Shown here: piece after piece, positions 1-64,000 of the stretch | Numbering within the stretch: the first letter of the stretch is position 1 | Layout: each line of letters starts with the position of its first letter | DNA from: Siphonodentalium dalli | Lineage: Eukaryota; Mollusca; Scaphopoda; Gadilida; Siphonodentaliidae | Assembly: GCA_032622095.1 (NCBI GenBank) | Contig: CP136069.1 | Location: forward strand, 6,000,976 to 6,064,975 | DNA: 64,000 nt | Reading direction: 5' to 3' | Made by a program: the position numbers and the translations under genes | The notes under the pieces: model-generated | The model's database searches: none | What the model was told of the DNA's origin: nothing | Seen by the model: only the letters and a program-made list of their open reading frames with translations

Positions 1-36
1 AAATTTTATTAAAAAAAATGATAAAAAATTGTTAGG

Positions 37-103
37 CCAATGCATTCTCTTATATATGCGAGGCGACCTATGGTCGACTCGCATATATAAGAGAATGCAT
101 TGG
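37..103. repeat. Palindromic module P67, copy 1
   Basis: Near-perfect palindrome that begins CCAATGCATTCTCTTATATA and returns to its reverse complement, with a short self-complementary centre containing GCGACC/GGTCGA. One outer side reads TTAGG and the other CACAGGG, so orientation can be assigned. The same module recurs at about 4671-4737, 4957-5010 (centre deleted), 5557-5623, 9896-9948 (right arm lost), 10759-10825, 17443-17509, 17722-17788, 27399-27453, 32845-32911, 33114-33180 and 33676-33742, with diverged copies near 23.72 and 30.66-31.79 kb. Here it probably is the right end of an element cut by the window edge. Confidence 0.9.
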
Positions 104-141
104 CACAGGGTCTTACTCAATTAATAGTGTGCTGTCATTTA

Positions 142-489
142 CAGAATGAGGTCCCCAGAGGGTGAATGTAGTCACGCTATCCCGCACAGTGGGCTAGCGT
201 CACCAAATCCCCCTCTGGGGACCTCATTCTGCATGGCCTCATATGCTATGGGAGACATAGACTCAGATTTAAGTTCCAAAATTGTCAATGTTGTGATGAA
301 TATACACCCATTGGGAAACTCGAATATGCAATGTGTCGTCTGCCAATTTGGGGATATAGAGAAACTAAACTAAAAAAGAAATAGAATCTATGTGAAGAAT
401 TTTCTATATAAATTTGATAATAAAGAAACCTTCCAGAGAAGATGAGACCGAAGCAGAATGAGGTACCCAGAGGGTGAATTTAGTGATGA
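142..489 (-). mobile_element. Foldback element FB-A, truncated copy
   Basis: A terminal palindrome (142-232; arms start CAGAATGAGGTCCCCAGAGG) is followed by a core of about 215 bp (238-452) and the first 37 bases of a second palindrome (453-489), where the copy stops. The core is the reverse complement of the core of the fuller copy at 1805-2249, which fixes the orientation. No coding capacity is seen, so it is a non-autonomous DNA element. The superfamily is not identified. Confidence 0.8.
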
Positions 490-1804
490 TACGCGAATTC
501 ATAAAAAAAACGCATGAGAGCTACGAATTTAAGATTTCTAGTATAAAAACAACCTTTGTCTCCTCAGATGTTCAGTTATTCAGACGTCTTCATCCCTTGT
601 TAAATTGTCCTGATATTCTGCTATGACGTTGGTGGGTTCTAGCTGAGTTTGCGGTAAGGCAAACTGATGCCGTTACGAAAATGTACCTTTATTTTATCTA
701 AAATTGTCATTTTCGCGCTGTTTGGTTAATCCGAGCGAGCGATTTGAGAAAAAATCATTGTCTGTATAATTTGTAATATATATATATTTTTGATTGAAAA
801 CTTTAATGACAGCTGCGCTGGTGTTTTCGAAATGACGTGAATAGCCATCTTGATTATAGTCAATTAGAAATAAATAAATTCAACAACTATTATAATATTT
901 CGCTATCTATAGATATGTTTTTGAATGTTTGATACACATTATGGCTTTTCCTGGATATGTTCAGAATATACGAAAAAAAAAACCCTACATTTTCTTAACG
1001 GCATCAGTTTGCCCTACCAGCTTCATATTAATCCAGCAGAATCCATCGGCATCATAACACATTATAGCAGGAGCACATCATGCATGGTTCGCGCTGCCAC
1101 TTGCCAAATTTGCCAATGACAAAAATAATTCACAGTTGGCTAAAAATATTTAAAATTTGGGAAAAGTTTTGGCAAGTCACTTTTTAATTCCTCAATATAG
1201 TTGAAAATTATCGGTCAGTCAATACTATTCATTTTAGCAAACTATTACAATAAAATTATATTAGTAGGTGGTGTTTTATATGGTTTCGAAAAAGTTAATA
1301 CCTCCATTAAGATGCAGATAATCTGGTAACATTATTATCGATGGGTGAATGGATTACATACACGGTGGTGTTTACATAGCTAATCCTCTTGTGGTGTTCC
1401 CTTCTGACGAAGCAACTCCTCTACCATTTTATTGTTCGGTGATTGGTTTATTGGTGCATGATAAACCACAATAGAGATGCGAGTATAATTGTTAACTAAC
1501 TGCTTTCCTGTCGATATCAAACGTCGTTCAAACCGAGAATGTCGAAACATAAAACCCAAAAAAGGTTGCAGAAAATGATACTATCGGAAATAACATTTGG
1601 CAAATTCTAATATAATTTTGCAAAAAATATTTTCATTTGGCAAATTATTTGGCAAAAGTAAATTTTAGTCCAGCGCGGACCTTGAGCATATGGCCAGCCA
1701 CGTGTCTGCAGGGTCCCCGTTAAGAGTTTGAAATTTAAACTGCACCCACTTCCCTTGAAGCAGAACAAACTGACAGGGATTCGCAGAATTCCATTTGCAC
1801 CCAA
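490..1804. other. Unassigned intergenic DNA
   Basis: AT-rich sequence with only short chance open frames and no protein motif recognised on either strand. No tandem structure or strong hairpin was seen by eye. Diverged transposon remnants cannot be excluded without a library search. Confidence 0.5.
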
Positions 1805-2249
1805 ACCTGAGTTTAGTGTCATTTACAGAATTAGATCCACAGAGGGTGAATTTAGTGACGCTATCCCGCATAACGGGCTAGCATCAATAAATTCACCCTC
1901 TGGGGACCTCATTCTGCTGAGGCCTCATCTTCTCTGGAAAGTTTCTTTATTATCAAATTTCTATAGAAACTTCTTCATTAAGATTCTTTTTCTTGTTTAG
2001 TTTAGTTTCTCTATATCCCGGCCGAAATTGGCAGACGACACATTGCACAATCGAGGTTCCAAATGGGTGTGCATCACAATATTCATCATTTGGGAACTTC
2101 ACTCTGAGTCTCCCATAGCAGATGAGGCCATACAGAATGAGATCTCAAGAGGGTGAATTTGGTGATGCTAGCCTGTTATGCGGGATAGCGTCACTAAATT
2201 CACCCTCTGGGGACCTCATTCTGCAAAGGACAGGCAAACTAAACTCAGG
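1805..2249 (+). mobile_element. Foldback element FB-A, complete hairpin-core-hairpin copy
   Basis: Both ends carry inverted termini (CCTGAGTTTAGT at 1805; its complement near 2238-2249). Just inside each end lies a palindrome of about 95 bp (about 1818-1918 and 2130-2225), and between them a 215-bp core matching 238-452 in reverse. Each terminus is thus itself a hairpin. The GTGACCCGCC family in this window is built the same way without sharing these sequences. No open frame of note, so it is non-autonomous. Confidence 0.8.
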
Positions 2250-2344
2250 CTTTTTTGCACCGCTCTTGGAACTTTTCAACTAGTGCCTCAAAATGTCTGA
2301 CTGTTGTAAATGTCCAACCTGACACCCAAACTCCATGTATGGTT

Positions 2345-2363
2345 TACCCCCCCCCCCCCCCCC
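2345..2363 (+). repeat. Poly-C tract
   Basis: A run of about 19 C residues directly at the left edge of the dispersed repeat R557 (copy A). Homopolymers of this length are prone to length error in assemblies. Confidence 0.9.
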
Positions 2364-2925
2364 TTGATGATTCGGTAAGATCGCCGGCTACCGGTGACAT
2401 TTTTCCCACATTTGGTGGACTTACGCGATATTAAGATATATACAAAGCGGGCATAGCAACATTCTTCCTTATTAAGCACACATAATATCCGACAAAATGT
2501 GTGTAATTTGTGGAGAGTCCCACTGGAACCAAAGAACTATATATTGCGAAACGGTGTGATTTGGTTCTCCGATTATTTTATCAACGCAAATTTCTTAATG
2601 CACATGAGACGACATTGTCACGACAACGCTCATTGCAACTAAAATACAAGATTTCTAATTTGCTGCATGAAGTTCGACGAGTATTGCTTGCGAAAATCGT
2701 CAACAAAACTTCCGCTTTGATTCTCCATTCTGTCATTTAGTTTTAGCGCGGGAATTGTTCTCAAAGCGCATAGGAAATTTAAGTTTGGGGGCAATCGGTT
2801 TTCGACGTTTTGGATTGAAAACCCCAAGCTATATATAGAAACACAGACTGGTACCCAGTCGGTGACAGAATCAGACAGGAAGTATGAATGGTGCGCTCTG
2901 GTTGAGAGTGTTGATACCCCCTAAT
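2364..2925 (+). repeat. Dispersed repeat R557, copy A
   Basis: About 560 bp shared with 7432-7998 and with a split copy between 18253 and 19736. It starts near CTTGATGATTCGGTAAGA and ends around GGTGCGCTCTGGTTGAGAG. The copies differ by scattered substitutions and small indels, as expected of an old interspersed family. No conserved open frame is common to the copies. Its class (LTR, SINE-like or other) is not recognised. Confidence 0.8.
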
Positions 2926-3109
2926 GTTGGAATATTTCTAGCTGATGGCTATTTCAAACCAACTTGACCAAAAGTAGAAACATATTTTGGAACATCAAAC
3001 AATGAGAACAATTTCAACCTGTTGTATAGAATTTCCGAATAATATTGTGTCAGGCATGACATTTCCAATTGTTGATATTGGCAATTATTTCGAGTTACAA
3101 AGTCCACGT
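2926..3109. other. Unassigned spacer
   Basis: No repeat partner, motif or tandem structure recognised between R557 copy A and the tRNA-like head. Confidence 0.4.
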
Positions 3110-3198
3110 TGGAAATATGTGGATTTTAACCATCATAGCAAGCGCTAGAAGGCGAAACGGCTTGGAGTTATACCTCTAACCGATTGAGCCACAGCGGC
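3110..3198 (-). repeat. tRNA-like SINE head (A and B box)
   Basis: On the minus strand the sequence starts GCCGCTGTGGCTCAATCGGT and continues TAGAGG, matching an RNA polymerase III A box. About 45 bases further on, GGTTAAAATCC resembles a B box. The spacing is compatible with a tRNA having a long variable arm. The acceptor and anticodon stems do not pair cleanly, so this is a tRNA-derived SINE head or tRNA pseudogene, not a functional tRNA gene. The 60-bp satellite starts immediately next to it. Confidence 0.5.
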
Positions 3199-3202
3199 CC
3201 AA

Positions 3203-4440
3203 TATGCATCATATGTAGGATGCAGGTAACGGTGAAGGGTGTGGTAGAAGACGGACCGTAGCGATGCAGGATCATGCTCGGAGGTAGTTGATGGTTATAT
3301 GAATATGTAGGATGCAGGTAGCGGTGAAGGATCATGTTGCGAGATAGTTGATGTTATATGAATATGTAGGATTAGGTAGCGGTGAAGGATCATGGTGGGA
3401 GATAGTTGATGTTATATGAATATGTAGGATGCAGGTAGCGGTGCAGGATCATGATGGGAGGTAGTTGATGGTTATATGAATATGTAGGATGCAGGTAGCG
3501 GTGAAGGATCATGTTGGGAGATAGTTGGTGGTTATATGAATATGTAGGGTGCAGGTAGCGGTGAAGGATCATGATGGGATATAGTTGATGGTTATATGAA
3601 TATGTAGGATGTAGGTAGCGGTGAAGGATCATGGTGGGAGATAGTTGATGGTTATATGAATATGTAGGATGCAGGTAGCGGTGAAGGATCATGTTGGGAG
3701 ATAGTTGATGGTTATATGAATATGTAGGATGTAGGTAGCGGTGAAGGATCATGATGGGATATAGTTGATGTTTATATGAATATGTAGGATGCAGGTAGCG
3801 GTGAAGGATCATGATGTGAGAGAGTTGATGGTTATATGAATATGTAGGATGTAGGTAGCGGTGAAGGATCATGATGGGAGGTAGTTGATGGTTATATGAA
3901 TATGTGGGATGCAGGTAGCGGTGAAGGATCATGATGGGAGGTAGTTGATGGTTATATGAATATGTAGGATGCAGGTAGCGGTTAAGGATCGTGATGGGAG
4001 GTAGTTGATGGTTATATGAATATGTAGGATGTAGGTAGCGGTGAAGGATCATGATGGGAGGTAGTTGATGGTTATATGAATATGTAGGATGCAGGTAGCG
4101 GTGAAGGATCATGGTGGGAGGTAGTTGATGGTTATATGAATATGTAGGATGCAGGTAGCGGTGAATGATCATGATGGGAGATAGTTGATGGTTATATGAA
4201 TATGTAGGATGCAGGTAGCGGTGAAGGATCATGATGGGAGGTAGTTGATGGTTATATGAATATGTAGGATGCAGGTAGCGGTGAAGGATCATGGTGGGAG
4301 GTAGTTGATGGTTATATGAATATGTAGGATGCAGGTAGCGGTAAAGGATCATGATGGGAGATAGTTGATGGTTATATGAATATGTAGGATGCAGGTAGCG
4401 GTGAATGGTCACGATGGGAGGCAGTTGATGTTTATATAAT
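3203..4440. repeat. 60-bp satellite array
   Basis: About 20 head-to-tail units of exactly 60 bp, each containing GAATATGTAGGATGCAGGTA. The first unit (3203-3300) is longer and diverged; the next two are slightly shortened, after which the period is exact. Because 60 is divisible by three and one minus-strand frame lacks stops, a 340-residue open frame (3390-4412) results, repeating MILHRYLHPTYSYNHQLPPI. It has no unique N- or C-terminal part, so it is not called as a gene. Confidence 0.97.
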
Positions 4441-4492
4441 ATAGTAACAGACCGACCCGAGGATTAAGGCGACTGTGAAATTTGGTGGTTAA

Positions 4493-4617
4493 CCCTTACA
4501 TGACGGGAGCTGCGCTGCATTGTGCAGCACTAAAGATCCTGTACCAATGCATTGTCTAAAATATCCGCATATATAAGAGAATACCCTGGCTTACAAGGTA
4601 CCGGTAATTGTAAATAT
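4493..4617 (+). mobile_element. TTAA-flanked element family T2, 5' fragment
   Basis: TTAA (4489-4492) is followed by CCCTTACATGACGGGAGC, the same start as elements at 30618, 31677 and 23682. A diverged palindromic module lies at about 4543-4589. The copy is broken at 4617/4618 by the GTGACCC MITE. TTAA targets with termini beginning CCC suggest piggyBac-type or another TTAA-specific mobilisation. No transposase is present. Confidence 0.65.
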
Positions 4618-5061
4618 GTGACCCGCCATATCAAATCCAGTCGTAAGTCGGGATTTTGTTTTACCCTGTGCCAATTCATTCTCTTATATATGCGAGTCGA
4701 CCATAGGTCGCCTCGCATATATACGAGAATGCATTGGCCTAACAATTTTTTACAATTTTAATAATTTTTTCTTGTATTCTTTAACAATTTTATAATTTCA
4801 CCCATACAGAGCCCCAGACAAACATGAGCAGACGTCACTCTTCTATGTGCTTCTATATATGTGTGGGGCTCCCTGCAGGGTAATGGATGTTTTTTATTTT
4901 ATGTCCTAAAAATTGTAAGAAGCATTTATTTAAAAACATGATAAAAAATTGTTAGGCCAATGCATTCTCTTATATATGCGAGGCGACCTATATATAAGAG
5001 AATGCATTGGCACAGGTTAAAAAAATCCCGACTTCCGACTGGATTTGATATGGCGGGTCAC
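4618..5061 (+). mobile_element. GTGACCC MITE, copy 1
   Basis: A 444-bp element with inverted termini GTGACCCGCCATATCAAATC. Each terminus runs straight into a palindromic module (4671-4737; and 4957-5010 with its centre deleted). The interior contains AGAGCCCCAGACAAACATG and GTGTGGGGCTCCCTGCAGGG, resembling ends of the T2 TTAA family and suggesting old nesting. Flanks are AAATAT on the left and AGATAA on the right, so the target duplication is unclear here. Non-coding. Confidence 0.88.
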
Positions 5062-5390
5062 AGATAATTAGGCCAATGTATTCTCTTATATAGTTAGTGG
5101 CTTGAGATTACGCCCAGTATCAACATATTTTTTTACACGATCATGTTTGCCACGCTTTGCCCAATCCACTATTACGTCTTGTACACGGAAATTCGTAATT
5201 TAATTTATGACTCCAGCCATAAAATTAAATTTATATCGAATTATTAACTTTGATTTTGAGATAACCTATTAACCTGAACGTTTACAGAATACATATTCGA
5301 CTCAATTTATTTAAATTTCTATATATTATCGATATTAGATCGTTGTTATCACCGGGAATTTATTGAAAATGGCGTACAGTACACTTTTAA
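5062..5390. other. Unassigned spacer
   Basis: AT-rich single-copy-looking sequence with no feature recognised. Confidence 0.4.
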
Positions 5391-5860
5391 TGCTTGAATA
5401 TTGCACTATCAGTATACTATATCTCTCACTGAGAGCTTTCCGATGAATGGCAACAAGCCATGTTTCCAACTAAATCATGAAAAATTACCCATAATTCTGA
5501 TGTGGTTAACCCTTTGAGTGCCAGGTCGATTTTTGTATCAACCCATATACCCTGTGCCAATGCATTCTCTTATATATGCGAGTCGACCATAGGTCGCCTC
5601 GCATATATAAGATAATGCATTGGCCTAACCATTTTGTTTTGTTTTTTTACAATTTTTTTACAATTTTAATAATTTATTCTTATATTCTTTAACAGACTTA
5701 TTTTGTAGGTTTAGGGCCGATGAGATCGGCCCCTGGCACTCAAAGGGTTAAGGAGTCAATATTTGGGGCATTACTGTAAGTGGAGACGTGGGTTAGAGAT
5801 TACAGCACACCACGCGATAAGTGTCATGGTACTGATGTACTCACACTGTAGACCTTCTTA
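5391..5860 (+). repeat. Dispersed repeat hosting a TTAA element
   Basis: Sequence around GATGAATGGCAACAAGCCAT and ATTACCCATAATTCTG is shared in reverse with 25850-26060. The homology resumes on both sides of 5510-5747, which is absent from the partner. The pair therefore gives an empty site for the insertion described next. Confidence 0.75.
5510..5747 (+). mobile_element. TTAA element family T1 (piggyBac-like MITE), complete
   Basis: A 238-bp element with termini CCCTTTGAGTGCCAG and CTGGCACTCAAAGGG, flanked by TTAA at 5506-5509 and 5748-5751. The paralogous sequence at 25941-26035 (reverse) holds a single TTAA (25952-25955) and nothing else, showing precise insertion with TTAA duplication. 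The interior is a palindromic module (5557-5623) plus AT-rich DNA. TTAA duplication and CCC-type ends fit piggyBac-related non-autonomous elements; Kolobok also uses TTAA. No transposase is seen. Confidence 0.85.
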
Positions 5861-6524
5861 TTCGTTTTGTTAATTGCGGATGCTCACATTTCTTAATGCA
5901 AGAACACCCAAACAGTGATTACGATTGCCCAGCCCAGTACTTAGCTGGTCTAATAACCTCACAGCATAGAGACAAAACATCTTTTCAATAGTGTTTATCA
6001 ACCTAATCTGTAGTTATAAAGAATCGAATTGTGGACGGTATTCCAAACCCCCAACCTCTGCGCCATTAATAGGATAGCTCAAAGAAGATCTCACTTGAGA
6101 GAAGATTAATTGCATACGCGTGTATATGAAGGCATCCGGCGGGCCGCATCGTTTAACTAGATTTATTCTTACCGTAGAACAAATATATACACGCACTTAT
6201 AATTGATATCAACCAGGCGGTATAGTTTTGAGTTGTTCGCCAGCTTTCACAGTGGTCTCGGGGTGCGATAGAAGGGTATCAATCCTTTGCTTCGTGCTAG
6301 CGGAACCGGAAACACTTGGAAACAAAGCGTCGACTCTGTGTGATAGTCAAGTGATGGAAGTGTGTGTTCGATACCGAATCTGATCCATCTGGAACAATCG
6401 CTCCAAACTTTCGCTCGCAGCAGGGAATTGTTGGAGTATTTTTTACAGCTATGATCTCCTACACATGTATATATTATATACACTCGTGGTGCGTGTATTT
6501 CCACAGTTATTACACGATTCTACC
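5861..6524. other. Unassigned intergenic DNA
   Basis: Short chance open frames only; no domain, RNA gene or tandem repeat recognised. Confidence 0.4.
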
Positions 6525-6935
6525 ATTATTCCAGTCAATAAACCCATTCTATAAATTGTGATATTAAACGTTCGTTTAATAACAGGAAATAGTGCCATGT
6601 GACCTTTGACTTCCGGTATGTCGTCTGTTTACATTCCGCACGCTACGTCTAAAAATACTATGGCTTCCAATATTTTTCCAACAAACTATAATGAATGAAG
6701 AGTTTGAAAAGTTATGTCATTAAATATACGCCATTAAATACGCCAAAGTGTCTTATTTATCTGGGACTATTTCTTTACGCGGGCAAACAACGCATAGTTA
6801 CGTGAAACGATATTGCATGCCTTATAGAAGAATGTTAGTTTCGCGTCCCATTTGTTGATTTAAGCATGTTTTGTCGAGGTTTTGGATCATGTAATAAATA
6901 GAATCTACAACTCGTCCCCAGTTTGTAATTTATGT
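6525..6935 (-). repeat. Dispersed repeat DR-S, copy A (source family of the 48-bp satellite)
   Basis: Matches 29205-29735 in reverse over about 400 bp. On the minus strand it holds GGGACGCGAAACTAACATTC inside a stretch that aligns with one whole 48-bp satellite monomer (plus-strand 6805-6865). The copy starts near the GTCCCCAGTTTGTAATT end and carries no long conserved open frame. It looks like an old non-autonomous element; the class is not recognised. Confidence 0.8.
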
Positions 6936-7431
6936 TATGTAATTTCAACCTTGACTGGAAATTTATACAATAAGGTTATATAAATAACAGTCTGTGTTAT
7001 TTATATAATAAGGTGATAGACAGTCTGTGTTGGAATTTGCTCCCGTAGCTCCATTCTTACAAAAAAACTACCCCTTTTGCAGGACAATAAATTGGACTGA
7101 TGTCTTTGAATTACTTTATTATATAGCAATCTCTTAATCACCAGACTTCTCGCGTGAACCACGCGTCGCGAGATTCCTAACTGTTTGATTACATGCATAA
7201 GAACTATGAGCGTTTTTATGTAACTGCACACTTATGGTTCCACTGCCGCACATACTCTGTCTAGACAAACATAAATTGATAGGTTTATGGTAGAACAGTT
7301 GAATGACCTTTCCTATAGGATAACAGCATTCTGGGTGTAACCCCTGACCCCGGTGGCGAGTGCATGCCACCTGTGTGTCAGAATGACTAGACTCGGAATC
7401 AGTAAGTGTAAAGTGATGAACCTAAGTCAAC
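6936..7431. other. Unassigned intergenic DNA
   Basis: Nothing recognised apart from short AT-rich direct repeats near 6970-7010. Confidence 0.4.
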
Positions 7432-7998
7432 AAACCTCCCTTGATGACTCGGTAAGACCGCTGCTACCGGCGACATTTTACCCACATTTGGTGCACTTCC
7501 GCGATATTAAGATATATATTAAGCAATGAACACTCATACTGAGTCCAGAGAACAGAGCAACGTGCTGCCCTTGTAAAGAACACAAAACATCGAAACAAAT
7601 GTATGTAAATTTTGAACCTGAAGTTTGAAAAGTCCCACTAAAACCGAAGAACTATATTTCGAAACGGTGTGATTCGGTTCTCCGATTATTTTATCAACAC
7701 AAACGTCTAAACGCACGTGTATGACATTGTCGGACGGTAAGACAAACATAAGAGTTCTAATTTGCTGCAAATTCGATTAACAGCTTGCGGAAATCGTCAA
7801 CAAAACTACCGCTCTGATTTTCCATTCTGTCATTATGTTCTAGTGCGGGAATTGTTCAAAAAGCACAAAGAAAATTGGACCGATCGGATTTCGCCATTTT
7901 TGCTGGAAAACCCATGCTAAATATAGAAACTCAGACCAGTACCCAGTCGGTGACAGAGTCAGAAAGGGTGTATGACTGTTGCGCTCTGGTAGAGATTG
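7432..7998 (+). repeat. Dispersed repeat R557, copy B
   Basis: Uninterrupted copy of the family at 2364-2925. It provides the empty-site reference for two insertions in the third copy (18253-19736): the sequence reads straight through GTCATTATGTTCTAGTG and TTGGACCGATCGGATTT where copy C is split. Confidence 0.8.
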
Positions 7999-8009
7999 CT
8001 AAGTTAACT

Positions 8010-8165
8010 CGTAGACGGCATAGCTAGACTGGGCATACTCATAGCTAGACTGGGCATACTCATGGCTAGACTGGGCATACTCATAGCTAGACTGGGCATA
8101 CTCATAGCTAGACTGGGCATACTCATAGCTAGACTGTGCATACTCATGGCTAGACTGGGCATACT
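8010..8165. repeat. 21-bp minisatellite
   Basis: About seven units of TAGCTAGACTGGGCATACTC plus A. The period is a multiple of three, which creates a short minus-strand open frame repeating YAQSSYE; it has no support as a gene. Confidence 0.95.
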
Positions 8166-8500
8166 CAATTTGAAAATATACTATATATTCGGCACCACTC
8201 ACGAGACTGAGCTGATCAATTACAAGTTATTCATTATTGTTCAACAGTATATTTAATGATTAATGGTATATGAAACCTAGCGAATAATACCTAATTTAAA
8301 GGCCCACTTAATTTTCGAACCCCCAGATTACATAAAATTAAATATATGCCATATTATATACCGTTTGAAAGAGGAAGCTCCAAAACATTGCATTATCAGC
8401 TTATCCGGTGTAATAAACTATGGCCATGTTGTTTTTGTTGAGTTGACAATGGTTATTGTCATCTAGATTGAAGTAAAAAGCAGTATTATTTTCAATGCAG

Positions 8501-8539
8501 GGGGAATAACTCTATATATTAAAGATAGAGTTATTCCCC
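8501..8539. repeat. Short perfect hairpin
   Basis: Arms GGGGAATAACTCTAT (8501-8515) and its exact complement (8525-8539) with a 9-base loop. Function unknown; it may be the relic of a foldback element. Confidence 0.7.
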
Positions 8540-9080
8540 TTCCGTGGAAAAGGTTTGAATTATGTTGCATTCTGGGAGCCAAAGGGGGGAAGTCATTCTA
8601 TGATTTCAGCAGTTTTCTATTTCTCTGTGGGCATCTTCTGAGACACAGATGTTTTTTTTTCAAATAGTAAGTAATGAATTATAGTATTTTAAACATATTT
8701 TATTGTAAAATCATATTTTACGTGATAATCCTGGAAAAAGTCCATATTTGACGCCCAGGTTTGCAATATTACTTTTTATCGGGACCCTGTGACGTCACAA
8801 ATTAACTATTGCGAAATGAATCGGTGAAATTGTGATGCGCGCGAAACACTGGTGGACTTAGCAGACGTTTCACTTCTGCATTGAGGTTTTTTTTTATTTC
8901 CGTGTTTACAATTCAAAATCATGCTTTCTGGTGATCAAATACAGGCTTTTATAGAGAATTAAGTGCCGACAAATATCAAAAGTAACCACTAAAGTTGTAT
9001 TCCCAAAATTTGGATAAACAGACAGATGGATAATAAAAATGTCATTATACAATGATGTGTACAGTATGAGTTTTTCTTGT
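8540..9080. other. Unassigned intergenic DNA
   Basis: No repeat partner, motif or gene recognised. Confidence 0.4.
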
Positions 9081-9084
9081 ACTC

Positions 9085-9210
9085 GTCCAGGTTGTGGTGA
9101 AAAGTCATATTGGACGGGACACGCAGATTCCAGGTTGTGGGGAAAAGTCATATTGGACGAGACACGCAATGTCGAGTCAAATATGACTTTTCACCACAAA
9201 CTGGAATCGT
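9085..9210. repeat. Direct plus inverted repeat cluster
   Basis: CCAGGTTGTGGTGAAAAGTC and its extension occur twice about 43 bp apart, then once inverted at about 9177-9206. The cluster can fold as a hairpin. Origin unknown. Confidence 0.7.
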
Positions 9211-9299
9211 AAAAGAAAAATACATACTGTACACAACATTGAGTAATGACTAAATATAAGACTTACAAATATCTTTTTCATTTCTTTTATTTGTAATTG

Positions 9300-9500
9300 G
9301 CATAGCTTATCACAAACCAAAAATCAACATGACAATAAACGAAATTGAAATTACAAACTACACCTTTTACCGGACTCGGCCTCCGGTTCGCAGTTCGACT
9401 TTTAATCCTCCCAAAAATTCCCAGTTGTATAAATAAAAACCCCATGTGCCCAGGCGAAACAAGAATATCTACATTAGTATACATGCGGCGCGGTAATAAC
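9300..9500 (-). repeat. Dispersed repeat DR-G, partial copy
   Basis: On the minus strand it contains GTCGAACTGCGAACCGGAGG, shared with 31330-31440 and, more weakly, 18700-18800. Copies share a segment but differ in length and boundaries. Class not recognised. Confidence 0.65.
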
Positions 9501-9522
9501 TTTATATTATAGAGAGGGCTAA

Positions 9523-9993
9523 CCCTTTCAGTGCCAGGGGCCGATCTTATCGGCTCTAATTTACGGTCTGTAAAATCGGCCCAAAACAATAAAAAAAAAA
9601 AATATATATATTTTTTTTCTTTTTTAGATTTTTTGTTTTTTGGGTTGAATTTTTTTTGGGTATGTTTAACATGCTATAGCGAATTTAAAAACAAACTGGA
9701 TAAGTCCTTAGGGGCATGTTATAACTCAAAACTATCACCAAGTATTCATGGTAATAATTTTAATGCCCATGAAAAACGTAAGATTCCCTGGCACTAAACG
9801 TACAAAATACTGAAAGAGTTAAAGAATATAAGAAAAAATTATTAAAATTGTAAAAAATTGTAAAAAATAATAACAAATGATGAAAAATTGTTAGGCCAAT
9901 GCATTCTCTTATATATGCGAGGCGACCTATGGTCGCGAGTTTTGGCACAGGGTATATGGGTTGATACAAAAATCGGACCTGGCACTGAAAGGG
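9523..9993 (+). mobile_element. TTAA element family T1, complete long copy
   Basis: Termini CCCTTTCAGTGCCAG and CTGGCACTGAAAGGG; flanks are CTAA (9519-9522, one base from TTAA) and TTAA (9994-9997). At 471 bp it is about twice the 5510-5747 copy. It carries subterminal inverted GATCTTATCGGC-type sequence and a half palindromic module at 9896-9948 whose right arm is replaced. No coding sequence. Confidence 0.82.
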
Positions 9994-9997
9994 TTAA

Positions 9998-10740
9998 GAC
10001 ACAAATGAGTCGGGTAACTATATCACCTCTTCTCTGATCAGTCCGCTACCTATTATACGTGTTTACATAACTCCCTTCCAAATACATTCTTACTCTTTGC
10101 CCACCTCATTTTCGGCTAATTATAAAACAATAACGCATGCCAAGAATACAACGGAACGAAACACTTTTTCTTTTACAAGAGTGTGCTTAGATCAAAGAGA
10201 TTGATCCGCGCCCGGTTCGGTTCAAGTCTGATTGGTTGAGAGACGTTTTCTATGTACCTGGCGTTTGTTGACGCGCAGCAACCCAGGTTACGTTTCGAGT
10301 ACGTCGTAATTTGGAGGCATCAATCAAGGGGACACCTAATTATTGTTTGGCACCGATGAAGAGTCAGGTTAATTAATGAGGCGTCTTGAAAGAAAACTAG
10401 TCGAATTCCAAGCACAACTGGGAGTGACACCCTTGTGGCTACGAACATTTGTCGGTTAGATGTTGTTTTATGGATTTATAAACACATGGACGTTTTCAAA
10501 CTTGGAACACGTTATGGATAAATAAATATGTAATAGTGCCAACATGTATGTTTTACATAGCCTGGTTGTTTCCGGCGTTGTGTCGTGGTTCGTGCCCAAT
10601 CTTATATATTATTTCAAGTAAACATTAAATATCTACGTGAGCGCACCAGTCATACCATTCATGCACCAATATTTGAGAAATATCGATATGGCCTCAAGTA
10701 TTGTTCTTTCGTGTAAACCTTATTCATTCCATATAATTCA
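9998..10740. other. Unassigned intergenic DNA
   Basis: No gene, repeat partner or structured element recognised. Confidence 0.4.
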
Positions 10741-10985
10741 AGATTGTTTTACCCTGTGCCAATGCATTCTCTTATATATGCGAGTCGACCATAGGTCGCC
10801 TCGCATATATAAGAGAATGCATTGGCCTAACAATTTTTTACAATTTTAATAATTTTTTCTTGTATTCTTTAACAATTTTATAATTCACCCATACAGAGCC
10901 CCAGACAAACATGAGCAGACGACACTCTTCTATATGCTTCTACATATGTGTGGGGCTCCCTGCAGGGTATTGAATGTTCTTTTTA
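10741..10985 (+). mobile_element. GTGACCC MITE, internal fragment
   Basis: Contains the left palindromic module (10759-10825) and the AGAGCCCCAGACAAACATG interior of the GTGACCC family, but lacks both outer termini. Confidence 0.75.
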
Positions 10986-11281
10986 TTTGTATTTAATTTA
11001 TGACGCCACTTGATCAATCGATAATTCCACAATAAGATTATGAATATTAGTTCTATGGAGGGGATCCTACATCACGCACTCAGATTCTGATGCATGGTCG
11101 ATTGTGAAAAAGTCCACACTGTAAGAGGGTTACATATATACTATTATCTTATTATGTCCACGAGCATTTTAGAAAATCTTTATTTGGTAATATTATCTAT
11201 ATTAATGACATAATGTGCTGCATGCATGGGCTAGTCTCAAATTCTCGGCAGATTTTGTGAAAATAAATAAGAATACATTCA
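10986..11281. other. Unassigned spacer
   Basis: No feature recognised. Confidence 0.4.
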
Positions 11282-11350
11282 ACTTTTTATGGGGATAAAT
11301 CATCAAACAGCTATAATATAGCTGTTTGATGATTTATCCCCATAAAAAGT
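11282..11350. repeat. Perfect 34-bp-arm hairpin
   Basis: Arms 11282-11315 and 11317-11350 are exact reverse complements separated by a single A. The left arm starts ACTTTTTATGGGGATAAATC. A perfect inverted repeat with a one-base spacer is unusual and extrudes easily. It could be a recent foldback insertion, a template-switch product or the precursor of a small hairpin RNA. Confidence 0.9.
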
Positions 11351-11661
11351 ATATTATACATATAGGAAATGAAGGTAGTGGTGTGTGTTATTGAGTGATA
11401 CGGCGCGATGGTCGTTGTTGTCACACTTAGTGAGAACCGCTTCACAAACCCACTGCATTCATTTATGAAATATTATCAATGTCTATCTCTTGTCCATCTG
11501 CTCACAGTGTGGGCTGGATCGATAGATATATCAAAATAAGAAATGTTTCACATTGAGTAATAGAAATAAATTGATTGAAAATATATTTAGGATAGCGGGT
11601 GCACAGTAGAGAGAATAGTGTGAGGTGGCATTTCAAACGTTTGGATGAGTCTGGTATGCAG

Positions 11662-11900
11662 TATCGCACACTATTTGCATACTGTATTACTATAATTACA
11701 GTAGAAGTGGAGTCCCCGGTGTTAAGTGTTTTGCTTATTGCACACTATTTGCATACTGTATTGCTATAATTACAGTAGAAGTGGAGTCCCTGGTGTTAAG
11801 TGTTTTGCTTATTGCACACTATTTGCATACTGTATTGCTATAATTACAGTAGAAGTGGAGTCCCCGGTGTTAAGTGTTTTGCTTATCGCACACTCTGTAC
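11662..11900. repeat. 74-bp tandem repeat, about three copies
   Basis: Units start near 11662, 11736 and 11810, with a partial fourth at 11884. They are nearly identical around GTAGAAGTGGAGTCCCCGGT. The period is not a multiple of three. Confidence 0.93.
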
Positions 11901-12134
11901 GTACTATATACCATTGACTCAATGCGTCAGTTGATAAGTTTAAAGTGTAGGGTCAAGGGTCAAATCAAGCTGCAAGGCGGAGTCCGCTCTCCTCGCTGCG
12001 CTGTTCCGACCGCTGCCATCACGTATCTTTTCGTAATTAAACATTTCTTTTTTATGTGTTTTGTCAGTTTTAATTCATTCTGGCTTGATCTGAGAGGGTG
12101 TAAGATACATCATAACCATATATTTAGGAATTTA

Positions 12135-15100
12135 CAAACAATATTCATCTAATGGACTACGATAACCTGTAACTATATTTGCGAGTAACTGCTTGTCCAG
12201 TGGAAGACGATACTCTGTAACTATATGGATGTATGACTACTCGTACAGCGGACAACGATAGCATTCAACTACTCATCCAATGTACTACGATAACCTGTAA
12301 CTATATGGATGTATGACTACTCGTACACCGTCCAACGATAGCATTCAACTACTCATCCAATGTGCTACGATAACCTGTAACTATATGGATGTATGACTAC
12401 TCGTACAGCGGCCAACGATAGCATTCAACTACTCATCCAATGTACTACGATAACCTGTAACTATATGGATGTATGACAACTCGTACAGCGGCCAACGATA
12501 GCATTCAACTACTCATCCAATGTACTACGATAATCTGTAACTATATGGATGTATGACTACTCGTACAGCGGCCAACGATAGCATTCAACTACTCATCCAA
12601 TGTACTACGATAACCTGTATCTATATGGATGTATGACTACTCGTACAGCGGCCAACGATAGCATTCAACTACTCATCCAATGTACTACGATAATCTGTAA
12701 CTATATGGATGTATGATTACTCGTACAGCGGCCAACGATAGCATTCAACTACTCATCCAATGTACTACGATAATCTGTAACTATATGGATGTATGACTAC
12801 TCGTACAGCGGACAACGATAGCATTCAACTACTCATCCAATGTACTACGATAACCTGTAACTATATGGATGTATGACTACTCGTACACCGTCCAACGATA
12901 GCATTCAACTACTCATCCAATGTGCTACGATAACCTGTAACTATATGGATGTATGACTACTCGTACAGCGGCCAACGATAGCATTCAACTACTCATCCAA
13001 TGTACTACGATAACCTGTAACTATATGGATGTATGACAACTCGTACAGCGGCCAACGATAGCATTCAACTACTCATCCAATGTACTACGATAATCTGTAA
13101 CTATATGGATGTATGACTACTCGTACAGCGGCCAACGATAGCATTCAACTACTCATCCAATGTACTACGATAACCTGTAACTATATGGATGTATGACTAC
13201 TCGTACAGCGGCCAACGATAGCATTCAACTACTCATCCAATGTACTACGATAATCTGTAACTATATGGATGTATGATTACTCGTACAGCGGCCAACGATA
13301 GCATACAACTACTCATCCAATGTACTACGATAATCTGTAACTATATGGATGTATGACAACTCGTACACCGGCCAACGATAGCATTCAACTACTCATCCAA
13401 TGTACTACGATAACCTGTATCTATATGGATGTATGACTACTCGTACACCGGCCAACGATAGCATTCAACTACTCATCCAATGTACTACGATACTCTGTAT
13501 CTATATGGATGTATGACTACTCGTACACCGGCCAACGATAGCATTCAACTACTCATCCAATGTACTACGATAACATGTAACTATATGGATGTATGACTAC
13601 TCGTACAGCGGCCAACGATAGCATTCAACTACTCATCCAATGTGCTACGATAACCTGTATCTATATGGATGTATGACTACTCGTACAGCGGCCAACGATA
13701 GCATTCAACTACTCATCCAATGTACTACGATAACCTGTAACTATATGGATGTATGATTACTCGTACAGCGGCCAACGATAGCATTCAACTACTCATCCAA
13801 TGTGCTACGATAACCTGTATCTATATGGATGTATGACTACTCGTACAGCGGCCAACGATAGCATTCAACTACTCATCCAATGTACTACGATAACCTGTAA
13901 CTATATGGATGTATGACTACTCGTACAGCGGCCAACGATAGCATTCAACTACTCATCCAATGTACTACGATAACCTGTATCTATATGGATGTATGACTAC
14001 TCGTACAGCGGACAACGATAGCATTCAACTACTCATCCAATGTACTACGATAACCTGTATCTATATGGATGTATGACTACTCGTACAGCGGCCAACGATA
14101 GCATTCAACTACTCATCCAATGTACTACGATAACCTGTATCTATATTTGCGAGTAACTGCTTGTCCAGTGGAAGACGATAATCTGTAACTATATGGATGT
14201 ATGACTACTCGTACAGCGGCCAACGATAGCATTCAACTACTCATCCAATGTACTACGATAACCTATAACTATATGGATGTATGACTACTCGTACAGCGGC
14301 CAACGATAGCATTCAACTACTCATCCAATGTACTACGATAACCTGTAACTATATGGATGTATGACAACTCGTACAGCGGCCAACGATAGCACTCAACTAC
14401 TCATCCAATGTACTACGATAATCTGTAACTATTTGATGTATGACTACTCGTACACCGTCCAACGATAGCATTCAACTACTCATCCAATGTACTACGATAA
14501 CCTATAACTATATGGATGTATGACTACTCGTACAGCGGCCAACGATAGCATTCAACTACTCATCCAATGTACTACGATAACCTGTAACTATATGGATGTA
14601 TGACAACTCGTACAGCGGCCAACGATAGCACTCAACTACTCATCCAATGTACTACGATAATCTGTAACTATTTGATGTATGACTACTCGTACACCGTCCA
14701 ACGATAGCATTCAACTACTCATCCAATGTACTACGATAACCTGTATCTATATGGATGTATGACTACTCGTACAGCGGCCAACGATAGCATTCAACTTCTC
14801 ATCCAATGTACTACGATAACCTGTATCTATATGGATGTATGACTACTCGTACAGCGGCCAACGATAGCATTCAACTACTCATCCAATGTACTACGATAAC
14901 CTGTATCTATATGGATGTATGACTACTCGTACAGCGGCCAACGATAGCATTCAACTACTCATCCAATGTACTACGATAACCTGTATCTATATGGATGTAT
15001 GATTACTCGTACAGCGGCCAACGATAGCATTCAACTACTCATCCAATGTACTACGATAACCTGCATCTATATGGATGTATGATTACTCGTACACCGGCCA

Positions 15101-17386
15101 ACGATAGCATTCAACTACTCATCCAATGTACTACGATAACCTGTATCTATATGGATGTATGACTACTCGTACAGCGGCCAACGATAGCATTCAACTACTC
15201 ATCCAATGTACTACGATAACCTGTATCTATATGGATGTATGATTACTCGTACAGCGGCCAACGATAGCATTCAACTACTCATCCAATGTACTACGATAAC
15301 CTGTATCTATATGGATGTATGACTACTCGTACAGCGGCCAACGATAGCATTCAACTACTCATCCAATGTACTACGATAACCTGTATCTATATGGATGTAT
15401 GATTACTCGTACAGCGGCCAACGATAGCATTCAACTACTCATCCAATGTACTACGATAACCTGTATCTATATGGATGTATGACTACTCGTACACCGGCCA
15501 ACGATAGCATTCAACTACTCATCCAATGAACTACGATAACCTGTATCTATATGGATGTATGACTACTCGTACAGCGGCCAACGATAGCATTCAACTACTC
15601 ATCCAATGTACTACGATAACCTGTATCTATATGGATGTATGACTACTCGTACACCGGCCAACGATAGCATTCAACTACTCATCCAATGTACTACGATAAC
15701 CTGTAACTATATGGATGTATGACTACTCGTACAGCGGCCAACGATAGCATTCAACTACTCATCCAATGTACTACGATAACCTGTAACTATATGGATGTAT
15801 GACAACTCGTACAGCGGCCAACGATAGCATTCAACTACTCATCCAATGTACTACGATAACCTGTATCTATATGGATGTATGACTACTCGTACACCGGCCA
15901 ACGATAGCATTCAACTACTCATCCAATGTACTACGATAACCTGTATCTATATGGATGTATGACTACTCGTACAGCGGCCAACGATAGCATTCAACTACTC
16001 ATCCAATGTACTACGATAACCTGTATCTATATGGATGTATGACTACTCGTACACCGGCCAACGATAGCATTCAACTACTCATCCAATGTACTACGATAAC
16101 CTGTATCTATATGGATGTATGACTACTCGTACAGCGGCCAACGATAGCATTCAACTACTCATCCAATGTACTACGATAACCTGTATCTATATGGATGTAT
16201 GACTACTCGTACAGCGGCCAACGATAGCATTCAACTACTCATCCAATGTGCTACGATAACCTGTATCTATATGGATGTATGACTACTCGTACAGCGGCCA
16301 ACGATAGCATTCAACTACTCATCCAATGTACTACGATAACCTGTATCTATATGGATGTATGACTACTCGTACAGCGGACAACGATAGCATTCAACTACTC
16401 ATCCAATGTACTACGATAACCTGTATCTATATGTGCGAGTAACTGCTTGTCCAGTGGAAGACGATAATCTGTAACTATTTGATGTATGACTACTCGTACA
16501 CCGGCCAACGATAGCATTCAACTACTCACCCAATGTACTACGATAACCTGTAACTATATGTGCGAGTAACTGCTTGTCCAGTGGAAGACGATAATCTGTA
16601 ACTATATGGATGTATGACTACTCGTACACCGGCCAACGATAGCATTCAACTACTCATCCAATGTACTACGATAACCTGTATCTATATGTGCGAGTAACTG
16701 CTTGTCCAGTGGAAGACGATAATCTGTAACTATTTGATGTATGACTACTCGTACACCGGCCAACGATAGCATTCAACTACTCACCCAATGTACTACGATA
16801 ACCTGTAACTATATGTGCGAGTAACTGCTTGTCCAGTGGAAGACGATAATCTGTAACTATTTGATGTATGACTACTCGTACACCGGCCAACGATAGCATT
16901 CAACTACTCATCCAATGTACTACGATAACCTGTAACTATATGTGCGAGTAACTGCTTGTCCAGTGGAAGACGATAATCTGTAACTATTTGATGTATGACT
17001 ACTCGTACACCGGCCAACGATAGCACTCAACTACTCATCCAATGTACTACGATAACCTGTAACTATATGGATGTATGACAACTCGTACAGCGGCCAACGA
17101 TAGCATTCAACTACTCATCCAATGTACTACGATAACCTGTATCTATATGGATGTATGACAACTCGTACACCGGCCAACGATAGCATTCAACTACTCATCC
17201 AATGTACTACGATAACCTGTATCTATATGGATGTATGACTACTCGTACAGCGGCCAACGATAGCATTCAACTACTCATCCAATGTACTACGATAACCTGT
17301 ATCTATATGGATGTATGACAACTCGTACAGCGGCAAACGATAGCATTCAACTACTCATCCAATGTACTACGATAATCTGTAACTAT
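12135..17386. repeat. 80-bp satellite array
   Basis: About 65 units of 80 bp, typically TCGTACAGCGGCCAACGATA followed by GCATTCAACTACTCATCCAA and two further 20-base blocks. The monomer looks dimeric: ACGATA-containing segments of about 46 and 34 bp alternate. A variant with GCGAGTAACTGCTTGTCCAG sits at 12181, 14149 and five times at 16435-16944, where a 127-bp higher-order unit (80 plus 47) repeats. At the left end a block of seven monomers (12241-12800) recurs at 12801-13360. No frame stays open throughout. Confidence 0.97.
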
Positions 17387-17390
17387 ATTT

Positions 17391-17839
17391 GTGACCCGCC
17401 ATATCAAATCCAGTCGTAAGTCGGGATTTTTTTTACCCTGTGCCAATGCATTCTCTTATATATGCGAGTCGACAATAGGTCGCCTCGCATATATAAGAGA
17501 ATGCATTGGCCTAACAATTTTAATAATTTTTTCTTGTATTCTTTAACAATTTTATAATTTCACCCATACAGAGCCCCAGACAAACATGAGCAGACGACAC
17601 CCTTCTATATGCTTCTATATATATGTGTGGGGCTCCCTGCAGGGTAATGGATGTTTTTTATTTTATGTCCTAAAAATTGTAAGAAACATTTATTTAAAAA
17701 ACATGATAAAAAATTGTTAGGCCAATGCATTCTCTTATATATGCGAGGCGACCTATGGTCGACTCGCATATATAAGAGAATGCATTGGCACAGGGTAAAA
17801 AAATCCTGACTTTCGACTGGATTTGATATGGCGGGTCAC
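17391..17839 (+). mobile_element. GTGACCC MITE, copy 2 (full length)
   Basis: A 449-bp element with termini GTGACCCGCCATATCAAATC, palindromic modules at 17443-17509 and 17722-17788, and the standard interior. It sits at the right edge of the 80-bp satellite. ATTT occurs on both sides (17387-17390 and 17840-17843), consistent with a 4-bp target duplication. Satellite-like GTGTAACTAC continues only briefly after it. Confidence 0.9.
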
Positions 17840-18252
17840 ATTTGTGTAACTACATAGGTGTGTAACTACTCTGTGTACTTAACATATACATGTATGCTTT
17901 ATACTGTTATCGCCTGATTAAAAAAGTACATTACCGATGAATAATCAACCGTTCTACAGTCTACTATCTTTTTTTGTTGACTTCTATAGATAGCCGTGGG
18001 TTCACGCCTTCCAGTCGATCCATCACGCTGGTTTTTCATCTGCCTGCTCGTTGTGCCGGTGTGGTGCTTGCGGACCTTGCCATAAGTTATCAGATCTGAC
18101 ATCCCCTTTGCCATATTGGCATAAAACATAAAACCAAGTTTAAAATGCATATAGACAGTTCAGAATAATGAATAATGATTTGTAACCGACAACAGTCTTA
18201 TATTAAAAACAAATTAGTGATTTGCTCACATTATGTACCAAACTACATGCAG
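17840..18252. other. Unassigned spacer
   Basis: No conserved frame or repeat recognised after the short TGTAACTAC-like transition. Confidence 0.4.
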
Positions 18253-18637
18253 GGTTACCTCCCTTGATGACTCGGTAAGACCGCTGCTACCGGCGACATT
18301 TCACCCACATTTGATGGACTTCCGTGATATTAAAATATATATAAGCGAACAGAGCAACATGCTGCCCTTGTTAAGCACACAAAATATCGAACACAATTTG
18401 TATAAATTTTGGACCTTATGTTTGAAAAGTTCCACTAAAACCAAAGAACTATATTTAGAAACGGTGTGATTCGGTTCTCCGATTATTTTATCACCACAAA
18501 AGTATAAACGCACGTGTACGACATTGTCACAACTCGAACGGCAAGTCAAACACAAGAGTTCTAATTTGCTGCAATTTTGACGAATAGCTTGCGAAAATCG
18601 TCAACAAAACTACCGCACTGATTTTCCATTCTGTCAT

Positions 18638-19107
18638 TAACATCACCGATGTATACTGTTGGCCAAATTATAGAAATCCATGGTCCTATGTAGGTTTTAT
18701 AAATAGATAATTGTTTTTTCCGGTTATTTTGGGACGCGTTAAAGTTGTACTGCGACCCCGAGCTCGGTAAAAGCTATAGTTGGAATGTCCAAGTTCGTGA
18801 AAGTTCTATTGACTATGCCGATGATTTGAGAAGCTTTATTGTTTTAGGATATTGTAGGAAGACTAATCTGGCCATGTCAAATTGAGCTATAGCGATGGGA
18901 TATCTCGCAGAACAACACATTTCGGGTTTTCGTGGGGTGTGTATTCGCTGGGTGTCTTATGGTTGCAGTATATAACTACATGTATTATTTAACGGAATTC
19001 TGAGGCGGTGCATTCATGTAACCAATATAATTTATATTATAATTTATATTTATGGCTATTAATATGATGTTGGTTACCATTCCTGACTATGGTTTTCTTG
19101 TAATGTT
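18638..19107 (+). repeat. Dispersed repeat DR-G, copy in R557
   Basis: Shares AAAGTTGTACTGCGACCC and a right-hand end around GGTTTTCTTGTA with 31291-31639. Left ends differ while right ends agree, a pattern often produced by 5'-truncated retroposition, though no poly-A tail is seen. Confidence 0.6.
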
Positions 19108-19154
19108 TTAGTGTGGGAATTGTTCTCAAAGCACACAGAAAATTTGACTTTGGA

Positions 19155-19608
19155 GGTTACAGTGAAGTAATTCGATTGGTAGCGCCCTCCAACGGATTTT
19201 GGACCAAGATGCAGGAGAGAATTAAAAAAATTCTGGGCTCTGGTTGGTTAATAGTAGTTTCGATATTTAAACATATAAAATACATGCAATCACTCCTCTT
19301 GAAATTTCAGACTCCAAACAAAACATTGGCACATCGTAAAACACGTGGTTCCTAGATTTAATTTTTTTGGTGTGAGGTAAAAAATGTCAATATTTTTTTC
19401 ATGCAATTCTGACTCTCGATTATAAATCCCAAATTTAAAGGTACATTCCATGCTCGACGATATGATTTTTTTTTTCATGCAAAAACTTTGCGCAGATGTC
19501 AATTCCGGTGACCATGTACTCATTTATCACAATTCTTGGATAGTCAGGGCTGCAGGCCATTATATGTTAACACTGAGGCCTATGGGAAATAATTACTTCA
19601 CTGTAACC
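19155..19608 (+). mobile_element. GGTTAC MITE, copy 1
   Basis: A 454-bp element with termini GGTTACAGTGAAGTAATT and their complement at the right end. TGGA precedes it and is repeated after it. Uninterrupted R557 copies have no insertion here, supporting a 4-bp duplication. The interior matches 26744-27318 (for example ACACTGAGGCCTATGG near the right end). Non-coding. Confidence 0.85.
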
Positions 19609-19920
19609 TGGAGCGATCGTGTTTCGCCATTTTTGCTGGAAAATCCCATGCTAAATATAGAAACACGGACTAGTACCCAGCCGGTAACAGAGTCAGAAAG
19701 GAAGCATGACTGGTGCGCTCTGCATGGTAGAGATTGATTATGTACGTGGTGGCAGCCGCGCATCAGGTTAGCGTGACAGGGGACTGAACTCTGTCTTGCA
19801 TTTTGGGGTCAAATACATGAACGTACTACCACAACGCCGCTGAATATTAATCGGACACCCAACAGTAAAATCTCCATTTGCTCAATGATAACGCATCGAT
19901 TGGCGGGGTAATGTACAAGC

Positions 19921-20164
19921 CTTGAAATAGTGTGCCTGTTATTTGCAGAATGAGGTCCCCAGAGGGCGAATTTAGTGATGCTACCTCACATAGCGGGCTA
20001 GCATCACCAAATTCACCCTCTTGGGACCTCATTCTGCTTACACCTCAGCAGAATGACGTTCCCAGAGGGTGAATTTGGTGATGCTAGCCCGCTATGCGGG
20101 GTAGCATCACTAAATTCACCCTCTGGGGACCTCATTCTGCAAATGACAGACACACTATTTCAAG
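19921..20164. mobile_element. Foldback element FB-A, core-less double hairpin
   Basis: Two FB-A palindromes lie back to back (about 19946-20038 and 20050-20140) with the 215-bp core missing. Outer termini CTTGAAATAGTGTG pair across the element. A 14-bp direct repeat, GCGGGGTAATGTAC, flanks it at 19903-19916 and 20165-20178; it is offset by four bases on the left and may be a target duplication. Confidence 0.85.
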
Positions 20165-20178
20165 GCGGGGTAATGTAC

Positions 20179-20410
20179 TTTAGATGACAAGCCGACGTTT
20201 ATCCAGATGCGCATTGGACGACCATTAAGCATTGTATAGTGACTGATGAACGACCCGACTCATCCAGCCCCCGAATTAAGTACCTGCATCAAACCGAGCG
20301 CAACACGATCCACCGTGTATTGTGGATGAACCCGATGGAATTTATCGCAGTTATGCTGTCCAGATGGAGTGTGGGGTGATCAATATCTCACAAGAAAGAT
20401 ATACCAGTGT
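20179..20410. other. Unassigned spacer
   Basis: No recognisable element or gene. Confidence 0.4.
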
Positions 20411-20530
20411 TGTCGGTCGCTAAAGCTCACCCAGCGTCGCTATCCGCTTATACATTCACACCTCCATTGTACGTCGCTAAAGCTCACCCAGCGTCGTTAA
20501 TCGCTTATATATTAACACAACCAGAGTCAA
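20411..20530 (+). repeat. 57-bp tandem duplication, locus 1
   Basis: Two units 57 bp apart contain GCTAAAGCTCACCCAGCGTC (20419 and 20476). A related pair, also 57 bp apart, lies at 25465 and 25522. One plus frame stays open and reads KAHPASLSAYTFT-like residues, but differences between the loci change amino acids freely, so coding is not supported. Confidence 0.75.
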
Positions 20531-20659
20531 TCGTCACCCTCGTCGAATCGGCTTACCTATTTCAGACTCGTCTGTACACAGTAACCATATTGCCGACGGA
20601 CTACTTTAAATTTGAATATCCCGAGGATTGTCGGAGTAGAACGAAGTATTTTTAGTTCC

Positions 20660-21084
20660 GTAAACTGGGAATTCCCAAATCTATTTCTGCATTCATGCCG
20701 GCGGTGTTTGTATTTCTCCTATTCGTGTAACAATTTTTAGCGAATATAATTGATGATACCGATACCGGTTTGATTTTTTGTGAAATTGTGTGAATATGTT
20801 CCCATTTCCATCGTGTTTCTTTTACGAAAATTTCACAACACTCTATAATACAAAATCCAAAAACACGGTATCGTCTATAAATTCAATGACATTGCTGGTC
20901 CAGCAAAGTCATGGTATTTAAATTAAAATTACAAAATATGCCTAACATGTTGAAAATTTCCACATAATCCAGACTAGATTAAATATGTATGCCAAATTCA
21001 ATCAGAAAATGTTCTGAATAAGAGGGAAGCTGCCAACACTCAAAGCTTGGGATCAAGAATGGCTGAGAAAAAATTACGCAGTAC
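20660..21084. other. Unassigned intergenic DNA
   Basis: No feature recognised. Confidence 0.4.
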
Positions 21085-21093
21085 CAGTTGTTG

Positions 21094-21231
21094 TAGTCCA
21101 ACAAATTAGACTATTCGGGTTAAGATATATTTTAATATTTTGACATTTACGATTATCTTAACCCTTAAGAGGTCTGTAAACGTCCAAATATTAAAATTCC
21201 TCTTAATCGGAAAGTCTAATTTGTTGGACTA
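21094..21231. mobile_element. 138-bp foldback MITE with 9-bp target duplication
   Basis: Termini TAGTCCAACAAATTAGACT match exactly in inverted orientation and weaker pairing continues to the centre. CAGTTGTTG occurs immediately on both sides (21085-21093 and 21232-21240), giving a clean 9-bp duplication. Eight- to nine-base duplications occur in hAT, Merlin and Mutator groups; the termini do not decide between them. Confidence 0.88.
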
Positions 21232-21240
21232 CAGTTGTTG

Positions 21241-22140
21241 TTGTTGATGATGATGTCCCCCATTGAATTGTCAAGGCACCTCTGGTAGAGTAGAATTAGT
21301 TGTCGTCCTTAAGAATAATCCTCCACGAATATTTTGAATATTGCGACACTCGTTGATCCTCAAAACAAGCTGCACATCCGTAGCCTTATATATATCAGTA
21401 TTTACAACTATATACCTTAAGTATACTGTATATTAGTAAGTGGCACCCTAGGGATCACACTGTGACCGTTGTTTGAGTATTGCAATTCTCACTCGGTGGA
21501 TTTTTCTAGAGATGTTCTCAGCTGCATAGTTATATGTGGTTGGTTGTATAGGTTCGTCAAATTTGTACTCCAACTAGAGCGACTGTTTTTTGTCGACCAG
21601 ATAGTGTCATCTGTTGAGAAGATGAGACTCGTACAGTCGGATACAAGCAATCCAGTACACCAAGAGAAACAAATTATTTCGTCAGTCAAGAAGTTGAAAC
21701 TAACACAAAAACCAAATCCCCCAATAATATTTTGGCAAAGCTGAAAGCATAACCCCTATGTCACCCGAGAACTGCAAACAAAATTGACCAAATTGCCCTC
21801 TGTGTCAAGTTTTTAAACAATTGACGGAAAAATGTAGGAATACAAGTTCAGATAAAGTTTTGCATGTTGCGAAAAAAAGTCGTGAGGGGGATAATTCCAC
21901 AAAAAAAGTAAGACGGACCTCATTATCACAAGTGCATGGATTACCTTGGTACTAAATATACTATAAAAAACTATATCAACAAATTTGACAAACAAATGTA
22001 GGAATATAATCTCATACAAAATTATGCACATGACGGTCATGACCACATAGAAGAAAACTAGTTTTCACCCTTATTTGAACTGATTGTTTGAAAAATTGCC
22101 CCTCAATTAAATATCACAACATAAATTCAGGAAAGACGCA
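21241..22140. other. Unassigned intergenic DNA
   Basis: Contains a 91-codon plus-strand frame (21469-21744) with no recognised domain. No tandem repeat or hairpin seen. Confidence 0.4.
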
Positions 22141-22149
22141 ATGTGAAAC

Positions 22150-22335
22150 ATACTGAGAACCTGGTGTGGATTGAACAGCGGTGGGGTCTCAAGCCTATCT
22201 ACCCCGTCACATTAGAAAATGCCATTAAATGGCATACATTGTAAGTATAATGTACATCATAAATCATACATGTAGCTTGAGGATGGAAGTGATCCATCAT
22301 ACTGCCATTCAATTCAACCAGGCCCGGCCCTCTAG
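22150..22335 (-). repeat. Dispersed repeat DR-T, copy 1
   Basis: Shared with 37485-37640, for example GCTTGAGGA, GAAGTGATCCAT and AATTCAACCAGG. On the minus strand GTTCAATCC resembles a polymerase III B box, hinting at a SINE, but no A box is found at the right distance. Confidence 0.6.
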
Positions 22336-22584
22336 TTTCATGTATCTTTCCATCTCTGACTGAATGTCCTCGGAATAAATTATAAACTGTTTTTGCAGTC
22401 GCCTAAACTTGACCCATGTAAAAGACTAAAACTCTAGCGAGTAATATACAATGACAGAAAACCTGGACTTGACAACCAATGACATGAGGTCAGCAATACC
22501 ATGGTACTACATGTAGTACCCAGTATATACTTAAGAAGAAAGTTCCAATAATTGTCTCCAAGTTTATCATCCACATTCATTACT

Positions 22585-22830
22585 TTAGCCAACAACATCT
22601 AGGTTATCACAGTACATGCAGGTAATGGTCGCAGGATAATTGGATGGTTGGGTTTTTAGCCCTTCAAGAATTGGTTCAAGAATATCATCTATCTTTACAT
22701 ATCTATAAATGTTTGGTAACCTTTCGCGCAATTCCAAATATATATTTGGTTTATCTGGATTTTTCAAGACCAATTGACTATTCTGAACTGCAGGCATTGC
22801 TGTAGTTGCTTGATGGTGGCAGGAGTACAT
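22585..22830 (-). pseudogene. Possible RecQ-like helicase fragment
   Basis: An 81-codon open stretch on the minus strand. The central part (NPDKPNIYLELRERLPN, then DDILEPILEGLK and YPATIT) resembles the linker and start of the second RecA-like domain in animal RecQ/WRN-type helicases, where a 'PDKPNI' segment precedes a stretch that positions motif IV. Walker A and DEAH motifs are not in this window. It ends in a stop soon after the motif IV region, so it is either a single exon with unrecognised splice sites or, more likely, a stranded fragment. Recognition is from memory of family patterns; an HMM search would decide. Confidence 0.4.
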
Positions 22831-22869
22831 GTTGAATTTTTCTTACATTAAAACATGTAGGGGCCCGTT

Positions 22870-23690
22870 CATATCATTTATCATTCAATATGACTATGCT
22901 ATGCGACTAAGAAAAAGTATCGTTGGTGACAATGAGGCATATATTTTCTGTGAAAGAGGAAATAATTAAAGTTCTGAGAATTTCATTGGATATTACCTAG
23001 TTAATCTCCCCTCCCCACCTGAATTGTTTTTACCTCAACATCAGTTAATCTTATTTTAGCATTCAATACATGTATGACTATGCGAAAAAGAAAAACTATC
23101 ATTGGTAACAAGGAAGCATGTTTTTTCTTCGGCCGAGGCGTTAATACGGGTAGTCTGGAAATTTTTGTAGACTATTGAAAAATTTAGGTGGTGGTGGGGC
23201 AGGAGGGGTTTTCGGGGGGGGGGCGGTGAGATAAACTGGGTAATTTGAACTAATTTCCAATCTGTAATGGCTCTGCTGATGAAAAAACATACCGGTACTT
23301 ACTTGTCACCATGGATAGATTTTCTTAGTCGAATTGTCATATTGAATGATAAAATTAGACTAACTGACCACTACATGTCAAGGTAAGACAAATTCAGAGG
23401 GGGAGGAGGGGGAGGGGTAAACTAGCTAATTTTTAAGTAAAATTATCCAAACTTTAATTATTGCCTCTTTCACAGAAAACACATGCCTCTTTGTCACCGA
23501 TGATGGGGGGGGGGAAATAATCTGGGTAATTTAATTTTCAACAAAAATAAATTCTGCACTGTATTAAATGGCTCTGCTGAAGATAAAACATGCTTTGTTG
23601 TCACCAATGATAGTTTTCCGAGTCACATACATGTAGTCATATTGAATGATAAAATGAGAGTATCTGGCTACTACATGTTAACTCTTCAAT
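22870..23690. repeat. Degenerate inverted repeat block with G-rich runs
   Basis: TATCATTCAATATGACTATG-like segments near 22880 and 23057 reappear inverted near 23330 and 23635 (CATATTGAATGATAAAAT). GTGACAATGAGGCAT-like segments behave the same way. Runs of G (23216-23224, 23502-23514) and GGGGAGGAGG tracts lie between them. It looks like an old inverted duplication or a decayed large foldback element. Confidence 0.6.
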
Positions 23691-23893
23691 GACGGGAGCT
23701 AGCTTCCTGAAATTTTGCGAAAACCATGTGCCAATGCATTTTAGTATATATGCGAGTCTCCCATAAGGAGCCTCCCATTTATAAGAGAATACATTGGCCT
23801 AACAATATTTATACCTCGTAATTTTAAGCCACTGCATTCTCTTATATATACAAGTCTCCCTTGTATTAAGCCATCTCCCTATTGGAGACTCGC
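23682..23893 (+). mobile_element. TTAA element family T2, truncated copy
   Basis: Follows TTAA (23678-23681) and starts CTCTTCAATGACGGGAGCTA. It includes a diverged palindromic module (about 23719-23787) and a partial second one. No right terminus with GGGTTAA is found. Confidence 0.65.
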
Positions 23894-25440
23894 AAGCTGA
23901 AGCGCAAATATATATACCTATTAACACCAATTGACATCCCTCAGCCACCACTGAATAAGTCAGTCCATTTCATACTAGTAGTATGGGTGGAATCTGATTC
24001 TAACAATTCATGTCTCCATGTCCTGAGTCAATTTCTGCATATTAATTTTTATTTGCACTTCAGCGCAATTGAATTACGCCTCGCCTTGGGTGTACGTGTG
24101 TTGTATTTATGATTTAGTGTAAACATATTTTTATTTCCAAATCCAACATAACATAATATACAGATGATACAAATATGCAAATATAAGAGATAAGAGATAA
24201 TGTATGGAAATGAGGATCAGACAACAAGCCCGAGGGCTTATATGAAGTCTTCTCCTCTTTGGCGACATGCCCCTTCCCCAGATATGATTTGAACTTCAGT
24301 GTAAAGGATGCTCTAACGCAAATATGGTATACATTTGCGCTTAAATAGGCTGATCTCAAATAAGGAATGAATGTGAAAAAGGCCTCCCATAAATTATTAT
24401 ACAATAGATTGTTGACAACTACATGTACATGTATACATGTGCTAGTACTATAATCAATATCAATGAGCAGCACAATCAATAATTAATGTATGTACTTGTC
24501 CAGTACAGTACGTGGTACTCACCGTTTTTCATATTCGGCATAACTCTACAGAGTGTGACCTCCAATATTCACAAAGCAAGCCGGCAATCCCCTCTGACTA
24601 GTCTGAGCCTGACACATACATGTACTGATATAGATGTAACTTGGTCCTGCATCAGCGAAGTGAGTGGGCGTTGGGCAAGCAATGATAACAATCATCGGTC
24701 TTTTCCTTTGGTAACGCTTCATCTATAGCCAAGATGACAGCTGGAAAATCACACTTTTCCCGATGGAATTTTTTATTCACATTTGGCATAACTCAGATGT
24801 CTGTCGAACTGTTCAAGTTGTTTTTGACATACTTATGATAATAACAGTGATTTTGTGTTGTAGAATGTTGTTGTGTTCTTTAATCACTTGGCCTACTTTA
24901 ACTTTGTTGATTCAAGATCCTTGGACTTGGTGCTAAAAATATGCTTTACTCTTACTACCTGTACCAGTACATCAATCTGACACCAGTTGCTGACCGTGCT
25001 TCATAGAAAGTTAAAACTGAAATGTAATAATATAAAATAACTGGTGACTTCTTCAAAGTTCTTGTCCAGTTGTAGCCAAGTAAAATAACAGCGATGAATT
25101 TGGCTTGCATGAATTTGTCGTCCGATTTCAATGCGTCGAAAATAGGTCACATGTCGCTGCATGTCTTGATATATAATTAGCATTTTCTTTAAATTTCTGT
25201 CCACACCTGACCTATATTTGAAGATGTACGTTCATAACGACAATTTGTGTTCAAATGCAGTTCTTTGTAGCACAAGATGTGAATGTGGGCGAGCAGACTT
25301 ATTGTTGAACGGCCATCACACAATCGAAGAAGAGTGCTCGGTAATATATGAATATTCAGAAGGGCAAGGTAGTTTTACAATATCGTACCACTGTGTGCTT
25401 CCGAGCTTACATTCCGAGGAATCGACGGAAAGTACCGAGG
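23894..25440. other. Unassigned intergenic DNA
   Basis: Several open frames of 65-121 codons occur on both strands (for example 24114-24479 minus and 25218-25451 plus). None shows a recognised domain, signal or repeat conservation. ACATGTACATGTATACATG-type tracts occur near 24420. Confidence 0.4.
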
Positions 25441-25454
25441 ATTCCGATTGAACC

Positions 25455-25570
25455 AGAGTACGCCGCTAAAGCTCACCCAGGGTCGCTGTCCGCTTATTCA
25501 TTCACACTACCACTGAACATCGTTAAAGCTCACACAGCGTCGCTATCTGCATATACACTCACATTATGAC
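25455..25570 (+). repeat. 57-bp tandem duplication, locus 2
   Basis: Two units starting near 25465 and 25522 related to those at 20419 and 20476. The pair conserves both the unit and the 57-bp spacing about 5 kb away, so the dimer was copied as a block or belongs to a dispersed element. Confidence 0.7.
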
Positions 25571-25849
25571 ATATTACTTATTATTTTGGCAGCTATGTGC
25601 AATCATAATTTTTGCTTAACTATTTTTCAATCAAGCTGATACCTCATTTGAAAATCACGGTTGTTTGCTCTAATATTCTGACCAAAGTTGTCAGTCGAAG
25701 GATTCTTCTAGATGTGAGGAGTTTATTTGGGGACAAATATATTTGTCCCGTATACGGTATCAACTTGTTTTAAAAATAAACTAGCATATGCGTGCTCGTC
25801 ACAATCGAAATGCAACGTTTTGTGTCAGTTCATCGTGTATTATGTTTGT

Positions 25850-26060
25850 GTGTATTTTCGCTCACTTCGGCCGTGTTGCATGCGCGCGCGATACACACCA
25901 ACCACGAGATTCCCCACCGTCGATACAGTAATGCCCAAAGTAATTGACCACTTAACCACAGCAGAATTATGGGTAATTTTTCAGGATTTAGTCGGAAATA
26001 TGGCTTGTTGCCATTCATCGGAATGCTCTTGGCTATAAGCACAGTAATCTGTCGATATAT
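25850..26060 (-). repeat. Dispersed repeat, empty-site partner of 5391-5860
   Basis: Reverse-strand homologue of the sequence flanking the T1 element at 5510-5747. It has a single TTAA at 25952-25955 where the other copy carries 238 bp. Confidence 0.75.
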
Positions 26061-26075
26061 TTTGGATTCATATTT

Positions 26076-26520
26076 AAAGGTACTCAATCCGATTAAGCAC
26101 CCTTAAATTACTATTTATTTGGCTTCGGGGGTAAAATATATTTGATTCGAGTCGGGGAACCCACCCATCAAAGTTAGGAGTGATCAGATATCGATGTTTG
26201 AAATCTATTATTTTAATGTCAGTGGCCCAGTAAACTTTCGACGAGAAGAACATATCTGACCAGATAGCGGATGAAGATCGATAACTCTAAAATCCAGTGG
26301 CTTTTTTGTGTCAGATATTTGACAACCGGCAAAATTTCGTTCAACGAAACGTTGATAAATAACAGGTTTTGGGCAATGTTATACATATAGCTGACTGTGG
26401 TTAGCATTATTTTTGGGCAATTAATCGATTCTGATAACAGTACTGAAGCGGCATTTCAAAAAATGTTGTTGATGTTGGAATCTGATGATATGGGGACCGT
26501 CAATCGGATTGAGTACCTTT
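26076..26520. mobile_element. AAAGGTACTC MITE, copy 1
   Basis: Termini AAAGGTACTCAATCCGATT at the left and the exact complement at 26502-26520. The subterminal GGCTTCGGGGGTAAAATATA is shared with 32147-32588. It is 445 bp with no coding capacity. A TTTA/TTAA-rich target is possible, but the duplication is not certain. Confidence 0.82.
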
Positions 26521-26743
26521 AATCGTTGGGTTTGTAGCCTTCGCAATTAAGACTAACGAGGTTATGACAGGAGGTTAAATACTTTCGATAATCGTATTAT
26601 ACGCTAATACTTTGTTTACAATTTCTATACCCAGTAGATGGCGGCGCGTCGTGTTGCTAGCCACGTGATCCTAAAGACCTAAACAATGTATATATAGAGG
26701 GTCGCGTGATCCTAAACAATGTATATATAGAGGGTCGTTTCGA
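26521..26743. repeat. Spacer with a 31-bp duplication
   Basis: CTAAACAATGTATATATAGA and flanking bases occur twice in a row (about 26677-26735). Otherwise unassigned. Confidence 0.6.
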
Positions 26744-27318
26744 GGTTACACTGGTGTAAAAAGGGTTCGGAGTGACATCTAGCGGATGCGGGAGGAATAT
26801 ATAGGAGAGAATAAAATAGACACTGGGCCCTGGTTGGTCAATAGCCTGGTGTGCTTTTTGCATAAAAAATCATCACACCTCTTCCCTATGATTTCCCATA
26901 GGTAAAATAGCCATTGGCACAGGAATTAACCCGTTGTAGTGAAGTTTGAATTTTTTGGTGTTGTCTAAAATGTGACAGTATTTTTTTTATGCGGTTCTGA
27001 CAATAATTACGAAAACAAAAGATTTAAGGGAGAATTCCCTGCTATAGACGGACATGATTTTTTTTTGCGTAAATAGTTTCACCAAATGTCAATTTATCAG
27101 ATTTAAAAAATATTTTGGACCCAAATGGACCCAAAATTTATATTGCCAACCACAGGTCCCCAGAGCAAAACTTTACCCCACCCCCAATAATACTTAATCC
27201 TATATATTTAAGTATTATTGGGTGGGGTCAATTTTTGCTCTGGGGACCTGTGTTGCCAACAGTATACGCTAAAACGTTAGCACTGAGGCCTATGGAAAAC
27301 ATTTACACCAGTGTAACC
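26744..27318 (+). mobile_element. GGTTAC MITE, copy 2 (with nested insertion)
   Basis: Termini GGTTACACTGGTGTAAA and complement. The interior is homologous to 19155-19608. It is longer because a hAT-like foldback element inserted at 27151-27252. TTCG lies near both ends of the flanks. Confidence 0.82.
27151..27252. mobile_element. 102-bp hAT-like foldback MITE
   Basis: Termini CACAGGTCCCCAGAGCAAAA and exact complement, with a further inner hairpin (AATACTTAA / TTAAGTATT). TTGCCAAC is present on both sides (27143-27150, 27253-27260). An 8-bp duplication with CA...TG ends fits hAT. It is nested in the GGTTAC element and therefore younger. Confidence 0.88.
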
Positions 27319-27387
27319 TTCGTGCAAGAACATCGTCCATTAAAAGAAACTAATCATTATCATGGAATTTACTAAAGTATTGCCCTT

Positions 27388-27809
27388 ATACCCTGTGTCA
27401 ATGCCTTCTCTTATATATGCGAGTCGCCTCGCATATATAAGAGAATGCATTGGCCTAACAATTTTTCATCATTTGTTATTATATTTTACAATTTTTTACA
27501 ATTTTAATAATTTTTTCTTATATTCTTAAACTCTTTCAGTGTCAGACTTATTTTGTAGGTTTAGTGCCAGGGGATCTTACGTTTTTCATGGGCATCAAAA
27601 TTATTACTTTGAATACTTGGTGATAGTTTTGAGTTATAACATGCCCCTAAGGTTTTATCCAGTTTGTTTTTAAATTCGCTATAGCATGCTTAAGCATACC
27701 CAAAAAATATTCAACCCCCAATTGTTTTTTTATTTTTCATTTTTTTTTAGGGCCGATTTTACAGACCGTAAATTAGGGCCGATGAGATCGGCCCCTGGCA
27801 CTGAAAGGG
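27388..27809 (+). mobile_element. TTAA element family T1, 5'-truncated copy
   Basis: The right terminus CTGGCACTGAAAGGG is followed by TTAA (27810-27813). The left terminus is missing: the copy begins at the internal TATACCCTGTG. The palindromic module is at 27399-27453. A segment of about 50 bp is present on both sides (see findings). Confidence 0.8.
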
Positions 27810-27862
27810 TTAAAAGAAACTAATGATTATCATGGGATTTACCAAAGTATTGCCCTTCCGAA

Positions 27863-28340
27863 GGATAGGTGCGAAAAACAATTCCATAATAATAAATCCT
27901 CATTTTCATTCTTTCCCATCCCACGTGGCAACAACTGCAAAAACCACCGACTGCACCTCCATTACCGAATGCACCTCCATTACCGAATGCACGTGCCAGT
28001 ACAGCGAGACGTAACCCAAACAAAATCACTCGATAATTAATCCGATGTTGAAATACTTCTGCCCAGTCTGTGATTACCTGGGATTTGATGGTAGAATAAT
28101 GTTTTGGGTTTCTATCGGCTGGCATCAATTTGCTCGCTGATTGAACCGCCGCTCTCTGTGGATACTCTCGCTCTCAATCTACGTACATGTGTTTCAAATT
28201 TAGAGAAAACTATGTAAACATCTAGCAGATGGTTCCGCTGTCTTCCGCCCGAAGTTATTTATATCAATACTCCATTCAATAATGACTCATTCTCGGTATA
28301 TTTCCTGGTGTTGGAGGGTCAGGGCTGAGAATATATTTGG
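27863..28340. other. Unassigned intergenic DNA
   Basis: Only an 18-bp doublet (CACCTCCATTACCGAATG near 27954) was noticed. Confidence 0.4.
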
Positions 28341-28349
28341 TACCGGAAA

Positions 28350-29025
28350 TTTGCAGAACGAGGTCCCATGCAGAGGGTGAATTTAGTGCCACTACCCCCG
28401 CGCATGCAGTGACACTCCCCCGTACATGCAGTGGCACTCCCCCGCACATGTAGTGACACTCCCCAGCACATGCAGTGACACTTCCCCGCACATGCAGTGA
28501 CACTTCTCCGCACATGCAGTGACACCCCGCACATGCAGTGACACTCCCCCGCACATGCAGTGACACTACCCCGCACATGCAGTGACACTACCCCCGCACA
28601 TGCAGCGACACTACCCCCGCACACACAGTGACACTACCCCCGCACATGCAGTGACACTACCCCCACACATGCAGCGACACTACCCCCGCACATGCAGCGA
28701 CACTACCCCCGCACATGCAGTGACACTACCCTCGCACATGCAGTGACACTACCCCCACACATGCAGCGACACTACCCCCGCACATGCAGCGACACTACCC
28801 CCGCACATGCAGTGACACTACCCTCGCACATGCAGTGACACTACCCCCACACATGCAGTGACACTACCCCCGCACATGTAGTGACACTACCCCCGCACAT
28901 GCAGTGACACTACCCCCGCACATGCAGTGGGCTCAGGCTAGCGTGTCATCATCTGCAATAATAGACATATAGAGACATATTTAAGTTCCCAGATGGTGAA
29001 GATGGTGATGTGCACCCATTGGACC
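28350..29025 (+). mobile_element. FB-A copy containing a minisatellite
   Basis: Starts TTGCAGAACGAGGTCCCATG, an FB-A terminus, and continues through GGGTGAATTTAGTG. After the minisatellite, GGCTCAGGCTAGCGTGTCAT resumes the loop and arm. The FB-A core (ATATTTAAGTTCCCAGA to CACCCATTGG) follows at about 28962-29023, matching 258-320. The copy is thus an FB-A element whose first hairpin was expanded. Confidence 0.72.
28385..28930. repeat. 23-bp minisatellite
   Basis: About 24 units of ACATGCAGTGACACTACCCC plus CGC. A four-unit (92-bp) block with CAGCGACAC and CCCTCGCAC variants is itself duplicated (28660 and 28752). The unit corresponds to the GTGACGCTATCCCGCA loop of FB-A. Confidence 0.95.
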
Positions 29026-29204
29026 GATATATATTTTTACGTACCGTCGGAACTATATTTAGTCACCTAATATCTTATTTTGACGACCAAAAGTTTGCAA
29101 TAATGGTAATTCTTTCGCTATTAATAACAACAATATGAACTGAGCCAGACATAGACAATTTTAAAAGACAAGAACTAAGATCATGTCAGAAATAGAGGAT
29201 CTAC

Positions 29205-29735
29205 AACGAGTCCCCAGTTAATAGCGGAATTTACAAAACGAGTCCAGTAAATTAGGTCTGGATCGAGCCTTTGACGAGGACCAGACCTAATTTACTGGAC
29301 GAGTTTTGTAATTTCCGCTAAAAACTGGGGACGAGCTGTAGATTATATGTATTACATGATACAAAACATCGACAAAACATACTTAAATCATCAAATAGGA
29401 CGCGAAACTAACATCGGCTTCTATAAGGCAGGCGATGACGTTTCGCGTAACTATTCGCGTTTACCCGCGTAAAGAAATAGTCCCAGATAAATAAAGACTC
29501 TTTGGCTCATTTAATGGCGGATAGTTAATGACATAACTTTTCAAACTCTTCATTCATGATAGCTTGTTGGAAAAATATTGGAAGCCATAGTAATTTTAGA
29601 CGTAGCGTATATCATGTTAACAGACGACAAACCGGAAGTCAAAGATCACCTGGCACTATTTCCTGTTATTAAACGAACGTTTAATATCACAATTCATAGA
29701 ATGGGTTTATTGAATGGAATAAGGGTAGGATCATG
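29205..29735 (+). repeat. Dispersed repeat DR-S, copy B with foldback end
   Basis: Reverse homologue of 6525-6935. It begins with a foldback (29209-29336) whose arms run about 54 bp and include GAGTCCAGTAAATTAGGTCT. At 29363-29414 it holds TAGGACGCGAAACTAACATC within the segment that aligns with the 48-bp satellite. A 118-codon frame (29578-29934) overlaps the right part but has no recognised domain and is not conserved in the other copy. Confidence 0.82.
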
Positions 29736-30204
29736 TAATAAATCCTTATACCAAATGTTCTTGTGGTATTTTAGCAGAGAGATGGGAGATAACTCTGCCT
29801 GGAGTTTGCACGGTTATTTCAGCTGGAATGTGGGCCAACCAATTTTCCAATTTAGAATTCTATCAGATATTAAGTACCTGGTGGTTGCATTATCTATGTC
29901 CTATATCTATAGTCCCGCTATGCTGTGTGGGTAGAAAATCAGAATTTTAGTGATTTCTTATGCTCAAAAGTTAAGTGTGAGCTGGTATGTGAGCGAATTG
30001 AATGTCTTGTTTGTAGACAAAATAAATGTGAGCATTGGTTGACGAATCTAGGAAACCTGCTTTTTCCATAAATAGCTTTCTGGATATGGTTAATTGACAT
30101 GGAATTTATTTTTTCTACGAAACTCGAACCAACCGATGACGATAACGGAAGCGACTTTGGACCAAGATCAAGATCTTAATTGGGAATGTGTTTAAGAAAT
30201 GGAT
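29736..30204. other. Unassigned intergenic DNA
   Basis: No feature recognised. Confidence 0.4.
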
Positions 30205-30314
30205 GTTGATTTTGTTGCGTTCCATAGAGTATGGATGCAAGTTGGTCTGACATTTTGTGTGGAAAATATCAGACCAACTTGCATCCATACTCTATGGAAC
30301 GCAACAAAATCAAC
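30205..30314. repeat. Perfect 46-bp-arm hairpin
   Basis: Arms 30205-30250 and 30269-30314 are exact reverse complements around an 18-base loop. ATGGATGCAAGTTGG from the arm occurs again at about 30428. The lack of divergence between arms suggests a recent inverted duplication or active correction. Confidence 0.92.
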
Positions 30315-30613
30315 AATTCATTACTTATATTTACACTCAACCGAGTCAATTGGCAGATTAAAAGATTTTTAAGCGTTCATTTCCAACGTTATTATCGTGG
30401 CTCGGAGCAAGTTGCGTCTACAAACAAATGGATGCAAGTTGGGGTCAGCGCGCGACGTCATGTGACGTAATTTCGACCAACCAACGTCCTGCATTCATGT
30501 TCCACAATACAAATGCATGTGTGAGTGTAAATATTTAGTCAATGGTGGGAGGAAGAGATCAACCAGTTCTCTTCGTGCAAACATGTCACATTTATTCTAT
30601 GTGTCTACATTCA
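30315..30613. other. Unassigned spacer
   Basis: Only the third short copy of the hairpin arm near 30428 was noticed. Confidence 0.4.
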
Positions 30614-30617
30614 TTAA

Positions 30618-31186
30618 CCCTCCCATGACTGGAGCTTCCTGTAGGGAGCCCCATAGGGATCCTCCTATATATAAGAGAATACATTGGCCTAACAATATTT
30701 ATCTTGTAAGCCATCACATTATCTTATATATGCGAGGCTATGGGAGACTCGCATAATTAAGAGAATGCATTGGCACAGGGACGTTATTGCCGTTCCAGCG
30801 CAGCTCCCTTCCTGAATTTTTGCAAAAACCCTGATGCCAATGTATTCTCTTATATATACGAGTCGTCCATAGGTGGACTAGCATATATATAAGAGAATGC
30901 ATTGGCCGAACAAATTTTATATTATTTTTTATAATTGTTAAAGAATGTAAGAAAAAATTAAAAAAATTGATAAAGAATATAAGAACAAAATTGTAAAAAT
31001 TACAAAATTGAATTTTGCGAAAACCGTATGCCAATGCATTCACTTAAAGGGATCATCGCATATATAACATAATACATTAGCCTAACAATATTGACCTTGA
31101 CCTTGTAATCCAATTCAGTCTCTTGCTCACACAGCTCGAAACATGCACCGCGGAATGTCGTCTGCTTTATGGGGCTCTCGAAAGGG
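30618..31186 (+). mobile_element. TTAA element family T2, long copy
   Basis: Starts CCCTCCCATGACTGGAGC after TTAA (30614-30617) and ends GGGGCTCTCGAAAGGG before TTAA (31187-31190). It contains three or four diverged palindromic modules (about 30660-30773, 30836-30904, 31029-31073), as if modules accumulated inside. 569 bp, no transposase. Confidence 0.78.
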
Positions 31187-31290
31187 TTAAAGAACTTCCC
31201 GTGTGCGCCTGTACATTCTTGTGCATACGTGTTCGACTAATTGATGGGCGACTCCCGACGCTTGCATCAGTTCCACCCGCGTGGTACTCA

Positions 31291-31639
31291 TTTCGCGCTC
31301 CACGTGTATGATGTTTCGCTGATTCTTGGTATACATGGGCCATGGGCGTTTTTATTTATAGAAATGGGAATTTATGGGACGGAATAAAAGTCGAACTGCG
31401 ACCCGGAGGCCGAGTCCGGTAAAAGGTGTAGTTGGGAATTCTGGTGAGATGCATGAGAAACCTTCAGTGATAAGCCGTATTTATAGAGTTGATGTAATAA
31501 TTCGAAGGATTAGTTGTTTTAACGGAATTATGAGTTGGTCATTCGTGAAACCAATATATTTTGTATTCTATAATTACAAGCATGGGTATATGCTATACGA
31601 TCTTGGGCGCCTTACCATTTCTGACATTTGTTTTCTTAT
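31291..31639 (+). repeat. Dispersed repeat DR-G, with empty-site partner
   Basis: Contains GTCGAACTGCGACCCGGAGG. It interrupts GTGGTACTCA...TAGACTGTATG, which is continuous at 31993-32014. The right end GTTTTCTTATA matches the right end of the copy at 19107. Confidence 0.7.
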
Positions 31640-31676
31640 AGACTGTATGTTGTCGAGATGTTAATGCATACATTAA

Positions 31677-31899
31677 CCTTACCATGACTGCATGGAGCTT
31701 CCTGAAATTTAGCGAAAACCATGTGCCAATGCATTCTCTTATATATGTGAGTTTCCCAAATGGATCATCGCATATATAACATAATTCATTAGCCTAACAA
31801 TATTTACCTTGACCTTGTATAACCAATTAATTCTCTTGCTCACACAGCTGGAATCATACACTGCGGAGTGTCGTCTGCTTTATGTGGCTCTCGAAAGGG
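31677..31899 (+). mobile_element. TTAA element family T2, short copy
   Basis: Bounded by TTAA at 31673-31676 and 31900-31903. The right half is closely similar to 31029-31186 and the similarity continues past the TTAA, so this copy arose with its flank by local duplication. Confidence 0.75.
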
Positions 31900-32146
31900 T
31901 TAAAAACTCCCCGTGTGCACTTGTGAATTCTTGTGCATAAGTGTTCGACTAATTGATGGGCGACACCCGAGGTTTGCATCAGTTTCACCCGCGTGGTACT
32001 CATAGACTGTATGTTGTCGAGATGTCGACATGTCGAGAGAAACATTGACGGGCGTGTAAGCCAAGGTCGCCCCACTAATTAAAACTATTGCCAGTGGAGG
32101 TTCAGGTTACAATACAGCAATTCATTGACATAGATGAATCAATGTT

Positions 32147-32588
32147 AAAGGTACTCAGTCTCATCAGACGCTCCTAAATTACCATTGCTCTGGCTTCGGG
32201 GGTAAAAAATATTTGATTCGAGTCGAGGAACCCACCTCAGCTCAGAATGAATAGATATCGATTTTTGAAGTTTGTTATTTCTCGAGATGTGTAATAATAA
32301 TTGGCATAGAAACACATGGTCAAACGGACAAAATTGTGGATGAAGATGGATAACTCTAAACTCAAGTGATAATAATAACTTGATTTTAGAGTTACCCATC
32401 TTTCCGAAATTTTGACCGAAACCATCCTTTTAACGGCGTGTTTCTGGGCCACAAACAATTGAAATAACAAACTTCAAAAATCGATATGTGATAATTCTGA
32501 GCGTTGATGGGTAGGTTCCTCGACTCGAATCAAATATTTTATACCCCCGAAGCCAAAATAAATAGTAATTTAGGAGCGTCTGATCACC
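32147..32588. mobile_element. AAAGGTACTC MITE, copy 2 (long inverted repeat)
   Basis: The left half (32147-32300) and right half (32450-32588) are reverse complements, sharing GGCTTCGGGGGTAAAA and ATCGATTTTTGAAGTTTG. Homologous to 26076-26520. Its right terminus is less exact than that of copy 1. Confidence 0.78.
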
Positions 32589-32792
32589 AACACCAACCCC
32601 TCCCATAAATGATATACGCACATTTAACGTAACCTATGGTCGTGTCGCTTTATTTGACGTTTCTAGTCGGGAAACAAGTTTGTGCATTTCTTCGTGCGCT
32701 TTTCGTCCATGTACTATTGACCATTCAACTGCCAACTGATCCTAGATCATGTCATGAATCTCTACCCTGGCTAACGCCCGCAGAGATCATAT

Positions 32793-33231
32793 GTGACCCG
32801 CCATATCAAATCCAGTCGTAAGTCGGGATTTTTTTTACCCTGTGCCAATGCATTCTCTTCTATATGCGAGTCGACCATAGGTCGCCTCGCAAATATAAGA
32901 GAATGCCCTGGCCTAACAATTCCTTACAATTTTAATAATTTTTTCTTGTATTCTTTAATAATTTTATAATTTCACCCATACAGAGCCCCAGACAAACATG
33001 AGCAGACGACACTCTTCTATATGCTTCTATATATGTGTGGGGCTCCCTGCAGGGTAATGGCCTAAAAATTGTAAGAAACATTTATTTAAAAAAAATTATA
33101 AAAAATTGTTAGGCCAATGCATTCTCTTATATATGCGAGGCGACCTATGGTCGACTCGCATATATAAGAAAATGCATTGGCACAGGGTAAAAAAATCCCG
33201 ACTTACGACTGGATTTGATATGGCGGGTCAC
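32793..33231 (+). mobile_element. GTGACCC MITE, copy 3 (full length)
   Basis: 439 bp with termini as in the other copies and modules at 32845-32911 and 33114-33180. ATAT flanks both ends, consistent with a 4-bp duplication. Confidence 0.9.
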
Positions 33232-33624
33232 ATATTCCACCAGTACAAAACATTGGAACTTTTTGAAGTTTTGACAGGGAATCTTATAAAGTCGAAACAG
33301 GGAGTATATTTCTTTGCTATTATATGTTCCTTAATAATGTACTTCACTGTACGTGAAAGGTTCCAACTCGAAATTTCACGATATAAGTGACTTTGTGGGT
33401 GATTTTGCTTTGCGTCGTGTACAATTATGGAATTTCTCCTGGGTATTTAATGCAATGTTTATTGCGATATGGGCTCACAAAAGTCACAGAAAAACATTCA
33501 ATTTGGAGTTAGGACTTTCATTTGCAGTAAAGTATATTATTATATTCCCGAGTTATTTTTTCGACTTTATAAGGTTCCCTGTCAAAACTTCAAAAAGTTC
33601 CCAGGTTTTGTACTGGTGGAATAT
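33232..33624. repeat. Inverted-repeat segment between two MITE ends
   Basis: ATATTCCACCAGTACAAAAC at the left is mirrored at the right, with about 80 bp of pairing on each side (33232-33312 and 33540-33624). The middle (about 33320-33530) is unique. With the adjacent MITE ends the inverted repeat reaches about 33106-33750. Confidence 0.8.
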
Positions 33625-33752
33625 GTGACCCGCCATATCAAATCCAGTCGTAAGTCGGAATTTGTTTACCCTGTGCCAATGCATTCTCTTATATATGCGA
33701 GTCGACCACAGGTCGCCTCGCATATATAAGAGAATGCATTGGCCTAACACTT
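33625..33752 (+). mobile_element. GTGACCC MITE, left-end fragment
   Basis: Left terminus and first palindromic module (33676-33742), then an abrupt change to GTCC repeats. Confidence 0.85.
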
Positions 33753-33764
33753 TTTTGCACCTGT

Positions 33765-34320
33765 CCGTCCGTCCGTCCGTACGTCCGTCCGATGTCTGTT
33801 CATGTCATAACTTGAACAGTAGTGCTCGGATCTCAATGAAATTATGTATGGCTGTTCATTGCTATGAGGGCATTCAATAGACGGTTACATCGTTTTGTTC
33901 GGATTTTCCATTCTGGAGTTATTCATCTTTGTTTATCTGGAAATGTTGGCTTTTTGGTCCGTCTGGTGTCTGTTCATGTCGTAACTTCAACAGTTGTGCT
34001 GGGATATCAATGAAATTTGGTATGGATGTTCACTACTATGAGAACATTAAAAAGAGGGTTCCATTGTTCTTTTCTGCTTTTCCATTCTAGAGTTATTCAT
34101 CTTTGTTTATCTGAAAATGTTGGTTGTTTGGTCCGTCTGGTGTCTGTTCAGCTCATAACTTGAACAGTAATGCTCGGATCTCAATGAAATTTTGTATGGA
34201 TGTTCACCACTATGAGGACATGTAATGGCACATTCAAATGTTTGTTTTGTTTTTATTGTTCTATAGTTACTCATCTTTGTTTATATGAAAATGCTGGTGT
34301 TTGGGTCCATCTGTCTGAGT
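33765..34320 (+). repeat. GTCC microsatellite and degenerate 174-bp tandem repeat
   Basis: A (GTCC)n tract at about 33766-33791 leads into three units containing TGTCTGTTCATGTC and TCTCAATGAAATT (about 33790, 33964, 34139), with a decayed fourth. Divergence indicates an old array. Confidence 0.8.
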
Positions 34321-34339
34321 ATAGCCCTCATAAGTTATA

Positions 34340-35734
34340 GAAATGCCCACACGAGGCGGTATGCCACGAGGGAGTATAAGCTGCATATGCTTGGCTTTGA
34401 TGGAAAATCATGGCTACTGCTTCATCAGATGCTTAAAGGTACCTCTTGTTTCGTGAAATACGGAGATTGCCAGTCCAGGCAATTTCAAATAGAGCAAGGA
34501 ACAAAACAAGGGTGGCGTTATTTCACCTCTTTTTTACATGCTCTTTGTTGACCAACTTTTGGTAGAACTGGCAAACTCGGGAGCAGGACTGAATATGTAT
34601 TCTGTAAACTGTTCATGTCCAACACAAGCTGATGATATGACACTCCTCTCTGTTTCGGAAAAAGGTCTTCAGCAGCTACTGACTATATGCACTATAATTA
34701 CAGTCGAAAATGGAGGTATCGATATAATGAACAAAAGTCAGTTTTTATTGTCTTTAATGAAAGTAAAATGCGCACAATAAGACGAGTACTAACCGGGCAT
34801 GGACTCTATGTGGGAAACAAAGTTGAAAGTCTTACACACTTAGGTGTCCCTATACATAAGCATAATCAAAACGGCGAAATAAAACATTGACGAAATAAAA
34901 CAGAAACTTAGGTCAAGCTATTTTGCTATGTCCAACATCGGTATGTATGCTGGAGGTATAACACCAGTCAGCAGTAGGACAATTTATACATCTATAATAT
35001 TGCCAAGAGGTCTCTTCTGTTGTGAACTGATGTGTGGCTTGACCGATTCCGATGTATTATCCCTGGAAAGAACTCACCGATTTTGCCTTAAAAAAATCCA
35101 AGGTTTACATTCCAAAACACGGACCAACATTGTAGAAGGGTTGCTGGGAATAGGTAATATTCACAGTTTTATTGAAAAAAAGAAGCTTCTCTTCTTCGGA
35201 AGTCTATGCGCCCTCACAACTGAGAAGGCAGCCAAATCAGTTTTCTTATTAAGGCTGCACTCGTTCTTCATAGATGGGGTTTCGGGAAAATCCTTCATTT
35301 CCGATATTGCAAATATTCTAGGTAACCACCAGTTGTTGTCATATTTTACAAATTATGTTTCTGAAAGTGAATTCCCATCAAAGTCGTCATGGAAAAGTAT
35401 AGTGCGCAAGGCAATATCTGAATATTCAGAACACGAATGGGAAAGCGCGGTGATCAGCGACAAATCACTCAGTCGCTTTCATGTTATACACCCACAGTTA
35501 TCAGTCTCCCATTTGTGGCGTTGCTTTCGAAAGTTCCCTAGACACAAAATAGCATATTTGACTGTGGCCGGCATCATAGCTTGTACTGAGTCCGAATTTT
35601 TAACTTGCAACAAATGTGGTGTTGCTTATGATGATATCCCTCTACACGTCATCATAAACTGCCCCGCCATTGCGGAATATCGCAACGACATATGGTACAA
35701 GAAAACTAAGATGCATGCATCAGGTCGGCCGTGA
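34340..35734 (+). pseudogene. Non-LTR retrotransposon reverse transcriptase, frameshifted 3' fragment
   Basis: Four successive open stretches in alternating plus frames (to 34551; 34538-34780; 34687-34890; 34928-35734) read as one decayed protein. In order: an RT palm segment with QGTKQG; a GGVISPLF-type stretch only after a one-base shift near 34510; the catalytic QADDMTLLS motif (codons at 34628-34636 are ADD); the HLGVPI segment typical of LINE RTs; and a C-terminal region of 268 codons ending in CNKCGVAYDDIPLH...C (residues about 227-245), the zinc-knuckle-like motif at the end of many LINE ORF2 proteins. The endonuclease and N-terminal RT are absent, so this is a 5'-truncated, inactive copy. 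The clade is uncertain (Jockey/CR1-like is plausible). Confidence 0.85.
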
Positions 35735-35849
35735 ACTATCTACCATAGAATTGTTGTAGCTATCGATTATACATTTTGAAACACCTGTCTGTATGTATGT
35801 GTGTATGCGTGAATGCATGTGTGTATGTGTTATAGACTCTAACACTGCT

Positions 35850-36650
35850 CGAATTTGGTATTTAACGTGTCAACTTGACCTCGCTCATAGGCATGTTTCT
35901 GGACCTTGACCGATCCGACATAAAAGTTGTGTGTAGGACTACTTCGATCCCGGGAGCAATATGGACGGGTCCAATTTCACGTGGGATCATGTTCTCGAAC
36001 GTGCTGATATAGGCATGTTTCTGGACCAATTGAACAATAGTTTGGCCAGACGCTGTATATACTGGGTACTGTCCAGATGGAGGCGATCACAAAAAAAATC
36101 CCTAACTAGCCCGAACGAAGTCGAGTACATCAGCTAGTTTAATATATATTTTGGACATTTGTCTGTCTGTTTGTCTGTTAGCTATGGCCGGGAAAACTGC
36201 CGGACAGATTTGACGAAATTTGATACCTAGGGGAAATTATTTCCAGGGAGTATTTTGGACGGGTCAAATCTTGATCCCGACCTGACTTTGACATTCAAAA
36301 AGATCAATTCAAGGTCAAATCTGGTAAAACGGAAGTATTTCAACGAAATTTGATACCTACTGTTACTTTTGTCCCAGGAGTGTTTCGGGTGGGTCAAATC
36401 ATGACCCTGACCTGATCTTGACATTCAAAATTGTCAATTCAAGGTCAAATCGGGTATAAAGCCGGGCGGATTTCGACGGGTACTTTTGTCGTGACTTTTG
36501 TCCGGGGAGTGTTTTGGACGGGTCAAATCGTGACCCCGACATGACCTTCACCTTTAAAATAGTCAATTCAAGGTTAAATCGCGCATTTCTCCGAAAATCA
36601 GAGGGGAACATCCCGGACGAAGTGGGGTCCACGAGCTACTATTATATATT
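35850..36650. repeat. Degenerate tandem repeat, about 130 bp
   Basis: GGACGGGTCAAATC followed by GACC and CAATTCAAGGTCAAATC recurs near 36255, 36387 and 36517, with weaker relatives near 35960. Strongly diverged between units. Short minus-strand frames here are by-products. Confidence 0.75.
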
Positions 36651-36659
36651 TCTAGATTT

Positions 36660-38090
36660 AGTTACAAACTAAATACCTGTATATTGTACAAAGAAATGTT
36701 TGACAAATATATCTGTATCAATATTACCATACGGGTCATTAAAATAGATACGACGAAACAAATTTTGAAGGGTGCATGTATCAGGTAAATTTTTATATTT
36801 CAAATGATGACAGGAATGCAGAAAGTTGAAGTACCTACGTAATACTGGCTATCCGCATGAAGAGATATACATGTATATAAAAACCAGATGAGGGATATGT
36901 CTGTACAGTTGCTAAACAATTCAGTCATGCAAAAGAGGATCAAAGAGTAAGATACCAAATTGCTGCCTGTGGTAATGTTTTTTAACGAAATTCGGGAAAA
37001 TTAGATTACTCTCACCCTGGTTATCCAGAAGATAATTGTGGAATCTGATGACGATCGGACAAGGGGTCTCGTCTGTAGGATCAACCAAATTATTTAGCCA
37101 TAAAAATAGTAAAATTGAAGATCACCGCTGGCAGTGATGTCTTCACAAGGACAGTTTGAGAACAAAATATGGCTCACATCTAGCGGTGACCCAAAATATC
37201 CACATAAGAAAAAGTTCTCCAATAAAAGCTGGCTGCAGGGTGCGCCAATTGATTCAAATTCGAAATTTAGCAGGGTGTACTGCTTGTGGCCATGTTTCCC
37301 CGCAAATTTGATAGACTGATGGACAAAACCACTGAATCCGTTGAATCAATATACATGTATACATGGATTAATTTATATGCATTGTTATACACAGTACTGG
37401 TATATAAAGGTACTGAAAATAACTATATTACTAGTATACACAAAATAAACCATATATCATGGCTATGGGTTCTAATATCCGAACATGACAGCTGAGAACT
37501 TGGTGTGAATTAAAGAGTGGTGGTTTCTCAAGCATATCTAACCCTCCACGTTAGTAGAAACATGCCATTAAATGTCATAAGTATAATCTAGCTTGAGGAC
37601 AGAAGTGATCCATAAAACCCCCTTAATTCAACCAGGTCCTCGCGCGATGTATGATCGATCACATGATGATCTAGGGGGATTAGAATTGATGTATAAAAAC
37701 AGCACTGCATGTAAATATAAAATAAAATAGTGCTACATCTTATTACAGATTATTGCCATATATAATCAGTGATTATACAGACAGTCTGACAAAATAAAGT
37801 TTCAGTGACACTCTATCCGAAGAGGGGAATAATTTCATCTGTTACAGTCAATGGAGCAATTATGAATCTGGAAAGGTGAAATTTCTAAGTAATACTAGAT
37901 ATCGACATGACGCGATAAAATATAACGTAAATGCAATATGGCCGCTGGCGACCATTTTTTCCTATGAAATTAAAAAAATATTTGATAGCTCTCATCTGAT
38001 AGATCAATATCAAGATAAATATGAAGTTTGGTGATGATCGGATGAGTGAAGTGGACTGTGGTCTGTGCTAAACGGTTTAGTAATGCTTGA
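36660..38090. other. Mostly unassigned DNA with old repeat remnants
   Basis: DR-T copy 2 lies at about 37485-37640. Segments near 36960-37070 and 37960-38060 are distantly alike (GATGATCGGA, TCTCATC). No gene recognised. Confidence 0.5.
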
Positions 38091-38091
38091 A

Positions 38092-38385
38092 AAGATTCTT
38101 ACCTTAATATTTGTATGTTCACTTTATAAACTTCACTGAGTCATCTTTGTCATGTATTGAGTTTGATATCTTTTGTTAACAGTTTATAAATCATATATGG
38201 CTCATGTTTGTTATTTTAATTTATGTGTTTATTATCATTAAATAAAGTTGCATTCCTTAAAAAGATTCTTACCTCAATGTTTTTATGTTCACTTTATAAA
38301 CTCCACTGAGTCATCTTTGTCATGTATTGAATTTGATATCTTTTGTTAACAGTTTATAAATTATGTATGTCTCGTGTTCGTTATT
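38092..38385 (+). repeat. 169-bp tandem duplication
   Basis: AAAAGATTCTTACC and the following 120 bases recur at 38261 with few changes, including TCATGTATTGA and AACAGTTTATAAAT. Two copies only. Confidence 0.88.
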
Positions 38386-39490
38386 ATATTATATACACTT
38401 TATAGTGTGTTTTCAGAACGAAAACAAATTGAATAAAATCAACAAATTTGTAAATTTAAAAACAATTCAAACGTTGTTGTATTCCATGTCCCAGCCCGGA
38501 CATATACACCAAATTTCAATAATATTCATTGAGAAACAACGGACCAAACGCTATATAACACCCGTATACATCTTTTATTCCGTATCGGACTCGGGTACAT
38601 GTTATAGTAGGTACCGAATTGACACATGTCGACTGGGCGAGTTGGCCCTGGGGCGATTAGATCGATTCCGGCACATTCTAGAATTTACCGTATGTATCCG
38701 TTTACGCGTAGTTTACTTTAGAAAGTTCCGCAATTAATACCGTAAATAGAGCGACCTTATTTGACAGAGAATGCCTCTGTTATTGATTATCAAGTTGCTG
38801 TACTTTAAAAACGACAAATTCACATGCTCGTTCAAGCGCAGTTAGTCTATTTTCCCCATGTTAAAGGACATCCACAAATACTAAATAACGCTAACCTACT
38901 GCCGAATGTTTGACACGACAACTGTTAACATATTTGGGCTGAATTCATCTGACGCGGTATTATTCCTCAAAATAAACAACAAAACCATCGTTACTTGGAA
39001 ATGTAGTTTGGGCTAACATTTACATAAATCCTCCAGATCAATTATCCGACACACACGTCAGATGAAAAAGTCACATGAAGTAACCGGCCAAATTGGCCGA
39101 AATGAGTTAATGAACCAGTTCAATATTCAATGTATTCTCAAACTAGACAGCCTTTGCCCAGATGTACAATTGAATGTATTTCTCACTGCACATCCACCAG
39201 AGTTATTTGATTTAATTGATGAAGCTGACTTATTCACAGACTTTGTAGTATGCAGTACGTATCGTTTGTGGAAAGCTTATACCACGCAATCTCAAATATT
39301 ACTGACATGCAGTGATGATAGTAATAATTTATGAATATTATCAATTAGGACGCCGATAAAACATCGGTAACTGATGTACATGCTCTATTTCACATCCGCA
39401 TGAACACATGATGGTGTATATTTATATATGTTGACCCATATAGCGTCGGTTTGAATGATCAGGTTAGCATATAACCTCCAGAAATGGAGG
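38386..39490. other. Unassigned DNA
   Basis: A 124-codon frame (38363-38737) and a 90-codon frame (39062-39334), both plus, have no recognised domain. The second has balanced composition and could be an exon, but no splice context was convincing. Confidence 0.4.
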
Positions 39491-39494
39491 TATT

Positions 39495-39610
39495 GAAATA
39501 AATATATATGTGTGTATGTATGTGAGTATGTGTATGTGATATATGTGTATATACGTGCATACGTGTGTGATGTGTATCTATGCACACATGTATATATATG
39601 TGTATGTATG

Positions 39611-39649
<39 letters not shown>

Positions 39650-39662
39650 ATATATATGTAGC

Positions 39663-39698
<36 letters not shown>

Positions 39699-39800
39699 GG
39701 GGTGTGTATGTATATGTGTAATTGTATGTATGCTCATATGTATGTATGTATGTGTTTGTGTATATATGTATGCATATGTGTATTTAAGTATGTAATTTAG
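39495..39800 (+). repeat. TATG/TA compound microsatellite
   Basis: Long runs of TATG, TGTA and TA dinucleotides. Open frames rich in Tyr, Ile and His across it are artefacts of composition. Confidence 0.95.
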
Positions 39801-40008
39801 GGCCTTCCTGTATGCGCGCCCGTGTTGTTTGTGACTGCATGTGGACGTTTAGTCTGCGATACTACATAGGTGTTATGTTTGTGTTGGGTCCATTTGTTAA
39901 AAAGTTTATGTACTTTTCATGTCAATTCTTTTTTGTCAAACAATGTATGTATATATATACATGTAACCTGTAATTATGTTATTACTGCTCTCCGATATTG
40001 GAGGAAAT

Positions 40009-40013
<5 letters not shown>

Positions 40014-40041
<28 letters not shown>
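40014..40041 (+). repeat. (TA)n microsatellite
   Basis: A run of about 14 TA dinucleotides. Confidence 0.95.
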
Positions 40042-40044
<3 letters not shown>

Positions 40045-40573
40045 ACTTAACTACAATATATATGGTCATTACAGGTATACATACATGTATGTGTGTGACA
40101 TACAATAGAAATGGGGTGGTCGATATTATATAGTTAACTACACTGTTTCAGTTCGACAGGCTGGTGGTAGTAAGCCTCGGGAGGACCTAAATATCTCAAG
40201 GACCTTCTTAATAAATACTTACAAGTTTTTAACTGTCTTATGATTTCGAGAGTTAAATAGAGCGGCTAATTTATAAGTGTTTGGTCTCTGATAGAAGTAT
40301 ATAGGGTTTCAGATATTTTATTCTTAGTTCGCTAAGTTCCCTACATTTCAGTACCATGTGGTATATTCATCGCCTATTTCGAGATTACAGATAGTGTAGA
40401 TTCTGTCGGAATAATCCATATTTGTCCAAGCACCGAGCTCTTTAGGGAGTTTGTGGTTTCTTGTGCGGAAAGATAAAATATTATTTCACGTTTACCGTCA
40501 GTGCATGGGGTAGCAAATTATCACTTTATAATTATTTTTATCGTATAAAACTTCCCAAACAACAGCGGCTCGC
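40042..40573. other. Unassigned DNA upstream of the acceptor array
   Basis: No exon or repeat recognised. The frame that opens at 40577 is closed here by TGA at 40574-40576. Confidence 0.4.
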
Positions 40574-40620
40574 TGATTCAACAAGTCGCAACAACGATAT
40601 GTACAAAATTATTGGACCTT

Positions 40621-42087
40621 AACCGGGTGTGTTTTCTGTTTTACAGGTAGAAAACATGAATATTATGTTTATGTTATATGTTTAACCGGGTGTGTTTTCT
40701 GTTTTACAGGTAGAAAACATGAATATTATGTTTATGTTATATGTTTAACCGGGTGTGTTTTCTGTTTTACAGGTAGAAAACATGAATATTATGTTTATGT
40801 TATATGTTTAACCGGGTGTGTTTTCTGTTTTACAGGTAGAAAACATGAATATTATGTTTATGTTATATGTTTAACCGGGTGTGTTTTCTGTTTTACAGGT
40901 AGAAAACATGAATATTCACGGACCTTAACCGGGTGTGTTTTCTGTTTTACAGGTAGAAAACATGAATATTATGTTTATGTTATATGTTTAACCGGGTGTG
41001 TTTTCTGTTTTACAGGTAGAAAACATGAATATTCACGGACCTTAACCGGGTGTGTTTTCTGTTTTACAGGTAGAAAACATGAATATTATGTTTATGTTAT
41101 ATGTTTAACCGGGTGTGTTTTCTGTTTTACAGGTAGAAAACATGAATATTATGTTTATGTTATATGTTTAACCGGGTGTGTTTTCTGTTTTACAGGTAGA
41201 AAACATGAATATTCACGGACCTTAACCGGGTGTGTTTTCTGTTTTACAGGTAGAAAACATGAATATTATGTTTATGTTATATGTTTAACCGGGTGTGTTT
41301 TCTGTTTTACAGGTAGAAAACATGAATATTATGTTTATGTTATATGTTTAACCGGGTGTGTTTTCTGTTTTACAGGTAGAAAACATGAATATTATGTTTA
41401 TGTTATATGTTTAACCGGGTGTGTTTTCTGTTTTACAGGTAGAAAACATGAATATTCACGGACCTTAACCGGGTGTGTTTTCTGTTTTACAGGTAGAAAA
41501 CATGAATATTATGTTTATGTTATATGTTTAACCGGGTGTGTTTTCTGTTTTACAGGTAGAAAACATGAATATTATGTTTATGTTATATGTTTAACCGGGT
41601 GTGTTTTCTGTTTTACAGGTAGAAAACATGAATATTATGTTTATGTTATATGTTTAACCGGGTGTGTTTTCTGTTTTACAGGTAGAAAACATGAATATTA
41701 TGTTTATGTTATATGTTTAACCGGGTGTGTTTTCTGTTTTACAGGTAGAAAACATGAATATTATGTTTATGTTATATGTTTAACCGGGTGTGTTTTCTGT
41801 TTTACAGGTAGAAAACATGAATATTATGTTTATGTTATATGTTTAACCGGGTGTGTTTTCTGTTTTACAGGTAGAAAACATGAATATTATGTTTATGTTA
41901 TATGTTTAACCGGGTGTGTTTTCTGTTTTACAGGTAGAAAACATGAATATTATGTTTATGTTATATGTTTAACCGGGTGTGTTTTCTGTTTTACAGGTAG
42001 AAAACATGAATATTATGTTTATGTTATATGTTTAACCGGGTGTGTTTTCTGTTTTACAGGTAGAAAACATGAATATTCACGAACTGT
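40621..42087 (+). repeat. 63/54-bp tandem array with repeated splice-acceptor signals
   Basis: Twenty-four near-identical units: most are 63 bp, and units 5, 7, 10 and 14 are 54 bp. Each holds TTAACC (branch-point-like), then GTGTTTTCTGTTTTACAG, a strong 3' splice site, followed by GTAGAAAACATGAATATT. Short units continue TCACGGACCTT and long ones ATGTTTATGTTATATGT. Near-identity between units indicates recent expansion or ongoing homogenisation. One plus frame is open across all units because both unit lengths are multiples of three. Confidence 0.97.
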
Positions 42088-42101
42088 TAGGGCGGATATA
42101 G
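42060..42101 (+). other. Candidate 42-nt microexon
   Basis: Bounded by the acceptor of the last array unit (AG at 42058-42059) and a strong donor, GTGAGT (42102-42107). In the frame that is open through the array it reads RKHEYSRTVRADI plus one base. 42 nt is a multiple of three, so inclusion would keep frame. No flanking exons are identified, so this is a hypothesis from splice signals alone. Confidence 0.35.
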
Positions 42102-42193
42102 GTGAGTTACTATTTTTGTCTTCTTTTCATTCCTTATACAACCGTGTATATATATACACCGGCCCAGTATACGTTCCATATGCAATAATGTAA

Positions 42194-42682
42194 TGAGTTA
42201 TACCCATGTAAAGCAGAATAATGTATAATTGAAAATCATTTAGCCAACAAAAAAACAACAACAACAACAGCAACAACAACAACAAACAAATCGCGAAACC
42301 TGCATGGTGCCGCCAATTATGTTGTACTCATTACTGTCTATGTTATTATCTAGAAGATATGTTATAATTTATGTTATATGTGATATGATATATGTTATAT
42401 GCCATGCAGTGGTATCGCCAACAGGGGCATATCGAAGAAATTTTAACACGAAATAAAACAAAAAGTGATGTTTTATTGTCGAAACGAAATTGTTCCTTCT
42501 GAACGGCTCTATGTGTGTTTCGAGCGCGATCCCATTCGTCAACCGATCACGTGATGGAAGCTGCGTAACTAAATGTTCATTAAATAACAACTAAACGATA
42601 CATGGTGTGCACACCCACACACACACGCACGCACACACATATGGAAGCTCTACAGCTAGTCGTAAGTTTAGAACGAAATTTA
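42194..42682. repeat. Spacer with AAC and CA microsatellites
   Basis: (AAC)n at about 42243-42290 and (CA)n at about 42606-42640. Nothing else recognised. Confidence 0.75.
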
Positions 42683-42794
42683 CAAAAAGGCTCGGCCCTG
42701 ACCTCATTTACTGGACGAGTTTGTAAATATTGCTATAAACTAGGGACGAGTTGTAGATTCTATTTAATACTTGATCCAAAATCTCCATAAAACA
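42683..42794 (+). repeat. DR-S fragment at the satellite boundary
   Basis: CATTTACTGGACGAGTTTGT, GGGACGAGTTGTAGATTCTA and TCCATAAAACATAATTCAAT follow the order of DR-S copy B (29290-29375). The homology runs directly into the first satellite monomer, with TATATGGGACGTGAAACTAA still close to DR-S. Confidence 0.82.
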
Positions 42795-44639
42795 TAATTC
42801 AATTAATATATGGGACGTGAAACTAACAATGGCTTCCATGAGGCATTCAATTAATACATTGGACGTGAAACTAACAGTGGCTTCCATAAGGCATTCAATT
42901 AATACATTGGACGTGAAACTAACAGTGGCTTCCATAAGGCATTCAATTAATACATTGGACGTGAAACTAACAGTGGCTTCCATGAGGCATTCAATTAATA
43001 CATTGGACGTGAAACTAACAATGGCTTCCATGAGGCATTCAATTAATACATTGGACGTGAAACTAACAGTGGCTTCCATGAGGCATTCAATTAATACATT
43101 GGACGTGAAACTAACAGTGGCTTCCATGAGGCATTCAATTAATATATGGGACGTGAAACTAACAATGGCTTCCATGTGGCATTCAATTAATTCATTGGAC
43201 GTGAAACTAACAGTGGCTTCCATGAGGCATTCAATTAATTCATTGGACGTGAAACTAACAGTGGCTTCCATGAGGCATTCAATTAATACATTGGACGTGA
43301 AACTAACAGTGGCTTCCATGAGGCATTCAATTAATACATTGGACGTGAAACTAACAGTGGCTTCCATGAGGCATTCAATTAATAAATTGGACGTGAAACT
43401 AACAGTGGCTTCCATGAGGCATTCAATTAATACATTGGACGTGAAACTAACAGTGGCTTCCATGAGGCATTCAATTAATAAATTGGACGTGAAACTAACA
43501 GTGGCTTCCATAAGGCATTCAATTAATATATGGGACGTGAAACTAACAGTGGCTTCCATGAGGCATTCAATTAATACATTGGACGTGAAACTAACAGTGG
43601 CTTCCATAAGGCATTCAATTAATAAATTGGACGTGAAACTAACAGTGGCTTCCATGAGGCATTCAATTAATACATTGGACGTGAAACTAACAGTGGCTTC
43701 CATGAGGCATTCAATTAATACATTGGACGTGAAACTAACAGTGGCTTCCATGAGGCATTCAATTAATAAATTGGACGTGAAACTAACAGTGGCTTCCATG
43801 AGGCATTCAATTAATAAATTGGACGTGAAACTAACAGTGGCTTCCATGAGGCATTCAATTAATACATTGGACGTGAAACTAACAGTGGCTTCCATGAGGC
43901 ATTCAATTAATAAATTGGACGTGAAACTAACAGTGGCTTCCATGAGGCATTCAATTAATACATTGGACGTGAAACTAACAGTGGCTTCCATGAGGCATTC
44001 AATTAATAAATTGGACGTGAAACTAACAGTGGCTTCCATGAGGCATTCAATTAATACATTGGACGTGAAACTAACAGTGGCTTCCATGAGGCATTCAATT
44101 AATACATTGGACGTGAAACTAACAGTGGCTTCCATGAGGCATTCAATTAATACATTGGACGTGAAACTAACAGTGGCTTCCATGAGGCATTCAATTAATA
44201 AATTGGACGTGAAACTAACAGTGACTTCCATGAGGCATTCAATTAATAAATTGGACGTGAAACTAACAGTGGCTTCCATGAGGCATTCAATTAATACATT
44301 GGACGTGAAACTAACAGTGGCTTCCATGAGGCATTCAATTAATAAATTGGACGTGAAACTAACAGTGGCTTCCATGAGGCATTCAATTAATACATTGGAC
44401 GTGAAACTAACAGTGGCTTACATGAGGCATTCAATTAATAAATTGGACGTGAAACTAACAGTGGCTTCCATAAGGCATTCAATTAATACATTGGACATGA
44501 AACTAACAGTGGCTTACATGAGGCATTCAATTAATAAATTGGACGTGAAACTAACAGTGGCTTCCATGAGGCATTCAATTAATAAATTGGACATGAAACT
44601 AACAGTGGCTTACATGAGGCATTCAATTAATAAATTGGA

Positions 44640-47600
44640 CGTGAAACTAACAGTGGCTTCCATAAGGCATTCAATTAATACATTGGACATGAAACTAACA
44701 GTGGCTTACATGAGGCATTCAATTAATAAATTGGACGTGAAACTAACAGTGGCTTCCATAAGGCATTCAATTAATACATTGGACGTGAAACTAACAGTGG
44801 CTTCCATAAGGCATTCAATTAATAAATTGGACGTGAAACTAACAGTGGCTTCCATGAGGCATTCAATTAATACATTGGACGTGAAACTAACAGTGGCTTC
44901 CATGAGGCATTCAATTAATAAATTGGACGTGAAACTAACAGTGACTTCCATGAGGCATTCAATTAATTCATTGGACGTGAAACTAACAGTGGCTTCCATG
45001 AGGCATTCAATTAATAAATTGGACGTGAAACTAACAGTGGCTTCCATAAGGCATTCAATTAATACATTGGACGTGAAACTAACAGTGGCTTCCATGAGGC
45101 ATTCAATTAATAAATTGGACGTGAAACTAACAGTGGCTTCCATGAGGCATTCAATTAATTCATTGGACGTGAAACTAACAGTGGCTTCCATGAGGCATTC
45201 AATTAATAAATTGGACGTGAAACTAACAGTGGCTTCCATAAGGCATTCAATTAATAAATTGGACGTGAAACTAACAGTGGCTTCCATAAGGCATTCAATT
45301 AATAAATTGGACGTGAAACTAACAGCGGCTTACATGAGGCATTCAATTAATAAATTGGACGTGAAACTAACAGTGGCTTACATGAGGCATTCAATTAATA
45401 CATTGGACGTGAAACTAACAGTGGCTTCCATGTGGCATTCAATTAATAAATTGGACGTGAAACTAACAGTGGCTTCCATAAGGCATTCAATTAATTCATT
45501 GGACGTGAAACTAACAGTGGCTTCCATGAGGCATTCAATTAATAAATTGGACGTGAAACTAACAGTGGCTTCCATAAGGCATTCAATTAATAAATTGGAC
45601 GTGAAACTAACAGTGGCTTCCATGAGGCATTCAATTAATAAATTGGACGTGAAACTAACAGTGGCTTCCATGAGGCATTCAATTAATAAATTGGACGTGA
45701 AACTAACAGTGGCTTCCATGAGGCATTCAATTAATAAATTGGACGTGAAACTAACAGTGGCTTCCATGAGGCATTCAATTAATAAATTGGACGTGAAACT
45801 AACAGTGGCTTCCATGAGGCATTCAATTAATAAATTGGACGTGAAACTAACAGTGGCTTCCATAAGGCATTCAATTAATAAATTGGACGTGAAACTAACA
45901 GCGGCTTACATGAGGCATTCAATTAATAAATTGGACGTGAAACTAACAGTGGCTTACATGAGGCATTCAATTAATACATTGGACGTGAAACTAACAGTGG
46001 CTTCCATGTGGCATTCAATTAATAAATTGGACGTGAAACTAACAGTGGCTTCCATGAGGCATTCAATTAATAAATTGGACGTGAAACTAACAGTGGCTTC
46101 CATGAGGCATTCAATTAATAAATTGGACGTGAAACTAACAGTGGCTTCCATGAGGCATTCAATTAATAAATTGGACGTGAAACTAACAGTGGCTTCCATA
46201 AGGCATTCAATTAATAAATTGGACGTGAAACTAACAGTGGCTTCCATGAGGCATTCAATTAATAAATTGGACGTGAAACTAACAGTGGCTTCCATAAGGC
46301 ATTCAATTAATACATTGGACGTGAAACTAACAGTGGCTTCCATGAGGCATTCAATTAATACATTGGACGTGAAACTAACAGTGGCTTCCATAAGGCATTC
46401 AATTAATACATTGGACGTGAAACTAACAGTGGCTTACATAAGGCATTCAATTAATATATGGGACGTGAAACTAACAGTGGCTTACATAAGGCATTCAATT
46501 AATATATGGGACGTGAAACTAACAGTGGCTTCCATAAGGCATTCAATTAATAAATTGGACGTGAAACTAACAGTGGCTTCCATGTGGCATTCAATTAATA
46601 CATTGGACGTGAAACTAACAGTGGCTTCCATGAGGCATTCAATTAATAAATTGGACGTGAAACTAACAGTGGCTTCCATGTGGCATTCAATTAATACATT
46701 GGACGTGAAACTAACAGTGGCTTCCATGAGGCATTCAATTAATAAATTGGACGTGAAACTAACAGTGGCTTCCATGTGGCATTCAATTAATACATTGGAC
46801 GTGAAACTAACAGTGGCTTCCATGAGGCATTCAATTAATAAATTGGACGTGAAACTAACAGTGGCTTCCATGAGGCATTCAATTAATACATTGGACGTGA
46901 AACTAACAGTGGCTTCCATAAGGCATTCAATTAATACATTGGACGTGAAACTAACAGTGGCTTCCATAAGGCATTCAATTAATACATTGGACGTGAAACT
47001 AACAGTGGCTTCCATAAGGCATTCAATTAATACATTGGACGTGAAACTAACAGTGGCTTCCATGAGGCATTCAATTAATACATTGGACGTGAAACTAACA
47101 GTGGCTTCCATGTGGCATTCAATTAATACATTGGACGTGAAACTAACAGTGGCTTCCATGAGGCATTCAATTAATACATTGGACGTGAAACTAACAGTGG
47201 CTTCCATGAGGCATTCAATTAATACATTGGACGTGAAACTAACAGTGGCTTCCATAAGGCATTCAATTAATAAATTGGACGTGAAACTAACAGTGGCTTC
47301 CATGAGGCATTCAATTAATAAATTGGACGTGAAACTAACAGTGGCTTCCATAAGGCATTCAATTAATAAATTGGACGTGAAACTAACAGTGGCTTCCATG
47401 AGGCATTCAATTAATACATTGGACGTGAAACTAACAGTGGCTTCCATAAGGCATTCAATTAATAAATTGGACGTGAAACTAACAGTGGCTTCCATAAGGC
47501 ATTCAATTAATAAATTGGACGTGAAACTAACAGTGGCTTCCATAAGGCATTCAATTAATACATTGGACGTGAAACTAACAGTGGCTTCCATGAGGCATTC

Positions 47601-49408
47601 AATTAATAAATTGGACGTGAAACTAACAGTGGCTTCCATAAGGCATTCAATTAATAAATTGGACGTGAAACTAACAGTGGCTTACATGAGGCATTCAATT
47701 AATACATTGGACGTGAAACTAACAGTGGCTTACATGAGGCATTCAATTAATAAATTGGACGTGAAACTAACAGTGGCTTCCATGAGGCATTCAATTAATA
47801 AATTGGACGTGAAACTAACAGTGGCTTCCATAAGGCATTCAATTAATACATTGGACGTGAAACTAACAGTGGCTTCCATGAGGCATTCAATTAATACATT
47901 GGACGTGAAACTAACAGTGGCTTACATGAGGCATTCAATTAATACATTGGACGTGAAACTAACAGTGGCTTCCATGAGGCATTCAATTAATACATTGGAC
48001 GTGAAACTAACAGTGGCTTCCATGAGGCATTCAATTAATAAATTGGACGTGAAACTAACAGTGGCTTCCATTAGGCATTCAATTAATACATTGGACGTGA
48101 AACTAACAGTGGCTTCCATGAGGCATTCAATTAATTCATTGGACGTGAAACTAACAGTGGCTTCCATGAGGCATTCAATTAATACATTGGACGTGAAACT
48201 AACAGTGGCTTCCATAAGGCATTCAATTAATAAATTGGACGTGAAACTAACAGTGGCTTCCATAAGGCATTCAATTAATAAATTGGACGTGAAACTAACA
48301 GTGGCTTCCATAAGGCATTCAATTAATAAATTGGACGTGAAACTAACAGTGGCTTCCATGAGGCATTCAATTAATAAATTGGACGTGAAACTAACAGTGG
48401 CTTCCATGAGGCATTCAATTAATAAATTGGACGTGAAACTAACAGTGGCTTCCATGAGGCATTCAATTAATACATTGGACGTGAAACTAACAGTGGCTTC
48501 CATGAGGCATTCAATTAATACATTGGACGTGAAACTAACAGTGGCTTCCATAAGGCATTCAATTAATAAATTGGACGTGAAACTAACAGTGGCTTCCATA
48601 AGGCATTCAATTAATAAATTGGACGTGAAACTAACAGCGGCTTCCATGAGGCATTCAATTAATACATTGGACGTGAAACTAACAGTGGCTTCCATAAGGC
48701 ATTCAATTAATAAATTGGACGTGAAACTAACAGCGGCTTCCATGAGGCATTCAATTAATAAATTGGACGTGAAACTAACAGTGGCTTCCATGAGGCATTC
48801 AATTAATAAATTGGACGTGAAACTAACAGTGGCTTCCATTAGGCATTCAATTAATAAATTGGACGTGAAACTAACAGTGGCTTCCATTAGGCATTCAATT
48901 AATACATTGGACGTGAAACTAACAGTGGCTTCCATGAGGCATTCAATTAATAAATTGGACGTGAAACTAACAGTGGCTTCCATGAGGCATTCAATTAATA
49001 CATTGGACGTGAAACTAACAGTGGCTTACATGAGGCATTCAATTAATAAATTGGACGTGAAACTAACAGTGGCTTCCATGAGGCATTCAATTAATAAATT
49101 GGACGTGAAACTAACAGTGGCTTACATGAGGCATTCAATTAATAAATTGGACGTGAAACTAACAGTGGCTTCCATGAGGCATTCAATTAATACATTGGAC
49201 GTGAAACTAACAGTGGCTTCCATAAGGCATTCAATTAATACATTGGACGTGAAACTAACAGTGGCTTCCATAAGGCATTCAATTAATAAATTGGACGTGA
49301 AACTAACAGTGGCTTCCATAAGGCATTCAATTAATAAATTGGACGTGAAACTAACAGTGGCTTCCATGAGGCATTCAATTAATACATTGGACGTGAAACT
49401 AACAGTGG
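44640..49408. repeat. Satellite segmental duplication, first copy
   Basis: The order of monomer variants here recurs at 59232-64000, a shift of exactly 14,592 bp. Open-frame boundaries at 44706, 45287, 45378, 45863, 45954, 46391, 46482, 47639, 47922 and 48983 all reappear at +14,592. At least three single-base differences cluster at about 47416-47496. Confidence 0.93.
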
Positions 49409-52400
49409 CTTCCATAAGGCATTCAATTAATAAATTGGACGTGAAACTAACAGTGGCTTCCATAAGGCATTCAATTAATAAATTGGACGTGAAACTAACA
49501 GTGGCTTACATAAGGCATTCAATTAATACATTGGACGTGAAACTAACAGTGGCTTACATGAGGCATTCAATTAATAAATTGGACGTGAAACTAACAGTGG
49601 CTTCCATGAGGCATTCAATTAATACATTGGACGTGAAACTAACAGTGGCTTCCATAAGGCATTCAATTAATAAATTGGACGTGAAACTAACAGTGGCTTC
49701 CATGAGGCATTCAATTAATAAATTGGACGTGAAACTAACAGTGGCTTCCATGAGGCATTCAATTAATAAATTGGACGTGAAACTAACAGTGGCTTCCATG
49801 AGGCATTCAATTAATAAATTGGACGTGAAACTAACAGTGGCTTCCATAAGGCATTCAATTAATAAATTGGACGTGAAACTAACAGTGGCTTACATGAGGC
49901 ATTCAATTAATAAATTGGACGTGAAACTAACAGTGGCTTCCATGAGGCATTCAATTAATAAATTGGACGTGAAACTAACAGTGGCTTACATAAGGCATTC
50001 AATTAATAAATTGGACGTGAAACTAACAGTGGCTTCCATGAGGCATTCAATTAATACATTGGACGTGAAACTAACAGTGGCTTACATAAGGCATTCAATT
50101 AATAAATTGGACGTGAAACTAACAGTGGCTTCCATGAGGCATTCAATTAATACATTGGACGTGAAACTAACAGTGGCTTCCATAAGGCATTCAATTAATA
50201 AATTGGACGTGAAACTAACAGTGGCTTCCATAAGGCATTCAATTAATAAATTGGACGTGAAACTAACAGTGGCTTCCATGAGGCATTCAATTAATTCATT
50301 GGACGTGAAACTAACAGTGGCTTCCATGAGGCATTCAATTAATAAATTGGACGTGAAACTAACAGTGGCTTACATAAGGCATTCAATTAATTCATTGGAC
50401 GTGAAACTAACAGTGGCTTCCATGAGGCATTCAATTAATACATTGGACGTGAAACTAACAGTGGCTTCCATGAGGCATTCAATTAATAAATTGGACGTGA
50501 AACTAACAGTGGCTTCCATAAGGCATTCAATTAATAAATTGGACGTGAAACTAACAGTGGCTTCCATGAGGCATTCAATTAATATATGGGACGTGAAACT
50601 AACAGTGGCTTCCATGAGGCATTCAATTAATACATTGGACGTGAAACTAACAGTGGCTTCCATGAGGCATTCAATTAATAAATTGGACGTGAAACTAACA
50701 GTGGCTTCCATGAGGCATTCAATTAATAAATTGGACGTGAAACTAACAGTGGCTTCCATGAGGCATTCAATTAATACATTGGACGTGAAACTAACAGTGG
50801 CTTCCATGAGGCATTCAATTAATAAATTGGACGTGAAACTAACAGTGGCTTCCATGAGGCATTCAATTAATACATTGGACGTGAAACTAACAGTGGCTTC
50901 CATAAGGCATTCAATTAATACATTGGACGTGAAACTAACAGTGGCTTCCATGAGGCATTCAATTAATAAATTGGACGTGAAACTAACAGTGGCTTCCATG
51001 AGGCATTCAATTAATACATTGGACGTGAAACTAACAGTGGCTTACATAAGGCATTCAATTAATACATTGGACGTGAAACTAACAGTGGCTTCCATAAGGC
51101 ATTCAATTAATACATTGGACGTGAAACTAACAGTGGCTTCCATGAGGCATTCAATTAATAAATTGGACGTGAAACTAACAGTGGCTTCCATAAGGCATTC
51201 AATTAATAAATTGGACGTGAAACTAACAGTGGCTTCCATGAGGCATTCAATTAATACATTGGACGTGAAACTAACAGTGGCTTCCATGATGCATTCAATT
51301 AATAAATTGGACGTGAAACTAACAGTGGCTTCCATGAGGCATTCAATTAATACATTGGACGTGAAACTAACAGTGGCTTACATGAGGCATTCAATTAATA
51401 AATTGGACGTGAAACTAACAGTGGCTTCCATAAGGCATTCAATTAATACATTGGACGTGAAACTAACAGTGGCTTCCATGATGCATTCAATTAATAAATT
51501 GGACGTGAAACTAACAGTGGCTTCCATGAGGCATTCAATTAATACATTGGACGTGAAACTAACAGTGGCTTCCATGAGGCATTCAATTAATTCATTGGAC
51601 GTGAAACTAACAGTGGCTTCCATGAGGCATTCAATTAATACATTGGACGTGAAACTAACAGTGGCTTACATGAGGCATTCAATTAATAAATTGGACGTGA
51701 AACTAACAGTGGCTTCCATAAGGCATTCAATTAATACATTGGACGTGAAACTAACAGTGGCTTCCATAAGGCATTCAATTAATTCATTGGACGTGAAACT
51801 AACAGTGGCTTCCATGAGGCATTCAATTAATACATTGGACGTGAAACTAACAGTGGCTTCCATGAGGCATTCAATTAATAAATTGGACGTGAAACTAACA
51901 GTGGCTTCCATGAGGCATTCAATTAATAAATTGGACGTGAAACTAACAGTGGCTTCCATGAGGCATTCAATTAATAAATTGGACGTGAAACTAACAGTGG
52001 CTTCCATGAGGCATTCAATTAATAAATTGGACGTGAAACTAACAGTGGCTTACATGAGGCATTCAATTAATAAATTGGACGTGAAACTAACAGTGGCTTC
52101 CATGAGGCATTCAATTAATAAATTGGACGTGAAACTAACAGTGGCTTCCATGAGGCATTCAATTAATAAATTGGACGTGAAACTAACAGTGGCTTCCATG
52201 AGGCATTCAATTAATAAATTGGACGTGAAACTAACAGTGGCTTCCATGAGGCATTCAATTAATACATTGGACGTGAAACTAACAGTGGCTTCCATGAGGC
52301 ATTCAATTAATAAATTGGACGTGAAACTAACAGTGGCTTCCATGAGGCATTCAATTAATAAATTGGACGTGAAACTAACAGTGGCTTACATGAGGCATTC

Positions 52401-55400
52401 AATTAATAAATTGGACGTGAAACTAACAGTGGCTTCCATGAGGCATTCAATTAATAAATTGGACGTGAAACTAACAGTGGCTTCCATGAGGCATTCAATT
52501 AATAAATTGGACGTGAAACTAACAGTGGCTTCCATGAGGCATTCAATTAATATATGGGACGTGAAACTAACAGTGGCTTCCATGAGGCATTCAATTAATA
52601 CATTGGACGTGAAACTAACAGTGGCTTCCATAAGGCATTCAATTAATACATTGGACGTGAAACTAACAGTGGCTTCCATGAGGCATTCAATTAATACATT
52701 GGACGTGAAACTAACAGTGGCTTACATGAGGCATTCAATTAATAAATTGGACGTGAAACTAACAGTGGCTTCCATGAGGCATTCAATTAATACATTGGAC
52801 GTGAAACTAACAGTGGCTTCCATGAGGCATTCAATTAATAAATTGGACGTGAAACTAACAGTGGCTTCCATGAGGCATTCAATTAATAAATTGGACGTGA
52901 AACTAACAGTGGCTTCCATAAGGCATTCAATTAATACATTGGACGTGAAACTAACAGTGGCTTCCATGAGGCATTCAATTAATACATTGGACGTGAAACT
53001 AACAGTGGCTTACATGAGGCATTCAATTAATAAATTGGACGTGAAACTAACAGTGGCTTCCATAAGGCATTCAATTAATACATTGGACGTGAAACTAACA
53101 GTGGCTTCCATGAGGCATTCAATTAATAAATTGGACGTGAAACTAACAGTGGCTTCCATGAGGCATTCAATTAATAAATTGGACGTGAAACTAACAGTGG
53201 CTTCCATGAGGCATTCAATTAATAAATTGGACGTGAAACTAACAGTGGCTTCCATGAGGCATTCAATTAATACATTGCACGTGAAACTAACAGTGGCTTC
53301 CATAAGGCATTCAATTAATACATTGGACGTGAAACTAACAGTGGCTTACATAAGGCATTCAATTAATAAATTGGACGTGAAACTAACAGTGGCTTCCATA
53401 AGGCATTCAATTAATAAATTGGACGTGAAACTAACAGTGGCTTCCATGAGGCATTCAATTAATACATTGCACGTGAAACTAACAGTGGCTTCCATAAGGC
53501 ATTCAATTAATAAATTGGACGTGAAACTAACAGTGGCTTCCATAAGGCATTCAATTAATAAATTGGACGTGAAACTAACAGTGGCTTCCATGAGGCATTC
53601 AATTAATAAATTGGACGTGAAACTAACAGTGGCTTCCATGAGGCATTCAATTAATACATTGCACGTGAAACTAACAGTGGCTTCCATAAGGCATTCAATT
53701 AATACATTGGACGTGAAACTAACAGTGGCTTACATAAGGCATTCAATTAATAAATTGGACGTGAAACTAACAGTGGCTTCCATGAGGCATTCAATTAATA
53801 CATTGCACGTGAAACTAACAGTGGCTTCCATAAGGCATTCAATTAATACATTGGACGTGAAACTAACAGTGGCTTACATAAGGCATTCAATTAATAAATT
53901 GGACGTGAAACTAACAGTGGCTTCCATGAGGCATTCAATTAATACATTGCACGTGAAACTAACAGTGGCTTCCATAAGGCATTCAATTAATACATTGGAC
54001 GTGAAACTAACAGTGGCTTCCATAAGGCATTCAATTAATAAATTGGACGTGAAACTAACAGTGGCTTCCATGAGGCATTCAATTAATAAATTGGACGTGA
54101 AACTAACAGTGGCTTACATAAGGCATTCAATTAATAAATTGGACGTGAAACTAACAGTGGCTTCCATGAGGCATTCAATTAATAAATTGGACGTGAAACT
54201 AACAGTGGCTTCCATAAGGCATTCAATTAATACATTGGACGTGAAACTAACAGTGGCTTCCATAAGGCATTCAATTAATACATTGGACGTGAAACTAACA
54301 GTGGCTTACATAAGGCATTCAATTAATACATTGGACGTGAAACTAACAGTGGCTTACATAAGGCATTCAATTAATACATTGGACGTGAAACTAACAGTGG
54401 CTTCCATGAGGCATTCAATTAATACATTGGACGTGAAACTAACAGTGGCTTCCATGAGGCATTCAATTAATAAATTGGACGTGAAACTAACAGTGGCTTC
54501 CATGAGGCATTCAATTAATAAATTGGACGTGAAACTAACAGTGGCTTCCATAAGGCATTCAATTAATACATTGGACGTGAAACTAACAGTGGCTTCCATG
54601 AGGCATTCAATTAATAAATTGGACGTGAAACTAACAGTGGCTTACATAAGGCATTCAATTAATACATTGGACGTGAAACTAACAGTGGCTTCCATAAGGC
54701 ATTCAATTAATAAATTGGACGTGAAACTAACAGTGGCTTCCATAAGGCATTCAATTAATAAATTGGACGTGAAACTAACAGTGGCTTCCATGAGGCATTC
54801 AATTAATAAATTGGACGTGAAACTAACAGTGGCTTCCATGAGGCATTCAATTAATAAATTGGACGTGAAACTAACAGTGGCTTCCATGAGGCATTCAATT
54901 AATAAATTGGACGTGAAACTAACAGTGGCTTCCATGAGGCATTCAATTAATAAATTGGACGTGAAACTAACAGTGGCTTCCATGAGGCATTCAATTAATA
55001 CATTGGACGTGAAACTAACAGTGGCTTCCATGAGGCATTCAATTAATTCATTGGACGTGAAACTAACAGTGGCTTCCATGAGGCATTCAATTAATAAATT
55101 GGACGTGAAACTAACAGTGGCTTCCATGAGGCATTCAATTAATACATTGGACGTGAAACTAACAGTGGCTTACATAAGGCATTCAATTAATACATTGGAC
55201 GTGAAACTAACAGTGGCTTCCATAAGGCATTCAATTAATACATTGGACGTGAAACTAACAGTGGCTTCCATAAGGCATTCAATTAATACATTGGACGTGA
55301 AACTAACAGTGGCTTCCATGAGGCATTCAATTAATAAATTGGACGTGAAACTAACAGTGGCTTCCATGAGGCATTCAATTAATAAATTGGACGTGAAACT

Positions 55401-58400
55401 AACAGTGGCTTCCATGAGGCATTCAATTAATAAATTGGACGTGAAACTAACAGTGGCTTCCATGAGGCATTCAATTAATAAATTGGACGTGAAACTAACA
55501 GTGGCTTCCATGAGGCATTCAATTAATAAATTGGACGTGAAACTAACAGTGGCTTCCATAAGGCATTCAATTAATAAATTGGACGTGAAACTAACAGTGG
55601 CTTCCATGAGGCATTCAATTAATAAATTGGACGTGAAACTAACAGTGGCTTCCATGAGGCATTCAATTAATAAATTGGACGTGAAACTAACAGTGGCTTC
55701 CATGAGGCATTCAATTAATAAATTGGACGTGAAACTAACAGTGGCTTCCATGAGGCATTCAATTAATAAATTGGACGTGAAACTAACAGTGGCTTCCATG
55801 AGGCATTCAATTAATAAATTGGACGTGAAACTAACAGTGGCTTCCATAAGGCATTCAATTAATACATTGGACGTGAAACTAACAGTGGCTTCCATGAGGC
55901 ATTCAATTAATACATTGGACGTGAAACTAACAGTGGCTTCCATAAGGCATTCAATTAATAAATTGGACGTGAAACTAACAGTGGCTTACATGAGGCATTC
56001 AATTAATAAATTGGACGTGAAACTAACAGTGGCTTCCATGAGGCATTCAATTAATACATTGGACGTGAAACTAACAGTGGCTTACATGAGGCATTCAATT
56101 AATAAATTGGACGTGAAACTAACAGTGGCTTCCATGAGGCATTCAATTAATAAAATGGACGTGAAACTAACAGTGGCTTCCATGAGGCATTCAATTAATA
56201 AATTGGACGTGAAACTAACAGTGGCTTCCATGAGGCATTCAATTAATACATTGGACGTGAAACTAACAGTGGCTTCCATGAGGCATTCAATTAATACATT
56301 GGACGTGAAACTAACAGTGGCTTCCATGAGGCATTCAATTAATACATTGGACGTGAAACTAACAGTGGCTTACATGAGGCATTCAATTAATAAATTGGAC
56401 GTGAAACTAACAGTGGCTTCCATGAGGCATTCAATTAATAAATTGGACGTGAAACTAACAGTGGCTTCCATGAGGCATTCAATTAATAAATTGGACGTGA
56501 AACTAACAGTGGCTTCCATAAGGCATTCAATTAATAAATTGGACGTGAAACTAACAGTGGCTTCCATGAGGCATTCAATTAATAAATTGGACGTGAAACT
56601 AACAGTGGCTTCCATGAGGCATTCAATTAATAAATTGGACGTGAAACTAACAGTGGCTTCCATGAGGCATTCAATTAATAAATTGGACGTGAAACTAACA
56701 GTGGCTTCCATAAGGCATTCAATTAATAAATTGGACGTGAAACTAACAGTGGCTTCCATGAGGCATTCAATTAATAAATTGGACGTGAAACTAACAGTGG
56801 CTTCCATGAGGCATTCAATTAATAAATTGGACGTGAAACTAACAGTGGCTTCCATAAGGCATTCAATTAATAAATTGGACGTGAAACTAACAGTGGCTTC
56901 CATGAGGCATTCAATTAATACATTGGACGTGAAACTAACAGTGGCTTCCATGAGGCATTCAATTAATAAATTGGACGTGAAACTAACAGTGGCTTCCATA
57001 AGGCATTCAATTAATACATTGGACGTGAAACTAACAGTGGCTTCCATGAGGCATTCAATTAATAAATTGGACGTGAAACTAACAGTGGCTTCCATGAGGC
57101 ATTCAATTAATAAATTGGACGTGAAACTAACAGTGGCTTCCATGAGGCATTCAATTAATAAATTGGACGTGAAACTAACAGTGGCTTCCATGTGGCATTC
57201 AATTAATACATTGGACGTGAAACTAACAGTGGCTTCCATAAGGCATTCAATTAATAAATTGGACGTGAAACTAACAGTGGCTTCCATGAGGCATTCAATT
57301 AATACATTGGACGTGAAACTAACAGTGGCTTACATAAGGCATTCAATTAATACATTGGACGTGAAACTAACAGTGGCTTCCATGAGGCATTCAATTAATA
57401 AATTGGACGTGAAACTAACAGTGGCTTCCATGAGGCATTCAATTAATACATTGGACGTGAAACTAACAGTGGCTTCCATGAGGCATTCAATTAATAAATT
57501 GGACGTGAAACTAACAGTGGCTTCCATAAGGCATTCAATTAATACATTGGACGTGAAACTAACAGTGGCTTCCATGAGGCATTCAATTAATAAATTGGAC
57601 GTGAAACTAACAGTGGCTTCCATGAGGCATTCAATTAATAAATTGGACGTGAAACTAACAGTGGCTTCCATAAGGCATTCAATTAATACATTGGACGTGA
57701 AACTAACAGTGGCTTCCATAAGGCATTCAATTAATAAATTGGACGTGAAACTAACAGTGGCTTCCATAAGGCATTCAATTAATACATTGGACGTGAAACT
57801 AACAGTGGCTTCCATAAGGCATTCAATTAATAAATTGGACGTGAAACTAACAGTGGCTTCCATGAGGCATTCAATTAATAAATTGGACGTGAAACTAACA
57901 GTGGCTTCCATGAGGCATTCAATTAATTCATTGGACGTGAAACTAACAGTGGCTTCCATAAGGCATTCAATTAATACATTGGACGTGAAACTAACAGTGG
58001 CTTCCATGAGGCATTCAATTAATAAATTGGACGTGAAACTAACAGTGGCTTACATGAGGCATTCAATTAATAAATTGGACGTGAAACTAACAGTGGCTTC
58101 CATAAGGCATTCAATTAATACATTGGACGTGAAACTAACAGTGGCTTCCATGAGGCATTCAATTAATAAATTGGACGTGAAACTAACAGTGGCTTACATG
58201 AGGCATTCAATTAATAAATTGGACGTGAAACTAACAGTGGCTTCCATGAGGCATTCAATTAATTCATTGGACGTGAAACTAACAGTGGCTTACATAAGGC
58301 ATTCAATTAATAAATTGGACGTGAAACTAACAGTGGCTTCCATGAGGCATTCAATTAATACATTGGACGTGAAACTAACAGTGGCTTCCATGAGGCATTC

Positions 58401-59231
58401 AATTAATAAATTGGACGTGAAACTAACAGTGGCTTACATGAGGCATTCAATTAATACATTGGACGTGAAACTAACAGTGGCTTACATGAGGCATTCAATT
58501 AATACATTGGACGTGAAACTAACAGTGGCTTACATAAGGCATTCAATTAATACATTGGACGTGAAACTAACAGTGGCTTCCATGAGGCATTCAATTAATA
58601 CATTGGACGTGAAACTAACAGTGGCTTCCATGAGGCATTCAATTAATAAATTGGACGTGAAACTAACAGTGGCTTCCATAAGGCATTCAATTAATACATT
58701 GGACGTGAAACTAACAGTGGCTTCCATGAGGCATTCAATTAATTCATTGGACGTGAAACTAACAGTGGCTTCCATGAGGCATTCAATTAATAAATTGGAC
58801 GTGAAACTAACAGTGGCTTCCATGAGGCATTCAATTAATAAATTGGACGTGAAACTAACAGTGGCTTCCATGAGGCATTCAATTAATAAATTGGACGTGA
58901 AACTAACAGTGGCTTCCATGAGGCATTCAATTAATACATTGGACGTGAAACTAACAGTGGCTTACATAAGGCATTCAATTAATACATTGGACGTGAAACT
59001 AACAGTGGCTTCCATAAGGCATTCAATTAATACATTGGACATGAAACTAACAGTGGCTTACATGAGGCATTCAATTAATAAATTGGACGTGAAACTAACA
59101 GTGGCTTCCATAAGGCATTCAATTAATACATTGGACGTGAAACTAACAGTGGCTTCCATAAGGCATTCAATTAATACATTGGACATGAAACTAACAGTGG
59201 CTTACATGAGGCATTCAATTAATACATTGGA

Positions 59232-62200
59232 CGTGAAACTAACAGTGGCTTCCATAAGGCATTCAATTAATACATTGGACATGAAACTAACAGTGGCTTA
59301 CATGAGGCATTCAATTAATAAATTGGACGTGAAACTAACAGTGGCTTCCATAAGGCATTCAATTAATACATTGGACGTGAAACTAACAGTGGCTTCCATA
59401 AGGCATTCAATTAATAAATTGGACGTGAAACTAACAGTGGCTTCCATGAGGCATTCAATTAATACATTGGACGTGAAACTAACAGTGGCTTCCATGAGGC
59501 ATTCAATTAATAAATTGGACGTGAAACTAACAGTGACTTCCATGAGGCATTCAATTAATTCATTGGACGTGAAACTAACAGTGGCTTCCATGAGGCATTC
59601 AATTAATAAATTGGACGTGAAACTAACAGTGGCTTCCATAAGGCATTCAATTAATACATTGGACGTGAAACTAACAGTGGCTTCCATGAGGCATTCAATT
59701 AATAAATTGGACGTGAAACTAACAGTGGCTTCCATGAGGCATTCAATTAATTCATTGGACGTGAAACTAACAGTGGCTTCCATGAGGCATTCAATTAATA
59801 AATTGGACGTGAAACTAACAGTGGCTTCCATAAGGCATTCAATTAATAAATTGGACGTGAAACTAACAGTGGCTTCCATAAGGCATTCAATTAATAAATT
59901 GGACGTGAAACTAACAGCGGCTTACATGAGGCATTCAATTAATAAATTGGACGTGAAACTAACAGTGGCTTACATGAGGCATTCAATTAATACATTGGAC
60001 GTGAAACTAACAGTGGCTTCCATGTGGCATTCAATTAATAAATTGGACGTGAAACTAACAGTGGCTTCCATAAGGCATTCAATTAATTCATTGGACGTGA
60101 AACTAACAGTGGCTTCCATGAGGCATTCAATTAATAAATTGGACGTGAAACTAACAGTGGCTTCCATAAGGCATTCAATTAATAAATTGGACGTGAAACT
60201 AACAGTGGCTTCCATGAGGCATTCAATTAATAAATTGGACGTGAAACTAACAGTGGCTTCCATGAGGCATTCAATTAATAAATTGGACGTGAAACTAACA
60301 GTGGCTTCCATGAGGCATTCAATTAATAAATTGGACGTGAAACTAACAGTGGCTTCCATGAGGCATTCAATTAATAAATTGGACGTGAAACTAACAGTGG
60401 CTTCCATGAGGCATTCAATTAATAAATTGGACGTGAAACTAACAGTGGCTTCCATAAGGCATTCAATTAATAAATTGGACGTGAAACTAACAGCGGCTTA
60501 CATGAGGCATTCAATTAATAAATTGGACGTGAAACTAACAGTGGCTTACATGAGGCATTCAATTAATACATTGGACGTGAAACTAACAGTGGCTTCCATG
60601 TGGCATTCAATTAATAAATTGGACGTGAAACTAACAGTGGCTTCCATGAGGCATTCAATTAATAAATTGGACGTGAAACTAACAGTGGCTTCCATGAGGC
60701 ATTCAATTAATAAATTGGACGTGAAACTAACAGTGGCTTCCATGAGGCATTCAATTAATAAATTGGACGTGAAACTAACAGTGGCTTCCATAAGGCATTC
60801 AATTAATAAATTGGACGTGAAACTAACAGTGGCTTCCATGAGGCATTCAATTAATAAATTGGACGTGAAACTAACAGTGGCTTCCATAAGGCATTCAATT
60901 AATACATTGGACGTGAAACTAACAGTGGCTTCCATGAGGCATTCAATTAATACATTGGACGTGAAACTAACAGTGGCTTCCATAAGGCATTCAATTAATA
61001 CATTGGACGTGAAACTAACAGTGGCTTACATAAGGCATTCAATTAATATATGGGACGTGAAACTAACAGTGGCTTACATAAGGCATTCAATTAATATATG
61101 GGACGTGAAACTAACAGTGGCTTCCATAAGGCATTCAATTAATAAATTGGACGTGAAACTAACAGTGGCTTCCATGTGGCATTCAATTAATACATTGGAC
61201 GTGAAACTAACAGTGGCTTCCATGAGGCATTCAATTAATAAATTGGACGTGAAACTAACAGTGGCTTCCATGTGGCATTCAATTAATACATTGGACGTGA
61301 AACTAACAGTGGCTTCCATGAGGCATTCAATTAATAAATTGGACGTGAAACTAACAGTGGCTTCCATGTGGCATTCAATTAATACATTGGACGTGAAACT
61401 AACAGTGGCTTCCATGAGGCATTCAATTAATAAATTGGACGTGAAACTAACAGTGGCTTCCATGAGGCATTCAATTAATACATTGGACGTGAAACTAACA
61501 GTGGCTTCCATAAGGCATTCAATTAATACATTGGACGTGAAACTAACAGTGGCTTCCATAAGGCATTCAATTAATACATTGGACGTGAAACTAACAGTGG
61601 CTTCCATAAGGCATTCAATTAATACATTGGACGTGAAACTAACAGTGGCTTCCATGAGGCATTCAATTAATACATTGGACGTGAAACTAACAGTGGCTTC
61701 CATGTGGCATTCAATTAATACATTGGACGTGAAACTAACAGTGGCTTCCATGAGGCATTCAATTAATACATTGGACGTGAAACTAACAGTGGCTTCCATG
61801 AGGCATTCAATTAATACATTGGACGTGAAACTAACAGTGGCTTCCATAAGGCATTCAATTAATAAATTGGACGTGAAACTAACAGTGGCTTCCATAAGGC
61901 ATTCAATTAATAAATTGGACGTGAAACTAACAGTGGCTTCCATAAGGCATTCAATTAATAAATTGGACGTGAAACTAACAGTGGCTTCCATGAGGCATTC
62001 AATTAATAAATTGGACGTGAAACTAACAGTGGCTTCCATGAGGCATTCAATTAATAAATTGGACGTGAAACTAACAGTGGCTTCCATGAGGCATTCAATT
62101 AATAAATTGGACGTGAAACTAACAGTGGCTTCCATAAGGCATTCAATTAATACATTGGACGTGAAACTAACAGTGGCTTCCATGAGGCATTCAATTAATA

Positions 62201-64000
62201 AATTGGACGTGAAACTAACAGTGGCTTCCATAAGGCATTCAATTAATAAATTGGACGTGAAACTAACAGTGGCTTACATGAGGCATTCAATTAATACATT
62301 GGACGTGAAACTAACAGTGGCTTACATGAGGCATTCAATTAATAAATTGGACGTGAAACTAACAGTGGCTTCCATGAGGCATTCAATTAATAAATTGGAC
62401 GTGAAACTAACAGTGGCTTCCATAAGGCATTCAATTAATACATTGGACGTGAAACTAACAGTGGCTTCCATGAGGCATTCAATTAATACATTGGACGTGA
62501 AACTAACAGTGGCTTACATGAGGCATTCAATTAATACATTGGACGTGAAACTAACAGTGGCTTCCATGAGGCATTCAATTAATACATTGGACGTGAAACT
62601 AACAGTGGCTTCCATGAGGCATTCAATTAATAAATTGGACGTGAAACTAACAGTGGCTTCCATTAGGCATTCAATTAATACATTGGACGTGAAACTAACA
62701 GTGGCTTCCATGAGGCATTCAATTAATTCATTGGACGTGAAACTAACAGTGGCTTCCATGAGGCATTCAATTAATACATTGGACGTGAAACTAACAGTGG
62801 CTTCCATAAGGCATTCAATTAATAAATTGGACGTGAAACTAACAGTGGCTTCCATAAGGCATTCAATTAATAAATTGGACGTGAAACTAACAGTGGCTTC
62901 CATAAGGCATTCAATTAATAAATTGGACGTGAAACTAACAGTGGCTTCCATGAGGCATTCAATTAATAAATTGGACGTGAAACTAACAGTGGCTTCCATG
63001 AGGCATTCAATTAATAAATTGGACGTGAAACTAACAGTGGCTTCCATGAGGCATTCAATTAATACATTGGACGTGAAACTAACAGTGGCTTCCATGAGGC
63101 ATTCAATTAATACATTGGACGTGAAACTAACAGTGGCTTCCATAAGGCATTCAATTAATAAATTGGACGTGAAACTAACAGTGGCTTCCATAAGGCATTC
63201 AATTAATAAATTGGACGTGAAACTAACAGCGGCTTCCATGAGGCATTCAATTAATACATTGGACGTGAAACTAACAGTGGCTTCCATAAGGCATTCAATT
63301 AATAAATTGGACGTGAAACTAACAGCGGCTTCCATGAGGCATTCAATTAATAAATTGGACGTGAAACTAACAGTGGCTTCCATGAGGCATTCAATTAATA
63401 AATTGGACGTGAAACTAACAGTGGCTTCCATTAGGCATTCAATTAATAAATTGGACGTGAAACTAACAGTGGCTTCCATTAGGCATTCAATTAATACATT
63501 GGACGTGAAACTAACAGTGGCTTCCATGAGGCATTCAATTAATAAATTGGACGTGAAACTAACAGTGGCTTCCATGAGGCATTCAATTAATACATTGGAC
63601 GTGAAACTAACAGTGGCTTACATGAGGCATTCAATTAATAAATTGGACGTGAAACTAACAGTGGCTTCCATGAGGCATTCAATTAATAAATTGGACGTGA
63701 AACTAACAGTGGCTTACATGAGGCATTCAATTAATAAATTGGACGTGAAACTAACAGTGGCTTCCATGAGGCATTCAATTAATACATTGGACGTGAAACT
63801 AACAGTGGCTTCCATAAGGCATTCAATTAATACATTGGACGTGAAACTAACAGTGGCTTCCATAAGGCATTCAATTAATAAATTGGACGTGAAACTAACA
63901 GTGGCTTCCATAAGGCATTCAATTAATAAATTGGACGTGAAACTAACAGTGGCTTCCATGAGGCATTCAATTAATACATTGGACGTGAAACTAACAGTGG
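59232..64000. repeat. Satellite segmental duplication, second copy (cut by window end)
   Basis: Partner of 44640-49408. The true right boundary lies beyond the window. The left boundary is near 59232, since GACATG variants upstream of it are offset by one monomer or absent in the partner. Confidence 0.93.

Follow-up and report, generated by a model that had tools for sequence, protein, structure and literature searches.

What becomes of a splice site when a minisatellite grows over it, and can such an array be told from one that resembles a splice site by accident? The question is raised by a locus in Siphonodentalium dalli that lies within a stretch of DNA of 64,000 nucleotides (here called the window; C9:6000976-6064975 in a genome of 2.23 Gb and 9 contigs), to which all positions refer. 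On its plus strand, 24 copies of a 46-nt core follow one another, the first starting at 40619 and the last at 42032 (Table 1). The sequence bears out what an earlier note on this DNA had described: a branch-point-like TTAACC, a polypyrimidine tract and TTTTACAG are found in 24 of 24 units, always in the form TTAACC...TTTTACAG/GTAGAA (the slash marks the presumed splice boundary), and the units are indeed 63 or 54 nt long. The longer unit is made by a linker of 17 nt, ATGTTTATGTTATATGT, which accounts for 19 of the 23 linkers between cores, and the shorter one by a linker of 8 nt, CACGGACC, which accounts for the remaining four. If the 63-nt unit is written as A and the 54-nt unit as B, the order is AAAABABAABAAABAAAAAAAAA, and the last (24th) unit continues into CACGAACTG.

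Table 1. Coordinates, within the window, of the array and of the features in and around it.
Feature	Position	Strand	Basis
Copy of a high-copy dispersed repeat, separate from the array	40052..40485	+	Genome search
Open frame of 538 codons whose only ATG is the last codon; a by-product of the repeat period	40577..42190	+	Translation and shuffles
GACC, presumed left end of the segment that was duplicated; part of the left flank TTGGACC	40615..40618	+	Inferred from the junction
Tandem array of 24 identical 46-nt cores with 19 linkers of 17 nt and 4 of 8 nt	40619..42077	+	Unit comparison
Last copy of branch-point-like TTAAC, polypyrimidine tract and TTTTACAG; presumed authentic 3' splice site	42032..42059	+	Unit match and splice scores
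Candidate exon of 42 nt; its first 18 nt recur in every unit, and the CACG that follows recurs in the 54-nt units; the last 20 nt lie outside the repeat	42060..42101	+	
Terminal donor TAG/GTGAGT, with the highest score of the donors listed up to 42.8 kb	42102..42107	+	
TTTATGTTATATGT, 14 nt shared with the 17-nt spacer of the 63-nt unit; may have been the spacer's template	42368..42381	+	

The 24 cores are identical to the letter, and there is not one substitution in the 24 x 46 core positions or in any of the 23 linkers, so that the array is either young or strongly homogenised. This degree of identity is not peculiar to it, as matches of 100% in TRF are also seen in another array of the region, and an assembly effect may be the source of the identity between copies. 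Every unit also contains a perfect 8-nt inverted repeat, TGTTTTCT and AGAAAACA (e.g. 40630-40656), with the ACAG/GT junction in its loop, an arrangement that arises in 1.4% of 5,000 shuffled cores. A hairpin in RNA or DNA was considered and rejected, the folding energies being ordinary (RNA z -0.02 to -0.63 in four folds; DNA z -1.30 and -1.66).

The splice signals of the array go beyond chance, unlike its open reading frame, to which we return below. With mammalian-like consensus matrices that were not trained on Siphonodentalium dalli, the unit acceptor scores 12.55 bits and the terminal donor 10.91 bits. On both strands of the 32.7 kb of the window that were left unmasked, none of 3,163 AGs and none of 3,699 GTs reach these respective scores. 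In the 264 kb around the locus one of 11,316 unmasked AGs scores above the unit acceptor, and that one is a plain T-run, while seven other GTs of 13,625 outscore the terminal donor. Shuffling the unit gives the acceptor score once in 5,000 trials, a figure that, like the other chance tests, has to be read with the fact that the array was picked for having splice signals. The donor GTGAGT occurs five times on the plus strand of the window, and the one at 42102 is alone in the interval from 40 to 42.5 kb, which agrees with the earlier observation that it appears only after the last unit and there closes a candidate exon of 42 nt. Within the window's first 42.8 kb, the top acceptor and the top donor sit 42 nt apart and in the correct order. 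Among all pairs in the 264 kb that are 20-350 nt apart with an open frame between them, this pair ranks first (23.46, against 22.41 for the runner-up), in a ranking made after the mask had been lifted by hand from the focal stretch but from none of the other arrays. The runner-up, a candidate only, is a 94-nt exon-like pair on the same strand at window position 133842-133935, and since it comes without exon support, high-scoring false pairs may exist.

The surroundings of the array are rich in tandem repeats. Of the 264 kb, 54% is masked as such, and 63 non-redundant arrays (period 15-200, at least three copies) can be counted there, among them one of about 22 kb with a 46-bp period and one of about 68 kb with a 48-bp period. 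The latter is a satellite that begins about 700 nt past the candidate donor and extends from 42797 to 111099 with 97% matches between copies. Only the focal unit among the 63 arrays reaches 12.5 bits, the next acceptor score being 8.64, and when all 63 were shuffled as a set, one set in 200 held a unit at or above 12.5. A general enrichment of acceptors in the nearby minisatellites was also considered and rejected, as scores of at least 8 bits are found in 2 of 63 arrays against a mean of 2.9 in shuffles; with no excess at 8 bits or more, the local arrays are not generally splice-like.

The main rival to a captured splice site is nevertheless that this is an ordinary minisatellite in non-genic DNA, in which the resemblance to a 3' splice site arose by chance and GTGAGT follows by coincidence. 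It owes its standing to the lack of a recognisable host gene in six-frame Pfam scans of nearly all of positions 1-42.8 kb, which extended up to the satellite and, on the minus strand, covered what lies outside 13002-17399 in the tandem arrays there. The crowding of minisatellites in the region also speaks for it, as does the nearly equal and unsupported pair elsewhere in the 264 kb. Against it stand the rarity of the acceptor score, both in shuffles of the unit and in shuffled sets of the 63 arrays, and the placing of the best acceptor and the best donor of the first 42.8 kb at so short a distance in the right order. We consider a chance resemblance unlikely, but it is a rival to be taken seriously.

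The single Pfam match in these scans is below threshold, namely RVT_1 with E 0.0017 and 18.5 bits where 29.6 are required, and it may mark what is left of the reverse transcriptase of a retrotransposon. A frame of 283 codons after this match (both within 34499-35734, plus strand) has a Cys/His-rich stretch near its end, and against PDB the region gave weak matches alone, with an R2 retrotransposon protein (E 0.37) among unrelated ones. No RNA family reached its gathering score in the window, and the viral contigs that were scanned with a piece of the core and with a piece of the 48-bp satellite gave no match.

In the genome searches the array is confined to one place. Searched together with its flanks, it has one match in the genome, the array itself, in a search of one assembly in which very common words are passed over. 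When up to two mismatches are allowed over the whole genome, a 23-nt piece of the core has 24 exact matches, all within the array, and three inexact ones elsewhere, and its reversed control has one match. A transposon origin of the unit found no support, as the 23-nt piece is exact only in the array and the dispersed repeat upstream stops short of it. Of the 1001 candidate places of this repeat in the genome 40 were scored, and the copy here matches the other 39 of them at 87-93% identity; as it ends at 40485, 133 nt remain between it and the array.

The joints between the units preserve what looks like the first step in the history of the array. In the 54-nt unit the junction ATATTCACG/GACCTTAACC corresponds to the right flank (ATATTCACGAAC) fused to the left flank (TTGGACCTTAACC) with an overlap of 1 nt, and the linker CACGGACC is the CACG of CACGAAC in the right flank followed by the GACC of TTGGACC in the left flank. 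We infer that the linker is the scar to be expected from a simple tandem duplication across an intron-exon junction. Both the AG/GT in each copy and a duplication junction that can still be read are what intron gain by tandem duplication calls for. The spacer of the 63-nt unit probably has a different source, as it shares TTTATGTTATATGT with a site about 290 nt downstream; a match as long as these 14 nt came up in none of 1,000 trials in which the 500-nt right flank was shuffled and in 5 of 1,000 in which the spacer was. Because the short linker consists of the joined flanks and the long one shares TTTATGTTATATGT with the downstream DNA, the 54-nt form probably arose first, and the 63-nt form probably came from a small templated insertion that then spread.

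With the anatomy of the array, the identity of its units, the junction sequences, the splice-site scores and the single genomic locus established, we find it fairly probable that the array is a recent minisatellite of the type called "mirage", which has grown over a 3' splice site and whose upstream copies are passive. A mutational by-product is more likely here than a designed switch. The starting point would be a segment of 54 nt that comprised the last 32 nt of an intron (TTAAC, the polypyrimidine tract and TTTTACAG) and the first 22 nt of the 42-nt exon. A tandem duplication of this segment would have created the new junction, from CACG of the right flank to GACC of the left flank; in a later event a 17-nt linker, for which DNA some 290 nt downstream was probably the template, would have taken the place of the 8-nt one, and unequal exchange or slippage would then have multiplied the resulting 63-nt unit until there were 24 copies. 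The last copy would be the authentic and working splice site of an expressed gene, and copies 1-23 would be passive decoys inside the upstream intron. Normal splicing would join an upstream exon to 42060-42101, and occasional use of an upstream acceptor could give exons of 105 or 168 nt as noise.

The units are tandem and minisatellite-like, and they carry splice-site sequence with an intron part as well as an exon part; at the sequence level the array agrees with the definition of a mirage, and also with that of a tandem duplication across such a boundary as in potato RdRp (PMC4974935), and we place it among them with moderate confidence. In lancelets, minisatellite-like tandem duplication over an intron-exon boundary occurs in Adh3, BflGb6, BflGb9, troponin C and PGBD5 (PMC3087553, PMC3902484), and the mirages in Adh and troponin C are reported to give no aberrant mRNAs (PMC3902484). 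These cases resemble the array in that the duplication spans the boundary and many of the repeats have AG/GT, and their units are of the same order of length (10-72 bp in Adh3; 60 and 108 bp in PGBD5). The BflGb6 mirage is also similar in its homogenised inner units, from which the edges of the cluster are exempt, but its haplotypes have 6 and 3 units of 150-160 bp with 81-100% identity, in contrast to the 24 letter-identical cores described here. The array further differs from the lancelet mirages in mixing two unit types. The more modest of the earlier note's readings, in which an intron-exon junction was captured by a minisatellite, is the best supported one, with the scar, the splice signals, the one locus and the precedents in its favour.

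Other precedents come from a wider range of organisms. Potato RdRp, ATP2A1 and the 24-bp repeats of fission yeast are cases of tandem duplication in which the duplicated segment carries a branch site, pyrimidine tract and 3' splice site across an intron-exon boundary, just as would be the case here (PMC4974935). The array differs from these cases in that new introns are reported for them, from ESTs in fission yeast and by reproducing the ATP2A1 type in ATP2A2. In duplicated human genes, internal tandem repeats at exon-intron boundaries may switch on cryptic splice sites and so give rise to new introns (PMC2812944); the siting of a minisatellite at such a boundary would be a likeness to our array, but the human gene-modifying repeats average four units of 30 bp and lie in known transcripts (PMC2812944).

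The earlier note had pointed to a plus-strand frame open for 538 codons with no ATG until the end, and this is correct, as the sole methionine is the last residue. Of 5,000 dinucleotide-shuffled units, however, 77.8% leave at least one of the six frames open (17% for one given frame), and the consensuses of the three other arrays that were tested (60, 48 and 21 bp) each have an open frame as well. The open frame is unremarkable, being often expected by chance once the period is a multiple of three. The frame found nothing in PDB at E<=1, and for these two reasons, the 78% of shuffled units that keep a frame open and the lack of a PDB match at that threshold, its coding reading was rejected and dropped as evidence. 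A 60-bp array at 3390-4463 has an open frame of 357 codons on the minus strand, which is likewise a consequence of its period.

A built-in length ladder, as the earlier note proposed, would, if functional, mean that several of the 24 acceptors are used in a regulated manner and yield in-frame isoforms that differ by 18 or 21 residues. The arithmetic of this stands: the distances from acceptor to donor (42, 105, 168 ... 1455) are multiples of three in 24 of 24 cases, and one frame is open through the whole array. Given the shuffles, though, an open frame and a period divisible by three are weak evidence, and the claim that any acceptor would give an in-frame exon is true in only one of the two phases that are plausible. 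The candidate exon can be read without a stop in a single frame of the three, as RKHEYSRTVRADI; a second frame reads VENMNIHELLGRI and then TAG on the final three exon bases, and in this frame the upstream acceptors introduce TAA (in the 105- and 168-nt forms that were examined). "In frame" is therefore limited to the RKHEYSRTVRADI phase, because the phase of VENMNIHELLGRI and its stop gains a further stop from the upstream copies. Each unit also contains, just 5' of the pyrimidine tract (e.g. at 40627), a moderate donor-like CGG/GTGTGT of 7.31 bits, which outscores the AG/GT donor of the unit (4.6) and would break the ladder up into stretches of 43 or 34 nt that are out of frame; because of it, 42102 is the sole strong donor yet not the sole possible one. 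Furthermore, the peptide added by each unit would be a translation of branch-point and pyrimidine-tract sequence, the perfect identity of the units suggests a recent or strongly homogenised array, and the lancelet mirages are reported not to disturb splicing (PMC3087553, PMC3902484). A regulated ladder appears to us highly improbable.

As each unit, from one AG/GT to the next, starts with GT and ends with AG, units could be removed in any number without leaving a trace. This opens for tandem recursive splicing, where ACAG/GTAGAA would act as a fused acceptor and donor, the units of 63 or 54 nt as removable GT...AG introns, and the 42-nt exon with its strong donor as the exon of a ratchet point. 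The junction AG/GT is there in 24 of 24 units, and so are a short exon, of 42 nt, and a donor downstream of it, GTGAGT. Many animals have a lower limit of intron size near 63 nt, which speaks against the idea, as the units would be close to the minimum. The regenerated donor CAG/GTAGAA is moreover weak at 4.6 bits, a score that 7-8% of the unmasked GTs of the window equal or beat, whereas the regenerated donors of fly ratchet points are described as mostly strong (PMC8605326). Recursive-splicing exons are there described as about 50 nt long and situated within long introns (PMC8605326), and the array is similar in that fused AG/GT sites lead up to a short candidate exon that has a strong donor of its own, the whole lying in a long stretch rich in repeats with the 68-kb satellite downstream. 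It differs from ratchet points in its 24 tandem copies, 54-63 nt apart, and in the weak regenerated donor. A search of the open-licence PMC literature for recursive splicing together with minisatellites found one paper with both terms, which by its title and the start of its abstract deals with single-cell RNA-seq. Splicing at a ratchet point of this kind is in our opinion very unlikely, and we are just as doubtful, to say the least, of a set of 24 self-regenerating recursive sites from which introns of 54 or 63 nt are removed in any number, each step rebuilding AG/GT. Were it true, the length of the array in RNA would be a read-out of splicing kinetics, and it would be invisible to ordinary read mapping, since each product would look like a shorter allele.

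The size of the lancelet genome is unlike the 2.23 Gb of this 9-contig genome, and if transcripts confirm the reading as a minisatellite grown over a 3' splice site, the mirage phenomenon of lancelets would be extended to a different genome that is rich in minisatellites. It would also be a young-looking case, with the scar of the duplication still readable, and its 24 identical acceptors against one strong donor would, if confirmed, make a natural test of acceptor choice. The array would then bear on how a tandem duplication over a splice site is tolerated by the gene it strikes, or seeds new introns.
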